This document shows, piece by piece, positions 1 to 64,000 of a stretch of 64,000 nucleotides of DNA; position 1 is the first letter of the stretch; the number at the start of each line of letters is the position of its first letter. Below the pieces are notes generated by a model. That model did no database searches. It was not told where the DNA came from and saw nothing but the letters and a program-made list of their open reading frames with translations. The position numbers and the translations under genes are program-made. The stretch is from the NCBI GenBank assembly GCA_021733925.1, contig JAIPJY010000009.1:62001-126000 (forward strand), in the 5' to 3' direction. The stretch comes from Prosthecobacter sp. Its GTDB lineage: Bacteria; Verrucomicrobiota; Verrucomicrobiia; Verrucomicrobiales; Verrucomicrobiaceae.

Positions 1-2
1 GC

Positions 3-188
3 ATCATTGGCCTCATCCTCCTCATCCCCCTCGGCATCCTCCTCTACCGCAATCAAGACCGCCTGTTTGGACGTTCCAGTGACACCCCCAGCGAATCCAG
101 CGGTAGCCTCACTTATGGCCTCGCCCAAACCTGGCTCGTCTACGTCGGCCTCATCCACCTCGCCCTCTGGCTCACCTTCGGCCTCTAA
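3..188 (+). CDS. C-terminal end of a membrane protein (5' truncated)
   Basis: An open frame enters from the left edge and stops with TAA at 186-188. The visible 61 residues hold a hydrophobic stretch (IIGLILLIPLGILLY), a polar serine-rich loop, and a second hydrophobic stretch near the end (TWLVYVGLIHLALWLTFGL). This is the pattern of a two-helix hairpin at the end of an integral membrane protein. The start and most of the gene lie outside the window, so no family can be assigned. It converges on accD, which ends 50 bp further on. Confidence 0.55.
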   Translation: MIGLILLIPLGILLYRNQDRLFGRSSDTPSESSGSLTYGLAQTWLVYVGLIHLALWLTFGL

Positions 189-238
189 AAAGTTGCCCAG
201 TTGCGCCGCAACTGGTCCCCTTCTTCCTTCTTAATTTC

Positions 239-1075
239 TCACTTCGCCCCGCCCATATACCGCAACACCCTGGCCAGCGTCGAACGCATGTCCTTGCGGT
301 CCACGATCATGTCCACCAGCCCATGCTTCATCATGAATTCCGCAGTCTGGAATCCAGGCGGGAGATCCGCATGCGTCGTTTCCTTCACTACACGCGGACC
401 GGCAAACCCAATCATGCACTTCGGCTCGGCAATGATGAGATCTCCCAGCGTGGCGAAACTCGCGGTGACACCACCCGTCGTCGGATGCGTGAGTACAGAA
501 ATATAAGGCAGGCGAGCCTCGGAATGGCGGGCCAGCGCTCCGCTCGTCTTCGCCATCTGCATCAGGCTCAGAATTCCCTCATGCATGCGAGCACCGCCGG
601 AGGCGGAAAAGACGATGACCGGCTTGCGCTCCGCCGTGGCAGCTTCGATGGCACGGGTGATTTTTTCACCCACCACGCTGCCCATGCTGGCACCAAGGAA
701 GCGGAAATCCATGATCGCCACCAAAACGGGAATCCCCTCAATCACGGCACGCCCGGTGACGACCGCCTCGGTCAGCCCGGTCTTGGCCTGGTACGCCTTC
801 ACCTTGTCCAGATAGCCTTTGAAGCCGAGGGCGTTCACGGAATCGAGACTCTTGTCCATTTCCACAAAGCTGCCTTCGTCCACCAGACTGGCGATGCGCT
901 CTTCTGAAGCGATGGTGAAATGGTAGCCGCAGCTCGTGCAGACACGGAGGTTTTTGGCCAGCGCCTGCTCAAAGAGGCTCTCATTGCACGAAGGGCACTT
1001 CGTCCAAAGGCCTTCCGGCATGTCGCGCTTCTTTTCGCCTAAATCGTCAACGTTGCGTTTTTTGAAAAATCCCAT
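239..1075 (-). CDS. accD: Acetyl-CoA carboxylase carboxyltransferase, beta subunit
   Basis: This is the beta chain of the carboxyltransferase half of acetyl-CoA carboxylase, which makes malonyl-CoA for fatty acid synthesis. At 278 residues it has normal AccD length. The N-terminal four-cysteine zinc ribbon is visible (C27, C30, C46, C49, in CPSC and CTSCGYH). The crotonase-fold core follows, with the family blocks VVGEKI, FSASGGARMHEGILSLMQM and GGVTASFA, the last shaping the oxyanion hole for CoA. The ATG start gives the typical N-terminus MGFFKK. The alpha subunit, accA, is not in the window. Confidence 0.96.
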   Translation of the reverse strand: MGFFKKRNVDDLGEKKRDMPEGLWTKCPSCNESLFEQALAKNLRVCTSCGYHFTIASEERIASLVDEGSFVEMDKSLDSVNALGFKGYLDKVKAYQAKTGLTEAVVTGRAVIEGIPVLVAIMDFRFLGASMGSVVGEKITRAIEAATAERKPVIVFSASGGARMHEGILSLMQMAKTSGALARHSEARLPYISVLTHPTTGGVTASFATLGDLIIAEPKCMIGFAGPRVVKETTHADLPPGFQTAEFMMKHGLVDMIVDRKDMRSTLARVLRYMGGAK

Positions 1076-1218
1076 GGTAGGTCAGTCGGTATGGCATCCG
1101 GCATCATCAGGCCTGCTGGTGCGCCTCCTCGATTTGCATGTCGCAGGAGTTGCAGGGAGGAAATTCCACCCGGCGTTCACACTGTCAGGCCCGGCCAAAG
1201 TCGGACGCGAGGGCGATC

Positions 1219-2001
1219 CTAGCCGCGTGTTGTGGTGATGACCACCACTTTTTCTGCTCCACCCTCCCTCCGCAAAACCCGGGCGCACTCGCTCGTCGTC
1301 GCCCCCGTGGTGAAAACATCGTCCACCAGCAGGATGCGCCGCCCCTGAAGGTTGATCCGGGACTGCCAGCGCCTCGGCTGCCGCACGGCAAACGCCCCGC
1401 GCAGATTCTTCAGCCGCTCCTCACGGTGCAACCCCGCCTGCGAATCCGTCTCCCGCGTCCGCAGCAGCGCTTTCGCGGCGGGAATCCCCGTCAAACGCGA
1501 CAGCCGCTGGCACAGCTCCCAGCTTTGATTGAACTCCCGGTCCACTTCCCGGCTGCGATGCAGCGGCACCGGCACCAGCAGCCACTCCGCCAGATTTTCC
1601 CGCGCCAGCCGGGGCTCCTCCAAAACACGCAGCATCAGGGAGGCCAGCGCCCCGCGCAGCTGCAGCCGACGCTCATACTTGAACTGGTGAATCAGCTCCC
1701 GCATCACCCCCTCCGCATGGCAGGCCGCCACGGCAAACTCAAACTCCAGCCGCCGTCCGCTGCAGTTCGCACAGCGGAACTCGTGCGTCAGCGCCCCCTC
1801 ATAGACTTCGCCACATACCATGCAGTAAGGTGCCTCCACCAGCGGCAGCACATCGGCACACACCCGGCAAAAGCAGCCGTCTTCCACCGGCTCCTTGCAC
1901 ACGCAGCACAGCGGCGGATACACCAGGTCCACCCACGCACGCCACACGGGTCGCAGCAGCCGCTGCACACGCGATGGATCTAAAGGACCGGGATAAGACA
2001 T
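1219..2001 (-). CDS. ComF-family phosphoribosyltransferase-like protein
   Basis: The 260-residue product has an N-terminal cysteine-rich zinc-binding region (CCVC, CFCRVC, CMVC and CANC pairs in roughly residues 30-85). A type I phosphoribosyltransferase fold follows, with the PRPP loop RILLVDDVFTTGATTSEC near the C-terminus. This is the architecture of ComF (competence protein F, DprA/ComFA partner) and of GntX/YhgH-type proteins. The ATG at 2001 (MSYPGPLDPSR) is chosen because longer readings would run through the divergent purT promoter region into purT itself. No other competence gene is adjacent, so a role in DNA uptake is only suggested. Confidence 0.88.
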   Translation of the reverse strand: MSYPGPLDPSRVQRLLRPVWRAWVDLVYPPLCCVCKEPVEDGCFCRVCADVLPLVEAPYCMVCGEVYEGALTHEFRCANCSGRRLEFEFAVAACHAEGVMRELIHQFKYERRLQLRGALASLMLRVLEEPRLARENLAEWLLVPVPLHRSREVDREFNQSWELCQRLSRLTGIPAAKALLRTRETDSQAGLHREERLKNLRGAFAVRQPRRWQSRINLQGRRILLVDDVFTTGATTSECARVLRREGGAEKVVVITTTRG

Positions 2002-2138
2002 GAGGCTGCACGGATTGCTCGACACGAATGCAGAGAAAACACCGCAAACAACTGCAATCTCCCCATCCCCAAGTATCATTGTCTCATTGTCTGACTGTCC
2101 CCTCTTGATGCCAGCCAACTGCAAGCCTAAATGCACAC

Positions 2139-3320
2139 ATGGCACGCATCGGCACCCCTCTTTCCTCCTCCGCAACCAAAGTCATGCTGCTCGGCTCCGG
2201 CGAGCTCGGCAAAGAAGTCGTCATCGAACTCCAGCGCCTCGGCTGCGAAGTCATCGCCGTAGATCGCTACGCCAATGCGCCCGCCATGCAGGTCGCGCAC
2301 CGCAGTCACATCATCTCCATGCTCGATGGCGAAGCCCTGCGCCGCCTCGTGGAGGTTGAAAAACCCGACTGCATCGTCCCGGAAATCGAGGCCATCGCCA
2401 CCGACACCCTTCTCGAACTCGAAAACGAAGGCTTCCGCGTCGTCCCCACCGCCCGTGCCGCCAAGCTCACCATGAACCGCGAAGGCATCCGCCGCCTCGC
2501 CGCCGAAGAGCTCGGCCTCAAAACCTCCCCTTACGTCTTTGCCTCCACCGAGGAGGAATTCCGCGCCGCCATTGAAAAAATCGGCATGCCCTGCGTCGTG
2601 AAGCCCATCATGAGCAGCTCTGGCAAGGGCCAGAGTGTCGTCAAAACCGAGTCCGACATCGCCCACTCCTGGAAATACGCCCAGGAAGGCGGCCGCGCCG
2701 GCAAGGGCAAGGTCATCGTCGAAGGCTTCGTCGATTTCGACTACGAGATCACCATGCTCACCGTCCGTCACGCAGGCGGCACCTCCTTCTGCGCCCCCGT
2801 CGGCCACACCCAGATCAAAGGCGACTACCGCGAGTCCTGGCAGCCCCACCCCATGTCCAAAAAAGCCCTCGAGGCCGCCGAACACATGGCCGGAGCCATC
2901 ACCGAAGCCCTCGGCGGTCGCGGCCTCTTCGGCGTCGAGATGTTCATCAAAGGCGACGACGTCATCTTCAGCGAAGTCTCCCCCCGCCCGCACGACACCG
3001 GCCTCGTCACCCTCATCTCCCAGGATCTGAGCGAGTTCGCCCTCCACGTCCGCGCCATCCTCGGCCTGCCCATCCCCAACATCCACCAGCACGGCCCCAG
3101 TGCCAGCTGCGCCGTGCTCGTCGAAGGCGAATCCGCCAAAGTTCAGTTCGGTGCTCTCGATCACGTCCTCGCCGAGCCCGACACCCAGGTCCGCCTCTTC
3201 GGCAAACCCAGTGTCAGCGGCCAGCGCCGCATGGCCGTCACCCTCGCCCGCGCCGAAAACATCAACGAAGCCCGCGCCAAAGCCCACCGCGCCGCCAAGG
3301 CGATGGAAATAAGGCTGTAA
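2139..3320 (+). CDS. purT: Formate-dependent phosphoribosylglycinamide formyltransferase
   Basis: PurT uses ATP and formate to formylate GAR in de novo purine synthesis. It is an ATP-grasp enzyme of 393 residues, the normal length. The N-terminal block [20 protein letters not shown] and the segments [18 protein letters not shown] and [16 protein letters not shown] are closely PurT-like and distinguish it from PurK. The last 60 bp (3261-3320, from INEARAKAH to the stop) are repeated at 4054-4113 beyond the toxin-antitoxin cassette, so the present 3' end may have arrived with that cassette. The encoded C-terminus (AKAMEIRL) is the same in both copies. Confidence 0.96.
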
Positions 3321-3468
3321 GCCCACCATTAGAGTTACAAGGGCGGCCTGTTTCTCATGGGAACCACGTTGTGCGCCATGCTAACCGTGGAGTGTTTCCT
3401 CGAAGACTCCTGCGTCCCGATTGGAAAAACCGGGTGCATTTTTGCCGACTTCTGGCTACGTTCGCCCC

Positions 3469-3666
3469 ATGAGCGCGATTGAAATCATCGAACTGATCAA
3501 GACGTTGCCCCGCGCTGATCAAGCGCAGGTAAAGGCCTTCCTTCGTGAACTGCCTGATGCGGAAACGCCCATCGGCCCGGCGGTCATGGATCCTGAAAAA
3601 GCCCGCCAGATCAGCCAGCGTATCTTCGCCGAGAATCGCGAACTGTTCACCAAGCTCGCCCAATGA
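3469..3666 (+). CDS. Small antitoxin partner of the Doc-type toxin
   Basis: This 65-residue protein starts MSAIEIIELIKTLPRADQ and ends just inside the toxin gene, which starts at 3663 (4-bp ATGA overlap). That arrangement is typical of type II toxin-antitoxin pairs with translational coupling. The N-terminal part (EIIELIKTLPRADQAQVKAFL) reads as two short helices of the kind seen in small antitoxins paired with Fic/Doc toxins. The C-terminal part (EKARQISQRIFAENRELFTKLAQ) could wrap the toxin. I did not recognise a Phd DNA-binding signature. In-frame upstream starts exist, but the ATG at 3469 gives the best-looking product. Function is inferred from context. Confidence 0.7.
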   Translation: MSAIEIIELIKTLPRADQAQVKAFLRELPDAETPIGPAVMDPEKARQISQRIFAENRELFTKLAQ

Positions 3667-4049
3667 GCCCCATGCCGGTCTTCCTCACCCGGGAAGTCAT
3701 CGACAACATCCATGCCGACTCCCTTGCCCTCTTCGGCGGCATTGCCGGAGTTCGTGACGAGGGCCTGATCGAGTCTGCGCTCGGCTCGGCGCAAAACGCC
3801 TGGTTTTACGGCCGGGGCGATCTCTTTGAGGTGGCCGCAGCCTATGCCTTTCACCTCTCCCAAGCCCAGGCGTTCATCGACGGCAACAAGCGCACCGGCA
3901 TTGCCGCCGCCCTCATCTTTCTTGAATACAATGGCGTCCCCAGCCGCGTCGATGATGGCACCCTCTATGACGCCATGATCGGCATCGCCGAGCGTCGGTT
4001 GAACAAACCACAGCTCGCCGCCGTGCTGGAGGCTTTTCTGCAACGCTAA
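3663..4049 (+). CDS. doc: Death-on-curing (Doc/Fic family) toxin
   Basis: The 128-residue length and the core AFIDGNKRTGIAAALIFLEYNG place this in the Doc branch of the Fic fold. Doc of phage P1 phosphorylates EF-Tu. The canonical loop is H-x-F-x-D-x-N-K-R; here the loop is intact from F71 through D73, N75, K76 and R77, but the position of the catalytic histidine is Q69 (codon CAG). Subfamilies with Gln there may exist, so activity is uncertain. The gene overlaps its antitoxin by 4 bp and is followed within 5 bp by a copy of the purT 3' end, which makes the pair look like an inserted cassette. Confidence 0.86.
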   Translation: MSPMPVFLTREVIDNIHADSLALFGGIAGVRDEGLIESALGSAQNAWFYGRGDLFEVAAAYAFHLSQAQAFIDGNKRTGIAAALIFLEYNGVPSRVDDGTLYDAMIGIAERRLNKPQLAAVLEAFLQR

Positions 4050-4053
4050 GACC

Positions 4054-4113
4054 ATCAACGAAGCCCGCGCCAAAGCCCACCGTGCCGCCAAGGCGATGGA
4101 GATTCGGCTGTAA
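4054..4113 (+). repeat. Remnant duplicate of the purT 3' end flanking the toxin-antitoxin cassette
   Basis: This 60-bp stretch matches purT 3261-3320 at 56 of 60 positions, starting at atcaacgaagcccgcgcc and ending with the TAA stop. All four differences are synonymous (CGC/CGT, GAA/GAG, ATA/ATT, AGG/CGG), so both copies encode the same 19-residue purT C-terminus. The stop of this copy lies 1 bp from the stop of the convergent glycosyltransferase gene, which suggests it marks the ancestral purT end. The DNA between the copies (3321-4053) holds only the toxin-antitoxin pair and a leader of about 150 bp. Confidence 0.9.
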
Positions 4114-4114
4114 T

Positions 4115-5416
4115 TCACCCGGCTTTGGCGCGCTTCTCATGAAGTGACGCGAGCAACGAAAACAAACTCGCCGCACTTCGGTCCCACGAGAAATCTGCCT
4201 GCGCCCGCTCCCGGCCCTTTTCCGCCAGAGCTCGGCGCAAATCCGCATCCTCTAGCAGAAGCAGCACCGCCTTCGCAAAGGCCGCTGCATCATCCGCAAT
4301 CAACAAATCCACCCCAGGCTCCAAGGACAGCCCTTCGGCACCGATGCGGGTGCTCACAATGGGCAGACCTGCGGACAGGCTCTCCATGATTTTCAGCCGC
4401 ACCCCGCTGCCCGCCCGCAGGGGTACCACGAGCATCATGCATTCCCGCAGCAGAGGCAGCACCTCCTCCACTGTGCCAGTCACCTCAATGCCTTCACTTT
4501 TCTCCGCCAGCCGCCGCAAGGCTCCAGGTGGGTCGCGGCCAATCACTCTCAGCCTCACATCCGGCCGGGTCTCCCGCACGATCGGCAGGACCTTGTCGAT
4601 GAACCAGAAGGCGGCGTCAGCATTCGGCTGGTAGTTCATGCCACCGACAAAGGCAATGATGGGCGATTCCGCATTCTCAAGAACTGCAGCGGGTATCCCC
4701 GTTTCATCCAAAGTGGCACCAATGGGCACGTTCGCCATGGGCTGGGTCAGCCCATAAACCTGACGCATATGCTGCGCATCCATTTCGGAGATGGCGGTGA
4801 CACCATCAAACAGCCGGCAGAGCTCAGGCTCGCGATGCCGAAACCGCCGGGCCATTTCATGGTAAAACAGAAAAGTGACCGGGTTGCGCTGCAACCCCGC
4901 CACCCGCCTCCACATCACCGACTCAACCGTGTGCTGGATCAAGACCGCAGGAATGATGCGCGCCCCTTCCCACCCTTCAAACGAAAGCGAAATGCTGAGC
5001 CCGTCCGCAACGACCACGTCAAACCGGCCGCTTTGCGTCAGCTCCTGAATTCTCCGGTCAAAGTCAGCATTGCGAAACAAGGTAAGCGCCAAGGGCTCAC
5101 GCGAGGCAAAAAGATTGCGCACAATGGGCCACAAATAGGAAAAGAACCGGCGGGGCGACCATTCCGGCATCGTGTTTTTAGAACCCACGTACTCAGTCAC
5201 ATGCCCATACGGCGAAACTTCGAGCACCCCCGAAGGCTTGTCCATGCGCGACTCCAGCACATGCACATGACAAAACTTCATCAAATTCATGATGAGGTGA
5301 TATGAATAGATCCGCCCTCCATGATGCAGCGGCAGGCAGCCACCGAGTCGGAGCCATAACACCCGCAATGGAGGATGAGCGCCTGTGGTTTCAGGAGACG
5401 GTAGCGGGAAGCTCAT
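4115..5416 (-). CDS. Glycosyltransferase family 4 (group 1) protein
   Basis: The 433-residue product has a GT-B layout. It has an N-terminal acceptor domain starting LRVLWLRLGGCLPLHHGGR and a C-terminal nucleotide-sugar domain with FVGGMNYQPNADAAFWF, then VTGTVEEVLPLLRECMM and the donor-site motif GSGVRLKIMESLSAGLPIV. It should transfer a sugar from an activated donor to a polysaccharide or lipid acceptor in the cytoplasm. The substrate cannot be told. The ATG at 5416 overlaps the stop of the upstream methyltransferase by 4 bp (ATGA), so the two are probably translated together and act in the same glycan pathway. Confidence 0.87.
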   Translation of the reverse strand: MSFPLPSPETTGAHPPLRVLWLRLGGCLPLHHGGRIYSYHLIMNLMKFCHVHVLESRMDKPSGVLEVSPYGHVTEYVGSKNTMPEWSPRRFFSYLWPIVRNLFASREPLALTLFRNADFDRRIQELTQSGRFDVVVADGLSISLSFEGWEGARIIPAVLIQHTVESVMWRRVAGLQRNPVTFLFYHEMARRFRHREPELCRLFDGVTAISEMDAQHMRQVYGLTQPMANVPIGATLDETGIPAAVLENAESPIIAFVGGMNYQPNADAAFWFIDKVLPIVRETRPDVRLRVIGRDPPGALRRLAEKSEGIEVTGTVEEVLPLLRECMMLVVPLRAGSGVRLKIMESLSAGLPIVSTRIGAEGLSLEPGVDLLIADDAAAFAKAVLLLLEDADLRRALAEKGRERAQADFSWDRSAASLFSLLASLHEKRAKAG

Positions 5417-6072
5417 GCTGGTTGTTTCGTGAGCTCGAATGCGTACCCCACCGCAATGTATTTCAGGTAAAAGAACCATCGAAACCTGGCCACAATGGCG
5501 TCGTCAAAGTAGATCCGGCTCAGGCACTCCAGCTTCAGCCAGGTCGCTGCCGCAGCAGTTCGGTAATCGGACAATGTATGCTTGAAACCGTCCGTCACAT
5601 AGTTGCCGAATTTCCTGATTTTTCGGGTCTTCCGAAACCAATGATCTGTCCGGAGGTCGGTGATGATGATTCTTCCCCCCGGACGTGTCAGCCGGGACAT
5701 CTCCTTCATCGCCGGGAGCAGGTCGGGCACGTGACTGAGAACAAGACTGCACAGCACCAGATCAAAAGGTTCCTCCAGCGGGACAGCCCCCAGTTCGGCA
5801 TTGAGGAACGTTATTTCCAGCCCTTTGGAATTGCTGCGTGCCACCGCCAGCATTTCATCCGAAAAATCAACGCCCGTCACCTGGGCTCCAGCCTTGGCCA
5901 GCAGGATCGCATGGCGTCCAGTTCCACAGCCAAGATCCAGAACTTTTTTTCCCGCCACCTCCCCAAGGATGCCAGCCAGGACCTTGCTCTCCGCCTCGAT
6001 CAAAGGGTTGGAAGGGTCATCATAAGTAGCGGCCCATTCCTGATATAATTTGCGTGCTGGAAGGTAGGTCAT
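5413..6072 (-). CDS. Class I SAM-dependent methyltransferase
   Basis: The 219-residue protein carries the SAM-binding motif I VLDLGCGTGRHAILLAKAG followed by the acidic residue at the end of strand 2 (VTGVDFS). The motif around FDLVLCSLVLSHVPD and the post-motif RLTRPGGRIIITDLR are typical of small-molecule methyltransferases of the UbiE/BioC-like group. It overlaps the following glycosyltransferase by 4 bp. The target is unknown; a sugar or lipid intermediate of the same pathway is an inference from the coupling. Confidence 0.88.
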   Translation of the reverse strand: MTYLPARKLYQEWAATYDDPSNPLIEAESKVLAGILGEVAGKKVLDLGCGTGRHAILLAKAGAQVTGVDFSDEMLAVARSNSKGLEITFLNAELGAVPLEEPFDLVLCSLVLSHVPDLLPAMKEMSRLTRPGGRIIITDLRTDHWFRKTRKIRKFGNYVTDGFKHTLSDYRTAAAATWLKLECLSRIYFDDAIVARFRWFFYLKYIAVGYAFELTKQPA

Positions 6073-6144
6073 CGCTATAAACAGAGCCTTTTGATCGAAA
6101 GGTCATTAAGGCAGGCGAGTAAAATAGGCAGTTACTTTATAAAG

Positions 6145-7074
6145 TCACCAAGACTCTTGATGTGGCGGGGCAAGCATCGCGTCAATTCTTCCAGCATCGA
6201 CCTTGCCAGCATGCAATTTCTTGGCTTCGGCAGCCTCAGCCCGAACATCCAGATCCGGGCTGCTGACCCGGCTGTCCGTCCCCAAATACACGGGAATCCC
6301 AGCGTTCAGAAAAGCCTCCAGCCGCATCCTGCCACAGGAGAGCAGCGCGTTGGAACGCGGGCAATGCACCACCGCACACCGGGTGCGGGCAAGGGTTTCG
6401 ATCTCCTGGTCATCGACCTGCACCGCATGCACCAGCAGCGGCCGTGCATCCAGCACCCCCAAAGCCTCAAGATAGGGGACCGGCCTCAGTCCGGGCCCAC
6501 TCTTCGGCAGCATGCGCAAAGATCGGCCGATCTGTGTCTTCATCCAGCCGAGCTCCCTCACACGCCCCGTGAGCAGCAATTCCGTCTCCGCAGGAGACTC
6601 GGCCACATGGATGCATAGTGGCACCTTGTTTTCCCGGCACCACGCCGCGCCCTCACCCAGCAAATCGGGATGGCAGGACCAGGGCGAATGCAATGACAGC
6701 CCGACGCGCATCGGCGCATCTGCATGACTGCGGCGCAGCTCCACGATCCTGCGCATGGCCTCCTTCATCCGTGCCAGTGCGCGCTCCCTTTTCTGTCCCA
6801 TCACTTCAAAATACACACATCCCTGCAACCCCGAATGCAGCAGGGGCTCCACACTCACCCAGCTGTTCGTGATGTCATGCACATGCGAAATGCCGCACGC
6901 ACGCAGGGCATTAATGCCGAGCGCGACAGCCGCCCGGTAATCGTCTGGCTTGCGCCCTCGCAGACTCATGATCAACCGGCTCATCCACGCTGGAAAGCTC
7001 GTAGGTGATTGCGGACACACCCGGCCCAGATCGCTCAATTCAAGGTGCGTGTGGGCATTGCAGAGTTCACTCAT
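6145..7074 (-). CDS. Amidohydrolase-superfamily deaminase/hydrolase
   Basis: The 309-residue product has the metal-binding HxH near its start (NAHTHLEL, H8 and H10). It also has a further histidine in CIHVAESPAET, another in LLVHAVQVDD, and the metal/catalytic aspartate in YLGTDSRVSS. The segment HCPRSNALL is characteristic of the ATZ/TRZ branch, which includes aminodeoxyfutalosine deaminase (MqnX) of the futalosine menaquinone route, guanine deaminase and others. No menaquinone gene is adjacent, so the substrate stays open. The ATG at 7074 is preferred over an upstream in-frame start because the family begins just before HTH. It is somewhat shorter than typical ATZ/TRZ members. Confidence 0.82.
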   Translation of the reverse strand: MSELCNAHTHLELSDLGRVCPQSPTSFPAWMSRLIMSLRGRKPDDYRAAVALGINALRACGISHVHDITNSWVSVEPLLHSGLQGCVYFEVMGQKRERALARMKEAMRRIVELRRSHADAPMRVGLSLHSPWSCHPDLLGEGAAWCRENKVPLCIHVAESPAETELLLTGRVRELGWMKTQIGRSLRMLPKSGPGLRPVPYLEALGVLDARPLLVHAVQVDDQEIETLARTRCAVVHCPRSNALLSCGRMRLEAFLNAGIPVYLGTDSRVSSPDLDVRAEAAEAKKLHAGKVDAGRIDAMLAPPHQESW

Positions 7075-7203
7075 GGCTCGCTTTATCCAGCCTCCGGAGA
7101 CTTGAAACAACCCTTGATTTTCAGGCTTGCGCCCCAAGCAAAATGCCGCCGAGGCACAAAATCGTGATTGCATCCTACGTGCGAGTCATGTTATCACCTC
7201 CAA

Positions 7204-8046
7204 ATGCCTCCTAGTGCTCATCTGAGCCATCTCATCAAATTGCTCGACGACGACTCCGAAGTCGTACGTCACGCAGTTCGGCAGGAGCTCAACGGCATGC
7301 GTCGCGATCTGCCGCAGCACATTGAGACCTTGGAGACTCCCCTCTCTGTCGACGAGGAGAAGCTCGTGGCAGAAATGCTCGAACCTGCACGCCGCACCGA
7401 ACTCGAAGAAACCTGGATGCGCTGGCGCTGGATGGAAGGTCCGGACGCGCAGCTTGAAGAGGGGCTGAGCCAGCTTTCCGCCTACCTGAACGGCTGGAAA
7501 TCTCAGTCCGCCGATCTGGCAAAACGTCTGGATGCACTGACCGAAGAAGCCTTCGCCGAAAAAGGCCGCATGGATGCCCATGAGCTGGCCCAGTGGCTCT
7601 TTGCCTCCAACAACGGCGTCACCCGTTTCCGTGGCAACAGCAAGGACTACTACTCCCCGGAAAACAGCAACCTGTTCTGGGTGCTGGACACCGGCCTCGG
7701 CAATCCCATCAGCCTCTGCTGCCTCTACCGTCTGCTGGGTCATCGCTTCGGCCTCGAAATCGAAGGCTGCAATTTCCCGGGCCATTTCCTCTCCCGCGTC
7801 AAATACCGCGACAAGACCTGGCTGGTCGACTGTTTCAATCGCGGACGCTTCATGCTGGCCGCCGACGTGGCCAAACACCACCCGGCCGCAAACCCCGGCA
7901 TGGAAGACCTCATCCACGAGCCCGCCACCGCCGAAGCCACGCTGCTGCGCATCCTCCGCAATCTCGACGAAGCCTACGAACGCCTCGTCATGCTCCCCGA
8001 ACGCCAGTTCATGCGCCGCTTGGCCGTGAAGCTGATGGAGGATTAG
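7204..8046 (+). CDS. SirB1/transglutaminase-like protein
   Basis: The 280-residue protein has an alpha-helical N-terminal half and a transglutaminase-like core. The core contains a cysteine in NPISLCCLYRLLGHRFG, a histidine in GCNFPGHFLSRV, and an aspartate in TWLVDCFNRG, the order expected for the Cys-His-Asp triad. This is the Transglut_core2/SirB1 family, whose biochemical role is poorly defined. The ATG at 7204 is used because the in-frame extension upstream is cysteine-rich and unlike the family. Its TAG stop lies inside the left copy of a candidate 6-bp target duplication of the inverted-repeat element that follows. Confidence 0.85.
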   Translation: MPPSAHLSHLIKLLDDDSEVVRHAVRQELNGMRRDLPQHIETLETPLSVDEEKLVAEMLEPARRTELEETWMRWRWMEGPDAQLEEGLSQLSAYLNGWKSQSADLAKRLDALTEEAFAEKGRMDAHELAQWLFASNNGVTRFRGNSKDYYSPENSNLFWVLDTGLGNPISLCCLYRLLGHRFGLEIEGCNFPGHFLSRVKYRDKTWLVDCFNRGRFMLAADVAKHHPAANPGMEDLIHEPATAEATLLRILRNLDEAYERLVMLPERQFMRRLAVKLMED

Positions 8047-8372
8047 TTCTAGTTTGGTAAGTCATCAGAGGGGGCATACAATCCTTCGGGAGCTTTCCTG
8101 CGGCATCACATCTTATTCCGTGGAATATTCTTAGCAGGTTGCCGCTGTCTTCCGCCATCACACTCCGCTTGACCCCAGTCCCAACGGGACTGCGCATCAT
8201 AGCGAAGGGGTGCCGAGCCTCAGCGAGGCTCCCCTGGTACCAGACGTCATCACCGGAAAGCAAACCCAGCGCCTTCGCCACATAACACGCCCGCCAGCAG
8301 CGTTTGCAAGAAGCACCGCCGTGCTCAGAGCGCTCCGTTAGCCCCCCGATGACTTACCAAAGTTGAATTAGT
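8042..8372. mobile_element. MITE-like inverted-repeat element with candidate target duplication
   Basis: The ends are inverted repeats with a perfect 14-bp core, tttggtaagtcatc at 8053-8066 and its complement at 8348-8361. Partial pairing extends on both sides (a G-rich run inside, tag/gtt outside). The hexamer attagt occurs immediately outside both ends (8042-8047 and 8367-8372), as a target-site duplication would. The interior of about 280 bp has a hairpin-rich GC stretch (for example gcctc-agc-gaggc near 8217) and no credible gene. It lies between convergent genes. A decayed bidirectional terminator is an alternative. Confidence 0.55.
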
Positions 8373-8377
8373 CCAGT

Positions 8378-9250
8378 TCACACAAATCGCTGCAAAATCG
8401 GCAGCAGGTTCTCCACCGTCTGCTCCGGCCACAACTTCCGGTCAGTCATCAAGGCACAGTCCAGCGCACAGTGCTCCGGCCAGTTCGGCTCCTCCGGAAT
8501 GTTCGGAATCACGTGGGCCAGGATGGCTTTCGCCGCAGCGACGTTCGCATGCAGATGCCCGATGACCGACTCAGCGGTGACCGCCTCCTCCTCGACCTTC
8601 CAGCAGTCGTAATCCGTGATCATCGCCAGAGTGGCGAGGGCTATCTCCGCCTCACGGGCCAGCTTCGCCTCGGGCAGGTTGGTCATGCCGATGACATCAA
8701 ACCCAAGCTGCCGATGCGCATTGGATTCAGCGCGGGTGGAGAAAGCGGGGCCGTCCATGCAGACGTAGGTGCCTCCATTGTGAACCTTGCGCCCCTGCGC
8801 CACGGCAGCGTCATGCAGCAGCCCGCGCAGTCCGTTCGAAATTGGATCGCCGAATGCCACATGCGCCACGATCCCTTGGCCGAAAAAGGTGTGCTGGTCG
8901 CGGCGGCTGGTGCGGTCGAAAAACTGATCCGGCAGCACGATGTCGCGGGGGTGGTACTGCTCCTGCAAACTGCCCACCGCAGTGACGGCAATGATCCAGC
9001 GCACATTCAGGCTACGCAACGCCCAGAGATTGGCCCGGTGGTTCAGCTCCGTGGGCAGAATGCGGTGTCCCTTGGCGTGGCGCGGCAGAAAATACACCCG
9101 GCGTCCGGCCAGCGTACCCGTCACCAGCTCATCCGAGGGGGGGCCAAACGGCGTCTCCACGCTGATTTCCTCGCGATTTTCAAAGCCTTCAAGGTCGTAC
9201 AGGCCGGATCCGCCGATGATACCGATCGCAGGAGGAAGATTTTGACTCAT
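8378..9250 (-). CDS. mtnP: S-methyl-5'-thioadenosine phosphorylase
   Basis: The 290-residue product belongs to the MTAP branch of trimeric purine nucleoside phosphorylases. It starts IGIIGGSGLYDLEGFEN and contains the phosphate-site block FLPRHAKGH, the segment AVGSLQEQYHPRDIVLPDQF, and CMDGPAFSTRAE with VIGMTNLPEAKLAREAE. It splits methylthioadenosine, a by-product of polyamine synthesis, into adenine and methylthioribose-1-phosphate. No other methionine-salvage gene lies nearby. The inverted-repeat element ends just beyond its stop codon. Confidence 0.94.
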   Translation of the reverse strand: MSQNLPPAIGIIGGSGLYDLEGFENREEISVETPFGPPSDELVTGTLAGRRVYFLPRHAKGHRILPTELNHRANLWALRSLNVRWIIAVTAVGSLQEQYHPRDIVLPDQFFDRTSRRDQHTFFGQGIVAHVAFGDPISNGLRGLLHDAAVAQGRKVHNGGTYVCMDGPAFSTRAESNAHRQLGFDVIGMTNLPEAKLAREAEIALATLAMITDYDCWKVEEEAVTAESVIGHLHANVAAAKAILAHVIPNIPEEPNWPEHCALDCALMTDRKLWPEQTVENLLPILQRFV

Positions 9251-9385
9251 CCGGGCAGGGTAGGAGGCACGAAGCCTGCTTCAACTGACAACATTGTGAC
9301 GCTTGAAAATCTCTCTCGACTGAAGGATGAACAAAAATACCGAAAGTCGCGTCTTAGCTTTGTCGTTATTTCCCCACTCACCGCC

Positions 9386-9631
9386 ATGAACGCCATGCGC
9401 CGTCTACTGCTGCTCCTTCCAGCCATTACCTTCGTTTCCTGCTCCATGCCGGGAATGTTCGCTTCCACGACTCCTCACGAAATCAAGCTCAAGGATGGGC
9501 GTGAGGTGCCCTGCGAGGGCGCCCCACAATATCAGGAGAAGACAGGCTACTACCGCTACCGCACCCCGGACAAGCGCGACGCCGTGATCCGCGCGGATGA
9601 TGTCGCGACCATTGTGGAGAAGCGGGCGTGA
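9386..9631 (+). CDS. Small YgdI/YgdR-like lipoprotein
   Basis: The 81-residue protein begins with a lipoprotein signal (MRRLLLLLPAITFVSCS; a cysteine after VS is a plausible lipobox). It continues with a short SH3-like domain (IKLKDGREVPCEGAPQY, then YYRYRTPDKRDAVIRADDV) that resembles the YgdI/YgdR lipoprotein family. The exact ATG could be 9386 or 9395. Its stop overlaps the GTG start of maf (GTGA), so the pair is translationally coupled. Function is unknown. Confidence 0.75.
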   Translation: MNAMRRLLLLLPAITFVSCSMPGMFASTTPHEIKLKDGREVPCEGAPQYQEKTGYYRYRTPDKRDAVIRADDVATIVEKRA

Positions 9632-10197
9632 TCGGGCGTTCGCTCGTACTGGCCTCCGCCTCACCGCGCCGGCTGGATCTGCTGCGGCAGGCAGGCTTCG
9701 AGTTTGAAATCGTCTTGTCGCAGGTCGAAGAGGCCCATGATGCCGCTCTGACACCCGAACAGCTCACCCTGGAAAACGCCCGGCGCAAAGCCCTGGCCGT
9801 CAGCCGCACCCGGCCTGGAGCCCTCGTCATCGGTGCCGATACCCTGGTTTATATCGATGGCGATCCACTGGCCAAACCCGCAGACTTGGACGAAGCGCTC
9901 CGCATGGTCCGTCGGCTCTCCGACCGCACCCATGAGGTCTGCACCGGAGTAGCATTTGCCTGCGATGGCGCACTGGCCCGGGAACTGCACGTCATCACCC
10001 ATGTCACCTTCAAGCCACTGACGGACGACCTCATCCGCGCCTATCACGCCCGGGTGAACCCGCTCGACAAAGCCGGTGCCTACGGCATTCAGGAATGTAC
10101 CGACATGCTTCTTGATCGCATGACAGGCTCCTTCACCAACGTCGTCGGCCTGCCGGTGGAGGAAGTGACTGCCGCTCTGCAGGAACTGCAGCGCTGA
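9628..10197 (+). CDS. maf: Maf-like nucleoside triphosphate pyrophosphatase
   Basis: This 189-residue protein has the Maf signature at the start (LVLASASPRRLDLLRQAGF) and the catalytic core GALVIGADTLVYIDG. The segment KAGAYGIQECTDMLLDRMTGSFTNVVGLPVE follows. Maf enzymes hydrolyse dTTP/UTP or modified nucleotides to keep them out of nucleic acids. The GTG start at 9628 overlaps the preceding stop by 4 bp. The stop lies 2 bp from the stop of the convergent VWA gene. Confidence 0.93.
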   Translation: MIGRSLVLASASPRRLDLLRQAGFEFEIVLSQVEEAHDAALTPEQLTLENARRKALAVSRTRPGALVIGADTLVYIDGDPLAKPADLDEALRMVRRLSDRTHEVCTGVAFACDGALARELHVITHVTFKPLTDDLIRAYHARVNPLDKAGAYGIQECTDMLLDRMTGSFTNVVGLPVEEVTAALQELQR

Positions 10198-10199
10198 GC

Positions 10200-11912
10200 T
10201 TACTTCATCTTGAAGAAGTCCTCGCCTTTGATGACCTTGCCCTCTCCCACGATCACGGAGAAAGTGCCGTTGTTGCGCTTGGCCAGCGCGTCCATCTCAC
10301 GCGCCGCATCGACCTGAGCCATCACGCTGGTGTTAATCACGGTCATGGGCAGCTTGCTTTTGTTGACAGCCGTCACGACATCGATCCAACCGTTTTCATC
10401 CTGACGTTCACCGTCGGTCATGAAGAAAATCACATCCGGTTTTGGGCTCGCGTTCAGCGCCATCAACAATCCAGATCCCCAGTTGGTGAGTCCTGGATTA
10501 TCCGCCTTTTGAATGAGATCCGCACTTTCTTGAAGCGAAAACGGACTGGCCTGAATGTATTTGAAGGTGGGAATCTTCACCTCCTTGTAGGTGTCCGACT
10601 TGATCTCCCATTGATACTTTTCATAGGTTTCCCCCTTTCGGGTGTCCACCTGGTTGTGGGCCCATGCGAAGTCGGAGAAGTAGAGCACTTGATAGGCAGT
10701 TCCATAGGGGATCTGCCTCACCGCCTTGATCAGCTCCTTCTTCAGCAGTTCAAAGCGGGTGACGCGCGGACCATCGCCCTTCAAAGGCTGCGACATGGAG
10801 CCCGAGACATCCACCACAAACACCACCCGACGCCCGACGGCGGTCTGACCCACGAAACTGAATTTGCCGCCGGTCCCGATGCCTGCCCCGAAACCGCCAC
10901 CCGCACCGCCCATCCCCATGCCTGCCGGCTGGCTCGAGGCCATTTTGGGGGCCTTGTTCAGGTCCATGCGATCGTTGACCTTCGAAAAATCCATCATGTC
11001 CATCGCCGGCATCTCCGGCATCACGATGTTGGAGGACAAGGTCTGCACCGTGATCTTGCGCATCGGCGGCTTCGCCTTCAGCCAGGGATTCTTTTTGTTC
11101 TGAATCTTGTGCGTCAGTTCAGCGGCAGCCGCCTGTGACTGCGGCGAACTGCCACCGGGTAAAAAGTCCACCTGCTGGTCCATGACCTGGCTCACGCCGA
11201 TGAACGCCGCGATCAACAGCAGGAACAAATGCACCCCAAAGCTCATGCCCAGCGTGCGCAGGCCGATCTTGTCCGCCAGCTTTTGCCAGCGCAGCTTTTT
11301 AGCCTGCTCTGGATCCAGCGGTTCCTCCGGCGGAGGTTTCGGGGCAATAAACGGCTTCGGATCTTTAACTGCCTTGGATTCGTCCGACGGCTCCGCATCG
11401 CTTTCAGACGGCACACTGGCGGCAGGCCCCACCGATAGTTTGTCTTCAGGCGCCACGCCTTTCCGCAGCGCCTCAGGCGCACGAGGTATGGGCAAGGCAG
11501 CATCTTCCAGCTTGGGGAGATCCGTTGGCTGCTTCGGCGGCTGAACCTTGGCGGATGGAAGTTCCGGCTCCTTCGGCCGATCTTGGCTGATTCGTTCCCC
11601 TTCGGGTGAAGGATGCTCAGCGTCCGGCTCAAACACACGCACCTTCTTCGCAGGCTGCGGCACCTGCACAAAAACCGGCGGCTCAGGCGGGGCCGAGACC
11701 GCCTCTTCATAGACCGGTTCTTGGTGGAGCGGTTCCTCATGCACCGTCTCTTCCGCAGCAATCAGTTCAGCCGCCTCTTTATGCACCGTCTCAGTCCGTT
11801 CCGGCTGAGTCGGATTCTGCTCGGAAATCAGCTCCTCTTTCTCCACGACCTCTTCGTCCGTCGAATCGACGGTCGGCAGGAAACTGAAATCGTCGTGTGC
11901 GTGCCTGGACAT
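10200..11912 (-). CDS. Single-pass membrane protein with C-terminal VWA domain
   Basis: The 570-residue protein has a long acidic, Glu/Pro-rich N-terminal tail (1-210). One membrane helix follows (about 222-243, SFGVHLFLLLIAAFIGV), then a Gly/Met-rich linker (GMGMGGAGGGFGAGIGTGG near 331-349) and a von Willebrand factor A domain from about 360. The MIDAS motif is VFVVDVSGSM (DVSGSM 368-373), with a later FFMTDGERQDENG providing another metal-site loop. The N-terminus should be cytoplasmic and the VWA domain periplasmic. The tail resembles the Pro-rich spans of TonB-like proteins, but no TonB C-terminal domain is present. A near-perfect palindrome lies just upstream of the start. Confidence 0.8.
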   Translation of the reverse strand: MSRHAHDDFSFLPTVDSTDEEVVEKEELISEQNPTQPERTETVHKEAAELIAAEETVHEEPLHQEPVYEEAVSAPPEPPVFVQVPQPAKKVRVFEPDAEHPSPEGERISQDRPKEPELPSAKVQPPKQPTDLPKLEDAALPIPRAPEALRKGVAPEDKLSVGPAASVPSESDAEPSDESKAVKDPKPFIAPKPPPEEPLDPEQAKKLRWQKLADKIGLRTLGMSFGVHLFLLLIAAFIGVSQVMDQQVDFLPGGSSPQSQAAAAELTHKIQNKKNPWLKAKPPMRKITVQTLSSNIVMPEMPAMDMMDFSKVNDRMDLNKAPKMASSQPAGMGMGGAGGGFGAGIGTGGKFSFVGQTAVGRRVVFVVDVSGSMSQPLKGDGPRVTRFELLKKELIKAVRQIPYGTAYQVLYFSDFAWAHNQVDTRKGETYEKYQWEIKSDTYKEVKIPTFKYIQASPFSLQESADLIQKADNPGLTNWGSGLLMALNASPKPDVIFFMTDGERQDENGWIDVVTAVNKSKLPMTVINTSVMAQVDAAREMDALAKRNNGTFSVIVGEGKVIKGEDFFKMK

Positions 11913-11924
11913 GGCGGGGAGATT

Positions 11925-11943
11925 CTGGCGGTTAAACCGCCAG
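11925..11943. promoter_or_regulatory. Palindrome upstream of the VWA gene start
   Basis: The 19-bp sequence ctggcggttaaaccgccag is a perfect dyad with 9-bp arms around one central base. It sits 13 to 31 bp upstream of the VWA protein start codon. It could be an operator, or an RNA hairpin that masks the ribosome-binding region. I saw no second copy in the window. Confidence 0.45.
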
Positions 11944-12037
11944 CGTTCAAGGAAGTTCCTGCGCGGATATCAAACCATGGGTCAATGCGGACCCCGCCCC
12001 GTCCTCCCGGATAACTTTCTCGAACTCTTTCGGCTCT

Positions 12038-12256
12038 TCTGTGTACGTAGTTCGGGCTTTAGCCCGTTCCGGAAGCTCCGCATCGCCCCAGATCGGAAAC
12101 CAGCCACCGCACGTTTTGTCGTTTTGTAGTACCGGCTTTAGCCGGAATCTGGGAATCTCAGTTCGTGCAAACGCCCCCTGCTACTCTCCGCTCCACAATC
12201 TAGCCGCCTTGAGTTCAGGTGCTCCTTAGCTCGAAGAGCGCAGGAAGATCAAGCCA
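12038..12256. repeat. Composite REP-type repeat, copy 1
   Basis: The 336-bp gap between the VWA gene and the U32 peptidase gene holds this repeat and no gene. It contains two hairpins each preceded by GTAG: cgggctttagcccg at 12053-12066 (GTAG at 12047) and ccggctttagccgg at 12132-12145 (GTAG at 12126). Shared blocks follow, including cagttcgtgcaaac-like and tactctccg-like segments, and then a ctccttagctcgaagagcg-like end. The whole arrangement recurs at 61956-62197 in the same order. The last bases touch the stop codon of the U32 gene. Confidence 0.75.
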
Positions 12257-14690
12257 GTTCCGTCAAAGTTCCCCGCGTCACGCCCAGCTGGCTCTGCGCC
12301 TTCAAATCGCGCCAGATTTCCTCGCCGTCACGCTGACCGCTCATCAGCTCCTGATAGGTGCGCAGCACGATCATCGCCTCGTCAGCATTTTCTTCCAAAA
12401 GCTCCACACGGAAGCAGCGCAGCCCGTGCTCCCGCAGTTCATCGAAAAATTGCGCCCCCGTCTGCGCCACCGCATTGAACAGCGTATTGCGGCAGCCCAC
12501 ATCAGCCTTCAGCGGATGCTGCATGCCCACGCGATCCTTCAGATGCACCCGATGTTTGTCACAGGGACGCCCACAGTTGGTAAAATCCGTGCCCTTGCTC
12601 AGGAACGCGGCAAACACGCAGTGCTCCATGTGAAACATCGGCATGTGCTGGTGCAGCGTCAGCTCAAACCATGCCGGCGGCGCAGCAGCGAGCAAATCAA
12701 CCACCTGCTCAATGTTGAGGTCATAGCTGATCGTGAGCCGCTCTAGCCCGGACTTCTTCAAAATCTCCGCCGTCAGCGGATTGGCGACGTTGAGTGAAAA
12801 ATCGCCCGTCATCGGAATGCCCGCATCCTTGAAGAACGACATGGCCCCCAGATTGCGAATCAGCACCCCATGCGGCTCCGCCCGCTGAATGAGCTTGAAG
12901 AACCCCGCTTCGCCCGATTTCTGAATGCGCGGCGTCGCCAGCCATACCTGCGCCGTGTCACTGCGCTCCTTGATTTGCTTCACAGCATCCGCGTAAAGCC
13001 GGATGTCTTCAAAATCCAAATAGAGCCTCGGCACCCCCAGCACCAGCGCGGCATCCACATGCGCCTTAGTACGGCACAGCGCATGCAGCTGGAAAGCTGA
13101 CTCATCCGAAGTCCCGCGCGAAGGCATCATCGATTCCAGCGTGGTTGTGATCGGCACCGCAGGTGCGGATGTCACAGCACCCTCGCTCCATTCCGCAATC
13201 AAATCCCGCCTCATGCGATTCAGCTCGCTGATCGGCAGCATCACCTCACCCACGACATCAAACTGCACCTCGCCCAGTTCAAACTCCGTCCCACCAAGAC
13301 GGCTAAACTGCTCAATGAATGCCCCAGGCGTAAGCGGCCGCTTCATCGCAGCCTGCAGCGCCATGTTGGAAGTCACCACAGTAGCCCCTGATTGCACACG
13401 CAAAGGCTCACCCACCGTGCCAGTGACGTGAAGATCAAGTTTGCGCTGCTTGCGAATCGGAATGTCGCCTTCAAACGACTGCCGCAGCGCACGATTGAGC
13501 GCAGGATCACTCGTCTTAAACACACGCATGCCCAGCTGCACATCCTGCATCCGCAGATGCCCATGGCGAAAGCTCAGCGCGCTGCCGCGCATCTCATACA
13601 CACTGCCGCCCTGCTCGTAGTTCGTATCCGCTAAATTCTCAAACACCACACCATCGCCCGGCTTCATCGCAATGTGCAGCTCATCAAGCTCCAGCGTGTC
13701 GTCATCAATGATGCGAGTCACCTGCCCCACAAACGGACCGCGTTTCTTGCCGTAGTACGCACCTACCAGCTCCTGATGATTCACCCCATGCATCCAGCCC
13801 GGATACAGGCCACGCGAAAAAGTCATCTCAAGCGCATACCGATCCGCATCGCTCGCTGGTGCCGGTTGATTCGCCAAAGCACGGTCAATCGCCTTGCGAT
13901 AAACCTGCGTCACACCCGCCACATACTCAGGAGTCTTGAGACGCCCCTCGATTTTAAAACTGCGGATGCCAAGCTCGATCAAGCGCGGAATTTCATCCAC
14001 CGCCGCCAGATCCTGCGGCGAGAGCAGGTAGCGCTTGTCTTCAAGGTCACGCGGCTCCCCATCAACGATCATTTCATACGGCATGCGGCAGGCCTGCGCG
14101 CACTCACCACGGTTCGCACTGCGCCGCCCCAGCGACTCGCTGGTAAGGCACTGACCCGAATAAGCCACGCACAGCGCACCGTGCACAAACACCTCCAGCG
14201 GCACCGCCGCATCTTTAAAGCGCTCCAGTTCGCGCATGGAAAGCTCCCGCGCCAGCACCGCCTGGTCAATGTTCAGCTGCTTCGCAAACTCCAGCCCTTC
14301 CGGCGAAGTGATCGTCATCTGCGTGCTCGCATGCAATCGCAGCTTCGGCGTCAGCGCCTTCACCATGCGCGCCAGACCCAGATCCTGCACGATCACCGCA
14401 TCCACACCGCAGTCTTCCAGCAAGTGCAGCTGCTTCTCCGCATCCGGCAGTTCCTTGGTGAAGATCAGCGTGTTGAAGGCCACATACCCTTTCACCCCAT
14501 GGTCATGCAGGAACTTCATCAACTCCGGCAGATCTTCCTCCACAAAATTGTCCGCACGCAGACGCGCATTGAAACGCGGCATGCCAAAGAAGATCGCATC
14601 CGCCCCGTTCGCCACCGCCGCACGGGCGCACTCCCAGTTTCCGGCAGGGGAGAGAAGTTCGGGTTTGGGGAGGTGGGAGGAAATAGTCAC
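12249..14690 (-). CDS. Peptidase U32 family protein (RlhA/TrhP-like)
   Basis: The 813-residue product starts with the U32 barrel: KPELLSPAGNWECARAAVANGADAIFFG, then LHASTQMT, and the signature EVFVHGALCVAYSGQCLTSE. The cysteine set CLTSE, RGECAQACRMPYE follows; in this family it is linked to iron-sulfur binding and RNA hydroxylation (RlhA on 23S rRNA, TrhP on tRNA). A long C-terminal part with a second cysteine cluster (MEHCVFAAF, NCGRPCDKHRV) resembles the longer U32 proteins. An RNA-modifying role is more likely than proteolysis, but the target is unknown. The start is GTG at 14690; no clear Shine-Dalgarno is visible. Confidence 0.85.
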   Translation of the reverse strand: MTISSHLPKPELLSPAGNWECARAAVANGADAIFFGMPRFNARLRADNFVEEDLPELMKFLHDHGVKGYVAFNTLIFTKELPDAEKQLHLLEDCGVDAVIVQDLGLARMVKALTPKLRLHASTQMTITSPEGLEFAKQLNIDQAVLARELSMRELERFKDAAVPLEVFVHGALCVAYSGQCLTSESLGRRSANRGECAQACRMPYEMIVDGEPRDLEDKRYLLSPQDLAAVDEIPRLIELGIRSFKIEGRLKTPEYVAGVTQVYRKAIDRALANQPAPASDADRYALEMTFSRGLYPGWMHGVNHQELVGAYYGKKRGPFVGQVTRIIDDDTLELDELHIAMKPGDGVVFENLADTNYEQGGSVYEMRGSALSFRHGHLRMQDVQLGMRVFKTSDPALNRALRQSFEGDIPIRKQRKLDLHVTGTVGEPLRVQSGATVVTSNMALQAAMKRPLTPGAFIEQFSRLGGTEFELGEVQFDVVGEVMLPISELNRMRRDLIAEWSEGAVTSAPAVPITTTLESMMPSRGTSDESAFQLHALCRTKAHVDAALVLGVPRLYLDFEDIRLYADAVKQIKERSDTAQVWLATPRIQKSGEAGFFKLIQRAEPHGVLIRNLGAMSFFKDAGIPMTGDFSLNVANPLTAEILKKSGLERLTISYDLNIEQVVDLLAAAPPAWFELTLHQHMPMFHMEHCVFAAFLSKGTDFTNCGRPCDKHRVHLKDRVGMQHPLKADVGCRNTLFNAVAQTGAQFFDELREHGLRCFRVELLEENADEAMIVLRTYQELMSGQRDGEEIWRDLKAQSQLGVTRGTLTELA

Positions 14691-14741
14691 GGCAGGGGGA
14701 AAGACATTACCCCTAATTCCGCAACTTGCAGGCTTTATGCA

Positions 14742-17700
14742 TCAGCATTTGCGCCTGCGCCGACTCACCGCGCCAAGGCCCAAACCCAGCAGCAGCAGCA
14801 CAGCACGCCCCGGCTCCGGCACGACGTAGATGATGCCATCCGTCAAAAACTGGTCCGTATTCCAAAGCCAGCCGTTGGCGATCATGGACGCACCGAGCTG
14901 AAGATCCAAATCTCCGCCCGTATTCGCCGCATTGAATCCCCCGGCCACAATCGCCCCCGAACCACCATTCACCGTACCCCAGTCGATCAGATTATAGACA
15001 TCGCCAAAGCCGGGATCATAACCACCGGATAGCTCCACCTTGATCGTGCTCCCCGCAGCAAGCGTGAGCGTCCCCTGAACAACCAGAGCGTCATGATTGC
15101 CAAAACTGCCATTGAGCAGTCCCACCGTCTGGATGCCATCGGTGGGATCCTCATTGCCCGTGGCTCCCGCAAGAGTGAACAGCACCCGGGGTGCCACAGC
15201 GCTGCCGCCCCCGGCCAGCGTCAGGCTGCCGGTGCTGACGTCCGTAAAAGTCATCTGGCCTATGCCCACGCCACCATTGTCCCCCGCACTCAGCAGGCCA
15301 TTGATAACGGCAGCACCTTGAACAGCGCCAGATCCTGAAAGCGTGGCACCACCGCTGACCACCACAGCGCCCGTGCCGCTTTGCCCGGCACCCGATTGCC
15401 CGACCTGCAGATTCCCTTCGGTCACCTGAGTAGTTCCCACATAAGTATTGGCACCCGTAAGCGTGAAAGTGCCCGCCCCTTGTTTCACCAAACCACCTGC
15501 ACCCACGATGGCGCCGCTATAAGTCGTGTCTGCAGTGCCGCCCGTAGTGAGCCGGGTGCCCGGTGTACTCACGGTGTCGGCTGCTGCGATGGTGCCCAGA
15601 TTGACGGTGCCACCACCTGAAAGGGATTTGATCGTCTGCGAATAATCCGCCTGGCTGCTGGTGAGCGCCAGCATGGCCGTAGGATCATCAGCGATGGTGA
15701 CATCCGAGTTGGCGGACAGCGTATTGGTCCCACCCGCCTGCAGGATGCCTTTGCTGATCAGCGTCGCACCGGAGTACGTGTTGGCCCCCGTAAAAGTCTG
15801 GGTGCCTTCGCCGATCTTGGTCAGCGCAACAACCCCGCTCCCATCCACAATGGCACCGCCGAAAAAGGTGGTGTACAACGCATTGGAACTCACGCTGACG
15901 AGCGTGCTGCTGTTGTTGTCGCCAATGGTCAGCGTCGAGGTCGTCCCAGTTCTGCCATTGGTGACGAAGGTGTTGCCATGGGTGCCGTAGGAGATGAGGC
16001 TGTTGATGGTTTCGCTGTAGCCGTAGAGATCCAGTGTTACGGGAGTGCTCGCCGTGCTGCCGCCGCTGATGATCACGTCACCTTTTCCAAACCCGTTCGG
16101 AATGACCTCGGATGCCCCCAGCCGCACCGTGACAACCGCCGTCGAGCTATTGAAGGCCGTGGTGCCATTGAGGTTGGTGTTGATGGACAGGTTGCCGTTG
16201 AAATCGTTGTTGGAATTGGCCAGCACGATGATGTTGCTGCCGCCTGCTCCCCCAGAAAGGTCCAGCCCATAATCACCCGTGATTTTGCCCGCGAGGGTGT
16301 TGAAATTGGTGGTGCCCGTGTTGACGGCACCGATCCGGGTGTCACCGGTCAGCGTAATCGTGGAGGTGCTGGTGCCAATGGTGTTGGACGGGCTGAGACG
16401 GAGCGCACCCGGAATGCCGTTTTCTCCGTAGCCGGTGCCTGCGAGAAAGAAGTCGTTGGCATAGGTCGAGCCAGCATTGAACCAGAGAGTGGCACCGGCC
16501 ACCACGGTGACAGCTCCTGTGCCGAGTGCGCCCGCACTGTCAATCCGGTTGCGCCCCTGCGTGAAGATGGAGCCACCGCTGAAGGTGTTGGTGCCGGAGA
16601 GAAACAACTGGCCCGTGCCCGTCTTGACCAGCGTGACGGCCCCCGTGCCGTTGTCGGCAATGGTGGACTTGACGCTAAAATCATAGCCGGTGTTGTTGAA
16701 AATGATCTCCCCGGCGGTGTTGTTCGCACCACCCGCAGTGAGCGTGCCCACATTGTTGCCGGTGCCGATGGTAAAGGTGCCTAAGGTGCCGCTTTGATTC
16801 CAAATGGAACCCGTAACTCCGAGACGCAGTGTTTCACCAGCGCCAATGTCCAAAGTTCGCGCCACGACGGAATTGTCAGCGCTGTTGTTGCGAACCATGA
16901 TCGTGTTGAGGTCCGTAATACCCGCACCCGTGGTGATGGTGATGCTGGCATCGTTGATCAGCAGATTGGAGGTGGCGGAACTGACAATGTCCCCCGCAGC
17001 ATAGGTGGTATAAACTCCGGACCCGGCGGCGATGACATTGCCAATCGAAGTTCCCGTGGTGCTTTTGACCGCCCAGTCAGTTCCCACAATGGCCCATCCA
17101 CCCAGAATGCCGCTCGCGTCATTGGCCGTGGTGGTGGTGATGCCGTTCGTGAGCGGCTGCGTGCCTGCAGGCAGCGTGAATTCAAGGATGCTGCCGGCAT
17201 TGCGGCTGATGGTTCCAAGATTAACGACAGTATCCGCACCCGCCGTCCCCTGAGTCACGGTGACGTAGCTGCGGCTGACATTGAGCAAGGTGTTGTTGAA
17301 AGTCTGGCTGACGGCGGTGCTGTCATTCCTGCCCGCCACCCAGAGCTTTCCACCACCGAGGACGAGGCGGCTGGAGCTGTTGATGATGTTGCTGGTGGGC
17401 GCCGTGACAGGCGTGAAATCGAGCTTCACAGCACCCGCCGTAGTCTGCGTCACAGAACCGCTGTTGGCGTTATGGGCACCGCCATTGATGGTGGTGTCAC
17501 CTGTGTAGGTATTGGCACCGCTGGTGGCTCCGGTGAGAGTGAGCGTGCCCGTGCCGATCTTGGTCAGGCCACCGATACCGCTGAGAACACCTGAGTAGGT
17601 TTTGCTCACGTCATTGTTTCCCACCTGCAGCGTGATGGCGGCACCCGAGACGTCTTCCAGCAGAAGATTGCTGGTGCCTTCCAGCGAACCAATGATGAAA

Positions 17701-18734
17701 GAGCCGATGCCGCTGGCAAAACTCACATTGATCACCGTGGCCGTGGTGTTGACCAGACTGATGTTGGCATTCTGCGCAGCACGCACATGCCCCAGACGGA
17801 AACCGCCAGTGCCGGTGTTGGGTGCGTTGCCTGTGATCGTGCCGAAATAGGTGTTGGCATTCGTGAGGGTCACATAGCCGTTGCCACTGTTGGCGCGCAG
17901 GACTCCACTGCCGGCAATGACACCAGAAAAGACGGTGACTCTGTTCCCTATGGCCATGGAGATGGTTCCGCCTTGGACAAGAATGAGCCCGCTGCCTGCA
18001 ATGCTGCCGATCTGGTCGTTGGCACGGGTGTTGAGAACGCCGCCGGTGTTGACCGTGATGAGGGTGCTGTCGCTGATGTTGTTGACGCCGCCGTTCCAGT
18101 AAAAGGTCGCGCCGCTGTTAACGTTGATGCCACTGTTCGCCGAAAGCTGGTTGGCGCTGCCGCCGGTGCCGGTGAGTTCCAGAGTGCCTCCGTTGATGTT
18201 GATGGCCGCGTTCCCGAGATTGAAGTAGCCGCCGCTTCCAGACACCCCGTAGTTCAGCGTCAGCTTGCCGACCCCTGTCTTGGTCAGGCCGGTTGCAGTC
18301 ATCTTGCTGGTGATCGTGGCGTCCATGTTCTGGACATTGGCAATCGGCCCGGTACCACTCAGTGTCAGCGTCTGCACCCCGGAAGAGTCCGTGCTTATCG
18401 GCGGCGTGGCGGGCGCGATGACCACATGACCCGCCTGAAAATCGAGCCCGGTGGCAGTTTGGTTCGCCCCCAGCGTGATCGTATAAGACCCCGTCCCATC
18501 AATGCCCGCCGCAAAGACCACGGCGCTCCCGGACACATAATCCCCGGTGGCCGAAAGCCCCCTGGCATCGCCGCTCCAAAACGCATCCGTGCCCCAGGTC
18601 CCACCTGCATTGCCGGAATAGACAATCGCCCCGTTGGTGTCCCAATACAGCGTCGCACCATGGGCTGTTGTAAGCGCAAGGATGGAAAACAAGAGCACGG
18701 CAAAGCGCACGCCTCGTGTGAAGAACACAGTCAT
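14742..18734 (-). CDS. Large PEP-CTERM surface protein with autotransporter-type beta-strand repeats
   Basis: The 1,330-residue protein starts with a signal peptide (TRGVRFAVLLFSILALTTAHG). The first mature residues, ATLYWDTNGAIV, are the usual opening of proteins with autotransporter-associated beta-strand repeats. Many Gly/Thr/Asn-rich units of the type LTKIGTGTLTLTGAT, LVKTGTGQLFLSGTNTFSG and LVKQGAGTFTLTGANTY follow, expected to build a beta-helix. The end is VVPEPGRAVLLLLGLGLGA followed by arginines, a PEP-CTERM signal normally cut by exosortase. No outer-membrane barrel is present and no exosortase lies in the window. The ATG at 18734 is chosen because it opens directly onto the signal peptide. 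A role in adhesion or the outer matrix is likely. Confidence 0.88.
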   Translation of the reverse strand: MTVFFTRGVRFAVLLFSILALTTAHGATLYWDTNGAIVYSGNAGGTWGTDAFWSGDARGLSATGDYVSGSAVVFAAGIDGTGSYTITLGANQTATGLDFQAGHVVIAPATPPISTDSSGVQTLTLSGTGPIANVQNMDATITSKMTATGLTKTGVGKLTLNYGVSGSGGYFNLGNAAININGGTLELTGTGGSANQLSANSGINVNSGATFYWNGGVNNISDSTLITVNTGGVLNTRANDQIGSIAGSGLILVQGGTISMAIGNRVTVFSGVIAGSGVLRANSGNGYVTLTNANTYFGTITGNAPNTGTGGFRLGHVRAAQNANISLVNTTATVINVSFASGIGSFIIGSLEGTSNLLLEDVSGAAITLQVGNNDVSKTYSGVLSGIGGLTKIGTGTLTLTGATSGANTYTGDTTINGGAHNANSGSVTQTTAGAVKLDFTPVTAPTSNIINSSSRLVLGGGKLWVAGRNDSTAVSQTFNNTLLNVSRSYVTVTQGTAGADTVVNLGTISRNAGSILEFTLPAGTQPLTNGITTTTANDASGILGGWAIVGTDWAVKSTTGTSIGNVIAAGSGVYTTYAAGDIVSSATSNLLINDASITITTGAGITDLNTIMVRNNSADNSVVARTLDIGAGETLRLGVTGSIWNQSGTLGTFTIGTGNNVGTLTAGGANNTAGEIIFNNTGYDFSVKSTIADNGTGAVTLVKTGTGQLFLSGTNTFSGGSIFTQGRNRIDSAGALGTGAVTVVAGATLWFNAGSTYANDFFLAGTGYGENGIPGALRLSPSNTIGTSTSTITLTGDTRIGAVNTGTTNFNTLAGKITGDYGLDLSGGAGGSNIIVLANSNNDFNGNLSINTNLNGTTAFNSSTAVVTVRLGASEVIPNGFGKGDVIISGGSTASTPVTLDLYGYSETINSLISYGTHGNTFVTNGRTGTTSTLTIGDNNSSTLVSVSSNALYTTFFGGAIVDGSGVVALTKIGEGTQTFTGANTYSGATLISKGILQAGGTNTLSANSDVTIADDPTAMLALTSSQADYSQTIKSLSGGGTVNLGTIAAADTVSTPGTRLTTGGTADTTYSGAIVGAGGLVKQGAGTFTLTGANTYVGTTQVTEGNLQVGQSGAGQSGTGAVVVSGGATLSGSGAVQGAAVINGLLSAGDNGGVGIGQMTFTDVSTGSLTLAGGGSAVAPRVLFTLAGATGNEDPTDGIQTVGLLNGSFGNHDALVVQGTLTLAAGSTIKVELSGGYDPGFGDVYNLIDWGTVNGGSGAIVAGGFNAANTGGDLDLQLGASMIANGWLWNTDQFLTDGIIYVVPEPGRAVLLLLGLGLGAVSRRRRKC

Positions 18735-18953
18735 GATGAAGTTGGGGGCTGTTTTTTGCATTCGCGCCGAAACGCGAAAAAGGGGGGGCAAACGGATAAC
18801 CTCTCCCATCCGCCGAACCAGCCAATTTTGATCCGAAAAACCCTCGAAACTCCACCTCAAAAGACGCGGCGAAACGTCATGCCGGCAACCACGCACAGGC
18901 TCTGTCATACTGGCTTTGCCCGCCTCATCCAGCCTCAATCCAAAGAGCTCTGT

Positions 18954-21900
18954 TCAACGCTGCGCCTCAAGCCAGTCCAGCAGAACATGAAGCCGCCAGC
19001 CGCAGGTCGGACTGTAGATAAAGGCGTCGAGCTTCTGCCATGCCCCAGGAGTAGCCTTCACCGCCTGCATGATGGCGGGGCGCTGCTCTGGCGTCAGCAG
19101 TTCCATGAAAATGGCACACATATTGTTGCTGGCATCCAGGTGAAGGCTCCGCTGCTCAGGGTTTTCAAGCACAGCCACCAAGTGGCGCAGCGCGGCCGGC
19201 CACTCATGGGATTCCGCAGCAGCGATGCCACGCATGAGAAGCACATCCCAATGATAACGCCCTTGGGGAAATTCGCGGTCATAGGCATCCAGAGCAGCAG
19301 TCACTGCCGCACGATCAAACGGCATGCCCCGCTCAATCGCAAAGCCCGCATAGGCCGTCGTTGTCTCTTCGACCTTATCGATTCTGGCCATGCCACAATG
19401 ACAGCGGAACTGACGCAGCGTGTTGATGGCCAGACGTGCCAGCGCAGCCTCCCTCTTCACACTCTGCGGGAATTTTCCCAGAAACTCCTGCATGCGGCAA
19501 ACCTGGGCCTGGGCGATGCGCTGGCGTGTCCCACGCCCCGGCTGCTCCGCCAAAAGCTTCTGCTCCTCTGGGGTCATCGCAGTCGTCGAAGGTGTTACCG
19601 CATCATTCCAGAATGCCACGAAGTCCTGCATGGGGGCAAACATCTCAGCACTGGCTTCCAGAGGACTGCCGCTCATGCGGGCATCAAAGTAGGCTTTGCG
19701 CGCTTCAGCGCTCACGCCGGGCACCGCAAGCAGCAGATCGAGATCGTCGAGATGATTGAACAGTGCTCCGGCCTTCGCCACGGGCGCTTCACGACTCGCC
19801 TCACGCCGCAGCATGGCGATGGTTCCACGCAATTGTGTGACGCTGGTTTCACTGGCAAAGGTGGTTTTTAATTTTTTCGTAAGCGTCTCAAGCGCCGTGG
19901 TGACCTGCCAGTCTTGGTTCCAATAATCGCTGTGCTCAGAGGAGGTGAGCAGCGCCGCCAGTTCCACTTCGCGATGAAAGAACGCGTTGTAGCCGGGCTG
20001 CCATTCGCCCACGGTGAGTGACGGACGAAAAGTCCACCACACCGCCTGCCGGGCCGCCTCCGTACCCGCATGTTCGGAGCGGATGCGATCATACAACATC
20101 CGCGACTTCTCTGCGGCGTTGATTTCCACCGACCGATCCATGCAGTAGGCGGAAAACTCCGCCCGTGTGCGCAGGGCGGCTTGGAGAGCCAGCAACGCCT
20201 TGAGCGATCTGTCAGTCCCCTTCGGCGCAAGCCTCAGCGCCTCTTCGTAGCAACGAATGGCATGCAATGTCACCTGCCTCTGGTCAAGCATGGCTGCCGC
20301 AACAGAATCACTCAGGCCAAGGATCCGGGTATGGTGCCTCAATTGATAAGAGGCAGGTGGCAGGATGCCCCGGCCTTCGCCGCCGCCAGCAGAAACACTA
20401 CCACCATCCAAAAGACGCCACAGCCGCTCCTCCCAGGCAGCACCGAGCTTCATCCAAGCCGCCGCCTTGGCATCACCGCTGGATTTTTCCACGGCATCAC
20501 TCAAATCCTGCAAGGCAGTGACACTTTCCCTCCACTCCAGATGCATTGCCTCAGGTTTGTCATCCCAGCGTTGATGCATCTGATGCCACTCCTCAAAGTT
20601 GACCTCTTCTGCGAAACGCAAAGATTCCGCGAATCTCCCTTCGCTCAAATGCCGAACGCGCAATGCCCCCCGCAGCGCAGTTTGCAGGCTTGCTGGAGCA
20701 CCCTCGGCAAGGCTCGCTTTTTCAAGTTCGGCTAACGGCGCAAAAGTCAGCAATGCCGACAAGCGCTGCTCCACTTCTCCACTCAGATGGAGATTCGGGC
20801 TCTCTTCGATGTCCTTCTTCCAGACAGCCGTGCCTTGGCCAGTGAGCATGTCCCACAGCAACGCAATCGCGACAGCAGGCTGATGCAACTCCAGCCACGC
20901 GTCGATACGCCGTAGATCACTGCCGCGATGCAGCGGTGAATCGGGACAGGATTCATCCAGTTGGTTCAGGCTGTGAATGCCCTCGGCAGCAAGACCCATT
21001 TTCAATTGGGCAAGCGCCCGCACCAGCAGCGCATCGTCTGCGCCCGCCCCTTGCGTTGGTGCCTTCACCAGCACGGGAACCAGACCGGGTTCGCCGCGCA
21101 TGATAGACGACCAGCCATGCAGCACATCGCGAATGATGCCCCTGCTCCCATGATACGCATCGTTGTTGGCGGCGAGTGCCGCATCAAGCTCTCTCCACGC
21201 AGGCTTGGCCGCTGAACGTACCGCCCTGAGCGTGGGAGCCAGCGTCTCCAACACCCGATGATCTTCCCCCGAACGCCGGTACATGAGGGCTCCAAGATCG
21301 GTCTCACTTTCGCAGTCCAGCATGAAATAGCCCATGCGCAGCGCCACGCAGGGCTCTGCCGCAATTTTGGCCCATGGCAGTTCATCGTACTGGCGCGGTT
21401 CGTCTGCGAGGTCCCCCAGCAGCCACTCGATCTGCTGAAAAGCACGACGCCGAATTTCAGGGTGGTGCGGCGTCTGAGCCTGCACCAAAAAACCTTCCAT
21501 CGCTCCGCTCAAATCTCCCTTCTCACGTGCCATGCCCGCTTCCCAGCCGATGGCGTCCGCCACGAAGCGCCCCTTGGAATAAAGATTTTTATAACGCTCA
21601 AACGCAAGCCGCGCCTCGTTCTCCAGGCGATTTTCCTTGGGCACGTCATGCTCCCAGGTTTTGCGCGCCTGCTTCCATTCATCAAACTTCATCCGTGCCA
21701 GCATCAGCACCGCCACTTCTGCGCGTGGATGATCAGGAAATGCAGCAAACACCCTTTCGAAATAGTCAGCCGCCTGCTGATATCGACGATGACGAAACTC
21801 CAAGGCTCCGCATTGCACGAGCCAGTGCGGACGCAAAATCACCGAGGCCGTGTCTGCCTTCACACTGATCTCTGACACCTCCTTGTACCGCTCAGTTTCC

Positions 21901-22376
21901 CACTGCCGTGTTCGCTCTTCACTCTGCTTCTTGGTGTCATCCCATTGTCCGGGCGCCGTCTCGTCAAAGAAGCCATCGTCAGCATCCAGATGATCCAAGC
22001 GCCAGTCCAGGTAGTCCGCCACTTCTTCGGAATGACCCGCCTCTCCGTTGGCCAGAAGATCGTCCATGTCGAGGAGGACATTGGCGACGCGTTTGCGGTA
22101 CTCCCCCCGGCGATTTTTCTCCAGCAGAGAGGCAATGCGTTTTTTCAGCTCATCCAGCGACAGCTCCGTCCACCTGAATACGAGTGACTGGACAGCGTTG
22201 AACAAGTCCAGTTCATCCAATGCTTTTTCCGGCGGAGGCTCCCACTCTTGGGCAATGGCTTGCAGTGTTTTGCCGGGAAATCGTTCCGGGTATTCATCCA
22301 AAGATCCGATATGCCCGCAGGCAATCGTGGCCCAAACGGGGCCAAGCAAACCGCAAAGTACGTATTTCAGGCGCAT
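18954..22376 (-). CDS. Large secreted tetratricopeptide-like protein of unknown function
   Basis: The ATG at 22376 gives a 1,140-residue protein with an N-terminal signal sequence (RLKYVLCGLLGPVWATIACG; the cysteine could be lipidated, but the lipobox is weak). The rest is rich in helices. A clear TPR-like stretch is ALEFRHRRYQQAADYFERVF followed by AAFPDHPRAEVAVLML, with further Ala/Leu-rich helical pairs along the chain. No catalytic motif was recognised. It lies 219 bp upstream of the PEP-CTERM gene on the same strand, so the two could be functionally linked, though I cannot show it. Confidence 0.72.
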   Translation of the reverse strand: MRLKYVLCGLLGPVWATIACGHIGSLDEYPERFPGKTLQAIAQEWEPPPEKALDELDLFNAVQSLVFRWTELSLDELKKRIASLLEKNRRGEYRKRVANVLLDMDDLLANGEAGHSEEVADYLDWRLDHLDADDGFFDETAPGQWDDTKKQSEERTRQWETERYKEVSEISVKADTASVILRPHWLVQCGALEFRHRRYQQAADYFERVFAAFPDHPRAEVAVLMLARMKFDEWKQARKTWEHDVPKENRLENEARLAFERYKNLYSKGRFVADAIGWEAGMAREKGDLSGAMEGFLVQAQTPHHPEIRRRAFQQIEWLLGDLADEPRQYDELPWAKIAAEPCVALRMGYFMLDCESETDLGALMYRRSGEDHRVLETLAPTLRAVRSAAKPAWRELDAALAANNDAYHGSRGIIRDVLHGWSSIMRGEPGLVPVLVKAPTQGAGADDALLVRALAQLKMGLAAEGIHSLNQLDESCPDSPLHRGSDLRRIDAWLELHQPAVAIALLWDMLTGQGTAVWKKDIEESPNLHLSGEVEQRLSALLTFAPLAELEKASLAEGAPASLQTALRGALRVRHLSEGRFAESLRFAEEVNFEEWHQMHQRWDDKPEAMHLEWRESVTALQDLSDAVEKSSGDAKAAAWMKLGAAWEERLWRLLDGGSVSAGGGEGRGILPPASYQLRHHTRILGLSDSVAAAMLDQRQVTLHAIRCYEEALRLAPKGTDRSLKALLALQAALRTRAEFSAYCMDRSVEINAAEKSRMLYDRIRSEHAGTEAARQAVWWTFRPSLTVGEWQPGYNAFFHREVELAALLTSSEHSDYWNQDWQVTTALETLTKKLKTTFASETSVTQLRGTIAMLRREASREAPVAKAGALFNHLDDLDLLLAVPGVSAEARKAYFDARMSGSPLEASAEMFAPMQDFVAFWNDAVTPSTTAMTPEEQKLLAEQPGRGTRQRIAQAQVCRMQEFLGKFPQSVKREAALARLAINTLRQFRCHCGMARIDKVEETTTAYAGFAIERGMPFDRAAVTAALDAYDREFPQGRYHWDVLLMRGIAAAESHEWPAALRHLVAVLENPEQRSLHLDASNNMCAIFMELLTPEQRPAIMQAVKATPGAWQKLDAFIYSPTCGWRLHVLLDWLEAQR

Positions 22377-22476
22377 TGCCGGAACATACCAGAACACACC
22401 CCTGCATTGCCAGACCAGGATGCATTTCGATTAAAAAAACTCCTGCCAGACTGACCGGCTAAATCCTCAACCTAGA

Positions 22477-24213
22477 TCACCCCACGATAATCCCCTTGGC
22501 CTTGCGCTCTTTCTCGCGCTCCAGCAGCGGTATCTTCTCACCAGTTTCCAGCACCTGTACGCCCAAATCACCAATCTTGGAGAAGGTGAGGCCGTTGAGG
22601 GCGGGGACTTCGGTGCTGAGACGCTTGAAGACGTCTTCGATGGTGTGGATGCCATTCGAGCCGCCGCAGGCGACGATGAGATCACGCAGGATTTCCCAGG
22701 TGTCATGGGCATTGCCGGGAGCTTTGACCGCCTTGTTCAGGCGCTGGAGACGGCCGGTGACGTTGATCATGCTGCCGCGCTTTTCAGCGTAAGCAGTGCC
22801 GGGGAGCACGACATCGCTGAGTTCAGCGCTCGCATTGGCGAGGATGTGCAGCGAGGCGATGAACGGCACTTTTTCGAGGTCGCTCTGCGCGAAGCCAACT
22901 TTGAGCAGGTTCTCACCCAGAGCGAGCACCACACGCAGACGCCCACGGCTCATCATTTCAGTGATCTCCGCCATCTTGGCGCCAGGCTCAATGCCAAGAA
23001 TCAGCTTGGCCCCGTTGGTGTTCGGATTGAGGTCGTCAGCGCGGAGATAATTGTCAGCGCCGCCAGTGCGTGGAATGACATCCACATTCGTGGTGCCAAG
23101 CTGCGCAGCCAGGTGCTTCACAAAGAACAGCTCTTCATTCGTCATGCGTGCGCTGGCGATGATCGCGATCTCCTCACCCTTCTTGCCGGCAAGAGCCGTG
23201 GCGATGTTGCTCAGCGCAGCCTTCCAGGTGGCGATCTGATGCTTGCCTCCGGTCTTGATCATCGGATCAGTCAGGCGGAACTCGCTGTTCACAAAGTGGA
23301 AGTCGAGCCGGCCGCTGTCGCACATCCAGGTGGAGTTGACGTCGTTGTTGTCGCGCGGGGTCTGGCGGTAGATCGTGTCACCACGGGCGCTGACTTCCAT
23401 GTTGCAGCCACGGCCGCAGCCGGTGCAGATGCTGTTCGTTTCATTGAGGAACCAGACACGCTGCTGGAAGCGAAAATCATTGGAGGTCAAAGCGCCCACC
23501 GGGCAGATGTCCACCGTGTTGAGCGAGTAGTTGTTCTCCAGGCGCTTGCCGGGATGCACCGCCAGCGTGGTAAAGCTGCCGCGCTCGGTAAAGCCCAGCA
23601 CCGGATCATCAGCGATCTCGGCGGTGAAACGAATGCAGCGGCTGCACATGATGCAGCGCTCATCATCCAGACGCACACGCGGGCCGATGTCGACATTCTT
23701 CGGCTTCTTGACCTTGTCCTCGCGGAAACGGCTCTCGCCCTTGCCGTGCTCGACGCTGAACTCCTGCAGACGGCACTCGCCAGCCTGATCGCAGATCGGG
23801 CAGTCGAGCGGATGATTGATGAGAAGGAATTCCATCACGCCTTTGCGGCACTCCTGCGTGAGGACGGACTCCGTGCGGATGCCCATGCCTTCAGCAATCG
23901 TATTGGCACATGCAATGACGGGGCGCGGCATCCAGCCGATCTTCGGCATCCCATGCTCGTCTTTCTCCGGCTCCGTGCCCGGGGCCGGACGCGGCGGCAT
24001 GCCCATCTCCACCAAACACATGCGGCAGTTGCCGGGAGAGGAGAGTTTCGGGTGGTAGCAGTAGTGCGGGACTTCCTTCTTGGCCTGCTTGCACGCCTCG
24101 ATCATGCGCGTGCCTTTGGGGAACTTGAGCCAGACACCGTCGATCTGTACATTCACGAGATCGGAGGGCGGTGGAGCGGCAACAGGGGCAGGAGCTTCGG
24201 CGGGGGCAGGCAT
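22477..24213 (-). CDS. nuoG: NADH-quinone oxidoreductase subunit G (NuoG-type)
   Basis: The 578-residue protein has an N-terminal 2Fe-2S ferredoxin domain (HYCYHPKLSSPGNCRMCLVE). The His/Cys 4Fe-4S segment follows (HPLDCPICDQAGECRLQ), then the 4Fe-4S pair CIMCSRCIRF and CPVGALTS. The molybdopterin-oxidoreductase entry domain begins with CTGCGRGCN. This order is that of the Complex I subunit carrying the electron chain. It is shorter than the roughly 900-residue enterobacterial NuoG, as in many non-proteobacterial forms. It begins with an Ala/Pro-rich leader. No other nuo gene flanks it here, so it is either separated from the operon or part of a second, split set. Confidence 0.92.
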   Translation of the reverse strand: MPAPAEAPAPVAAPPPSDLVNVQIDGVWLKFPKGTRMIEACKQAKKEVPHYCYHPKLSSPGNCRMCLVEMGMPPRPAPGTEPEKDEHGMPKIGWMPRPVIACANTIAEGMGIRTESVLTQECRKGVMEFLLINHPLDCPICDQAGECRLQEFSVEHGKGESRFREDKVKKPKNVDIGPRVRLDDERCIMCSRCIRFTAEIADDPVLGFTERGSFTTLAVHPGKRLENNYSLNTVDICPVGALTSNDFRFQQRVWFLNETNSICTGCGRGCNMEVSARGDTIYRQTPRDNNDVNSTWMCDSGRLDFHFVNSEFRLTDPMIKTGGKHQIATWKAALSNIATALAGKKGEEIAIIASARMTNEELFFVKHLAAQLGTTNVDVIPRTGGADNYLRADDLNPNTNGAKLILGIEPGAKMAEITEMMSRGRLRVVLALGENLLKVGFAQSDLEKVPFIASLHILANASAELSDVVLPGTAYAEKRGSMINVTGRLQRLNKAVKAPGNAHDTWEILRDLIVACGGSNGIHTIEDVFKRLSTEVPALNGLTFSKIGDLGVQVLETGEKIPLLEREKERKAKGIIVG

Positions 24214-24336
24214 GAGCGAAGGGGAAAGGGGGCTGGGGACGATTATCGGAGCCGCTCGGGGAGGGGCAACCCGATTTTGTGAAAAGTTTCACAAGCGGGC
24301 GGCCATGAGACTTTGCGAAGTCCCACGCCACGTGCC

Positions 24337-25242
24337 ATGAATGCCGCCCTCATGCCCATTCCGGTCATCCTGAACCCCGCCGCTCGCAGCACGAAGGCTG
24401 CCTCCCTCGAAGCTACGCTGCGCAAGCTCTCCCCGGAGCCGGAACTCCACCTGACCACAGGCCCGAGCGATGCAACGCTGATTGCAGAGCGACTCGCCAC
24501 TGAAGGCCACGAACTCGTCGTCTCCGCCGGCGGCGATGGCACCATGAACGAAGTCCTTCAGGGCATCTGCCGCGCCAACGCCCGCCGCAAACCCGGCGAA
24601 AAGCACACCGCCCTCGGCGTCCTGCCGCTGGGCACCATGAATGTCTTTTCCGTCGAGCTGAAGCTGCCTGGCCGCGACATCGAAGGCTGCTGGAAGGAAA
24701 TCACCAGCGGCAACCTTCGTGAAGTCGATCTGTGGATGGCCAACGACATGTACTTCGCCCAGCTCGCCGGGGTCGGTCTCGACGCCCAGATCGTCCAGGA
24801 AACCTCCTGGGAAGCGAAGAAAAAGTACGGCCCGCTGAGCTACGTCATGAGCGCCGTGAACGTCCTCATGCGGACTCCCCCGACACTCAGCGTACAAATC
24901 GAAGGCAGGTCACCCATGCTCGGCACCGTGGTGCTCGTGGGCAATGGCAGGCACTACGGCGGGCCGTTCCCCTTGTTCCGCGATGCGTCCAACACCGACG
25001 GCAAACTCGATCTCCTCATCTTTCGCGGCCTGGGCGGAATGGAATTCCTCCAAGTGCTGCGCGGCATGCTCCTGGACGGTTACCAGGAGTGTGAGGATCT
25101 GGATTACATCCAGACCAGCGAATTCACCGTGACGACGGACCTCGGCGAGGCCCCCGTGGAGCTGGACGGCGAGCTGGCGGACCTGACCGCCCCCGTGGTT
25201 TTTCGTCCCGCCCCGTTTCGCTTGAGCGTGAGCGCGGGCTGA
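24337..25242 (+). CDS. Diacylglycerol/lipid kinase family protein
   Basis: The product (301 residues from the ATG at 24337; 24352 is also possible) has the phosphate-binding start PVILNPAARSTKAASLEATL and the catalytic motif VVSAGGDGTMNEVLQGI. LGVLPLGTMNVFS and the C-terminal block GVGLDAQIV with DGKLDLLIF complete the DAGK/YegS/BmrU pattern. It should phosphorylate a lipid at the inner membrane, in phospholipid recycling. The exact lipid is unknown. Its last 119 bp overlap the 3' end of the convergent pseudouridine synthase gene, an unusually long antisense coding overlap. Confidence 0.9.
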   Translation: MNAALMPIPVILNPAARSTKAASLEATLRKLSPEPELHLTTGPSDATLIAERLATEGHELVVSAGGDGTMNEVLQGICRANARRKPGEKHTALGVLPLGTMNVFSVELKLPGRDIEGCWKEITSGNLREVDLWMANDMYFAQLAGVGLDAQIVQETSWEAKKKYGPLSYVMSAVNVLMRTPPTLSVQIEGRSPMLGTVVLVGNGRHYGGPFPLFRDASNTDGKLDLLIFRGLGGMEFLQVLRGMLLDGYQECEDLDYIQTSEFTVTTDLGEAPVELDGELADLTAPVVFRPAPFRLSVSAG

Positions 25243-26203
25243 AAGTCTTGGACTTGGGCTTGGAATACGAAGGCTTGTCTCCGGAAGACCAGCTTGCAGA
25301 GCCGCTCTTCTTGCCACGCGTCGGCTTCTCTTCGGAAAAGCGGGCCGTAGGGCTGCTCTTCTTGCCACGGGTGGGCTTGAAACCACGCGGTTCGCGGGCC
25401 TCAGCTTCATGCACACGCGGCGAAGCACGCTTGCGTGCCGCTGGCCGGTGATCTTCGATCCCGTCGTCCTTTTCGTCGCCAGGCTTGCTGCGCTCCAGCT
25501 TCGGCTTGGCCGGCTCTTCCTTGAAGAAGCGTTCGATCTCCGTCGGCGTAAGTTCTTTGTAGGCTCCTTTGGACAGGCCATGCAGTTTCAGCCAGCCAAT
25601 GCGGACGCGGGTCAGTCGTGTCACCTCGTAACCGAGGTAATACAGCATCATGCGAATCTGCCGCTTGAGCCCCATCTTGAGAACGATGTGCGCCCGGTAG
25701 TCGCCGTCCATCCAGGTGCGCTCCGCACGGGCAAAACCTTCTTCGGTCATCATCCCTTTGACGAGTTTCGCCATCACGTCCTGATTGAGCGCCTGATCGA
25801 CGACCACTTCGTATTCTTTTTCAGCACCCTGGCTCGGGTGGATGATCCGGTGGGAAAGATCCCCGCGATTCGTCAGAAGGATCAGGCCTTCGCTTTCTTT
25901 ATCGAGGCGGCCGACATGATGCAGATTCTGATACTTCAACGGCAGCAGATCGTAAATCGTCATGCGATCCTGCTTGTCCCCACGGGAGCACAGGTAGCCT
26001 TTCGGCTTGTTCAAAACGAGGACCACAGGCGTCTCGGTGCGAACCGGAGAGCCATCGACGACCACCTTGTCCTCTGGCTGAACCTGCGTGGCAAGTTCAG
26101 TGATGACGTGCCCATTGATGGACACACGTCCGCCGAGGATGATTTCCTCCGCGCCACGCCGTGAGGCCACGCCGCACTGGCTCAAATATCGGTTAAGGCG
26201 CAC
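25124..26203 (-). CDS. RsuA/RluB-family pseudouridine synthase with basic tail
   Basis: The 359-residue enzyme has an N-terminal S4 RNA-binding domain (MRLNRYLSQCGVASRRGAEE). The catalytic domain has the active-site aspartate in HHVGRLDKESEGLILLTNRG and the later KMGLKRQIRMMLYYLGYEV. It should isomerise a uridine in rRNA (RluB/RluE/RsuA group). From about residue 235 the protein is a low-complexity tail rich in Lys, Arg, Ser and Pro (repeated PTRGKKS units) that probably adds RNA affinity. The start is GTG, 9 bp after the small basic protein gene, so they form an operon. The tail is encoded opposite the lipid kinase gene over 119 bp. Confidence 0.92.
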   Translation of the reverse strand: MRLNRYLSQCGVASRRGAEEIILGGRVSINGHVITELATQVQPEDKVVVDGSPVRTETPVVLVLNKPKGYLCSRGDKQDRMTIYDLLPLKYQNLHHVGRLDKESEGLILLTNRGDLSHRIIHPSQGAEKEYEVVVDQALNQDVMAKLVKGMMTEEGFARAERTWMDGDYRAHIVLKMGLKRQIRMMLYYLGYEVTRLTRVRIGWLKLHGLSKGAYKELTPTEIERFFKEEPAKPKLERSKPGDEKDDGIEDHRPAARKRASPRVHEAEAREPRGFKPTRGKKSSPTARFSEEKPTRGKKSGSASWSSGDKPSYSKPKSKTFSPRSRSSETGRDEKPRGRSGPPARRPAPRGPRRGPSSR

Positions 26204-26212
26204 AGGTAAGCC

Positions 26213-26365
26213 TTATTCCGGCTTGGTCTTGGGCAGATTGGTTGGAAGACGGCCTTCTTTCCACAAACCACGGGTTTTGAGAAGCTTGACGCGCTCTCCA
26301 CGCTTCAAAACGCTGCGCTTGGTGCCGACGGAGCCGGAAGTTCTGAGGCTGCTATGCTGGGACAT
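26213..26365 (-). CDS. Small basic protein of the Verrucomicrobia/Planctomycetes type
   Basis: This 50-residue protein reads MSQHSSLRTSGSVGTKRSVL, then KRGERVKLLKTRGLWKEG and a final NLPKTKPE. The pattern (N-terminal HxSL, a run of basic residues, R-G-x-W-x-E-G, and a C-terminal LPKTK) matches a family of about 50 residues shared by Verrucomicrobia, Planctomycetes and Chlamydiae (I believe TIGR04137, from memory). Family function is not established; the charge and size suggest RNA or ribosome binding. It is the first gene before the pseudouridine synthase (9-bp gap), which supports an rRNA link. The ATG at 26365 gives the family-like N-terminus. Confidence 0.8.
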   Translation of the reverse strand: MSQHSSLRTSGSVGTKRSVLKRGERVKLLKTRGLWKEGRLPTNLPKTKPE

Positions 26366-26503
26366 GATTCTAAAGGGTCTGGGGGTGAAAAAGGGCGAGA
26401 AGAATAGCAGCCCAAAGCCGGGGCGCAAGGGGTTTGTACGCGCTGGCGGGCGGCGGAAGAATGAGCGTTTTAAATAATTACGTTTCCGCTGAATCCCGGG
26501 CAG

Positions 26504-26624
26504 CCAAAGCGGTTCTCCCTCTCCCCGCCCCTGGCAACCGACGACACCAAATCCTTTTCTTCGGGGAACCGGAGCGCAGCGGAGATAGACGAAGTCAAAG
26601 GGCCGGGGTGAGGGGATTGGCTTT
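26504..26624. repeat. Long imperfect hairpin repeat in the 310-bp gap after the small basic protein gene
   Basis: The left arm (26504-26530, caaagcggttctccctctcc onward) pairs imperfectly with the right arm (26599-26624, gggccggggtgaggggattg onward) across an interior of about 70 bp. The interior contains its own short inverted pieces (cttcggggaaccgg). It has the look of a dispersed intergenic repeat rather than a terminator, since no T-run follows. I see nothing else in the interval 26366-26675. Confidence 0.5.
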
Positions 26625-26675
26625 GTGCCCGTATGATGGCATCAGTCAAGATGGGCATCAAATAGCCAACAAGCT

Positions 26676-27074
26676 CTAGAAATCAGCTTCGACATGATAC
26701 TTTCCAAACCCGTCGAAGCAGACTGCGAGACCTTCTCGAAGCTTCTGAAATGCGGCAGCATCAAGTTCGAAGGACACTTTCATCGTCGAAAGTCCGCCCA
26801 TGAACTTGGATCCTTTGCCATTGAAGTGAACCTCCAGATGATCACGAAACAACGAGACACTTTCAATGCCGCCATACCCCGAGAAGCCCTGATCATTTCT
26901 TTCCGCATAGACTCGGTTCAAGCCGAGGCGGACACTTTGCTCATCCGGTTCAAAAACGCGTTGAAAGGTTAGATATTCCTCCTTCACGGGGTCAGCGTCG
27001 GCCAGCCACAGAGCTATCCCTCCTTCTTCGATCTCATCGACACTGACACACGAAGCTGTGAATTCGGACTTCAT
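26676..27074 (-). CDS. Imm10-like immunity protein
   Basis: The 132-residue protein begins MKSEFTASCVSVDEIEEGGI and contains YLTFQRVFEPDEQSVRLGLN. The segment GFSGYGGIESVSLFRDHLEVHF and the end FELDAAAFQKLREGL follow. The length and the GYGGIESV-x-hydrophobic pattern fit what I remember of the Imm10 family, immunity proteins of polymorphic toxin systems. This is from memory and could be wrong. No toxin gene is adjacent; the neighbours are gatB and rRNA-related genes, so it would be an orphan. The final residues are VCFDGFGKYHVEADF. Confidence 0.5.
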   Translation of the reverse strand: MKSEFTASCVSVDEIEEGGIALWLADADPVKEEYLTFQRVFEPDEQSVRLGLNRVYAERNDQGFSGYGGIESVSLFRDHLEVHFNGKGSKFMGGLSTMKVSFELDAAAFQKLREGLAVCFDGFGKYHVEADF

Positions 27075-27116
27075 TCGTCATTCCTCATTCGGGTTTCGTC
27101 ATTCCGCGCAGCGGCC

Positions 27117-28580
27117 TCATCCCAGCACCTTCTTCCGCACAATCTCCGTCACCATCTTCGGGTTCGCCTTGCCCTGGCTCGCCTTCATCGCCTGACCCGT
27201 AAACCAGTTCATGGCCTTCTCATTACCCGCCTGAACTTCAGCCACCTTGTCAGGATTGGCCGCGAGGATTTGCTCCACGATGGCCTCCAGCGCTCCGGTA
27301 TCGCTCACCTGCTCAAATCCCTTGGCCTTGATGATTTCCGCCGCAGGCTTGCCGGTTTCAAACATCTCCACAAAGACTTCCTTGCCCTGGTTGTTGGAAA
27401 TTTTCCCAGCCTCGATGGTGGCCACCAGCGCACTCAGCGCCTCCGCCTTCACCGGACATTCGGCAAGGGTCAGTGAGCGGTCATTGAGCGCACCCAGAAG
27501 ATCATTAATAACCCAGTTCGCGATCTTCTTCGCCGGCACCTTCGTGTCAGCAGCCACGGCAGCTTCATACCAAGAGGCAAGCTCCTTTTCGCTCGAAAGC
27601 ACCCCGGCATCATAAGCGCTGCAACCGTAGTCCTGTTCAAACCGGGCACGCTTCTCATGCGGCAGTTCCGGCACCTGCGACCTCATCTTGGCGACGAGAT
27701 CCGCCGTGCGCACCGGCAGCAAATCGGGGTCTGGGAAATAGCGGTAATCATGCGCATCTTCCTTCGAGCGCATCAGTGTCGTCTCGCCACGGTCATCGTC
27801 CCAGCGGAGAGTGCTTTGCACCAGTTTCTCACCCCGATCCAGACAGTCGGCCTGACGCTCGGTCTCATATTTAATCGCCCGCCGAATGGCGGACATCGAG
27901 TTGATGTTCTTCAGCTCGATCTTGGTGCCCAGCTCCGTCTGACCTTCCGGCCGCAGGGAAATGTTCACGTCACAGCGCAGGTTGCCCTTCTCCATGTCCG
28001 CATCGCTGACACCGCCATAAATCAAGATCTGCCGCAGGCTCGTGAGATAGGCAAAAGCCTCCTCCGCGCTGTCGATGTCCGGCTCGCTGACGATTTCCAT
28101 CAGCGGCGTGCCTGCGCGGTTGAAGTCGAGCGTCGAGAACTTGTCGTGGTGCGTGGACTTGCCCACATCCTCCTCCAAGTGAATGCGCGTGAGCTTCACC
28201 ACCTTCCCCGGATTGGCGATGCTCTTCTGCGCGTCCTTCGGATACGCCAGATCATACAGCGGCACACCACCGCCCAGGCAGAGCGGAAAGGGCATCTGCG
28301 TGATCTGGTAGTTCTTCGGCATGTCCGGATAGAAATAGTTTTTGCGGTCCCAGTTCACCACCGGCGGCGTTTCACAGCCCAGCATCAGCCCCGTGAGAAT
28401 CGTCTTTTCGATGGCGGCCTGGTTCAGCACCGGCAGCGCCCCCGGCAGCCCCATGCAGGTGGGACAGGTGTGCGTGTTCGGCTCCGCCCCATACTCGACC
28501 GGGCACGCGCAGAACATCTTGCTGCGCGTCGTGAGCTGCGCGTGAACTTCAAGGCCGATGGTGAGGATGTATTTGGGCAT
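27117..28580 (-). CDS. gatB: Aspartyl/glutamyl-tRNA amidotransferase subunit B
   Basis: GatB is the kinase/tRNA-binding subunit of the amidotransferase that converts Glu-tRNA-Gln (and Asp-tRNA-Asn) to the amide form. The 487-residue product has normal length. It begins YILTIGLEVHAQLTTRSKMFC with the zinc cysteines FCACP and HTCPTCMGLPGALPVLN. It has the kinase-core segments KNYFYPDMPKNYQI and LRCDVNISLRPEG, and the C-terminal YqeY/GatB tail ending ANPKMVTEIVRKKV. The gatA and gatC genes are not in the window. Confidence 0.96.
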   Translation of the reverse strand: MPKYILTIGLEVHAQLTTRSKMFCACPVEYGAEPNTHTCPTCMGLPGALPVLNQAAIEKTILTGLMLGCETPPVVNWDRKNYFYPDMPKNYQITQMPFPLCLGGGVPLYDLAYPKDAQKSIANPGKVVKLTRIHLEEDVGKSTHHDKFSTLDFNRAGTPLMEIVSEPDIDSAEEAFAYLTSLRQILIYGGVSDADMEKGNLRCDVNISLRPEGQTELGTKIELKNINSMSAIRRAIKYETERQADCLDRGEKLVQSTLRWDDDRGETTLMRSKEDAHDYRYFPDPDLLPVRTADLVAKMRSQVPELPHEKRARFEQDYGCSAYDAGVLSSEKELASWYEAAVAADTKVPAKKIANWVINDLLGALNDRSLTLAECPVKAEALSALVATIEAGKISNNQGKEVFVEMFETGKPAAEIIKAKGFEQVSDTGALEAIVEQILAANPDKVAEVQAGNEKAMNWFTGQAMKASQGKANPKMVTEIVRKKVLG

Positions 28581-28685
28581 GCTGAAAAAAAGACGAGTGC
28601 CGGAAGATCAAAGCGAGAGCCACGCCCGGGGCAACGTGCCGTTGGCAGTTTTTTCACTCTCCGCTCAAGTCAAAACCGCGCCACC

Positions 28686-29576
28686 TCAATGCAGCGTCAC
28701 CGGTTGCGGCGGCGGAGGCTGGTGATACACCACGGAATCCATCGCCTGCTCCAAAGCCATGCCGCTGAGAATGGGCTGCAGGTCGGGGTGGTTCGCCACT
28801 TTCTCAATCTTGGGCATCTGCATCAGCCCGGCGAAGTCCTTGTTCTTGATGGCCTCCCGCACGGCTGGATCGTAGCCGAGTTCAACGATGAGCGGATGGT
28901 TCAGCGCGTTGGCCGTGGCCGGGCTTTGATCCGCCAGACGCTGCCACATCGTGCCTTCAGGCCACAAAATCAGCAGGCGGGCCAGATTGGCCGTGGGTTT
29001 GATGTCGTAGGGGTCCAGCTTCTTCGCCAGACCCCCGATGAAGCTGTTGTCGATCTTCTGGCTCAGAGTGTAAAAAACGGACTTCGCCTGGCTCTCGATC
29101 GACCCGCCTTTTTTGACGATCTCCGAGGCATTCTCCATGCCATACAGGCTTCCCACCACCCGCAGCACCATGCTGCCCAGCCACAGCAGCCCCCCGGAGG
29201 GAATGATGCTGACGATCAGCCCTTTCCACCCCGTCAGCCCACCCAGCATTCGCATCAGGCCAAAAGCCGCCAGAAAGTACTTCCCCACCTTGCACACACC
29301 AAACATCAGCACAGCCGCAAGCCCGGACATGACGATCAGCCGGTTCGTTGTCATGTGCATCCCCGCCGCGCCAAAAATCTGCACCCGGTGCATGAACACA
29401 TACCACGCCGCCCAGGCGCACATCGCCAGCGTCACCACATTCACAATCTGCTGCACCACCCCCTTCGCAAACGCCAGCCCCGCCGCGAACGCAATGAAGC
29501 CTACAATAGCGATGGTGGCCCACATGCTGTGTGGCACCTTCTGGGCATACTGGAGCACTTCGCTGGGGTGAGGCAT
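28686..29576 (-). CDS. Multi-pass membrane protein of unknown function (CvpA-like topology)
   Basis: From the ATG at 29576 the protein has 296 residues. The N-terminal half contains about four membrane segments, for example ATIAIVGFIAFAAGLAFA, VNVVTLAMCAWAAWYVF, RLIVMSGLAAVLMFGV and IVSIIPSGGLLWLGSMVL. The C-terminal half is soluble, with SPATANALNHPLIVELGYDPAVREA, and ends in a proline-rich HQPPPPQPVTLH. The layout recalls CvpA-family proteins, but I do not recognise a clear signature. It lies between gatB and trpD on the same strand and may share their transcript. Confidence 0.65.
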   Translation of the reverse strand: MPHPSEVLQYAQKVPHSMWATIAIVGFIAFAAGLAFAKGVVQQIVNVVTLAMCAWAAWYVFMHRVQIFGAAGMHMTTNRLIVMSGLAAVLMFGVCKVGKYFLAAFGLMRMLGGLTGWKGLIVSIIPSGGLLWLGSMVLRVVGSLYGMENASEIVKKGGSIESQAKSVFYTLSQKIDNSFIGGLAKKLDPYDIKPTANLARLLILWPEGTMWQRLADQSPATANALNHPLIVELGYDPAVREAIKNKDFAGLMQMPKIEKVANHPDLQPILSGMALEQAMDSVVYHQPPPPQPVTLH

Positions 29577-29644
29577 AAGCGAGACAAACAAATATTCAGG
29601 ACATCTTAACATCTTCCACCTCCCTGTCTTGCGGGAAAATGACC

Positions 29645-30682
29645 TTAGATCAAATCCTGCATCGCCCGCAGCTTGGCATGCGCCGCACCACGGTCCAGCA
29701 ATTCCTCCGCCAGCGCTTTGCCTGCCGCCAGATCCGCTGAGATGCCGGTGATCACAAAACCCGCCGCCGCATTCAGCACCGCGATGTCACGTTTGGCACC
29801 CTTGATCGTTCCCGCCAGCACACCTTCCAGAGTCAGCGCATTCTCCGTCGCATCCCCCCCCACCAGCTCTTCGAGGGCGGCTTTGCCAAAGCCCAGATCT
29901 TTAGGATCAATCCGGGTCTCGCAGAGCTTCCCGTCCACCAGCTGGCAGACATCATTCACCCCGAGCGTGGAGAGTTCATCCATCCCCTGCCCGGCTCCGG
30001 CCGTGCCATGCACCACCCAGGCGCCTTTGCGACCCAGTTGCACCAGAATCTCGCCAAACGCCCGCGTCAGCTTCGGATCAAACACCCCAATAAGCTGATA
30101 GTCCGGCCGCCCGGGATTGAGCAACGGCCCGACCACATTGAAAATCGAACGCTGCCCCTCCGCCGCGAGCAGCTTCCGCGCCTCCGCCACCGCTTTGAAC
30201 GCCGGATGATACAACGGCGCAAAAAAGAAACCCAGCCCGATGTTCTCCAGCCCCGCCACGACTTTTTCCTTCGGCAGATCAATCTTGATGCCCAGCGCCT
30301 CCAGCACATCCGCCCCTCCTGCCTTCGAGGTGATGCCTCGATTACCATGCTTCGTCACGCACACACCACCTGCCGCCAGAATGAACATCGCCGTGCTCGA
30401 CACATTGAACAAATGCAGCTGGTCCCCGCCCGTACCCACGACATCCAGCATCGGGCCCATCAACTTGCTGCGATCAATCCCCGGATCGACCGCCAGCTTC
30501 AAAAACTCCTGCACAAACATCGCGATCTCCGCCGGCGTTTCCCCCTTCTTCGCCAGCGCACGCAAAAAATCTGCCTTGGTCGCCGCCGTGACTGTAGGAT
30601 CCACCAGCTGTGCTGCAGCATCTGCAATTTGCGCTTCGTCGAGGTGCGTTCCAGCTTTGAGTGAGGCATTGAGGATATCCAT
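29645..30682 (-). CDS. trpD: Anthranilate phosphoribosyltransferase
   Basis: TrpD transfers the ribose phosphate of PRPP to anthranilate, the second step of tryptophan synthesis. The 345-residue product has the PRPP-binding GTGGD in MLDVVGTGGDQLHLFNVSS. It also has KHGNRGITSKAGGADVLEALG and FNVVGPLLNPGRPDYQLIGV, all characteristic. The ATG at 30682 opens with MDILNASLKAGTHLDEAQ, the usual N-terminal helix. No other trp gene is next to it. Confidence 0.95.
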   Translation of the reverse strand: MDILNASLKAGTHLDEAQIADAAAQLVDPTVTAATKADFLRALAKKGETPAEIAMFVQEFLKLAVDPGIDRSKLMGPMLDVVGTGGDQLHLFNVSSTAMFILAAGGVCVTKHGNRGITSKAGGADVLEALGIKIDLPKEKVVAGLENIGLGFFFAPLYHPAFKAVAEARKLLAAEGQRSIFNVVGPLLNPGRPDYQLIGVFDPKLTRAFGEILVQLGRKGAWVVHGTAGAGQGMDELSTLGVNDVCQLVDGKLCETRIDPKDLGFGKAALEELVGGDATENALTLEGVLAGTIKGAKRDIAVLNAAAGFVITGISADLAAGKALAEELLDRGAAHAKLRAMQDLI

Positions 30683-30764
30683 GCGTCGAGTCTGCCCGAC
30701 TCCCTGGTTTTTGGCAACCACTTGAGTGATTGCGGTCCGCAACGATTTAGCCTATTCTCTGCCC

Positions 30765-30941
30765 ATGAGCAGTCGCGCCCCAGCCTTGAAGACATGCCTC
30801 AATCCCCCGTCGCAGCCAGCCCCCCTCCCGAAGACCTCCTCCTCGCGGAAGCGGTCCAAGTCTGCCGAGGAACTGCGGGCGATGATCGAGCGGAATCTGG
30901 GTCGCAAGCTGATCCGGATTCCCAGCGGCGTCGACAGATAG
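30765..30941 (+). CDS. Possible small protein overlapping the kinase-fold-like gene
   Basis: A 58-codon frame starts at ATG 30765 and ends at 30941. It reads MSSRAPALKTCLNPPSQPAP, then a basic stretch, then KSAEELRAMIERNLGRKLIR and IPSGVDR. The last 35 residues look like a genuine helix-rich segment and not frame noise. It overlaps the candidate N-terminus of the next gene (30794 onward) in another frame. Either this is a real short gene and the next gene starts later (a TTG at 30947 is in frame, 6 bp after this stop), or it is spurious. Confidence 0.35.
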   Translation: MSSRAPALKTCLNPPSQPAPLPKTSSSRKRSKSAEELRAMIERNLGRKLIRIPSGVDR

Positions 30942-31576
30942 CCGCATTGGAACACTGGGCTTCACGAAAAGGCCTTTTAATCGACCACTTAGTTCCTGAT
31001 GAGGTGGATGATTCGCGCACTCGCGAACATCACATCTTTTTTCATCCGGCGGACCCATCCCGCATCTACAAAATCACCAAAGGCCCCGGCTGGGGCATCT
31101 TCCCCGCCTCGCTCGCCACCACCCGGCACAAGCCCGTGCGTTACTGGTTCGAAGACCGCCCCGCCACACCCTTGGAATACTTTGAGCGCACGCTGCTCTC
31201 CAACACCCATCTGATGCACGAGTTGAATCGGGACGACTATCCCGTCCTCAATCGCCTTGAAGGCTTCGTTCACAGTCACGGCCAGCTTCAAGCCATCACT
31301 TCCCAGCCAGTTTTTGACGGCTCCCCGGCCACACCGTCGATGATGGCCTCTTGGTTCATCAAACGCGGCTTCTGTTTCATCCGCTCCTGGGCATGGTTCC
31401 GCCCGGCAGATGGTCTGGCGGTATTCGATGCCTACATGGACAACGTGATGGACTGTGACGACGAACTCGTTCCCTTTGACGTCATCCCCATCCTGGCGAA
31501 AGGCCCGCTGCTGGAATCTTTGCATGCAGCCGTGGCCCGCCTTGACTCTCAATCCCACCTTCCAGACCCATCTTGA
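30794..31576 (+). CDS. Uncharacterised protein with a kinase-fold-like C-terminal half
   Basis: From ATG 30794 the product is about 260 residues; a TTG at 30947 would give about 209. The conserved-looking part runs from RQIAALEHWASRKGLLIDHL through EHHIFFHPADPSRIYKITKG. Near the end come VFDAYMDNVMDCDDELVPFD and VIPIL. The pair of a basic residue in a beta-strand (YKIT) and a late DNVM-x-LVPFDV recalls the Lys strand and the DxN / D-x motifs of aminoglycoside-phosphotransferase-like kinases. This is inference only. Its stop overlaps the TTG start of the Hsp70 gene by 4 bp, so it is probably in one operon with it. Confidence 0.6.
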   Translation: MPQSPVAASPPPEDLLLAEAVQVCRGTAGDDRAESGSQADPDSQRRRQIAALEHWASRKGLLIDHLVPDEVDDSRTREHHIFFHPADPSRIYKITKGPGWGIFPASLATTRHKPVRYWFEDRPATPLEYFERTLLSNTHLMHELNRDDYPVLNRLEGFVHSHGQLQAITSQPVFDGSPATPSMMASWFIKRGFCFIRSWAWFRPADGLAVFDAYMDNVMDCDDELVPFDVIPILAKGPLLESLHAAVARLDSQSHLPDPS

Positions 31577-33306
31577 GCACCCGTCCCATCCTCGGCATCG
31601 ACCTCGGCACCACGAACTCCCTCGTCGGTGTCGTTGACAGCGGCTTCCCCATCCTGCTGGCGGATGAACACGGCAGCCGCAGCACCCCCAGCGCCGTGTG
31701 CATCGCCCAGGACGGCAGCATCGCTGTCGGAGCCGTGGCTCTGCGCCAACGCGCGCTACACCCCGCGCGCACCATCACCTCAGTAAAGCGCCTCATCGGC
31801 CGCCGCCCAGGCGAAGCCGGATGGACACCACCCTATTCCCTCAGCGATTTAAAAACCTCCCCCGTCGAAGCCTCTGCGGAGATCCTCAAACATCTCAAGG
31901 CCGTCGCCGAACGCGCTCTCGAACAATCCGTCTCACAGGCCGTCATCACCGTCCCTGCCTACTTCAACGACGCCCAGCGCAACGCCACCAAACGCGCTGG
32001 CGAACTCGCCGGACTCGAAGTCCTGCGCATCCTCAGCGAGCCCACCGCCGCCGCACTCGCCTATGGCCTCGACAAACTCACCGAGCATCAAAAGATCGCC
32101 GTCTATGACCTCGGCGGCGGCACCTTCGACATCTCCGTCCTCGAAATGCGCGACGGCACTTTCCAGGTGCTCTCCACCGCTGGCGACACCCAGCTCGGCG
32201 GCGATGACATCGACCGCCTCCTCGCCGAACACATCGCGCAAAAACTGGCACTGCCCTCCCACGACATCCGCGTCCTCGAAGCCGCCGAGTCCGTCAAAAA
32301 GCGCCTCTCCTCCGATGACTCAGCCTCCTTCAACGGCCTCGACATCACCCGCGCCGATCTCGAAAAAATCGCCCGCCCATGGATCGAGCGCACCCGCATC
32401 CACTGCCTCCGTGCCTTGAGCGATGCAGGCGTCAAAGCTGCAGAACTCGATGAAGTCATCCTCGTCGGCGGCAGCACCCGCATGCCGCTGGTGCGCGACT
32501 ACGTGCGCGAACTCTTCGCCCGCGAACCCAACACCTCGCAAAACCCCGACGAAGCCATCGCCCTCGGTGCCACCATTCAGGCTGGCATCCTCGGCGGCAG
32601 CCTGCGCCAGGTGCTGCTGCTTGATGTCACCCCGCTCTCACTCGGCATCGAAACCTTCGGTGGCCTGATGAACATCATCATCCCGCGCAACACCACCATT
32701 CCCGCCAAAGCCGGCGAGATGTTCACCAATGCCGTCGCCAATCAGGACAGCATGCTCATCCGCATCCTCCAGGGCGAACGCGAACTCGCCAAGGACAACT
32801 GGGAGCTGGGTCGCATCGAAGTCCCCTTCCCCTCCGGCCCCAAAGGCAGCGCCCGCGTCGGCGTGCAGTTCAGCATTGATGCAGACGGCATCCTGCACGT
32901 CCTCGCCCGCGACACCGCCACCAATCAGGACACCACATTGCAAATCAGCGGCACCGCCGTCGATGTCGAAGACGAACGCGTGGAGCAGATGATCTCCGAG
33001 AGCGTCGATTTCGCCTTCGAGGACATGAACGAACGCATCTGGACCGAAGCCAGGCTCAAAGCCGAAGAGCTGCTCCCCGCCGTCGATGCCGCACTTGATC
33101 AACTCGGTGACGCAATCAGTGCCGAAGAAAAATCCGAAGTGCTCAGCCAGGCCGCCGCCGTCCGCACCCTGCTCGATGCCCCGGATCACGACGCCAAGGC
33201 CCTCAAAGCCGCCACCCAGTTGCTCGATGACGCCACCCAGTCCCTCGCCGTGATGCTGATCGATCGTGCGATGGAGGAATCGCTGGTTCGCCGGGGACTG
33301 GTTTGA
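31573..33306 (+). CDS. Hsp70-family chaperone (DnaK/HscC-like paralogue)
   Basis: The 577-residue protein carries all three Hsp70 signatures: GIDLGTTNS (8-16), IAVYDLGGGTFDISVLEM, and VILVGGSTRMPLVRDYV. The peptide-binding part begins LLDVTPLSLGIETFGGLMN with NTTIPAKA. It is shorter than housekeeping DnaK (about 640) and lacks an extended acidic tail, so it is more likely a specialised HscC/HscA-like paralogue. The start is TTG at 31573, overlapping the previous stop (TTGA), which indicates coupling. No dnaJ or grpE lies nearby. The following gene is a Ser/Thr kinase-lectin fusion, only 64 bp away. Confidence 0.93.
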   Translation: MSTRPILGIDLGTTNSLVGVVDSGFPILLADEHGSRSTPSAVCIAQDGSIAVGAVALRQRALHPARTITSVKRLIGRRPGEAGWTPPYSLSDLKTSPVEASAEILKHLKAVAERALEQSVSQAVITVPAYFNDAQRNATKRAGELAGLEVLRILSEPTAAALAYGLDKLTEHQKIAVYDLGGGTFDISVLEMRDGTFQVLSTAGDTQLGGDDIDRLLAEHIAQKLALPSHDIRVLEAAESVKKRLSSDDSASFNGLDITRADLEKIARPWIERTRIHCLRALSDAGVKAAELDEVILVGGSTRMPLVRDYVRELFAREPNTSQNPDEAIALGATIQAGILGGSLRQVLLLDVTPLSLGIETFGGLMNIIIPRNTTIPAKAGEMFTNAVANQDSMLIRILQGERELAKDNWELGRIEVPFPSGPKGSARVGVQFSIDADGILHVLARDTATNQDTTLQISGTAVDVEDERVEQMISESVDFAFEDMNERIWTEARLKAEELLPAVDAALDQLGDAISAEEKSEVLSQAAAVRTLLDAPDHDAKALKAATQLLDDATQSLAVMLIDRAMEESLVRRGLV

Positions 33307-33370
33307 TTTTCCTGTTCCCAATTTCGAGGCAGGCCGCTACGATCCGCGCAATGATCGTTTTATAGTGGCC

Positions 33371-36300
33371 ATGAATGAGAAATCTCAACATGACGGTGCC
33401 TTGGGGTGGACGCCTCCAGCACCGGAGCACCTGCAGGCCATGCTGCCCCAGTATGATCAATGGGAGATGATTGGCTGCGGTGGCATGGGCGCCGTTTACA
33501 AAGCACGCCAGATTTCACTCGACCGTCTCGTCGCCATCAAGGTGCTGCCTCCCCAGGTGGCGGAAGACGAAGCAGAGTACATCGAACGCTTCAGGAACGA
33601 AGCCCGCACGATGGCCAGGATGAACCATCCCGCCATCGTGGCCGTGTACGATTTCGGCGAAACCCGCGACGAACTTCTCTACATCGTCATGGAGTACATC
33701 GACGGCACGGACGTGTCCAAGATGATCCTTGCACAAGGGAAGCTGCCGGTGGAGCACGCCATGGCGATCACCGCCCATGTCTGCGATGCCCTGGCCTACG
33801 CACACGAGCACGGCGTCGTTCACCGCGACATCAAGCCGGCGAACATTCTCATCAACATGGAAGGGGCCGTCAAGGTGGCCGACTTCGGGCTGGCCCGCAT
33901 GAATGCCCCCGGTCAAAACGGCGCCCTCACCCAGGAAGGCACCACCATGGGCACGCCAGACTACGTCGCACCCGAGGTCCTGATCATCGGCATGCAGGTC
34001 GATGGCCGCGCCGATCTGTATGCCGTCGGCGTGATGCTCTACAACATGCTCACCGGCAGAATCCCGCGCGGCAATTTCCAAATGCCCAGTGAGAAAATGG
34101 GCTGCGACATACGCTACGACGCCATCATTCGCAAAGCGATGGAGCAGGATGTGGACAGACGCTATCAGACCTCTCGTGAGCTGCGCCGTGATCTCGATCA
34201 GATCCTCACCGTCCCCGTCGCCAAAGAAAAGCCAGCCCGGCAGGCACCAGCCGGCGGCATGCTCCCGCGCCAGCCCCCACCACCCCCTCCGCCTCCCGCC
34301 ACCCCCTGGGGCATGGTCGCCGCCGCCGTGATCGTTGTCGGCGTGGCCGCGGTCCTTCTCATGCGGCCAGCTCATCCGCCTCCAGCTCCTCCAGCTCCTC
34401 CAGCTTCCGAAGTCGCTCAGGTCCAGCCCGCCAAACCGCAGCCTCCCCAGCCGACTCCTGGGCCGAAGCCACCGGTCACCGCGCCCCCCGTGTCCGTCGT
34501 CTCGCCATCGGACCCCAACGCCCCCAAAGGCAGCCCCCTGTCCAAATTCCCGGTGCTGATCTACAACGGTCACTACTATCAGGTCGTGGGAGAACAGTTG
34601 AGCCAATCCAACGCCCAAAAGCACGCCCAAAGCCTCGGTGCCCATCTGGCCACGATCAACAGCCAAGGAGAGCAGACCTGGATGAACCGGGTCCTCCCCT
34701 TCCACTTGCAGAAAGTGCCGCAATCGATGGCCACCATCGGCGGCGCGCGCGAAAACGGCGTGTGGAAGTGGGTCACCGGAGAGCCCTTTAAGTTCACCAA
34801 CTGGGAGGATGCCACAGCCGCCGCATCTGAACCGGAGAAAAACTTCGTCCTGAAAATCACCGCCACTTCCTATGCCAAAACGGAGTGGGGCTTTGGTGTC
34901 GACACTGCCGAACGTGCCTTCCTCCTCGAATGGGATGGCAGGCCCCCAAAAATACCCGCGCCCGTCTCTCCTCCACAGCCCATGCCCTTGGTCGAAAGCG
35001 AAGGGGCCAAACGGCTGCACGAACTGGACGCCAGCTTCCATGCCGCGCTCGAGCGTGATGTCCTCGCGGTTCATCGTACCGCACTCGAAGACTTGAACTC
35101 CAAATACCTCGCCGCCTTGGATCGCGCGCTGTCAGCCGAGACTGCCGCAGCGCGCCTGCCACAGGCGCTCGCCCTGCGTGAGGAGCAGCAGCTCATCTCC
35201 AGCCACAGCCCGCTGCCTGCAGAGGATGCGCCCAATCTGCCCACGCCGCTGAACACCCTGCGCTCCACCTACCGCGCCAACCTGCATCCCATCGAAATCG
35301 CCCGTAACAACGCCATCATTTCCCTCTTCCTCAAGTATGAAGAACTGCTGAAGGCCGAGCAGGCGGAATGGACCCAGGCCGCAAAGCTGGACGACGCCAA
35401 ACTCGCCGAAGAACGCATCACCAGTCTCTCCCGCGAACGTGCCGCCCTCCTCAATGAGGCCAAGGAACTCCTGCCCGGAGGACAGGAACTGGTGCTGCAA
35501 AAAGGCGAACGCTTCGTCTCCGCAGAAAAGTTCACGCCGCCCGTGGAGTTCACCCTCGTGGTGAAAACGCGCCAGGATGACCTGCGGCTGGCCTACACCG
35601 CCAAGCAGGTGATCTTTAACTGGGAAAACAATCAGGACGATCTGCGCATCGTTGCCGATCCCGGCGGCGCCCGCCCCGTGCCCGGCATGGGACGCATCCC
35701 GGCAGACACCTTTGTCACCATCCAGTGGCGCATCCTCCCGCACATGCAGAGCATCAGTGTCGATGGCAAACGCCGTTTCCTCCACTTTGGTGACTACTCC
35801 AAAGTGAACAAGCCCTTGGAAATTTTCCCGCTGAATGACGTCGTCACAATCAAGTCCGCCAAGGTGAAGGTGATGGACCTCCAAACCCTCGAAGACCAGA
35901 TCGCCAGCACCCCGGCAATGCGTGAGCTGTTTCTCAACAAAACCGAATGGACCGGCAAGCTCACCATTCCCGCAGGCACCTACCGTCCTCTGCGCCGCAT
36001 TGACATCGGCGCTCCCGGCAAGAAAGACCCGAAGGCACAATACGACGAGCAGCGCGGCGATGTGACGAGCCTGCCCGGCATGCGCATCGAAAATGTGCGC
36101 TTCCACCTGCGCGAAGGCTCCTGGAAGGCCGCCGGCGGCCGTTTCCAGGATGTGAGGATCACCGCCGACCTCGGCGGCAGCTTTGAAGCAAGCGACAGCG
36201 TGTTTCAGGACTGCCTGCTGGCCAAGGAGGGCATGTGGGGCGTTCCCTATTTCAGCAGCAAATGGCAGTTCACGAACTGTGTGATTCAAGGCTCTTTCAT

Positions 36301-36712
36301 GCCGGGCTGGAGGATCAATGAAGTGGGCATGAAGCTCGACTCCTGCACCCTCCTCGACCTGGATCTGGGCCCCCTGTTGTTTAGAGAGGACGCGGGTGTC
36401 GAAGTGACCAAGGAATGGCTCAGCATCCAAAACTGCCGCTTCATCAACTGCCGTGTGCCCGAAAGCTTTGCCCTCGCCTCCCGGAACTGCGTCTTTGAAA
36501 AATGCACCTTCGCCCCCGCCGAGGAAAAGCTGCCCTCCAAATCACCGCTGCAAGCCACCCTCTACGTGCAGGACTGCACCAACCAACCCCAGACCGGCCC
36601 CGGCCGCTCCATCGAAACAAAACCCGCAGCGCAGCTCAGCACCCCAGCCGGCACCGCCCTGCCCTACGTCTTCACAAACGGCCAGCTCGACTTCCAAAAT
36701 CCGCCGCAATAA
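33371..36712 (+). CDS. Transmembrane Ser/Thr protein kinase fused to a C-type lectin-like domain
   Basis: The 1,113-residue protein starts with a Hanks-type kinase: glycine loop IGCGGMGAVYKA (34-45), catalytic lysine K57 in VAIKVLP, HRDIKPAN with D153, DFG with D171, and GTPDYVAPE. After a proline-rich linker, one membrane helix lies at about 314-332. The extracytoplasmic part has a C-type lectin-like domain at about 393-523 (FPVLIYNGHYYQVV, GAHLATIN, WKWVTGEPFKFTNW, ending FLLEWDG). A helical, charged region and a C-terminal part of unknown type (LTIPAGTYRPLRR and IENVRFHLREG onward) follow. It looks like a sensor kinase that reads an external ligand. The upstream Hsp70 is the nearest candidate partner. 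Confidence 0.88.
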   Translation: MNEKSQHDGALGWTPPAPEHLQAMLPQYDQWEMIGCGGMGAVYKARQISLDRLVAIKVLPPQVAEDEAEYIERFRNEARTMARMNHPAIVAVYDFGETRDELLYIVMEYIDGTDVSKMILAQGKLPVEHAMAITAHVCDALAYAHEHGVVHRDIKPANILINMEGAVKVADFGLARMNAPGQNGALTQEGTTMGTPDYVAPEVLIIGMQVDGRADLYAVGVMLYNMLTGRIPRGNFQMPSEKMGCDIRYDAIIRKAMEQDVDRRYQTSRELRRDLDQILTVPVAKEKPARQAPAGGMLPRQPPPPPPPPATPWGMVAAAVIVVGVAAVLLMRPAHPPPAPPAPPASEVAQVQPAKPQPPQPTPGPKPPVTAPPVSVVSPSDPNAPKGSPLSKFPVLIYNGHYYQVVGEQLSQSNAQKHAQSLGAHLATINSQGEQTWMNRVLPFHLQKVPQSMATIGGARENGVWKWVTGEPFKFTNWEDATAAASEPEKNFVLKITATSYAKTEWGFGVDTAERAFLLEWDGRPPKIPAPVSPPQPMPLVESEGAKRLHELDASFHAALERDVLAVHRTALEDLNSKYLAALDRALSAETAAARLPQALALREEQQLISSHSPLPAEDAPNLPTPLNTLRSTYRANLHPIEIARNNAIISLFLKYEELLKAEQAEWTQAAKLDDAKLAEERITSLSRERAALLNEAKELLPGGQELVLQKGERFVSAEKFTPPVEFTLVVKTRQDDLRLAYTAKQVIFNWENNQDDLRIVADPGGARPVPGMGRIPADTFVTIQWRILPHMQSISVDGKRRFLHFGDYSKVNKPLEIFPLNDVVTIKSAKVKVMDLQTLEDQIASTPAMRELFLNKTEWTGKLTIPAGTYRPLRRIDIGAPGKKDPKAQYDEQRGDVTSLPGMRIENVRFHLREGSWKAAGGRFQDVRITADLGGSFEASDSVFQDCLLAKEGMWGVPYFSSKWQFTNCVIQGSFMPGWRINEVGMKLDSCTLLDLDLGPLLFREDAGVEVTKEWLSIQNCRFINCRVPESFALASRNCVFEKCTFAPAEEKLPSKSPLQATLYVQDCTNQPQTGPGRSIETKPAAQLSTPAGTALPYVFTNGQLDFQNPPQ

Positions 36713-36723
36713 GTCGTTCCACC

Positions 36724-36825
36724 GATGGCGGAGCCATCTCAGCCTGTAGCGAGGGGTTGAGCGCAGCGACACCCCTCGTATCGGGCACACATCCCCATGC
36801 CTTCCCTCGCATCGCGTAGCGATGC
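36724..36825. terminator. Three consecutive hairpins between convergent genes
   Basis: Three stem-loops follow the kinase stop: gatggc-gga-gccatc (36724-36738); cgaggggt paired with acccctcg (36750-36757 and 36771-36778), preceded by GTAG at 36746; and gcatcgc-gta-gcgatgc (36809-36825). None has a clear T-run. They sit between convergent genes and may end transcription from both sides. The GTAG-headed one also fits the REP pattern seen elsewhere in the window. Confidence 0.55.
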
Positions 36826-36870
36826 CAGCACAAGCGCTTTAATACCCCGCATCCCCCTGGCAGACAAAAC

Positions 36871-37812
36871 TCACCTCGCCGCGCCCGTGCCACCCTGCTG
36901 AAAGTAAGCATCACGCATGCGGCGCAGCTCCTCAAGCCGGGAAGAAATCTCCGTGTGCTCACGCGCCTTCTCAACCTTCTGCTGCGTGACAAAGTGATTG
37001 TTGCTGCCGAGGTTCCTCCAAGGGCCGGCTGGCACCTCACTCACATCCACAAATCGCCAGTCACAGCGTCCGCTGCTGGAAATGCCGAGGTAGTCACGCA
37101 CGCCCGGCGAGATGTCGATCCCCGCACCGCGATTGCTCGTGTTCTTGGGTCGTGAGTTGCCAAAAACGTAATCATGGTCATCCGTCACAAAGGGGCCGCA
37201 ATCTTCCCACTGCGCGTAGCAGACGCGGTTGCCGTAGCGAATGGCGATCCACTGCCCCTTCAGCACGGTCTTGCCGGAACGCACGAAACGCTGCTTGAAC
37301 CAGGGAATGACCTTGGATGCCTCCGGCTTGTGGGATTCGAAGCTGATCACGTCATTGTAGGGCAGAGCCACATAAAACGGATTCTGCTTCGGCGTGAAAC
37401 TTGCCGGCGTGAAATTGTCACTCCGCTTGGTGGGATCAGGATCATCATAACCGCCGAAGTTCTGCATCCACTGCGTGTCCCAGGAGCTTTTGTCGTTGGG
37501 CGTCGGGTTGTTTTCCGTCGGCTGCTCGCCCACCCAGAACACTGTGGCGACGATGTCCAGCTTCCACGGATAGCGTGCGTATCCCAGATGCGGCATCGAA
37601 GACGAGCTGAAGCTGGGAATCGTTGCGGAAATGTTGCGGGGAGTCGACGTCGGATCAGGGGCGGTATGTTTGTTTTGGACCGCGCCCCCCTTCTTCAAGG
37701 CCGCTGCAGCACCGGTCGCCGAAACCGAGGACGCACCCTGGCCAAACACCGAAGCTGCCGTCACGAGAGACGCGACGACGACGATTGAACTGATGGAGCG
37801 TTTGACGAACAT
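36871..37812 (-). CDS. Secreted protein of unknown function (possible double-psi beta-barrel)
   Basis: From the ATG at 37812 (MFVKRSISSIVVVASLVTAASVFGQG) the 313-residue product has a clear signal peptide. The mature part contains FYVALPYNDVISFESHKPEA, then a core with GNRVCYAQWEDCGPFVTDDH. It then has GAGIDISPGVRDYLGI and WRFVDVSEVPAGPWRN. The arrangement Cys-x-Trp-x-Asp-Cys-Gly-Pro followed by GIDISP is reminiscent of RlpA/expansin-like double-psi beta-barrels, but this is a resemblance by eye. It ends with a charged helix (EELRRMRDAYFQQ). No operon partner is evident. Confidence 0.68.
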   Translation of the reverse strand: MFVKRSISSIVVVASLVTAASVFGQGASSVSATGAAAALKKGGAVQNKHTAPDPTSTPRNISATIPSFSSSSMPHLGYARYPWKLDIVATVFWVGEQPTENNPTPNDKSSWDTQWMQNFGGYDDPDPTKRSDNFTPASFTPKQNPFYVALPYNDVISFESHKPEASKVIPWFKQRFVRSGKTVLKGQWIAIRYGNRVCYAQWEDCGPFVTDDHDYVFGNSRPKNTSNRGAGIDISPGVRDYLGISSSGRCDWRFVDVSEVPAGPWRNLGSNNHFVTQQKVEKAREHTEISSRLEELRRMRDAYFQQGGTGAAR

Positions 37813-38016
37813 GGGGGCCGAATTGTCAGAATTGTAGCAGCTTAACGTGGCAAACTGCAATCTGTATTTACCACGTAAGGCGCAGCGGCTTGGTGGGAAA
37901 GCGATCTTAATCCACGAAACAACAGCACTATATCATAGACAAATCAGCGGCTGTGCGGTTCAAATTCGCCGAATTTCCCAGTCTTCAATCCATAACAAAT
38001 GACACCCTCTATAATT

Positions 38017-39621
38017 TCAATACCGCCTCAAAGTGGAATCCTGCGGCGGCCGCGTGTCATCCGTCTGCGGATAATCCAGCGTGTAATGCAACCCACGGCT
38101 TTCGTGCCGGCGGATGGCGCACTCGACAATGAGTGAGGCCGTTTCCACGAGGTTGCGCAGTTCGAGGATTTCACTGGTCACATGGTTGCTCCAGTAGAAC
38201 TCCTGTACCTCACGCTTGAGATTGCGCAGGCGCGCAGCCGCACGCTGCAGACGCTTGTTGGTGCGCACGATGGAGACGTAGTCCCACATCAAACGCCGGA
38301 TTTCGTCCCAGTTGTGGTAGATCACAACAAGCTCATCATTTTCCACGACCCCACTCGTCTGCCAGGGACGCAGTTCGTAGCTCTGCTCGGCCACCTTTCC
38401 CTGCGGAATCTTTTTGAGCAAATGCGCCACCGCTCGCTGCGCCGTGACGCAGCATTCGAGCAGCGAATTGCTCGCCAAACGGTTCGCCCCATGCAGCCCG
38501 GTGCAGCCCACCTCGCCCACGGCGCAGAGCCCCCGGATGCTCGTGGCCCCGTTCACATCGGTCAGCACGCCACCACATTGATAATGCGCGGCAGGCACCA
38601 CCGGAATGGGCTCCTTGGTGATGTCGATGCCGACATCAAGACAGGCTTTCTGAATGTTCGGAAAGTGACTGGCGATGAATTCCGGCGTCCGATGACTGAT
38701 GTCGAGATACACGCAGGGGCCGCCGGTCTTCTTGATCTCATGGTCTATCGCACGTGCGACAATATCACGGGGCGCCAGTGAGCCACGCGGATCGTATCGC
38801 AGCATAAATTCCTCCCCATCCGTTCCAATCAAACGCGCCCCTTCACCTCGCATCGCCTCGCTGATGAGAAACGAACGCTTCTGCGGATGGTACAGGCAGG
38901 TCGGGTGGAACTGGATGAATTCCATGTCCGAAATCGTAGCCCCGGCACGCCAGGCCATCGCCACCCCATCACCCGTCGCCACGCGAGGATTCGTCGTGTA
39001 CAAATACACCCGGCCACAGCCACCGGTCGCGAGGATCACACGATCCGAGCGGAAGGTGTGCACATCCCCGCTGCTTTCATCGAGAACGTAAAGCCCGAGC
39101 ACCCGATCTTCCGAGACCAGGCCCAGCTTGGCAGTCGTCAGGATGTCGATGGCGTAATGGTTTTCGTAGATCGTGATGTTCGGGCTGGCACGCACGGCGG
39201 CAAGCAGCTTCTCGGTGATCTCCCGCCCCGTGGCATCCGCCGCATGCAGTACACGGCGCGCCGTATGGCCGCCCTCCCGGGTCAGATCAAACTCCAGATG
39301 CCCGTCCACCGCCTCACGCTGGTCAAAATGCACGCCCCACTTCACCAGATCGGCGATGCGCGCCGGGCCTTCGCTCACAATCGTACGCACCGCAGCCTCT
39401 TTGCACAAACCGCCCCCCGCAATGAGCGTGTCGCTCACATGCTTCTCGATCGAGTCATTCTCCGCCGTCACACAGGCGATGCCGCCCTGCGCCCAGTTCG
39501 AATTGGAGTCCAGCACTCCGCGCTTGGTGATCATCACCACCTTGCCGTGCTCGGAGGCATGCAAAGCAGCGACAAGCCCTCCTGCCCCGGTTCCGACGAT
39601 GATGAAGTCTGCCTCAATCAT
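38017..39621 (-). CDS. nadB: L-aspartate oxidase
   Basis: NadB is the flavoenzyme that oxidises aspartate to iminoaspartate for NAD synthesis. The 534-residue product starts IEADFIIVGTGAGGLVAALH, the FAD-binding dinucleotide fold. It contains SNSNWAQGGIACV, the catalytic region MEFIQFHPTCLYHP with EAMRGEGARLIG, AAHYQCGGVLTDVNGAT, and GLHGANRLASNSLLECCV, all characteristic and distinct from SdhA by the NadB-type helical tail. The ATG at 39621 is chosen by homology of the first residues. The aldo/keto reductase gene lies 47 bp upstream on the same strand. nadA and nadC are absent here. Confidence 0.95.
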   Translation of the reverse strand: MIEADFIIVGTGAGGLVAALHASEHGKVVMITKRGVLDSNSNWAQGGIACVTAENDSIEKHVSDTLIAGGGLCKEAAVRTIVSEGPARIADLVKWGVHFDQREAVDGHLEFDLTREGGHTARRVLHAADATGREITEKLLAAVRASPNITIYENHYAIDILTTAKLGLVSEDRVLGLYVLDESSGDVHTFRSDRVILATGGCGRVYLYTTNPRVATGDGVAMAWRAGATISDMEFIQFHPTCLYHPQKRSFLISEAMRGEGARLIGTDGEEFMLRYDPRGSLAPRDIVARAIDHEIKKTGGPCVYLDISHRTPEFIASHFPNIQKACLDVGIDITKEPIPVVPAAHYQCGGVLTDVNGATSIRGLCAVGEVGCTGLHGANRLASNSLLECCVTAQRAVAHLLKKIPQGKVAEQSYELRPWQTSGVVENDELVVIYHNWDEIRRLMWDYVSIVRTNKRLQRAAARLRNLKREVQEFYWSNHVTSEILELRNLVETASLIVECAIRRHESRGLHYTLDYPQTDDTRPPQDSTLRRY

Positions 39622-39668
39622 GAATTGTGGTGACTCTTTCGTCGCGGAACCGCCAACATGCAAATGCA

Positions 39669-40787
39669 CTACCAGCTTGTTCCCAAACTCCACCGCGTTG
39701 CGAGATCCAGCAGGTCCGGGCGCAGCGGCCATTCATCCGCACGCGGCTCCTGGCCTTCATGGCGGTGGCTGGCTCCCTTGAGCGCCATGCACCCAGTGTT
39801 GTCACCAATCTGACGGATCGTTTCAATCTCCTCGGCGGACAGGCACTGCTCCGGCAGTGCAGCCAGATCATCCAGCTTGCTCTCAATCGTACGCGCACCT
39901 TCACCGTGCTCCTGAATCAAAGTCGGCACCACACTCTTCACCGCCGTGTTGCCCAAGGTCCACAAACACGCGAGCTGGAGCATCGACAGGCCATGCTTCT
40001 CGGCGAACGGGCGCACTTTTTCAAGCTTCTCGACCCCGTGCTCAATCCAGCCGTCGGGGCGGTGCGTACGGTGGTCGCCATCACGGAATTTGTGGCCCGG
40101 CTTCACATCATCATGAAACAGACCGCCGTAATCGACCACCCGCGCCAAAATATCCACATTGTTCTTGGCCGCAGCGCCAAGCACATGCTGGCCAGGCCAG
40201 GGCTCGAGGGGATTCAGAATGATCATCGCCCAGTCCATGCGGTCGCCGAAACGCTCAAAGCACTCGATCATGTCGAGCGTGAACCCGTTCGCCGGCCCCG
40301 GCGCAATGCCAAGCCGGTCGGTCAGGCCGTCCGTTTTAAGCGCCGTGAACGCATCCCACACCTTTTCGCTCGTGTAGCTGATGCTGTCCGGATTGTGCAG
40401 CATCAGCAGGTCGAACTTCGAGGTCTGGCAGCGCTCCAGGCTCTTCTCCGTGGCCGACTTCAGGTAGTCGTAATACTTCTCCGGCCCGCGCAGTGCCGGA
40501 TCGGTGAAACGCGGATAGCCACGTGACCCCTGGCGGATGCCATCATAAATGTCATGCCCCACGATGCCCACGAGACAATATTCCTCACGCGGGATCCCTT
40601 TCAGCGCCTCACCGAGCAGTGAGTCCGCACGGCCCACGCCATACACATCCGCCGTGACAAAGGTGCGCACGCCTTTTTCAAACGAGTCGCGCATAAGCTG
40701 CATGTAATGCTCCTCGGAGAGCTGTTCTCCGTAATGCATGAAGCGTCCGCCGCTCCAGGTGCCGTAGGCTGTTCGTGTCAGATTCAT
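39669..40787 (-). CDS. Aldo/keto reductase family protein
   Basis: The 372-residue protein begins MNLTRTAYGTWSGGRFMHYG and has the AKR layout: FEKGVRTFVTADVYGVGRAD (with the D and Y of the catalytic tetrad), then FDLLMLHNPDSI, LGIAPGPANGFTLDMIE, and a C-terminal helical part LSAEEIETIRQIGDN. It should reduce a carbonyl using NADPH. The ligand cannot be told. The start at 40787 is preferred to upstream in-frame starts because family similarity begins there. It probably shares a transcript with nadB, though no biochemical link is known. Confidence 0.85.
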   Translation of the reverse strand: MNLTRTAYGTWSGGRFMHYGEQLSEEHYMQLMRDSFEKGVRTFVTADVYGVGRADSLLGEALKGIPREEYCLVGIVGHDIYDGIRQGSRGYPRFTDPALRGPEKYYDYLKSATEKSLERCQTSKFDLLMLHNPDSISYTSEKVWDAFTALKTDGLTDRLGIAPGPANGFTLDMIECFERFGDRMDWAMIILNPLEPWPGQHVLGAAAKNNVDILARVVDYGGLFHDDVKPGHKFRDGDHRTHRPDGWIEHGVEKLEKVRPFAEKHGLSMLQLACLWTLGNTAVKSVVPTLIQEHGEGARTIESKLDDLAALPEQCLSAEEIETIRQIGDNTGCMALKGASHRHEGQEPRADEWPLRPDLLDLATRWSLGTSW

Positions 40788-40935
40788 AAAGGGGTCAGGT
40801 TGGGGTTTGAGGGGAGGATACATAACGACTCCGCCCCGTGTTTCAAACACGGATCATCCCTGAAACCACCAACGCCCATGATTTGACAAAATTAGCCAGC
40901 TGCGACACCTCGCCAGAGTCCACCTCCTCCGCCTC

Positions 40936-42126
40936 ATGAAAAAGCCGTCCGCCAATCGCAAAACCAGCGCCCCGGCCCAGGCGAAGCCAGCCAGCCTCAC
41001 CCCTCTCCTCACCGAAGTCCGGCAGCTCATCCAGAGCGCCCGCCGCGGCGTGTCCACCATCGTGGACACCTTCCAGGTGATGACCAACTTCGAAATCGGC
41101 CGCCGCATCGTCGAACACGAACAAAAAGGCGCGAAGCGAGCTGCCTACGGTGCGGAGTTGCTGAAGGAACTGTCGGCAAGATTGACCGAGGAGTTTGGCA
41201 AAGGCTTCTCAAAAGCCAATCTGGAATACATGCGGCGCTTCTATCTGGAATGGGAGAGTCGAGTTCTTCAAATTGCCCAGCAGCCTACTGGGCAATTGCC
41301 TTCTTTGGAGATTCCCCAGCAGCCTGCTGGGCAATTGACACCAGCCAAGATTAGCCAACAGCCTGTTGGCAAATTGGCTGTCAGTCAGATTTCCGAGCAG
41401 CCTGTTCGGAAATCTCCCTTCACCCTCAGCTGGACCCACTACGTCACCCTCCTCACCGTCAAAGACCCAGATGAACGCAGCTTCTACGAACTCGAAGCCA
41501 CCAACTCCGGCTGGTCCGTCCCCGAGCTCAAACGCCAGAAAGCCTCCTGTCTCTACGAACGCCTCGCCCTCAGCCGGGACAAGGAAGGCATCCGCAAGCT
41601 CGCCCGCGAGGGCCAGGTCATCGCCCGTCCTGAGGACTTGCTGAAAGAGCCGCTCGTCCTCGAATTCCTCGGCCTCGACGACAAGGCCAGCTACTCCGAG
41701 AACGACCTCGAACAGGCCATCATCGACCGCCTCGAACACTTCCTCCTCGAACTCGGCAAAGGCTTCCTCTTCGAGGCCCGCCAGAAACGCTTCACCTTCG
41801 ACGAAGACCACTATTTCGTCGATCTCGTCTTCTACAACCGCCTCCTCCGCTGCTACGTCATCATCGACCTGAAGCTCGACAAACTCACGCATCAAGACCT
41901 CGGCCAGATGCAGATGTACGTGAACTACTACGACCGCGAGGTAAAACTCCCCGACGAAAACCCCACCATCGGCCTCCTCCTCTGCAAGTCCGCCAAAAAG
42001 ACCATCGTCGAACTCACCCTTCCCAAAGGCACCAACATCCACGCGAAAGAGTACAACCTCTACCTGCCCTCCAAAGAGCTGCTGAAGCAGAAGCTCGACG
42101 AATGGAGCGCAGCTGCGAACAGATGA
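40936..42126 (+). CDS. DUF1016/YhcG-type PDDEXK nuclease with an expanded hairpin-repeat linker
   Basis: The 396-residue protein has the DUF1016 N-terminal domain (VDTFQVMTNFEIGRRIVEHE, EEFGKGFSKANLEYMRRFYL). The PDDEXK-like C-terminal domain has RFTFDEDHYFVDLVFYNRLL and CYVIIDLKLDKLTHQDLGQM; D296 and D311-L-K313 are candidate catalytic residues. Between the halves, residues 113-159 are four 13-residue repeats of the type I-x-Q-Q-P-x-G-Q-L. At the DNA level they form four co-varying hairpins (see the repeat entry). YhcG-type nucleases are found in accessory and defence-rich regions. No restriction or defence gene flanks it here. The stop lies 16 bp from the stop of murG, facing it. Confidence 0.88.
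   Translation: MKKPSANRKTSAPAQAKPASLTPLLTEVRQLIQSARRGVSTIVDTFQVMTNFEIGRRIVEHEQKGAKRAAYGAELLKELSARLTEEFGKGFSKANLEYMRRFYLEWESRVLQIAQQPTGQLPSLEIPQQPAGQLTPAKISQQPVGKLAVSQISEQPVRKSPFTLSWTHYVTLLTVKDPDERSFYELEATNSGWSVPELKRQKASCLYERLALSRDKEGIRKLAREGQVIARPEDLLKEPLVLEFLGLDDKASYSENDLEQAIIDRLEHFLLELGKGFLFEARQKRFTFDEDHYFVDLVFYNRLLRCYVIIDLKLDKLTHQDLGQMQMYVNYYDREVKLPDENPTIGLLLCKSAKKTIVELTLPKGTNIHAKEYNLYLPSKELLKQKLDEWSAAANR
41271..41413. repeat. Four in-frame hairpins at exact 39-bp spacing, with co-varying stems
   Basis: The unit starts are 41272, 41311, 41350 and 41389. Each has a 9-bp left arm, a 7-bp loop cagcct(a/g), and a 9-bp right arm. The arms are attgcccag/ctgggcaat, attccccag/ctgggcaat, attagccaa/ttggcaaat and atttccgag/ttcggaaat. 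The first pairs at 9 of 9 positions and the others at 8 of 9. The arm sequences differ between units, yet pairing is kept. The spacing is exactly 13 codons, so the repeats stay in frame in the DUF1016 gene (residues 113-159). Confidence 0.93.
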
Positions 42127-42142
42127 GTCACCTCCAGCACCC

Positions 42143-43258
42143 TCACCCCGCCGCCGTCTTCACCAGCAGCTCCGCGATCTTCTCCGCCGAATTCTTCACG
42201 GCAAGTTTCTGCGCCGCCTTCTTCATCTCGCCGGCCTTGCGCGTGTCATTGAAGATGCTGCGCACGGCATCAGCCAGGGTGTCGGCATTCAGGTCACTCT
42301 CACGCATCAGCAGCGCGGCACCAGCCTTGTCGAAAATCTCCGCGTTGCGGGTCTGGTGATCCTCGGCGGCATGCGGATAAGGCACCAGCAGGCTCGGCAC
42401 ACCGAAGTAGGCCAGTTCCGCCATCGAGGAGGCCCCCGAACGTGCAATGGCCAGATCCGCCGCGCGATAGGCCAGGTCCATGCGGTGGCAAAACGCCGCC
42501 ACGTGCTGCTTGAGCAGCGGGATCTTGGCATACACGTCGCGAACTTCCTCGTAGTCAGTCGGTCCGGCGATGTGCAGCACCTGAATGCCCATTCGCTCAA
42601 ACTCCTCAAGCGCCATTCCCACCGCACGGTTCACCCCACGCGCGCCCTGGCTGCCGCCCATGACGAGCAGCGTGCGCCTGTCCTTGTCCAGCTTGAAAAA
42701 CGCACGCGGGTCGTCGCTGTTCTGCTTGCGCATGTTGCTGCGGATCGGTGTGCCGACCACACGCACATCCTCATGCTTCGGGAAGTGCTCCTTGCAGGCT
42801 TCGAGGCCGCACAGCACAATGTCGCTGTAGCGCGCGTTGAGGCGGTTCGCCTTCCCAGGGATGGCGTTGCTTTCGTGAATGAGCGTGTGGCAGCCCTCTT
42901 TGCGCCCGGCGTACAACGGGGCAAAGGACGTGAATCCTCCCATGCCCAGCACCACGTCCACATCGTGATCGCGAATGATCTTCCGGCACGCCTTGGTGCC
43001 CTGCCAGAGACCCTTGAGAAAGCCAAACATCTTTGGCGACCACGGTTTCGGCATCGCGAGAAATGGCATCTTCTCGAACCGCAATTCCGGGTGCCCCGAA
43101 GCGGCCAGGGTGTCGATCTTCTTTTCGCTGATGAGCAAGGTCACCTCGTGACCGCGGGAGGCCAGAACCTCACCGACGGCAATGCCGGGGAACAAATGCC
43201 CTCCGGTGCCACCACACGCGATTAGCACGTGGATGGACTTCGAATTTTTCTGTTTCAC
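42143..43258 (-). CDS. murG: UDP-GlcNAc:lipid I N-acetylglucosaminyltransferase
   Basis: MurG adds GlcNAc to lipid I to make lipid II at the inner face of the membrane. The 371-residue product has the N-terminal GACGGTGGH-type motif (IACGGTGGHLFPGIAVGEVL). It also has VVLGMGGFTSFAPL, HESNAIPGKANRL, LLVMGGSQGARGVN and the donor-site block ARSGASSMAELAYFGVPSLL. It is the last recognisable gene of the division cluster. The gap to ftsW upstream holds a decayed ftsW fragment; on the other side the convergent DUF1016 gene begins within 17 bp. No murC or ftsQ follows. Confidence 0.95.
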   Translation of the reverse strand: MKQKNSKSIHVLIACGGTGGHLFPGIAVGEVLASRGHEVTLLISEKKIDTLAASGHPELRFEKMPFLAMPKPWSPKMFGFLKGLWQGTKACRKIIRDHDVDVVLGMGGFTSFAPLYAGRKEGCHTLIHESNAIPGKANRLNARYSDIVLCGLEACKEHFPKHEDVRVVGTPIRSNMRKQNSDDPRAFFKLDKDRRTLLVMGGSQGARGVNRAVGMALEEFERMGIQVLHIAGPTDYEEVRDVYAKIPLLKQHVAAFCHRMDLAYRAADLAIARSGASSMAELAYFGVPSLLVPYPHAAEDHQTRNAEIFDKAGAALLMRESDLNADTLADAVRSIFNDTRKAGEMKKAAQKLAVKNSAEKIAELLVKTAAG

Positions 43259-43270
43259 TACGATTCAAAA

Positions 43271-43490
43271 GGCTAAAGCTGTGGAGCCAGCGGCGCTTTC
43301 TGCGGATCACGGATGGCTGATCCTAGTTCAGATGAACGCCTTGGCGGTGGATGTTGATCAGGGATGCCCACCGCGACCCTCGCGGCGAAAGGCTGAACCT
43401 TCCGTGATCTACGGAAGGCAGGGGTCACTCCTTCCCACAAGCAAAGCAGGATCGCGAAGATGTTCAAGGGGGTTCCTGCAGGGACGCCGC
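43271..43490 (-). pseudogene. Decayed duplicate of the ftsW 3' end
   Basis: The 344 bp between murG and ftsW contain a stretch that aligns with the ftsW 3' end at about 43605-43815. Shared blocks include ccagcggcgctt, cggtggatgttgatca, gatgcccaccgc, cgcggcga and agcaaagcag, in the same order. Small insertions and deletions break the frame; for example one extra c turns the VGILINIHRQGVHL coding stretch into a different frame. The match fades beyond about 43490. The rest, to 43602, has no recognisable gene. Confidence 0.8.
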
Positions 43491-43602
43491 CTTGCACTTT
43501 TATCCCTCCCACGCTCAAAAGTGGCTCCAGCGGCTCAATTTCCCCGGTTTTTGAGCGCGTGTTGGACTTTTCCTCGCTGGGCATGACAGTTCCGACGGTG
43601 GC

Positions 43603-44763
43603 TTACAACTGCGGCGTCCAGCGGCGCTTGCGGCGGATCACCGGGAGCTGGTCCCAGGTCAGATGCACGCCCTGGCGGTGGATGTTGATCAGGATGCCCA
43701 CCGCAACCATCGCGGCGACAAGGCTCGACCCTCCGTAACTCACAAATGGCAGCGGCAGTCCCTTGTTGGGCAGCAAAGCAGTCGTCACCCCCATGTTGAG
43801 GAGCGCTTCCATTCCCAGCAAAAACGTCAGTCCCGCCCCCAAAAGCTTGCCAAACCGGTTCGGCGCATACGAGGAAACGACCATTCCGGCCATCACCAGC
43901 ACCGCAAACGCCAGCACCACGGCGGCTGTACCGCGCAGTCCCAGCTCCTCCCCGACCATCGGAAATATGAAGTCCGTGTGGGCTTCGGGCAGGTAGGAGA
44001 GCTTCATGCGCCCCTCCCCCAGTCCGCGCCCTTCCAGCCCGCCGGAACCAAACGCCAGCTTCGACACCCACTGCTGCAAACCCAGGTCCTCCTTGTGGTT
44101 TTCGAGGTCAAAGGTGACCATGATTCGTTCAAACCGGTTCGGCAGAAACTTGATCCCCGCCGCGAGGCCGCCGCCGCAGAGGACGACGATGATCGCCAGG
44201 TAGCGCATCTTGGAGCCCGCCACAAACATCACGCCAAGACCCACCGCCGAGGCCAGCAAAGCACTGCCGAGGTCAAATTCGCAGCCGATCAGGGCCACGA
44301 TGCCCAGCAAAATCAGGCCCGGCAGCACAAATCCACGCCAAAAAGTACGCGTCAGCGCCTCGTGCGTCCCAAACCAGCCCGCCAGGGCGATGATCAGCGC
44401 GATCTTCGCAAATTCAGACGGCTGCACGCGAAACCCGCTCACGCCAAGAGCTTGCAGACCGAGCCAGCGCTTCGAGCCATTGATTTTCACCCCAATCATC
44501 GGGACATAGCACAGCGCCAGCAGCACGGCGGCTGCGATCAAAATCTGCCAGCGCCAGCGCATCAAGACGTTGTAATCAACCACGGCCATGACCACGCACA
44601 ACACGGTCGCCACTCCCAGCCAGCCCAGCTGCCGCCACAGGGTCACATAATCCTCCCCGCCCTCATGCGCGACTTGGAACGTCGTGCTCGCCAGCATGGT
44701 GACACCCAGCGCGATCAACGACAGCGCCGCAAGAATAAGCAGGAGAATGGAATATTTGGCCAT
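43603..44763 (-). CDS. ftsW: SEDS-family septal peptidoglycan polymerase
   Basis: FtsW is the septal glycan polymerase working with the FtsI transpeptidase. The 386-residue product is a polytopic membrane protein with about ten segments. It has the SEDS blocks INGSKRWLGL, VQPSEFAKIALIIALAGWF, EFDLGSALLASAVGLGVMFV, LPEAHTDFIFPMVGEELG and the final LPLPFVSYGGSSLVAAM. It lies 18 bp after the LysM gene. Its 3' end is duplicated in decayed form immediately downstream. Confidence 0.95.
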   Translation of the reverse strand: MAKYSILLLILAALSLIALGVTMLASTTFQVAHEGGEDYVTLWRQLGWLGVATVLCVVMAVVDYNVLMRWRWQILIAAAVLLALCYVPMIGVKINGSKRWLGLQALGVSGFRVQPSEFAKIALIIALAGWFGTHEALTRTFWRGFVLPGLILLGIVALIGCEFDLGSALLASAVGLGVMFVAGSKMRYLAIIVVLCGGGLAAGIKFLPNRFERIMVTFDLENHKEDLGLQQWVSKLAFGSGGLEGRGLGEGRMKLSYLPEAHTDFIFPMVGEELGLRGTAAVVLAFAVLVMAGMVVSSYAPNRFGKLLGAGLTFLLGMEALLNMGVTTALLPNKGLPLPFVSYGGSSLVAAMVAVGILINIHRQGVHLTWDQLPVIRRKRRWTPQL

Positions 44764-44781
44764 GCTGCCGAAAACGAGAAT

Positions 44782-45957
44782 TTATTTCGCCGGGATCACC
44801 AGTTTCATCCCTTCACGCATGGCGTTGGGATTCTTGATGTTGTTCTCTTTTTGAATGGCAGCCACCGAGACACCATACTTCGTGGACAGGCGGTAGAGAG
44901 TCTCGCCTGACTTGAGCGTATGCGTGCGGGCGCTTGAGGTCTTGACCACGGGTTTAGGCGGAGCGTCAGCCACCACTTTTTTGGTCGGCTCGGCCTTCTT
45001 CGTGGCCGGAGGTGCCTCAGCGATCTTTTTCAGCATCTGCGTTGGCGGCAGCACCGGACTCGGCTTCGCCAGTGGCTTGGCTTCCGCTTTGGCGACGGGC
45101 TTGGGTTCATCCCGGTCCCGCGGCCTGACAGCTTCCACCTTCGGTGCGTTTTCCTGCAGCAATGAAACGACATTCGGCTTGGTGGGAGGGGGCAGTTCGG
45201 CGGTGCTGGCAGCCGGCGCAGAGGCAGTTGCCGGTGTGTTGGCATCAGCCACGAGGGAGGATGCGGCAGGTGGGGCTTCATCCGGTGCCAGCAGCGAAAT
45301 GGGCGACATCGTGGCGGCAGACAGACTGGCAGGCGCCTCGTTAGGCTTCACGGCCTCACTGGGGACCTTCGTCGCCGGTGGTTGGTCTCTGACCACCGGA
45401 ACAGCCTTGGGCACGTCTTCCGCAATCACCATCGGCTTCAGCGTCTTCGGATTCACCGGAATCGCGCTCGGCACGGCCTGTTTGGGCACGCGCAGCATGG
45501 TTCCAGGTCCGATCTGCAAACCTTTGTCGATCATGTTCAGCCGGGTGATCTCCGCTTCGTTGGAGCCAAATTTGGCCGCGATGGACTTGATCGAGTCCCC
45601 CGAGCGCATCTCGTAGTTGTCATACTGCTCCGTGTCCGCCGCCGCCTGCGCCTGAGCAGTGATGACTTCCGGTGAGGCCATGGGCAGTCCGTTGCCGCTG
45701 CTCAGCGCACGCGCCGCCTGGGTCACCGTCTGCTGCGGCTTTTCGTCATCACCCATGAAATCATAGATGATGATCCCGCCAATGAGAACGACGTGAATCA
45801 GCAGCATGACCACAAACATGCGCGCCATTCCTGAGTTCGGCTCATGCTGGTTCCACTCGCCCTCTTCCGTCACGAGCGCCACACGATGGCGATGCCGCTC
45901 ACCATCCATCAGGTTCAGCAGCAGCTTGGTTTCTTTCGTCTTGGGTTTCATCTTCAT
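44782..45957 (-). CDS. Membrane-anchored protein with two LysM domains
   Basis: The 391-residue product has a short cytoplasmic N-terminus and one membrane helix at about 46-66 (ARMFVVMLLIHVVLIGGIII). A first LysM domain follows (EMRSGDSIKSIAAKFGSNEA to MLRVPK, about 114-160). A long Ala/Pro/Lys-rich linker leads to a second LysM at the end (HTLKSGETLYRLSTKYGVSV onward). LysM domains bind the GlcNAc of peptidoglycan. Lying between murD and ftsW, it is probably a periplasmic wall-binding part of the division machinery. This is an inference from position; I recognise no named orthologue. Confidence 0.85.
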   Translation of the reverse strand: MKMKPKTKETKLLLNLMDGERHRHRVALVTEEGEWNQHEPNSGMARMFVVMLLIHVVLIGGIIIYDFMGDDEKPQQTVTQAARALSSGNGLPMASPEVITAQAQAAADTEQYDNYEMRSGDSIKSIAAKFGSNEAEITRLNMIDKGLQIGPGTMLRVPKQAVPSAIPVNPKTLKPMVIAEDVPKAVPVVRDQPPATKVPSEAVKPNEAPASLSAATMSPISLLAPDEAPPAASSLVADANTPATASAPAASTAELPPPTKPNVVSLLQENAPKVEAVRPRDRDEPKPVAKAEAKPLAKPSPVLPPTQMLKKIAEAPPATKKAEPTKKVVADAPPKPVVKTSSARTHTLKSGETLYRLSTKYGVSVAAIQKENNIKNPNAMREGMKLVIPAK

Positions 45958-46002
45958 AGGACCTTGGGGTCTAGGGATTGTCGGGATTCGGGGTCTTTAA
46001 AT

Positions 46003-47307
46003 TCAATTCAGGGCGTTCACGGCCTCACGAAAAACGTCACCTCGCTGGGCATAGCCGGTGTACATGTCGAACGAGGAGGTGCCGGGGCTGAGAATGATCG
46101 CATCCCCCGCCTGCGAAACTTCCGTGGCCAGACGCACCGCATCTGCCATGTCGCGGGCGCACTGGCAGGGCAGCAGATCGCCAAACGTACCCGCAAGCTC
46201 CTGCGCGATCTCGCCGATCAGCACCATAGCACGCACCTGGCCGTTCAATTCAGCACGCAGCGGCGAGTAGTCGAGTTCCTTGTCCTTCCCGCCGGCGATC
46301 AACACGATCGGGCGCTCCTGCGAGCGCAGACACGCTTCCAGCGCATGCAGGTTGGTCGCCTTGGAGTCGTTGATGTATTCGCGGTCATGCAAAGTGCGCA
46401 CCAGTTCGCAGCGGTGCCGTGGCGGCTCATAGCTCTCCATCGCCTTCAGCATGCTGGCATACTCCAGTCCGAACACGCGGCCTGTCATCAGCGCGGCGAG
46501 CACGTTCTCCATGTTGTGCTTGCCACGCAGTTTCAACCCGCTCGCACTTCCGATTTCCTCGCCGAGATGATAAAAGCTGCCAGCGTTGTAGGTGTAGCCC
46601 GCCTCCTCGCCATAGGCGGAGAAGGTCCAGCGCTGCGCTGGTCCGGAGGACACGCTTTCGCCCGCGCGCACGATGGCTACATCGTCCGCCGTGACGTTTT
46701 CAAAGATGCGGGCCTTCGCGGCAAAGTACGACTCCATGTCAGGATAGCGGTCCAGATGATCCGGCGCAAAGTTGAGCCACAACGTGGCCTTCGCGCGGAA
46801 GTCACGAATCGTCTCAAGCTGAAAGCTGCTGATCTCAAGCGCGAGCACATCGTAACGTACGCCACTGGCGACGACTTCACTCAAGGACACACCATGATTG
46901 CCGCAGGGCAGCGACCTCATGCCACAGCCGTTGAACAGCGCCGCAATCAGTTCCGTGCAGGTGCTCTTGCCGTTCGTGCCGGTGATGGTCGCCATCGGCA
47001 TGTCAGTCAGATGAAAGGCAAACTCGGTCTCACCTACCAGCGGCACACCTGCATCCGTGAATTTTTTCGGCAGCGGCCAGTGTTCATCCAGCCCGGGGCT
47101 GATGATGACCTGCTGAAACTCGCCCGGCTTGACGACGAGATCGCGAGCCGCTTGTCCGAGCACGCAGTTGAAACCTTCCACCGGTTTCGCTTTGTCACCC
47201 TCATCAAAAATCGTCACCTCCGCGCCATGCTGGCGCGCCAGACGCGCAGCACCGAGGCCGCTGCGTCCAGCACCGAGAATGGCGAAATGTTGTGAGGCGA
47301 AACGCAT
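46003..47307 (-). CDS. murD: UDP-MurNAc-L-Ala-D-glutamate ligase
   Basis: MurD adds D-glutamate to UDP-MurNAc-L-alanine in the cytoplasm. The 434-residue product starts FAILGAGRSGLGAARLARQH (nucleotide-fold start typical of MurD). It has the Mur-ligase ATP loop ATITGTNGKSTCTELIAALF. The segments LEISSFQLETI, NFAPDHLDRYPDMESYF and the late YINDSKATNLHALEACL complete the pattern. It sits 5 bp after mraY, so the two are in one transcript. Confidence 0.95.
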   Translation of the reverse strand: MRFASQHFAILGAGRSGLGAARLARQHGAEVTIFDEGDKAKPVEGFNCVLGQAARDLVVKPGEFQQVIISPGLDEHWPLPKKFTDAGVPLVGETEFAFHLTDMPMATITGTNGKSTCTELIAALFNGCGMRSLPCGNHGVSLSEVVASGVRYDVLALEISSFQLETIRDFRAKATLWLNFAPDHLDRYPDMESYFAAKARIFENVTADDVAIVRAGESVSSGPAQRWTFSAYGEEAGYTYNAGSFYHLGEEIGSASGLKLRGKHNMENVLAALMTGRVFGLEYASMLKAMESYEPPRHRCELVRTLHDREYINDSKATNLHALEACLRSQERPIVLIAGGKDKELDYSPLRAELNGQVRAMVLIGEIAQELAGTFGDLLPCQCARDMADAVRLATEVSQAGDAIILSPGTSSFDMYTGYAQRGDVFREAVNALN

Positions 47308-47312
47308 GATTG

Positions 47313-48458
47313 TTAACGAAGCTTCAGCGTGGCAAGACCGAGCATGGCGAAGAGCAGCGAGAGCACCCAGAAGCGCACGATGACCTGGTTCTCATGCCAC
47401 CCGCCGAGTTCAAAATGATGATGGATCGGAGCCATGCGGAAGATGCGCTTGCCGCGCTTCTTGAAGCTCCACACCTGCAGAATGACGCTCATCGCCTCCA
47501 TCACAAACACGCCACCGACGAGGGCCAGCACGATCTCCTGCTTGCAGCCGATGGCCAGCGCCGCAATGCAGCCGCCCAGCGCCAGCGAACCCGTGTCTCC
47601 CATGAACATCTTGGCCGGATGCGCATTGAACCAGAGAAAGCCAAGGCAGGCGCCCGCCATCGCCATCGCCACGATGGGCAGTTCATTGGCCAGGCTGTTG
47701 TGCGCCACGCCGAGGTATTCGGAATACTTCGCGTTGCCGCAGATGTAGCCAAACGCGGCATACGCCAGCGCGGTGGTGATCGAGCAGCCGGTGGCAAGAC
47801 CATCAAGACCGTCCGTCAGGTTCACCGCATTCGAAGCACCCACGATGATGATGGCAAAGAATGCGACCGCGAAGAGATGCATGTCCGCAATCACCGCATC
47901 CTTCACAAACGGAATGTAGAGTGCACGCAATGTGATGCCGTTGTCTCCCGGCACCGCATAGGCAAACAGCAGACCCGCCACCACCGCCACCGACGTCTGC
48001 CAGATGAGCTTGGTCCGGGCGGTGACGCCTTTGGAATTCTTCTTGCTGATCTTGAGGTAGTCATCACGGAAGCCCAGAGCTCCGAGACCAATGGTGGTGA
48101 ACAGCACCGTCCACACCATCACGTTGTCCCACTTTGCCCACATCAGCGTCGAGATCACAATTGCCGAAAGAATAAGCAGCCCGCCCATCGTCGGCGTTCC
48201 GGCCTTCTTGCCGTGCAGCTCATGCAGCTTGTGCACTTCCTCCGCAGTGCGGATCGGCTGGCCGATCTTCAGCGAGATCAATTTACGAATAAGGCGGTCA
48301 CCATACATCAGCGAGAGCGCAAACGCAGTCACAGCCGCACCACCGGCACGGAACGTGTGGTACTTGAAGAGATTGAGAATCTTGTACAGAGCCGCGTCAT
48401 CGCTGATCCATTGATGAGCGAAGAGCCATTCTCTAAATTCGTAAAGCCAGTACATCAT
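47313..48458 (-). CDS. mraY: Phospho-MurNAc-pentapeptide transferase
   Basis: MraY links the MurNAc-pentapeptide to undecaprenyl phosphate, making lipid I in the inner membrane. The 381-residue product from ATG 48458 has the segments GTPTMGGLLI, FRDDYLK, ASNAVNLTDGLDGLATG (metal-binding aspartates), AHPAKMFMGDTGSLALGG and RMAPIHHHFELGGWHE. The ATG overlaps the murF stop by 4 bp (ATGA), which settles the start; upstream in-frame codons would lie inside murF. Confidence 0.96.
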   Translation of the reverse strand: MMYWLYEFREWLFAHQWISDDAALYKILNLFKYHTFRAGGAAVTAFALSLMYGDRLIRKLISLKIGQPIRTAEEVHKLHELHGKKAGTPTMGGLLILSAIVISTLMWAKWDNVMVWTVLFTTIGLGALGFRDDYLKISKKNSKGVTARTKLIWQTSVAVVAGLLFAYAVPGDNGITLRALYIPFVKDAVIADMHLFAVAFFAIIIVGASNAVNLTDGLDGLATGCSITTALAYAAFGYICGNAKYSEYLGVAHNSLANELPIVAMAMAGACLGFLWFNAHPAKMFMGDTGSLALGGCIAALAIGCKQEIVLALVGGVFVMEAMSVILQVWSFKKRGKRIFRMAPIHHHFELGGWHENQVIVRFWVLSLLFAMLGLATLKLR

Positions 48459-49819
48459 GAGGTGGAAAAATGCGTGAGAACCTGTTCCATGCGCGCGGAG
48501 CGGCTGCCTTTGAGCAGCACCACGTCTCCCTCGCGCAACCACTCACGCAGACGCGCAGCACAGGCTGCTTGATCGGGAAAATGTTCGGAAGTCACCGCCT
48601 TCGAGGCCTCGGTGATCCATGCGGCTTCGCTGCCGCCCACACTGAACACAGCGTCAAGCTTGAGCGACCCGGCAAACTCACCCACCCGGCGGTGCTCCGT
48701 TTCTGCAATCGCCCCCAGCTCCCCCATGCGGCCCAGCACCGCCACACGGCGGCTGCCAGCTGTCCCAAGCGTGCTCAGCGTGCGCAAACCTGCGATCATG
48801 CTGTCAGGATTCGCGTTGTAGGAATCATCAATGAACTGAATGCCATTCACCACCTTCGGCTCCACACGGCCTCCGGTGAGCTTCGCCTGATTCAGCGCAT
48901 CCGCGATCTCAGCCGGCGCAATCCCCTGCCTCCAGCCCATGCAGGCAGCCAGCGCGGCATTGCCCACCATGTGCTCGCCAAGAATCGGCAGCCGTGTTTC
49001 CACTTTTTCACCGCCGAAGTCGAGTGTGAAGGTCGTTCCCGTCGCATCCGCCCGCAGATTGGAAGCAGACACATCACCGCAGCCGACGCCCGCCATCGAC
49101 ACACTGGCCTGGCAGTGACGCGCGATGACCTCGCTGTATTTGTCATTGGCATTCAGCACCACCACGCCGCCGGCGCGCACATTCGCCGCCAGCGTCCCTT
49201 TTTCCCAGGCAATCGCATCCTGCGTGCCCATGTATTCAATGTGGGCCATGCCGACGTTGGTGATGATGCCGGCATCCGGTTTGGCGATGTCCGTGAGCAC
49301 TTTGATTTCGCCCGCATGGTTCATGCCCATCTCCGTCACACAGCAACGGTCGCCTTCACGCAGTGAAAGCAGCGTCAGCGGCACGCCAATGTGATTGTTC
49401 AGATTGCCCAGCGTGGCACGCGTCTGGCATTTGCGCGCCATGATGACTGCCGCGAGGTCCTTGGTCGAAGTCTTCCCGTTGCTTCCAGTCAGCCCAATGA
49501 TCAACGGCGCATGAAGCTCACGATAACCACGCGCCATGTTTTGCAGCGCCAGCAAGGTGTCGCCTGCTTCGATCACCGCGCATGGCAGCGTCCCCCAGGC
49601 CGGATCAATCCTGCTGACCACGACCGCTGCCGCGCCTGCCGCAGCCACCTGCGGGATGAAATCATGCGCATCAAATTTATCCCCCACCAGCGCCACGAAC
49701 ACCTCACCGGCGGTGATCTTGCGTGAATCGGTGTTCACGTTCGTCACCAGGCGCGTGCCATCGCCACGCAGGGTTCCTGCGGCGAACTGGGCAAGTGTCT
49801 TGAGTGAAACGGGCGTCAT
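48455..49819 (-). CDS. murF: UDP-MurNAc-tripeptide-D-Ala-D-Ala ligase
   Basis: MurF adds the D-Ala-D-Ala dipeptide to the UDP-MurNAc-tripeptide. The 454-residue product has the ATP loop LIIGLTGSNGKTSTKDLAAV. The segments CVTEMGMNHAGEIKVLTDIA, ITNVGMAHIEYMGTQDAIA and IDDSYNANPDSMIAGLRTL follow, as in MurF. Both ends overlap neighbours by 4 bp (murE at the start, mraY at the stop), an arrangement favouring coupled translation. Its start lies next to the short tandem repeat in the murE tail. Confidence 0.96.
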   Translation of the reverse strand: MTPVSLKTLAQFAAGTLRGDGTRLVTNVNTDSRKITAGEVFVALVGDKFDAHDFIPQVAAAGAAAVVVSRIDPAWGTLPCAVIEAGDTLLALQNMARGYRELHAPLIIGLTGSNGKTSTKDLAAVIMARKCQTRATLGNLNNHIGVPLTLLSLREGDRCCVTEMGMNHAGEIKVLTDIAKPDAGIITNVGMAHIEYMGTQDAIAWEKGTLAANVRAGGVVVLNANDKYSEVIARHCQASVSMAGVGCGDVSASNLRADATGTTFTLDFGGEKVETRLPILGEHMVGNAALAACMGWRQGIAPAEIADALNQAKLTGGRVEPKVVNGIQFIDDSYNANPDSMIAGLRTLSTLGTAGSRRVAVLGRMGELGAIAETEHRRVGEFAGSLKLDAVFSVGGSEAAWITEASKAVTSEHFPDQAACAARLREWLREGDVVLLKGSRSARMEQVLTHFSTS

Positions 49820-51393
49820 CTGTCAAATCGGTCAGGGCGGTCAGGGCGGTCAGGCCGGTCAAAGCCACCACGCATGGCTTCGCGTTCAGCGGCTTTTTCT
49901 TCGCGCTCTGCAGCACGGTCAGCTTTGAGATGGTGCAGCAAGGTGCGGGCGATTTTGCGATCATCGAATGGATGCTTTTTACCCTGAATGTCCTGATAGT
50001 CCTCGTGCCCCTTGCCTGCGATGAGCACCAGATCACCCTCCCACGCATTCTGCAGCGCGGTCTGAATGGCCTCACGGCGGTCCATGATGATGGCATGCTT
50101 TTGCGGGCGGGCGAAGCCTGCCTTGGCGTCGTCCAAAATCTGCTGCGGATCTTCCGTGCGCGGATTGTCCGAGGTGAGCACGCAGATGTCACTGCCAGCC
50201 TCCGCCGCAGCGGCCATCTTCGGACGCTTGGAACGGTCCCGGTCCCCACCGCAGCCAAACACCGTGATGAGACGGCGAGGGCGCAGCGCACGCGCGGTGC
50301 GCAGCGCATTCTCCAGTCCGTCTGGCGTATGCGCGTAATCAACGAAGACCTGAAAGCGTGAGTTGTCAGACACGCGCTCCATGCGTCCCGGCACCTGCGG
50401 CGCGTTTTGCAGGCTCTTGATGGCCTCACGCAGATTCAGACCGACACCCTGTGCCGCAGCGAGTGCGCCCAAGGCATTGTACACATTGAAGTCGCCGATG
50501 AGCGGCAGGCGCACCAGAAAGCTGCGGCCTTTCGCTTCGAGTTCAAACGTCGTGCCGCTCATGTCGTAGCGGACGTTGATCGCACGATACTCACACCCAA
50601 CCCCGAACCCAAAACGCACAACGCGTCCTGTGTGCTCAAAACGCTGGGCCAGCTTGCGCCCCCAGGAGTCGTCACCATTGATGATCAGCGCCGAGCGCTT
50701 CGATGAATCAGCAGTTATTTGAAACAATCGCACCTTGGCCTCAAAGTACTTCTCCATCGTACCGTGGTAGTCCAGATGGTCCTGCGTGAGGTTCGTGAAA
50801 ATCGCGGCGGCAAACGGCAGGCCATAGACTCGCTCTTGATCCAGCGCGTGGGATGACACCTCCATGACGCAGGCGCGGCAGCCATTGTCTCGCATGCCCG
50901 CCAGCAGCCCCTGAATCTCGAGTGATTCAGGCGTGGTGTGCGTGGCAGGCACGTGCTCACCGTCGCCGAGTTCATAAAACACCGTTCCCAGCAGACCGCT
51001 GCGCATCTGCGCGGAATTGAACAGATGATGCAGCAAAAACGCCGTGGTGGTCTTGCCATTGGTCCCGGTAATCCCGGCAATGGTGAGCCCTTTGGCCGGG
51101 TGCCCGTTCAGCGCCGCAGCAGCTTGGGCGAGGGCAATGCGCGAGTGGCGCACATGCACCCACGGCACCGTGCAGTCATCCGCCGGAGCCTGTTCGGCAA
51201 TGATCGCCGCTGCTCCGAGTTCGATCGCCTTGCCGATGAAATCATGACCATCCGCATGCGTGCCACGCAGAGCGACGAAAGCGATGCCGGGGCCTGCAAG
51301 GCGTGAATCGTACGCGAAACCGGTGATCTCGGTGTCGAGACTGCCGGAAACCGCAGGCTTGTCGAGATGGGGAATAAAATCGCGCAGAATCAT
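49816..51393 (-). CDS. murE: UDP-MurNAc-L-Ala-D-Glu meso-diaminopimelate ligase
   Basis: MurE adds the third residue of the stem peptide. The 525-residue protein has GTHADGHDFIGKAIELGAAA, the ATP loop GITGTNGKTTTAFLLHHLF and NLTQDHLDYHGTMEKYF. The DNPR motif in CVLTSDNPRTEDPQQI marks the meso-diaminopimelate type. The extreme C-terminus has an extra tail with repeats of (F/P)-D-R, encoded by a 9-bp tandem repeat. Both ends overlap neighbours by 4 bp. Confidence 0.96.
   Translation of the reverse strand: MILRDFIPHLDKPAVSGSLDTEITGFAYDSRLAGPGIAFVALRGTHADGHDFIGKAIELGAAAIIAEQAPADDCTVPWVHVRHSRIALAQAAAALNGHPAKGLTIAGITGTNGKTTTAFLLHHLFNSAQMRSGLLGTVFYELGDGEHVPATHTTPESLEIQGLLAGMRDNGCRACVMEVSSHALDQERVYGLPFAAAIFTNLTQDHLDYHGTMEKYFEAKVRLFQITADSSKRSALIINGDDSWGRKLAQRFEHTGRVVRFGFGVGCEYRAINVRYDMSGTTFELEAKGRSFLVRLPLIGDFNVYNALGALAAAQGVGLNLREAIKSLQNAPQVPGRMERVSDNSRFQVFVDYAHTPDGLENALRTARALRPRRLITVFGCGGDRDRSKRPKMAAAAEAGSDICVLTSDNPRTEDPQQILDDAKAGFARPQKHAIIMDRREAIQTALQNAWEGDLVLIAGKGHEDYQDIQGKKHPFDDRKIARTLLHHLKADRAAEREEKAAEREAMRGGFDRPDRPDRPDRFDR
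49823..49866. repeat. 9-bp tandem repeat in the murE tail
   Basis: On the plus strand the units are tcaaatcgg, tcagggcgg, tcagggcgg, tcaggccgg and a partial tcaaagcc. On the coding strand they give the C-terminal G-F-D-R-P-D-R-P-D-R-P-D-R-F-D-R before the murE stop. Because 9 bp is three codons, copy-number changes would alter only the tail length. The stretch is next to the murF start (49819). Confidence 0.85.
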
Positions 51394-53252
51394 GGCTCAC
51401 CTCCTTTATCGGCCACCTTGACGGGGCGTTCGTTCCGAATCGCCAGGTGATCGAGCGTCTCCTGCACGACTTCGGCAAAAATAGGTGCCGCGACACGGCC
51501 GCCGCGCACCATGGCCGAGCTCTCGGCTTTCGGGTCGTCGAGCATCACGAGGCAGACGAGCTTGGGGTTGTCGATTGGGGCCATGCCCACAAAGGACGTC
51601 AGGTAGGAGCCTTCGATGTAGCGCTTCTTCTCAGGATCGTAGCGCCGGGTGGTGCCGGTTTTGCCACCGATCCGCACGTCAGGCAGCGCTGCACGCTTTC
51701 CGGTGCCTTCCAGGACGACTCCTTCGAGGAAATCGCGCAGTGAGGCAGCGGTCTTGGCCGAGCAGACCTGCCAGACCGGCTGCGGCGGCATGACTTCGGT
51801 TTCGCCATTCGGTTTGACGATGCGGTCGATGAGCCGCGGCTTCATAAGCACGCCGCCGTTGGCAATGGCTCCATAGGCCATGCACATCTGCAGCGGGGTG
51901 ACTGATACTTCATATCCAATAGGCATGCGTGAGTAGGTGGTGTTGCTCCATTTGCCGGTGTTCAAGTACCCGGCTTTTTCGCCGACGAGACCGATTCCGG
52001 TGGGAGCACCAAATCCAAACCGTGTGGCATAGTCGAGCATCATGTCCTGTCCAACACGTTTGCTGATTTTGTACATGCCGATGTTGCTCGAATGGACCAG
52101 CACCCCCTTGACGGTTTGCATGCCCAGCGACTCATCGTCACTGAGCTTCACCTTACGCACCGGGTCTTCGTAATACCTGTTGCCGCAGTCGATCTTCTCT
52201 CCGGGGGTGATCTTTTTATTATCGAGCCCCGCCGCGAGCGTGACGACCTTGAAGATCGAGCCCGGTTCATACGGCTCTGCGATCGCGTGATTGGTCCAGG
52301 TGCTGACATCGGGATTGCTCAGATCGCGGTGCGGACGCGCCGCCATGGCCAGCACCGTGCCCGTGGAGGGTTCCGTGACCACGATGACCACCCGGCGGGC
52401 CTTGCTAGCCTTCCAAGCTCGCTCGCAGATGGCCTCCACATTGTCCTGCAGCTGCATGTCAATGGTCAGATGCGCATCGCTACCATGCTGTGGTTCAACA
52501 ACTTGACTGCGATACGAAGGAAGCTCGTGCCCCGACTTGTCACGCTCGATCAACTGCTCACCAGCGACGCCGGTGAGCTTGGCATCCATGAGTTTTTCGA
52601 TCCCCCAGCGCCCCTTGTTGCTGGTGTCGGTGTCGCCAAGCACCAACGACAGACGATCCTGGGCCGGAAAGCGTCGTGCCACCGTCGGACGCAGGTAGAT
52701 GCCAAAAACGTGCTGCTTCTTGAACAGGTCACTCCACTGAGCCGCGGTCTCCACATCCACCAGCTTCGCGAGGACAATCTCCGGCTTGTCTGAGGCAAGC
52801 TGGCTGCGAATTTCCTCTTCAGTCTGCGGGAGAATGCCCGACAGCACTTTGGCCAAATGCTCATGGTAGGCAGCCAGGGTGTCCGCATCCCCAAGCTCGG
52901 CACGCAGATCGACGGCCTTCACGCCGCGAATCGCCGCCAGACGGTGCCTCACCGTGATCACCTCACGCAAATGCGTGCGGTCCGTGTAGAGCTCCCGCAC
53001 ATCTTCATCATGCGCGAGGTATTCCCCGCTCAGATCCTTGATCGCACCACGGTGCGCAGGCAGCACGATGTGCCGCTGGTATTTCCGCGCCGCGAGCTCC
53101 ATCAGCCGCGCCGATTCCTTGATCTGCACGACCGCAAGCCGCCACGTCACCAGGGAAAAACCCGCCAGCAGCACAAAAAGCAGCAGCAGCATGCGGCGGC
53201 AAACCGGACGATCTCGGCGGAGCTGGATTTGATTGGGAAGGGGCTGACTCAC
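51390..53252 (-). CDS. ftsI: Septal penicillin-binding protein (class B transpeptidase)
   Basis: FtsI cross-links septal peptidoglycan in the periplasm. The 620-residue protein has one N-terminal membrane helix (RMLLLLFVLLAGFSLVTW) and a dimerisation-type domain with HRGAIKDLSGEYLA. The transpeptidase domain has active-site S332 and K335 (EPGSIFKVV), S388-S-N390 in VHSSNIGMY, and K531-T-G in GGKTGTT. The 4-bp overlaps with the ftsL-like gene and murE make it part of one tight operon. The long insertion EPQHGSDAHLTIDMQLQDNV and its surroundings are as in class B enzymes. No PASTA domain is visible. Confidence 0.94.
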   Translation of the reverse strand: MSQPLPNQIQLRRDRPVCRRMLLLLFVLLAGFSLVTWRLAVVQIKESARLMELAARKYQRHIVLPAHRGAIKDLSGEYLAHDEDVRELYTDRTHLREVITVRHRLAAIRGVKAVDLRAELGDADTLAAYHEHLAKVLSGILPQTEEEIRSQLASDKPEIVLAKLVDVETAAQWSDLFKKQHVFGIYLRPTVARRFPAQDRLSLVLGDTDTSNKGRWGIEKLMDAKLTGVAGEQLIERDKSGHELPSYRSQVVEPQHGSDAHLTIDMQLQDNVEAICERAWKASKARRVVIVVTEPSTGTVLAMAARPHRDLSNPDVSTWTNHAIAEPYEPGSIFKVVTLAAGLDNKKITPGEKIDCGNRYYEDPVRKVKLSDDESLGMQTVKGVLVHSSNIGMYKISKRVGQDMMLDYATRFGFGAPTGIGLVGEKAGYLNTGKWSNTTYSRMPIGYEVSVTPLQMCMAYGAIANGGVLMKPRLIDRIVKPNGETEVMPPQPVWQVCSAKTAASLRDFLEGVVLEGTGKRAALPDVRIGGKTGTTRRYDPEKKRYIEGSYLTSFVGMAPIDNPKLVCLVMLDDPKAESSAMVRGGRVAAPIFAEVVQETLDHLAIRNERPVKVADKGGEP

Positions 53253-53641
53253 GGGGCCTTGGGCATGTTATGGGCGACAGAGGGATCCGCAGCAGATTCA
53301 GCGGCTTTCGCCGGCTGTTCAGGCAGCGGTTTGAGAAGAAGAATACCGTGCTTCGTGATCGGCCGCAGCAGGGTGCCTGCGCTGGTCAGGCGCGGCTGCA
53401 CACGGTCACGCGTGAGCATCGTTTCAATCCGGTTGTTCAGCGCGAGAATCTCGGCATTAAGCAGCCGCATTTCGGACTCTACCTTCCGCTGCTCCTCACC
53501 GATCGCACGCACCCGGTTCTTGCTCACCACGATGCCCAGGCCCACAAGCGCCAGCGAAGCCACGACGATCAAGATCGCCGTGATCGTGGAAAGACCGAGG
53601 CTGTTGCGGTAGCGGTAGCGGTTGCGCGGGCGTGGTTTCAT
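53249..53641 (-). CDS. FtsL-like division protein
   Basis: The 130-residue protein has a basic N-terminus (MKPRPRNRYRYRNSLGL), one membrane helix (STITAILIVVASLALVGLGIVV), and a heptad-like stretch EEQRKVESEMRLLNAEILAL with NNRIETML. This is the size and topology of FtsL, which joins FtsB/FtsQ to activate FtsWI. Sequence identity to FtsL is weak in general, so the assignment rests on topology and place: between rsmH and ftsI, overlapping both by 4 bp. The Pro/Ala tail after the coiled coil is not typical of short FtsL. Confidence 0.82.
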   Translation of the reverse strand: MKPRPRNRYRYRNSLGLSTITAILIVVASLALVGLGIVVSKNRVRAIGEEQRKVESEMRLLNAEILALNNRIETMLTRDRVQPRLTSAGTLLRPITKHGILLLKPLPEQPAKAAESAADPSVAHNMPKAP

Positions 53642-54669
53642 ACGGGGAGTCGTTCGGCGACGCGCAGCACCGCGCTGCGCGAACGTGGGTTCAGTTCGAT
53701 CTCTTGGGGCGTCGCCTGGATCGGCTTGCGCGTGACGAGTTTCAGCACGCAGTCCGGGTTTTTGCGCGCCTCAGGCCATTCAGGGCGGTCAATGAATGGC
53801 GCTGCAAGATGCTGCAGCGTCTGTTTGACGATGCGGTCTTCCAGCGAGTGAAACGAGATCACCGCCAGCCTGCCACCGGGTTTCAACCAGCGTGGCGCTG
53901 CGGCAAGGAAATCGTGCAGCGCGGCCAGTTCATCATTCACCGCGATCCGCAGTGCCTGAAACACCAGCGTCGCCGGGTGGCGTTTGCTTCGCTTCGGCGC
54001 AGCCACGGAAACAATGTCCGCCAGCTGGAAAGTCGTGCGGATCGGCCCCGTCATGCGCGCCTTGACGATGGCACGTGCAATGCGCCGGGCATTCGGCTCC
54101 TCCCCATACTCAAAGAAGATGCGCATCAGCTCCGCCTCATCCTCGGTGTTCACCAGATCAGCAGCCGTGCGCGACGATTCGGTGTCCATGCGCAGATCCA
54201 GCGGACCATCTCTCATGAAAGAGAACCCGCGGGCCGCATCATCCAGCTGATGGCTCGACACCCCAATATCCACCAGCATGCCATCAAAACCCGATACCCC
54301 AGTCTCCTCAACAATCTGCGGGAAATTGCGAAAGTTGCCGCGCAAGGCACAAAACTGCGCCGCATAAGGCTTCAACCGTTCCTTGGCGTGCTTCAGCGCA
54401 TTCTGATCCTGATCCATCGCCACGACACGCGCCCCATGCTGGAGCAGCGCCTCGGAATGTCCGCCACCGCCCAGGGTGCCATCGAAAAAAAGCTTACCCG
54501 GGGCAGGCTGCAGCATGGCCACCACCTCCGCCAGCAGCACCGGCGCATGATAAAACGGCAAATTTCTCACAGCAGCTTCGGTTGGAGCAGGTTCTGGCGA
54601 ATCCCCCCCTCCCCCAGCGCCCTCGCGTGTCACCAAATTGCCACGCCCCCACGGCATCAAGTCATCCAT
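53638..54669 (-). CDS. rsmH: 16S rRNA (cytosine-1402 N4) methyltransferase
   Basis: RsmH (MraW) methylates C1402 of 16S rRNA and usually opens the dcw cluster. The core begins FYHAPVLLAEVVAMLQPAPG with the SAM loop FFDGTLGGGGHSEALLQHGA. GMLVDIGVSSHQLDDAARGF, DGPLDLRMDT and the end RLAVISFHSLEDRIVKQTL follow. The frame stays open upstream to an ATG at 54828. I used the ATG at 54669 as a compromise, since the family normally starts about 10-30 residues before HAPVLL; a TTG or GTG near 54635 is also possible. No mraZ precedes it. Confidence 0.93.
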   Translation of the reverse strand: MDDLMPWGRGNLVTREGAGGGGDSPEPAPTEAAVRNLPFYHAPVLLAEVVAMLQPAPGKLFFDGTLGGGGHSEALLQHGARVVAMDQDQNALKHAKERLKPYAAQFCALRGNFRNFPQIVEETGVSGFDGMLVDIGVSSHQLDDAARGFSFMRDGPLDLRMDTESSRTAADLVNTEDEAELMRIFFEYGEEPNARRIARAIVKARMTGPIRTTFQLADIVSVAAPKRSKRHPATLVFQALRIAVNDELAALHDFLAAAPRWLKPGGRLAVISFHSLEDRIVKQTLQHLAAPFIDRPEWPEARKNPDCVLKLVTRKPIQATPQEIELNPRSRSAVLRVAERLPV

Positions 54670-54905
54670 GGCGTCTGTGGCACCGAACCAAGCCCAGCTT
54701 CCCACTTGAGAAAATTCAATCAGTCTGGAAATCCCAGCAAACCATTTCCTCACGAACGACCCCTCACGTCGGACGGGCCGAAGAGAGAGTCGCGACAAAG
54801 GGAAACCTATGGTTGAGAGCGCGTTCATCAAAGAAACGGAATTGCAGACCTGCCGAATACTCGAAGCGTGACAGAAAGGTCGTGAACCTAAAATTCTAAC
54901 CAGTC

Positions 54906-54935
54906 CTTATAATCGAGAGACTGCATTCTTGGCAA
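54906..54935 (-). promoter_or_regulatory. Candidate sigma-70 promoter for the dcw cluster
   Basis: On the minus strand TTGCCA (54935-54930) and TATAAG (54911-54906) are separated by 18 bp. They match the -35 consensus at five of six positions and the -10 consensus at five of six. Transcription would begin near 54898, about 70 bp before the farthest possible rsmH start. The AT-rich interval 54832-55237, unlike the rest of the window, holds no gene that I can support. Confidence 0.5.
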
Positions 54936-55237
54936 TCCTCTATTTTCAGAATTTTCATCTTTTCATAGAATGATGAGAATACTGTTCATCTGAGCAACTA
55001 GAGGTTTTAGAGATACCCTCAAACCGAAACTGGCAGTGACTCTCCATTCCGCAGCACCCGCTCCCACCTTTCTTCCGCAGATCCAATCAAATCTGGCCAT
55101 AAGAGGTTCTTAAAAGCGTCTGATACTTTTTTCGACATCTTAATATTTACGCCTCCATCCCAAGAGGAATCTCGACAGAAGGGCGGAAGTATTGCTAGCC
55201 TCGCAGAAATTGAAACAATTCTGACCCTCGCAACACC

Positions 55238-55873
55238 ATGGCCAAAAAACCTGCTCCCAAGAAGGCACCTGCTAAAAAGCCTGCGGCATCCAAAAAGCCA
55301 GCCGCAGTGAAAAAGAAGCCGCTGCCGGTGAAGAAAGCAGCCCCGGCCAAGAAGAAGCCTCAGGTCGTGAAACCCAAGGCAGCAGCCAAACCAGCGCCTG
55401 CGCCCCCCGTCAAAAAGGCCGAACCCGCCCCCATCTTAAAGCCTGTCTTTGAAGCACCGGCTCCGCGACCTGCCATCCTCGCCCCGGCACCCGCCGCCAA
55501 GGTCGTCATGAAAACCGGAGCAATTGGCACATCAGCGCTGGCCATTGCCGCCCAGGCCTCGGCAGGTGCCGCCGCCAATGCCAACTCGCATCCCGCCAAC
55601 ATCTTGGTCCTCGTCAGCAGCAGCGGCTGGCCTGTCACGGATCTGACCAAAGACCACTTCACCCTGATGGAGTACTTCGAAGTCCCCGGCCAGCAGGCCC
55701 CCTTCAGCAACAACATCACCTCCTTCCGCAACGTCGGAACAGGTGCCTACCTGCTCCAGGTCAAGCCCATCAACGGCGCCCCCTGGCGCACCGGCCATCA
55801 CCTCGCCCAAATCCTCGTCTCCTCCTCCGACGACCGCCAGGGCCAGGGAGCCGTAAAACTCATCATCCGCTAA
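55238..55873 (+). CDS. Histone-H1-like basic tail joined to a C-terminal beta-rich domain
   Basis: The 211-residue protein starts with about 65 residues of Lys/Ala/Pro repeats (APKKAPAKKPAASKKPAAV), as in bacterial histone-H1-like proteins. A Pro/Ala hinge follows, then a compact C-terminal domain of about 90 residues starting ANILVLVSSSGWPVTDLTKD. It continues with NNITSFRNVGTGAYLLQVKP and APWRTGHHLAQILVSSS. The last part resembles an immunoglobulin-like or carboxypeptidase-regulatory beta-sandwich, by eye. The tail suggests DNA or other polyanion binding. No signal peptide was seen. It stands alone between the dcw promoter and a secreted protein gene. Confidence 0.75.
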   Translation: MAKKPAPKKAPAKKPAASKKPAAVKKKPLPVKKAAPAKKKPQVVKPKAAAKPAPAPPVKKAEPAPILKPVFEAPAPRPAILAPAPAAKVVMKTGAIGTSALAIAAQASAGAAANANSHPANILVLVSSSGWPVTDLTKDHFTLMEYFEVPGQQAPFSNNITSFRNVGTGAYLLQVKPINGAPWRTGHHLAQILVSSSDDRQGQGAVKLIIR

Positions 55874-55882
55874 GCCCCTCGC

Positions 55883-55903
55883 GACGAGTAAATCCTACTC
55901 GTC
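55883..55903 (+). terminator. Hairpin after the histone-tail-like gene
   Basis: gacgagta and tactcgtc form a perfect 8-bp stem around aatcc, 9 bp after the stop codon. No T-run follows, so it may be a terminator of the non-canonical kind or a repeat hairpin. It lies in the same gap as the two GTAG-headed hairpins further on. Confidence 0.45.
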
Positions 55904-55973
55904 CTCGATCACAGCGCAGAATTTCTAGCTACAAGCTTCAAGCTAAGCTGCCCCTGCGCCAGCCTCTTTGTAC

Positions 55974-56036
55974 GTAGTTCGGGCTTTAGCCCGTTCCGGC
56001 TCCGCCTCTTCGTATTGTAGTCCCGCCTTCAGGCGG
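55974..56036. repeat. Two GTAG-headed REP-type hairpins, partial copy of the composite repeat
   Basis: GTAG at 55974 precedes cgggctttagcccg (55980-55993), followed by ttccgg. GTAG at 56017 precedes ccgccttcaggcgg (56023-56036), followed by ttccgg. The first unit, with its flanks tgtacgtagtt and ccgttccgg, matches the left end of the copy at 12038. They lie in the leader of the TIM-barrel gene. Confidence 0.75.
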
Positions 56037-56099
56037 TTCCGGCGTGCCCCTCAACGATTCCCTATCGACAGCAGAAACCCCTCCGCTAGCATGCCCCAC

Positions 56100-57149
56100 A
56101 TGAACCGCCGTACCTTCCTCGCGCAATCTCTCGCCGCCACAGCAGCCGCATCTCTTTCCCAGGCAGCCACCGGCGCCAAACTCGCCCTCGGTCTCGATCA
56201 CTTCGCCGTCCGCGCCACCGGCTGGAAAGCCGCCCAGTTCATCGACTACGCCGCCTCGTTGAAGCTCGACACCATGTTCATCTCCGAACTCCACGTGTTC
56301 GAGAACTTCGAAGAAGCCTACCTCAAAAGCCTCAAAGAGCAGGCCGACCGCGCCGGACTGAAACTCTACGTCGGCACCGGCTGCGTCTGCAAAACCGCCA
56401 ACCGCTGGAAGGACACCTACGGCACCCCCGAGGAGCACCTCAGCCTCACCATCCGCATCGCCAAAACCCTCGGTTCCCCCGTCGCCCGCTGCTACCTCGG
56501 CGATCAAAAAGACCGCAGCAGCGACGGCGGCATTCAGAAGCACATCGAATCAATCGTCAAAACCATCAAAGCCTGCCAGTCCAAAGCCGAAGGTGAAGGC
56601 ATCAAAATCGCCGTCGAAAACCACGCCGGCGACATGCAGTCCCACGAACTCAAGTCCCTCATCGAAGCCGCTGGCAAAGGCTATGTCGGCGCCAACATCG
56701 ACCCCGGCAACGCCGTCTGGGCCCTCGAAGAGCCCCTCCTCCACCTCGAAGTCCTCGGCCCCCTCACCATCTGCAGCAGCGTCCGCGACAGCATGCTCTG
56801 GGAAGACGAAAACGGCGCCGTCGTCCAATGGACCGCCGTCGGTGAAGGCCTCGTCGACTACAAAGCCTACGCCAAACGCTTCGCCGAACTCGCCCCCGGC
56901 GTCCCCCTTCAGGTCGAAACCATCTCCGGCTTCGCCCGCCCCTTCGCCTGGAAGAAAGACGAGTTCTGGAACATCTTCCCCAACCACCGCGACACCCCCA
57001 TGTTCAAAGCCTGGCTCGACATGGCCAAACGCGGCAAAAAAATCGACACCTTCAAAGCCCCCGACGGCCCCGCCAAAAAAGACGCCGAAATCGCCTACCA
57101 AAAAGGCGAAGCCGAACGCAGCTTCACCTGGCTCCGCGCCAATGCTTAG
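56100..57149 (+). CDS. Tat-exported sugar phosphate isomerase/epimerase-type TIM-barrel protein
   Basis: The 349-residue protein starts MNRRTFLAQSLAATAAASLS, a twin-arginine signal. The mature part is an AP-endonuclease-2/xylose-isomerase-like TIM barrel: LDTMFISELHVFENFEEAYL, GLKLYVGTGCVC, IKIAVENHAGDMQSHELKSL (a glutamate metal ligand), and ANIDPGNAVWALEEPL. Proteins of this kind are common in planctomycetes and verrucomicrobia and act on sugars in the periplasm, usually with unknown substrates. An ATG at 56091 is the alternative start. The gene has codon use richer in GCC/CTC than its neighbours. Confidence 0.85.
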   Translation: MNRRTFLAQSLAATAAASLSQAATGAKLALGLDHFAVRATGWKAAQFIDYAASLKLDTMFISELHVFENFEEAYLKSLKEQADRAGLKLYVGTGCVCKTANRWKDTYGTPEEHLSLTIRIAKTLGSPVARCYLGDQKDRSSDGGIQKHIESIVKTIKACQSKAEGEGIKIAVENHAGDMQSHELKSLIEAAGKGYVGANIDPGNAVWALEEPLLHLEVLGPLTICSSVRDSMLWEDENGAVVQWTAVGEGLVDYKAYAKRFAELAPGVPLQVETISGFARPFAWKKDEFWNIFPNHRDTPMFKAWLDMAKRGKKIDTFKAPDGPAKKDAEIAYQKGEAERSFTWLRANA

Positions 57150-57538
57150 CAGCATCATTTGGAGTGCGGTCGCGCAGTGGGTCACAGCCTGTCCTACGTA
57201 GCTCAGCTTGCCCTTCGAAGCTTAAGCGAAGAATGGGCTGCCGCTTTCCGCAAGCCGGTCAGCTCACGCCATACCTCCAGCCCCTCGCAGCACCCATCTC
57301 AGCCAAAGGCAAAATCCGACCAATCCGTCAGACGCCCGGCCACGCCTCCGCAGGCCAGCCAGCTCACTCGCACCGCCAGCCCCTCGGGCGCAGCATCTCC
57401 CGCAGCCGCACCTCATCATCAGCCGCATAGGTCCCATAGGCCCTATCCGACCTATTCTCCGGCAGCCCCCACAACTCCCTCATTCAATGTTCAATGTTGA
57501 GCGTTCAATGTTCAATGTTCTCCCCCCTCCGCCCCTTT
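57150..57538. repeat. 389-bp gap with two repeat types and no gene
   Basis: At about 57190-57240 is a ctacgtagctcagcttgcc/cttcgaagc/gcgaagaatgggctg segment of the CTACG-AGCTC type also present near 62160 and 62986. At 57483-57519, ttcaatgttcaatgtt occurs twice around gagcg, an 8-bp-type tandem (ttcaatg) that ends right before the convergent secreted protein gene. Between them lies Pro/Ser-biased low-complexity sequence (gtcccataggccctatccgacctat) with no convincing gene. Confidence 0.6.
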
Positions 57539-58615
57539 TCACTTCTCGCGTTTCCCTTCCTGCTCCCTCAGCCACGCCCCCGCCCTCTTCCCCTTCACCG
57601 CGCTTTCCAGTTCCCCCAACCGCCCACTCACAAGCCCCGGCTTCGCCTTCTGCATCGCAGCAAACACCCGCAGCACCTCCTCCGCCCCAGCCTGCGGCAG
57701 ATCCGCCGCCTGCGTCCCGGGCTTCTTCAAGGACTCCGCCACGGCCCCCACAATAAAAGCCCGCACCAGTTCCAGCGAAGCCTTGGGTTGCTCCTTCTCC
57801 AAATCCCCTCCCAGCGTGCTGATCGTATCATCAATCGTCAGCGCCATAAGCGGCGTAAGTTCCGCATACGCAAAAATGCCACCCGCGAAATCCTGCCCCT
57901 CTTTGGAAAGCGGATCGCGCCGATACCCCTCAATCTGCACCGCAGTCTGCTCACGCAGTCCGGGATCCAACACACAACGGCGCACCGCATTCACAAAGTC
58001 CGTGACACGCTGCTCCACCGCCACCAGCTCTTTCTCCCTGCCATCCACCGGATAAGTCAGGCGCACTTTCACGAAGTGACCTTTCAACACCATGACGCCC
58101 AGAAAGCTGCCCACCGCCGTTTCATTGATCCCCGCATCATCCTTCTCGACAATCGTGTAATGCATCGGCAGCGACAGCAGCCCGCTGACACCGGCCGCCT
58201 CTGGGATGAGAGCGAACGGCTGGTATTCAGCCTCCCCCATCTTCACCTTCAGGTAATGGCCCCGCCGCTGCATCTCCTCCACCTCCCACACCGCGCCTCC
58301 GGCCGTGTCCCTCAAGGCCTCCTTGATCTCCGCCGCCGTGACAGCCTTTTTCGGACACGGATACACATACACATCCCCGCGCAGTCGCGCCTCGCGGTCT
58401 GAATACCGCACCGAATACCCCAGCGCAGCCTCCTCGTAGTGAAACACCTGCTCGGCCACCATGTCCGCCAGTTCGTCAGGCAGTCGCAGCCCCGTCTCCG
58501 CATGCTCCCAAGGCAGATTCGGCTCCGGCGGCCGCAGCACCTCCCCCTCGCCTGCGACAGCAGCAAACACGTTCGCCAGAATGAAAAAAGCGGCAGTCAA
58601 AACAGCGGTCTTCAT
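57539..58615 (-). CDS. Secreted protein of unknown function
   Basis: The 358-residue product has a signal peptide (KTAVLTAAFFILANVFAAVAG). The mature part has LPDELADMVAEQVFHYEEAA, LGYSVRYSDREARLRGDVYV, YTIVEKDDAGINETAVGSFL, and a helical end. It is rich in charged residues and has no cysteine pattern beyond C86 and the late RRCVLDPG. I do not recognise a family. It lies just after a tandem-repeat stretch and faces the TIM-barrel gene. Confidence 0.7.
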   Translation of the reverse strand: MKTAVLTAAFFILANVFAAVAGEGEVLRPPEPNLPWEHAETGLRLPDELADMVAEQVFHYEEAALGYSVRYSDREARLRGDVYVYPCPKKAVTAAEIKEALRDTAGGAVWEVEEMQRRGHYLKVKMGEAEYQPFALIPEAAGVSGLLSLPMHYTIVEKDDAGINETAVGSFLGVMVLKGHFVKVRLTYPVDGREKELVAVEQRVTDFVNAVRRCVLDPGLREQTAVQIEGYRRDPLSKEGQDFAGGIFAYAELTPLMALTIDDTISTLGGDLEKEQPKASLELVRAFIVGAVAESLKKPGTQAADLPQAGAEEVLRVFAAMQKAKPGLVSGRLGELESAVKGKRAGAWLREQEGKREK

Positions 58616-58739
58616 CCCCCATTCTCACCAAATCAGACCCGAGCGCAACAGCCCGCTTGCGAAATGCTTCAGGCCAAAAGTCATTCCAATCGCGAGCTTG
58701 CGCAATGGGCGGGTGCGGAGGGGACGGTCCACCGCTCGA

Positions 58740-59186
58740 TCACTCGATTTTCACCACCGTCCACTTCGCCTGCTTTTCCGGTCCGACACTGACTCGTTCT
58801 CCCACCTTCGCCCCCAGCAACGCTCTCCCAAGAGCTGAGACCCAGCTCACATTGCACGGTTCCAGCTGAACCTCATCCACCCCCGCAATTCGATAACTCA
58901 CCAGCTCACCCGCCGCACTCTGCAAAGTGACCCTCACACCAAACACCACCTCCTCCGGTCGCTCCGGCTGTTTCACCACCGTTGCAGATTCAAGCATGCC
59001 TTCCAGCTCCGAGCCCTCCGGATCACCCGCATCTGCCTTCTTCAGTTCAGCAACTCGCTGCCGCAACTTCAGCGCCCCTTCCTCCGTCATAAAATTCACC
59101 GCCCCAGGCGGCAACCCAGACGCCGACCGCCAACGCGGGATGCGTTCCGGAACGTCGATGTCCTCTTTGACAAAGGCACTGCTCAT
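58740..59186 (-). CDS. GreA/GreB-family transcription elongation factor-like protein
   Basis: The 148-residue product reads MSSAFVKEDIDVPERIPRWR, then PPGAVNFMTEEGALKLRQRV. The GreA/GreB-type C-terminal domain is VVFGVRVTLQSAAGELVSYR, with VSALGRALLGAKVGERVSV near the end. The N-terminal coiled-coil is short, as in the Rnk/short GreA group, so cleavage-stimulating activity is not assured. The ATG at 59186 gives the family-typical MSxAF-x-KED start. A role at RNA polymerase is likely. Confidence 0.82.
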   Translation of the reverse strand: MSSAFVKEDIDVPERIPRWRSASGLPPGAVNFMTEEGALKLRQRVAELKKADAGDPEGSELEGMLESATVVKQPERPEEVVFGVRVTLQSAAGELVSYRIAGVDEVQLEPCNVSWVSALGRALLGAKVGERVSVGPEKQAKWTVVKIE

Positions 59187-59321
59187 TAGATTAAGGGCTG
59201 TTTCACTCACCGGAGCAGAGCCAGCATTTCCCGCCAGTCGATCCTGATCTCGGCAACTTCAAAGCTATTACGGATCAGCACGCCAAACCAGCGTACAACA
59301 TCACGATAATCTCCATCGCTC

Positions 59322-60053
59322 CTACTTGACGAGCATCCAAAGGGACATCGCCATCATCATCAAGTTTTCGGTCAAAGAGATGAATCCCAAAGGAACCTTG
59401 CTACCGCCGCCCACACAGGCGCAGCTGAGATCACGCTTCTCAAGGTAAACGGCCTTGAACACAGAAACCGCTCCAATCGTGCTCACCACCAGGGCCGTAG
59501 GAGCCACCAGCCAGGTCAGCACCCCTCCAATCATGAAGGCTCCAGAGATCGTCTCAATGAAAGCATACGCATAGGCGTACGGCACGTAGCGCTGGGCCAC
59601 CAGGTCGTACTGGACAAAGCCAGTCGCAAAAGACTGGAGATCGCGCAGCTTCAGGATTCCCAGCACACACATGCTAAAGGACACAAACAGCTCCGCGATG
59701 CGGATCGGCACCATCGAGCCTTGCACCGACCAGCACTCCACCACCGCCATCAAAAGAGTGATCGAGAACACCGCAATCACAGGCTGATACGTCTTCCCCT
59801 CTTTCGGATCCGGCCCCAGCCCCAGATGCTCCCGCAAAGCATCGTAACCACCAACGTATTCACCAGCGATGTAGACCTGCGGAGTCTCATCGACCCCATT
59901 CTCTTTTTTATACCGTTCGTTCTCCTCCTCGGTCTTCAGATGATGATCCTCGATCTCAAAGCCGTGCCGCTTCAGCAGATCGAACGCCTTCAATCCCCAC
60001 GGACACAAATGCGTCGGGGTGACCATTCGGTAGATGCTCGCTTTTGTTTTCAT
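59322..60053 (-). CDS. Glutaredoxin-MauE/DoxX-like fusion membrane protein
   Basis: The 243-residue protein has an N-terminal glutaredoxin-like domain: LCPWGLKAFDLLKRHGFEIE (C17-P-W-G), TPQV (57-60) and GEYVGGYDALREHLGL. Four or five membrane segments of the MauE/DoxX type follow (VIAVFSITLLMAVVECW, IRIAELFVSFSMCVLGIL, AYAFIETISGAFMIGGVL, LVVSTIGAVSVFKAVYL). They include the Cys-containing loop DLSCACVGGGSKVPLGFISL. MauE-type proteins take part in disulfide handling in the envelope; the two domains in one chain suggest electron transfer to a membrane thiol carrier. The ATG at 60053 is used because it precedes the glutaredoxin domain directly. Confidence 0.85.
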   Translation of the reverse strand: MKTKASIYRMVTPTHLCPWGLKAFDLLKRHGFEIEDHHLKTEEENERYKKENGVDETPQVYIAGEYVGGYDALREHLGLGPDPKEGKTYQPVIAVFSITLLMAVVECWSVQGSMVPIRIAELFVSFSMCVLGILKLRDLQSFATGFVQYDLVAQRYVPYAYAYAFIETISGAFMIGGVLTWLVAPTALVVSTIGAVSVFKAVYLEKRDLSCACVGGGSKVPLGFISLTENLMMMAMSLWMLVK

Positions 60054-60377
60054 ATCGAAGATCCACTTTTTGCCGTCTTCCCAGTGAAGAAGAAAAACCA
60101 CCCCCCCTTCACGTGGCATGAAGCGTCCGGCATCAATGAAGGTACGCTCATGGCGCGTCCTTTGGCCGTCTCCACATTCTGAATTCTCCTTCCTCTCAGC
60201 CAAGCCATGGGGGGCATCATATCAGGAATTCCACTTGGATGGAATTTGAGACCTGCATGAAACCATGACCCATGCAGCCGATGCACAGATCCTTATTTGT
60301 TCGGGTAAGTCTCGCGCAAACGCGGCGCATCTTTTACACTGGCGCCTCCCGTTCACTGCTTTAATCTACATCCTCCA
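60054..60377. other. 324-bp divergent gap with no gene
   Basis: The gap holds the leaders of the divergent glutaredoxin-MauE gene and the 60378 gene. The reading frame of the former stays open upstream, but the residues there (Glu/Arg-rich, no family) do not look like a real N-terminus. I saw no clear promoter pair, repeat or hairpin. Confidence 0.5.
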
Positions 60378-60884
60378 ATGACCGCCCGACGAAATGAACA
60401 CACCTCATCTCCGTTAACGCGGGTGGTGAATGTGGCGTTACTGCTTGGCTGGTTGCTGTCTTCGAATGGACTTGCCCCTGCCTTCACCCTTCTTGCAGCG
60501 CAATTGGATCGCTGCCATCAAGTGAAAGTGAGTAATTCGTCCGCAGGTGAGGTGCGGGTGGTGCTTTCCCATGAGGGCAATGCTGCGTCTCAGCGCGTGC
60601 ATGTACACAGCGGCCTGACCACGCTGATGATGCTCTTTGCTCAAGCGGCGGTTTCTCAGAAGGCCGACCATGTCCTGGCCTTCCAGTCAATAGACAATCA
60701 GGGACGCCCCACCAAACGCGATGTGCTCTCGATGGCCACCAGCATCCCTGCAGCTGCGGTGCATTACCTGCTGGTAAAGCTGCCTGCCGTAACAAGGCGC
60801 GAACGCATGGTTCGCCGTGAACACGCCCCCCTGTGGTCTCCGGGAGTACAACTCAAGGCGGGCAAGACCCTGCTGCAGTGTTGA
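60378..60884 (+). CDS. Small protein of unknown function with N-terminal hydrophobic segment
   Basis: The 168-residue product starts MTARRNEHTSSPLTRVVNVA, with a hydrophobic stretch VVNVALLLGWLLSSNGLAPA that could be a signal or anchor. The rest contains KVSNSSAGEVRVVLSHEGNA and a basic later part (VTRRERMVRREH). I recognise no family. It is followed by a small secreted protein gene on the same strand, separated by 223 bp. Confidence 0.55.
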   Translation: MTARRNEHTSSPLTRVVNVALLLGWLLSSNGLAPAFTLLAAQLDRCHQVKVSNSSAGEVRVVLSHEGNAASQRVHVHSGLTTLMMLFAQAAVSQKADHVLAFQSIDNQGRPTKRDVLSMATSIPAAAVHYLLVKLPAVTRRERMVRREHAPLWSPGVQLKAGKTLLQC

Positions 60885-61107
60885 AGACAGGGCGCTGACC
60901 CTTTCTTCCAGTGATGCGATTTGCCGATGGTGGATCGCGCTCTGGCCATGCCTCCCAGCAGGCATGCTGCCGCCTGTCTTCCATTTTTCCCCGCCTCATC
61001 GTCCCATGAACACCCCTTCCGTTGCCCGCTTCTCGAACGGAGCACCCAGCCCCTCCCGGAAGGAAAACACCCCGCCACCTTCCGAACACCCTCAAACCAT
61101 CATCTTC

Positions 61108-61458
61108 ATGAAAAACCTTCGTCTCGCATTCCTCCTCCTTCTCACCGCACTGCATATCCCTGTCACCGCTTCCGACATTCAGTCCCGCGGCACCACCATG
61201 ACAGGCATTGTCACCAGCATCGATCACTCAACGCGTTCAGTCACTTTTGAGCAGAGCCATGGGAGGGAAATCCACCGCTTTGTCTATGCCCGCAGAGCGA
61301 AATTCTGGCACGGGGACGCTGATGCTTCGCCTGAGGCTCTGCGAGCTGGAATGCATGTGCAAATCGATCTTCGCAATCCAGTATTTGGCCCCTATTTTGT
61401 GACGCAAATCGTGCTCCTTGAGTCCGCACCTTCGGCCGTAGAGAAGGCAGACAAGTAG
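61108..61458 (+). CDS. Small secreted protein of unknown function
   Basis: The 116-residue protein has a signal peptide (KNLRLAFLLLLTALHIPVTA) and a mature part SRGTTMTGIVTSIDHSTRSV, then TFEQSHGREIHRFVYARRA, and GMHVQIDLRNPVFGPYFVTQ. The pattern of short beta-strands resembles small OB- or SH3-like periplasmic domains (for example G-x-V-x-x-I-D followed by E-x-x-G), but no family was recognised. An in-frame ATG exists at 61006. The 900 bp after it hold only repeats. Confidence 0.6.
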   Translation: MKNLRLAFLLLLTALHIPVTASDIQSRGTTMTGIVTSIDHSTRSVTFEQSHGREIHRFVYARRAKFWHGDADASPEALRAGMHVQIDLRNPVFGPYFVTQIVLLESAPSAVEKADK

Positions 61459-62358
61459 GTGCCATAAATTGGCCGCTAGTTTCCTTCCACAAGACGAGCA
61501 CTCAGCCCCTCCACCCACGGGACCGCAGCACGCAGAGCTGGTAGGGACGCGCTGTGCCGCGTCCGTAGAATCTTCGTCCCAGCACCGCCTGCCGCCCCAA
61601 CTCCTCCCCCTTTCCTCATGCGCCCATCTCTTCCTGCGCATGGAACCGCCTTGACTGACAGACGCAATCCCCCGCACGTCGCAGATTGAAGTACGATAGA
61701 CACTCCTGTCTGTCGATCAGCGGCACCGCCATTTCCTTTGCCCGCGTACACCGCAATCAGATCCCCCCTCCTTCCTCACTCGCGAAAGCAGCAGCCCCGT
61801 CCGCAGTCTTCGTCCCCCATTCTCACCAAATCATGCCAGAGCGCCCGCCGTCTCCAGCTCTTCACCTCCGATCCAGGGAGCGCAAAGGTAGGGCTGGCTG
61901 TCCCCAGCCAGCCGCCATGGACCTGTCCTCCCGAATACCATATCAACAGCTCTTCTGAGTACGTAGTTCGGGGTTCGCTTCGCGGCTTCGCAGCAGCCCG
62001 TTCCGGAAGCCCCGCATCTCCCCAAACCTGAAACCAGCCAGCGCACGTTTTGTAGTACCGGCTTTAGCCGGAATCTGGAAACCTAGTTCGTGCAAACAGC
62101 TCCCGAATAAACTCCTCCTGTCACTCTCCGTTCAACAAACCAGCCGCAGCCGACCTGTCCTTCGTAGCTCGACGCAGGAAAGCGAAGGGGGAAGAAGGAT
62201 GCCTCGCTCATCAATCAAAGTCTCATGGCCCTCCACGTCCCCTGTTCATTGGCGAAGTCCAGTTCTAGCTCCTTCCCACCACAAAAACCATTCTACAAAA
62301 CACCTTCTCAAGCCCGACCACTTCCCCAAGTTACAGTTCACCTTCCACACCCAACCCG
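61459..62358. repeat. 900-bp repeat-rich gap without a gene
   Basis: The gap contains at least four hairpin repeats of different stems. At 61541-61564 GTAG precedes ggacgcg-ctgtgc-cgcgtcc. At 61695-61719 there is a gatagacac/ctgtctgtcgatc inverted pair. At 61888-61913 GTAG precedes ggctggctg-tccc-cagccagcc. The composite copy 2 lies at 61956-62197. Several are headed by GTAG. No coding frame here looks real, since the long open frames are Pro/Arg/Ser-rich shadows. Confidence 0.8.
61956..62197. repeat. Composite REP-type repeat, copy 2
   Basis: This copy matches 12038-12256 in order: gtacgtagttcgg, cccgttccggaag, ccgcatc, gaaaccagcca, cgcacgttttgta, ccggctttagccgg (62058-62071, GTAG at 62052), agttcgtgcaaac, cactctccg, and a tagctcga-containing end. 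Its first hairpin is expanded, with about 24 bp inserted in the loop (GTAG at 61963, stem cggg/cccg). The two copies lie 50 kb apart, so this is a dispersed family. Confidence 0.8.
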
Positions 62359-62844
62359 ATGAAATCAAATCTCATGACTCTCCTCTCGGTGCTCCTCACC
62401 GTCACTTTTTGCAGCACCCTGTCGGCGATCGCACAGCCCTACGAGAAGGGACAATCCGTCGAAGCATTCACCGCCCCAGATCAGCACGGCACCCCCTTCA
62501 CATTTCAGCCCGCAGAAACACGCTTCCTCCTGATCAGCCACGACATGGCAGCAGGCAAGAAAGCCAACGCCGCCCTCAACACCTTGGGCAAAGATCACCT
62601 GCCCGGAAAAAAAGCCATCTACATCGCCAACATCCACGGCATGCCCAGCATCGGTCGCTACTTCGCCATCCCCAAGATGAAAAAATACGCCCACCGCATC
62701 ATCCTCGCGGATGACGCCAAACTCATCGCCAAATTCCCCCAGCAGGAAGGCAAAGTCACCGTCCTCAAACTCGCCTCCGGCCGCATCCAATCCATCTCCT
62801 ACTGGAACCCCGAATCAGAGCCCGTGGATAATGTCCTGAAATGA
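62359..62844 (+). CDS. Periplasmic thioredoxin-like-fold protein
   Basis: The 161-residue protein has a signal peptide (MTLLSVLLTVTFCSTLSAIA). The mature part begins YEKGQSVEAFTAPDQHGTPF and continues TRFLLISHDMAAGKKANAAL, AIYIANIHGMPSIGRYFAIP and KMKKYAHRIILADD. This is the layout of small thioredoxin-like proteins (often misnamed FAD/FMN-containing dehydrogenases) without a CxxC pair. Since no catalytic cysteines are present, a redox role is doubtful. It sits between two repeat-rich gaps. Confidence 0.7.
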   Translation: MKSNLMTLLSVLLTVTFCSTLSAIAQPYEKGQSVEAFTAPDQHGTPFTFQPAETRFLLISHDMAAGKKANAALNTLGKDHLPGKKAIYIANIHGMPSIGRYFAIPKMKKYAHRIILADDAKLIAKFPQQEGKVTVLKLASGRIQSISYWNPESEPVDNVLK

Positions 62845-62953
62845 TCCGCTCGATTTTTCCAAGCAGACTTCGTCAGGCAGGAATGGCGCTCTGTTAAGAC
62901 GCAGTTTCGTGCGCTTGCCGCCTTCCCTCTCAGTCTTCTTAAGCCCTGAAAGA

Positions 62954-63022
62954 GCGGCCTAATGTAGCCCACGGCCGCCGCCTGTCCTACGAAGCTCGTA
63001 GAGCGAAGGAGGAAGCCTAAGT
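62954..63022. repeat. CTACG-AGCTC-type repeat copy in a 600-bp gap
   Basis: The 62845-63444 gap holds a copy of the repeat tcctacgaagctcgtagagc, with gaaggaggaag after it, also seen near 57190 and 62160. GTAG (62963) stands before a GC-rich stretch. The rest of the gap is AT-richer than the surroundings. A short frame on the minus strand (63256 to 63017, GTG start) could be coding, but I do not list it as a gene. Confidence 0.55.
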
Positions 63023-63444
63023 GAGGCCGCCCTGGGTTTCCGGCATCACCACCCAGGCAGCAAACCAAGCGAGCTCCTCGAAAAACTGAAGAGCAGACCG
63101 AGTGACGTTTTGACGATTAGCCTGTTGCTCACAGTGCAAGCCTTCAGCAGAAAATGAGTTTGTTAGCAAGGTTAAGCACACCCTTCGTCCCGTTTCGTGG
63201 TGTACCCATACCGCCTTGGTAAAATGTCGTTCTGCATAACAACCGACACATTTCACGACCTCTATGGGATCAACCTGAGGGCCAAACCGGGCAAAATCCT
63301 CTGAAAATCAGCAGTCTGGCCCTTCTCAGTGTGAAAATGGCATGTGGTTTTTTGCTGAAAAATTGACACTCTTACCGCCTCCTGTAATACCCAAGCCATG
63401 CATTTTTAATTTGCTTGATGGCTTATTCATTGATTCACTGAAGA

Positions 63445-64000
63445 ATGATTACGAGTAGTGTCCGGTCCATTCTCTCGGTAATAACAATTTCATTCTTGGT
63501 CAGTTGTGGCCGTGAGAACGTCGAATCCACTCTGCCGGACAAGAAAACAAACTTTCAACAAAAGGTCTTCGCTGAAACTGGCTCTGATAAGTCCATCACG
63601 TTGATTTCAGAGACGGAGTGTGAAATCAACCAAGGAGGAGGTAATATTTTCTTGGCCGAGTATTCACGCCAGGGTGACAAACTGCGAATTGTCGCCCACA
63701 TCGCTGGCGCATCAGTAGTCATGTATTTTGATTTCATTGATCAAGGTTTGCGCGACTCTAACACCGGTCAGGTTTTGCTTTTGCCAGATGCCTTAGCGCG
63801 TGCCCGCGCCCAGATACAAGCTGCGCGCGATGCTGAAATAGCTCAGCAGCAACGCGCCCGGCAAATGGAGATTGAACGTAGGCAGCAGCAGGTCAAAGCA
63901 TATCAAGACAAATGCATGGCGCTGCGAGACAAGGGCATGAAAGTGATTCGCGATTTCTTTGCCAATGGTAGCATCATAAACGCTGATTATATGCCGGATC
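63445..64000 (+). CDS. Lipoprotein of unknown function (3' truncated at the window edge)
   Basis: The frame opens at ATG 63445 (MITSSVRSILSVITISFLVS, then C) with a lipoprotein signal: LVSC fits the lipobox. It continues without a stop to the window edge, at least 185 codons. After the signal it has CEINQGGGNIFLAEYSRQG, a hydrophobic strand IVAHIAGASVVMYFDF, then a charged helix of the type ARARAQIQAARDAEIAQQQR that may be a coiled coil. The base composition is AT-richer than the rest of the window, so it may be a recent arrival. The product has no recognised family. Confidence 0.7.
   Translation, partial: MITSSVRSILSVITISFLVSCGRENVESTLPDKKTNFQQKVFAETGSDKSITLISETECEINQGGGNIFLAEYSRQGDKLRIVAHIAGASVVMYFDFIDQGLRDSNTGQVLLLPDALARARAQIQAARDAEIAQQQRARQMEIERRQQQVKAYQDKCMALRDKGMKVIRDFFANGSIINADYMPD

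Follow-up and report, generated by a model that had tools for sequence, protein, structure and literature searches.

What keeps four palindromes of differing sequence paired within a single open reading frame is the question raised by a nuclease gene in the window, as the whole analysed stretch of 64,000 nucleotides from a Prosthecobacter genome is called here. The encoded protein belongs to the DUF1016/YhcG family, with DUF1016_N at residues 27-209 (133 bits, cut-off 32.8) and YhcG_C at residues 234-387 (172.5 bits, cut-off 32.5), and the gene matches the PADLOC model PDC-S02, where PDC stands for phage-defence candidate. Residues D296, D311 and K313, invariant in an alignment of 40 sequences, are the predicted PD-(D/E)XK catalytic residues; NCBIfam gave no match for the gene, and a sequence search returned no solved structural relative of the protein. 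An AlphaFold2 model of modest quality (mean pLDDT 66.7, pTM 0.43) places residues 113-157, with pLDDT below 50, in a predicted disordered linker. The palindromic units, defined as 25-mers with 11-bp arms around a 3-nt centre and scored by the number of pairs out of 11, are given below with the gene and the linker.

40936..42126, + strand: DUF1016/YhcG-family PD-(D/E)XK nuclease gene, 396 aa (Pfam, PADLOC, residue alignment)
41272..41406, + strand: variable linker, predicted to be disordered, an insertion within DUF1016_N (AlphaFold2 model)
41272..41296, + strand: unit 1, ATTGCCCAGCA gcc TACTGGGCAAT, peptide IAQQPTGQ(L), 10/11 pairs, ssDNA fold z -5.23
41311..41335, + strand: unit 2, ATTCCCCAGCA gcc TGCTGGGCAAT, peptide IPQQPAGQ(L), 10/11 pairs, ssDNA fold z -2.62
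41350..41374, + strand: unit 3, ATTAGCCAACA gcc TGTTGGCAAAT, peptide ISQQPVGK(L), 10/11 pairs, ssDNA fold z -3.58
41389..41413, + strand: unit 4, ATTTCCGAGCA gcc TGTTCGGAAAT, peptide ISEQPVRK(S), 10/11 pairs, ssDNA fold z -5.82

The units are spaced exactly 39 bp and all four are in frame, encoding nine-residue peptides (IAQQPTGQL, IPQQPAGQL, ISQQPVGKL and ISEQPVRKS) at a spacing of 13 residues, with unit 4 closest to the LSWTH motif. The first-pass annotation had described them as in-frame repeats with 9-bp stems around the loop cagcct(a/g), and a recount agrees, giving 9, 8, 8 and 8 of 9 pairs; the pair counts of the 9-bp model stand, but 11-bp arms with a 3-nt centre describe the units better. 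Chance does not account for them, since their single-stranded DNA folds reach z-scores of -2.6 to -5.8 and the genome background is far lower. A scan of 695 kb, about 10% of this genome, gave 26 sites with at least 10 of 11 pairs; nine lie in DUF1016 genes and the remaining 17 are not of the ATT...AAT type, which answers the earlier concern that unrelated sequence might pair equally well. The other four DUF1016 copies of this genome carry palindromes as well, with best scores of 9 to 11 pairs and different arms. Orthologues of the window gene have 4 to 6 repeat peptides. Pairing is mostly kept among homologues, but decay of pairing also occurs, as the orthologue at the window-gene locus in L002 forms a good hairpin in only two of its four repeat peptides.

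The four hairpin units are thus confirmed, and the observation proves far more general than had been thought. A search with the window protein gave 587 loci, and the 80 most similar, from many phyla and from archaea, formed a first homologue set; 78 of these (L014 and L038 were dropped, only one gene half having been found) and the window gene gave 79 genes. In the linker before the LSWSH motif these contain 148 in-frame 25-mers with at least 9 of 11 pairs, against a synonymous null of 4.7 on average and 10 at most (200 within-gene shuffles), and at least one unit occurs in 73 of the 79 genes. Outside the linker only 2 sites were found in 24,738 in-frame windows, and the linker sites are distributed over the three frames as 148:2:1. 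A protein-level repeat that is palindromic by accident is rejected by the synonymous shuffles, and local tandem repeat decay by homologues with quite different stems that are still paired.

A larger set, built by profile, comprises 161 bacterial and archaeal DUF1016 ORFs, among them paralogues from single genomes and some near-identical genes, as a duplicate was dropped only if one ORF contained the other; one or more in-frame 25-bp palindromes with at least 9 of 11 pairs are present in 146 of them, and 15 fall below. The genes carry 1 to 7 copies, usually shortly before the LSWSH motif. Measured over 132 genes, the distance from the start of the closest unit to the conserved W downstream is 10-25 codons in 102, and in 35 it is exactly 10 codons. 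The larger set also has out-of-frame sites (44 of 308), which are separate in position from the in-frame ones. In L108, an other-frame palindrome, ATTGTCTCCGC ttt GCGGAGACTTT, lies at gene nt 278-302 in the N-terminal domain, near an in-frame one. Six of seven plasmid or phage DUF1016 copies examined have the palindrome (Citrobacter, Klebsiella, Salmonella, Cetobacterium, Rhodococcus, Nostoc), and gp17 of Wolbachia phage WO has no unit with at least 9 pairs. The first reading was too narrow in this respect: instead of a local repeat family, or scattered insertions in the manner of the Rickettsia palindromic elements (RPEs), the palindromes are a feature of nearly the whole DUF1016/YhcG family, kept in one frame.

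The palindromes are kept by pairing, not by sequence. With one unit taken per gene (n=146), pair occupancy is 0.85-0.98 against 0.31-0.85 with a shuffled 3' column, the former being biased upward by the choice of units with at least 9 of 11 pairs; unbiased measures of pairing are the unselected counts against the synonymous null and the scoring, in the 79 genes, of each pair where 8 of the other 10 pair. A comparison of 170 within-gene unit pairs shows pair 5 changed on both sides but still complementary in 81, identical in 75 and with an unpaired member in 14, and in general arm positions 4-6 vary within a gene and pairs 5 and 6 stay complementary. The proposed covariation of the stems accordingly extends to homologues with quite different arms, and the argument that decay alone cannot produce such pairing, so that selection or a copying mechanism is implied, is upheld. 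The loop cagcct(a/g) did not prove to be a conserved recognition element: loops vary, and what is kept is the pairing, the arm length and the ends, the unit consensus starting with ATT and ending with AAT.

The constraint appears to act on DNA, given the sharp end of the element and the equal rarity of G-U and A-C mismatches at wobble positions. Beyond the 11-bp arm, pairing drops sharply to 0.62, 0.33 and then about 0.25, and inside the would-be 3-nt loop complementarity falls to 0.63-0.66 where 0.43-0.44 is expected. At wobble positions G-U occurs in 29 of 665 cases and A-C in 48 of 1079, or 4.4% each; over all positions A-C mismatches (90) outnumber G-U (34), partly through codon constraint at pair 4, and this gives the RNA no support either. 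Seven of 93 genes with a locatable motif have a second palindrome over the conserved N-terminal helix YGxxIxxxLSxxL, with scores of 9-11 against 0-6 in all other genes. The arms of these N-terminal palindromes resemble the linker palindrome of their own gene (6.3 of 8) more than those of other genes (4.6 of 8; permutation p 0.0008), as would be expected if one factor reads both sites, or from conversion between them. The DUF1016 palindrome is thus in frame, of fixed length, placed in a set gene region and paired at the DNA level while its sequence changes, and this holds for most of the family.

Similar palindromes occur in further gene families, which were scored with the fixed 11+3+11 template only, so that the shared geometry is partly imposed and approximate, and in ORFs that are the longest frames over family matches rather than re-annotated genes. 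RhuM genes (L132-L161, PF13310; Bacteroidota) carry one palindrome with co-varying arms at the peptide TVRNFRTVQ, AACTGTTCGGA aat TCCGAACAGTT; 18 of 30 ORFs have at least 10 pairs, RhuM ORFs in other loci being counted too, and 17 of the 18 sites lie in the same frame at this peptide, against a synonymous null of 1.1 (maximum 5). ORF6N genes (L307-L330, PF10543), chosen as a control, turned out positive, with co-varying arms mostly at LRSQIATS, for example TTGAGGTCGCA aat TGCGACCTCAA. Here 19 of 23 ORFs have at least 10 pairs with one site counted twice, or 18 of 22 once the duplicate is removed (L321 and L329, which overlap on a single contig, share the site); the synonymous null is 0.25 (maximum 2) and three sites are in another frame. 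Both families mostly have one site per gene, and past the 11-bp arm ORF6N runs on for about three pairs (0.71, 0.57, 0.52), whereas RhuM stops (0.30). Bro-N (L356-L380) is positive in 4 of 25 ORFs at the same threshold (null 0.17). The true negatives are Fic and PDDEXK_2, with palindromes of at least 10 pairs in 0 of 25 and 0 of 24 ORFs, respectively.

As regards what reads or maintains the palindromes, the tentatively favoured explanation, held at somewhat below even chances, is that the protein encoded by each DUF1016/YhcG gene recognises a hairpin or cruciform site in the DNA of that gene itself, most likely in a self-limiting manner. The gene would carry one or more 25-27 bp palindromes able to form a hairpin or cruciform, the encoded nuclease would be their most plausible trans-acting reader, and the YhcG protein, by binding or nicking the structure in its own gene, might limit its own expression or activity. 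An operator inside the ORF would be portable, so that a widely transferred single-gene module could regulate itself in any host. The encoded protein is the natural candidate because the signal follows the gene across hosts without an obvious shared regulator, and the nuclease is what archaea, cyanobacteria, actinobacteria, fusobacteria, Bacteroidota and E. coli would most plausibly share. The first-pass annotation had offered a hairpin recognised by the nuclease as speculation; with no G-U excess over A-C, the case for its autoregulatory RNA variant is weaker, and its DNA variant becomes the leading explanation.

The catalytic domain of YhcG has been predicted to be nearest to YraN-like Holliday-junction resolvases (Kosinski et al., excerpts of PMC1189080). 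Such a likeness would fit, as Holliday-junction resolvases act on four-way junctions, which is what an extruded palindrome presents. The link rests on the published prediction, since the fold search, a weak one, found nothing at or below E 1e-3, and its top hits, none of them confident, were Cas4-like or cap-snatching nucleases rather than resolvases. The palindromes of RhuM, ORF6N and some Bro-N genes also count for self-recognition. Several points weigh against it: the sequence varies within a gene, so that recognition would have to be largely of structure; a palindrome of 11-12 bp extrudes poorly in vivo; and the E. coli palindromes that lie outside the ORF, or between gltD and nanQ where yhcG is absent, are not predicted by self-regulation. 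The exceptions in WO gp17, in the 15 of 161 ORFs below 9/11 and in the two poorly paired repeats of L002 point the same way.

A broader form of this reading, on which less confidence can be placed, is that at least three families (DUF1016/YhcG, RhuM, ORF6N and perhaps part of Bro-N) share an in-frame hairpin of about 11+3+11 and closely similar geometry that is read by their own products. They would form a general class of self-addressing genes: their coding sequence would also act as a signal in DNA structure, allowing self-regulation that travels with the gene or mobility directed by the gene itself. RhuM, ORF6N and Bro-N are DNA-binding-domain families, and DUF1016/YhcG, RhuM, ORF6N and perhaps part of Bro-N are single mobile modules.

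A serious though rather unlikely alternative treats the palindromes as structured sites of recombination or mobility. Insertion, loss or exchange of the gene, of its neighbours or of linker units would take place there, effected perhaps by the nuclease in a homing-like manner or by a partner recombinase. Part of the case for it comes from the E. coli locus. Matches to yhcG occur in 4417 of 5426 E. coli genomes, 3310 of them covering at least 80% of the gene, which in K-12 has three palindromes 39 bp apart with 10, 10 and 11 pairs. Among eleven alleles compared, two of them frameshifted and one truncated, the copy number is 1, 2 or 3 and every intragenic unit found has 9-11 pairs; together with the variable repeat number among window-gene orthologues this would fit exchange of units. 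Ten alleles retain the 3' end, and all of these have a further palindrome of the same class downstream of yhcG. In K-12 it starts 16 bp past the yhcG stop and another starts 16 bp after gltD, so that the gltF-yhcF-yhcG segment is bracketed by palindromes, and in strains Nissle and 4/0, where the locus lacks yhcG, a single palindrome remains between gltD and nanQ. In E. coli B (L233:4001-4406) the yhcG homology ends exactly where the third palindrome ends. About 90 bp past that point is a small ORF annotated as a transposase.

Mobility would also suit the up to 14 family matches per genome (fragments included), one hsdM-hsdS placement, and the enterobacterial plasmid DUF1016 genes L244 and L245, which overlap an annotated site-specific integrase by 4 bp (with a Pfam check for L244). 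The overlap suggests an operon in both. However, most DUF1016 loci lack a flanking palindrome: in 460 kb of flanks, 26 sites have at least 10 pairs, and only 8 are of this type, 3 of these in further DUF1016 genes or a fragment. Upstream copies as a general feature are likewise rejected, the only clear cases being isolated ones in L035 and L048. In L048, two DUF1016-type palindrome pairs (1595-1619 with 1649-1673, and 2768-2792 with 2822-2846, spaced 54 bp within each pair) lie on either side of a RhuM gene that is upstream of the DUF1016 gene, largely outside long ORFs. Nor does the window locus offer an empty-site palindrome. The murG gene is present in 21 genomes of the window's family, its own genome included; at the 11 other murG loci compared there is neither a DUF1016 nor a reductase neighbour, and the 400 bp after murG hold no site in 10 relatives and an unrelated 9/11 site in the other. 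Finally, mobility sites would need no in-frame upkeep in one gene region.

The palindromes might alternatively be maintained by mutation, with template switching (quasi-palindrome correction) repairing one arm from the other, no selection on the structure and perhaps seeding by the conserved codons for I, Q and L; this, too, is a serious though rather unlikely alternative. E. coli alleles do show double-sided differences, as in unit 2, where O102:H6 has ATTCTC...GAGAAT and CDE6306 has ATTCGC...GCGAAT. The downstream palindrome has the loop agt in K-12 and act in O157, which fits an inversion, and a single base change fits as well. The equal G-U and A-C rates are in keeping with a DNA process, and the residual complementarity of the loop also speaks for mutational maintenance. 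Such a mechanism should, however, hit near-palindromes in any gene, which is at odds with Fic and PDDEXK_2, and it leaves the set region, the frame, the fixed length of 25-27 bp and the family-wide presence across phyla unexplained.

A functional mRNA hairpin, serving as an autoregulatory binding or cleavage site or in translational pausing at a domain boundary, is disfavoured and appears quite unlikely. The RNA folds strongly (z -7.5), and the units lie, according to the model, in a predicted disordered linker between structured parts. A conserved RNA would tolerate G-U above A-C, whereas the two are equally rare in DUF1016 and number 3 and 3 in RhuM and 4 and 5 in ORF6N; moreover, some palindromes lie outside any long ORF. 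A known RNA family is rejected, as the sole Rfam match between positions 40800 and 42200, RF00658, scores 19.7 bits against a gathering score of 52. Very improbable, lastly, is an ordinary sequence-specific operator bound as duplex by a protein dimer, which would suit the greater likeness of arm positions 7-11 within genes (0.76-0.92) than between them (0.35-0.68) and the mostly single sites of ORF6N and RhuM, presumed DNA-binding families, but gives no reason for unread positions to stay complementary, as pairs 5 and 6 do.

Dispersal through the genome was assessed separately. Among 288 Verrucomicrobiota genomes searched, the pattern ATTNNCCAGACNNNGTCTGGNNAAT occurs at 7 sites in 6 genomes (reversed control pattern 0), 6 of them in DUF1016 ORFs and 1 in the remnant L127; the DUF1016 ORF of L128 is interrupted, and the sites of L130 and L131 belong to one gene. 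In genome G059 one arm type has 4 exact matches, all at one locus, and with up to 3 mismatches it matches 135 places against 54 for the reversed control, which counts against specificity. BLAST with one palindrome allele found a median of 2 and a maximum of 5 places per E. coli genome. A genome-wide palindrome family is thus not seen in the 288-genome pattern search, the 695 kb of the window's own genome or the E. coli BLAST, with the weaker G059 matches exceeding their control.

Comparison with described systems gives a similar picture. The RPEs, reported in Ogata 2000, are likewise in-frame palindromes inside protein genes. They are described, in excerpts of PMC4316617, as selfish insertions of about 100-150 nt in many genes, intergenic regions and RNAs. 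Unlike these, the DUF1016 element measures 25-27 bp, keeps to one gene family, one region and one frame and has arms that differ per copy, and all 7 pattern sites fall in DUF1016 genes or a remnant rather than in many unrelated genes and RNAs. REPs of the REP/RAYT system are also short structured palindromes, some of them intragenic, which carry a GTAG or CGTC tag and reach up to thousands of copies in unrelated genes (excerpts of PMC3733652). The DUF1016 element, in contrast, has no shared arm sequence, is confined to the gene families described above and has ATT...AAT rather than GTAG or CGTC at the stem foot; in place of many near-identical dispersed copies there are the 26 own-genome sites, of which 9 lie in DUF1016 genes with differing arms. 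PARCEL elements resemble the units as coding repeats with dyad symmetry, horizontal spread and variable copy number, and consist of 25 residues (75 bp) that DUF285 recognises, many of them in membrane proteins (excerpts of PMC2996958). Pfam found no DUF285 in the window protein, only DUF1016_N and YhcG_C.

Integron attC and IS200/IS605 sites are DNA sites of variable sequence recognised through their folded structure, as would be the case here; they lie outside genes or at gene ends and serve integron or HUH recombinases, unlike the DUF1016 palindrome, which is inside a gene. Intragenic operators are protein-binding palindromes within coding regions, as the DUF1016 palindrome may be, but the known ones are sequence-specific, whereas here complementarity is kept while the sequence changes, and family-wide in bacteria and archaea. 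No description of the intragenic palindrome was found in excerpts of the open-licence literature on DUF1016, YhcG, COG4804, PDC-S02, RhuM and ORF6N, absence there being no proof, and excerpts of PMC4316617, PMC1189080, PMC2672614, PMC3733652, PMC7967276, PMC3559427, PMC8649781 and PMC2996958 describe no such element.

The initial interpretation as a whole is partly supported. The picture that emerges is of a second code, one of DNA structure, that overlies the protein code of widespread gene families ranging from archaea to E. coli and is kept by compensating changes. The palindromes offer a way into the question of what the uncharacterised YhcG/DUF1016 nucleases (PDC-S02) may recognise, and with RhuM and ORF6N as parallels, self-contained mobile genes may follow a general principle. 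For yhcG itself, deletion has been reported to be synthetic lethal with dnaN, dnaB and parE hypomorphs (excerpts of PMC2672614), and in K-12 (L232) the ncRNA G0-10703 has been reported as antisense, overlapping the yhcG 5' UTR by 128 bp (excerpts of PMC7967276). In the window, a separate short perfect palindrome, ccgtgtttcaaacacgg, lies at 40836-40852 in the start region of the divergently oriented reductase gene.
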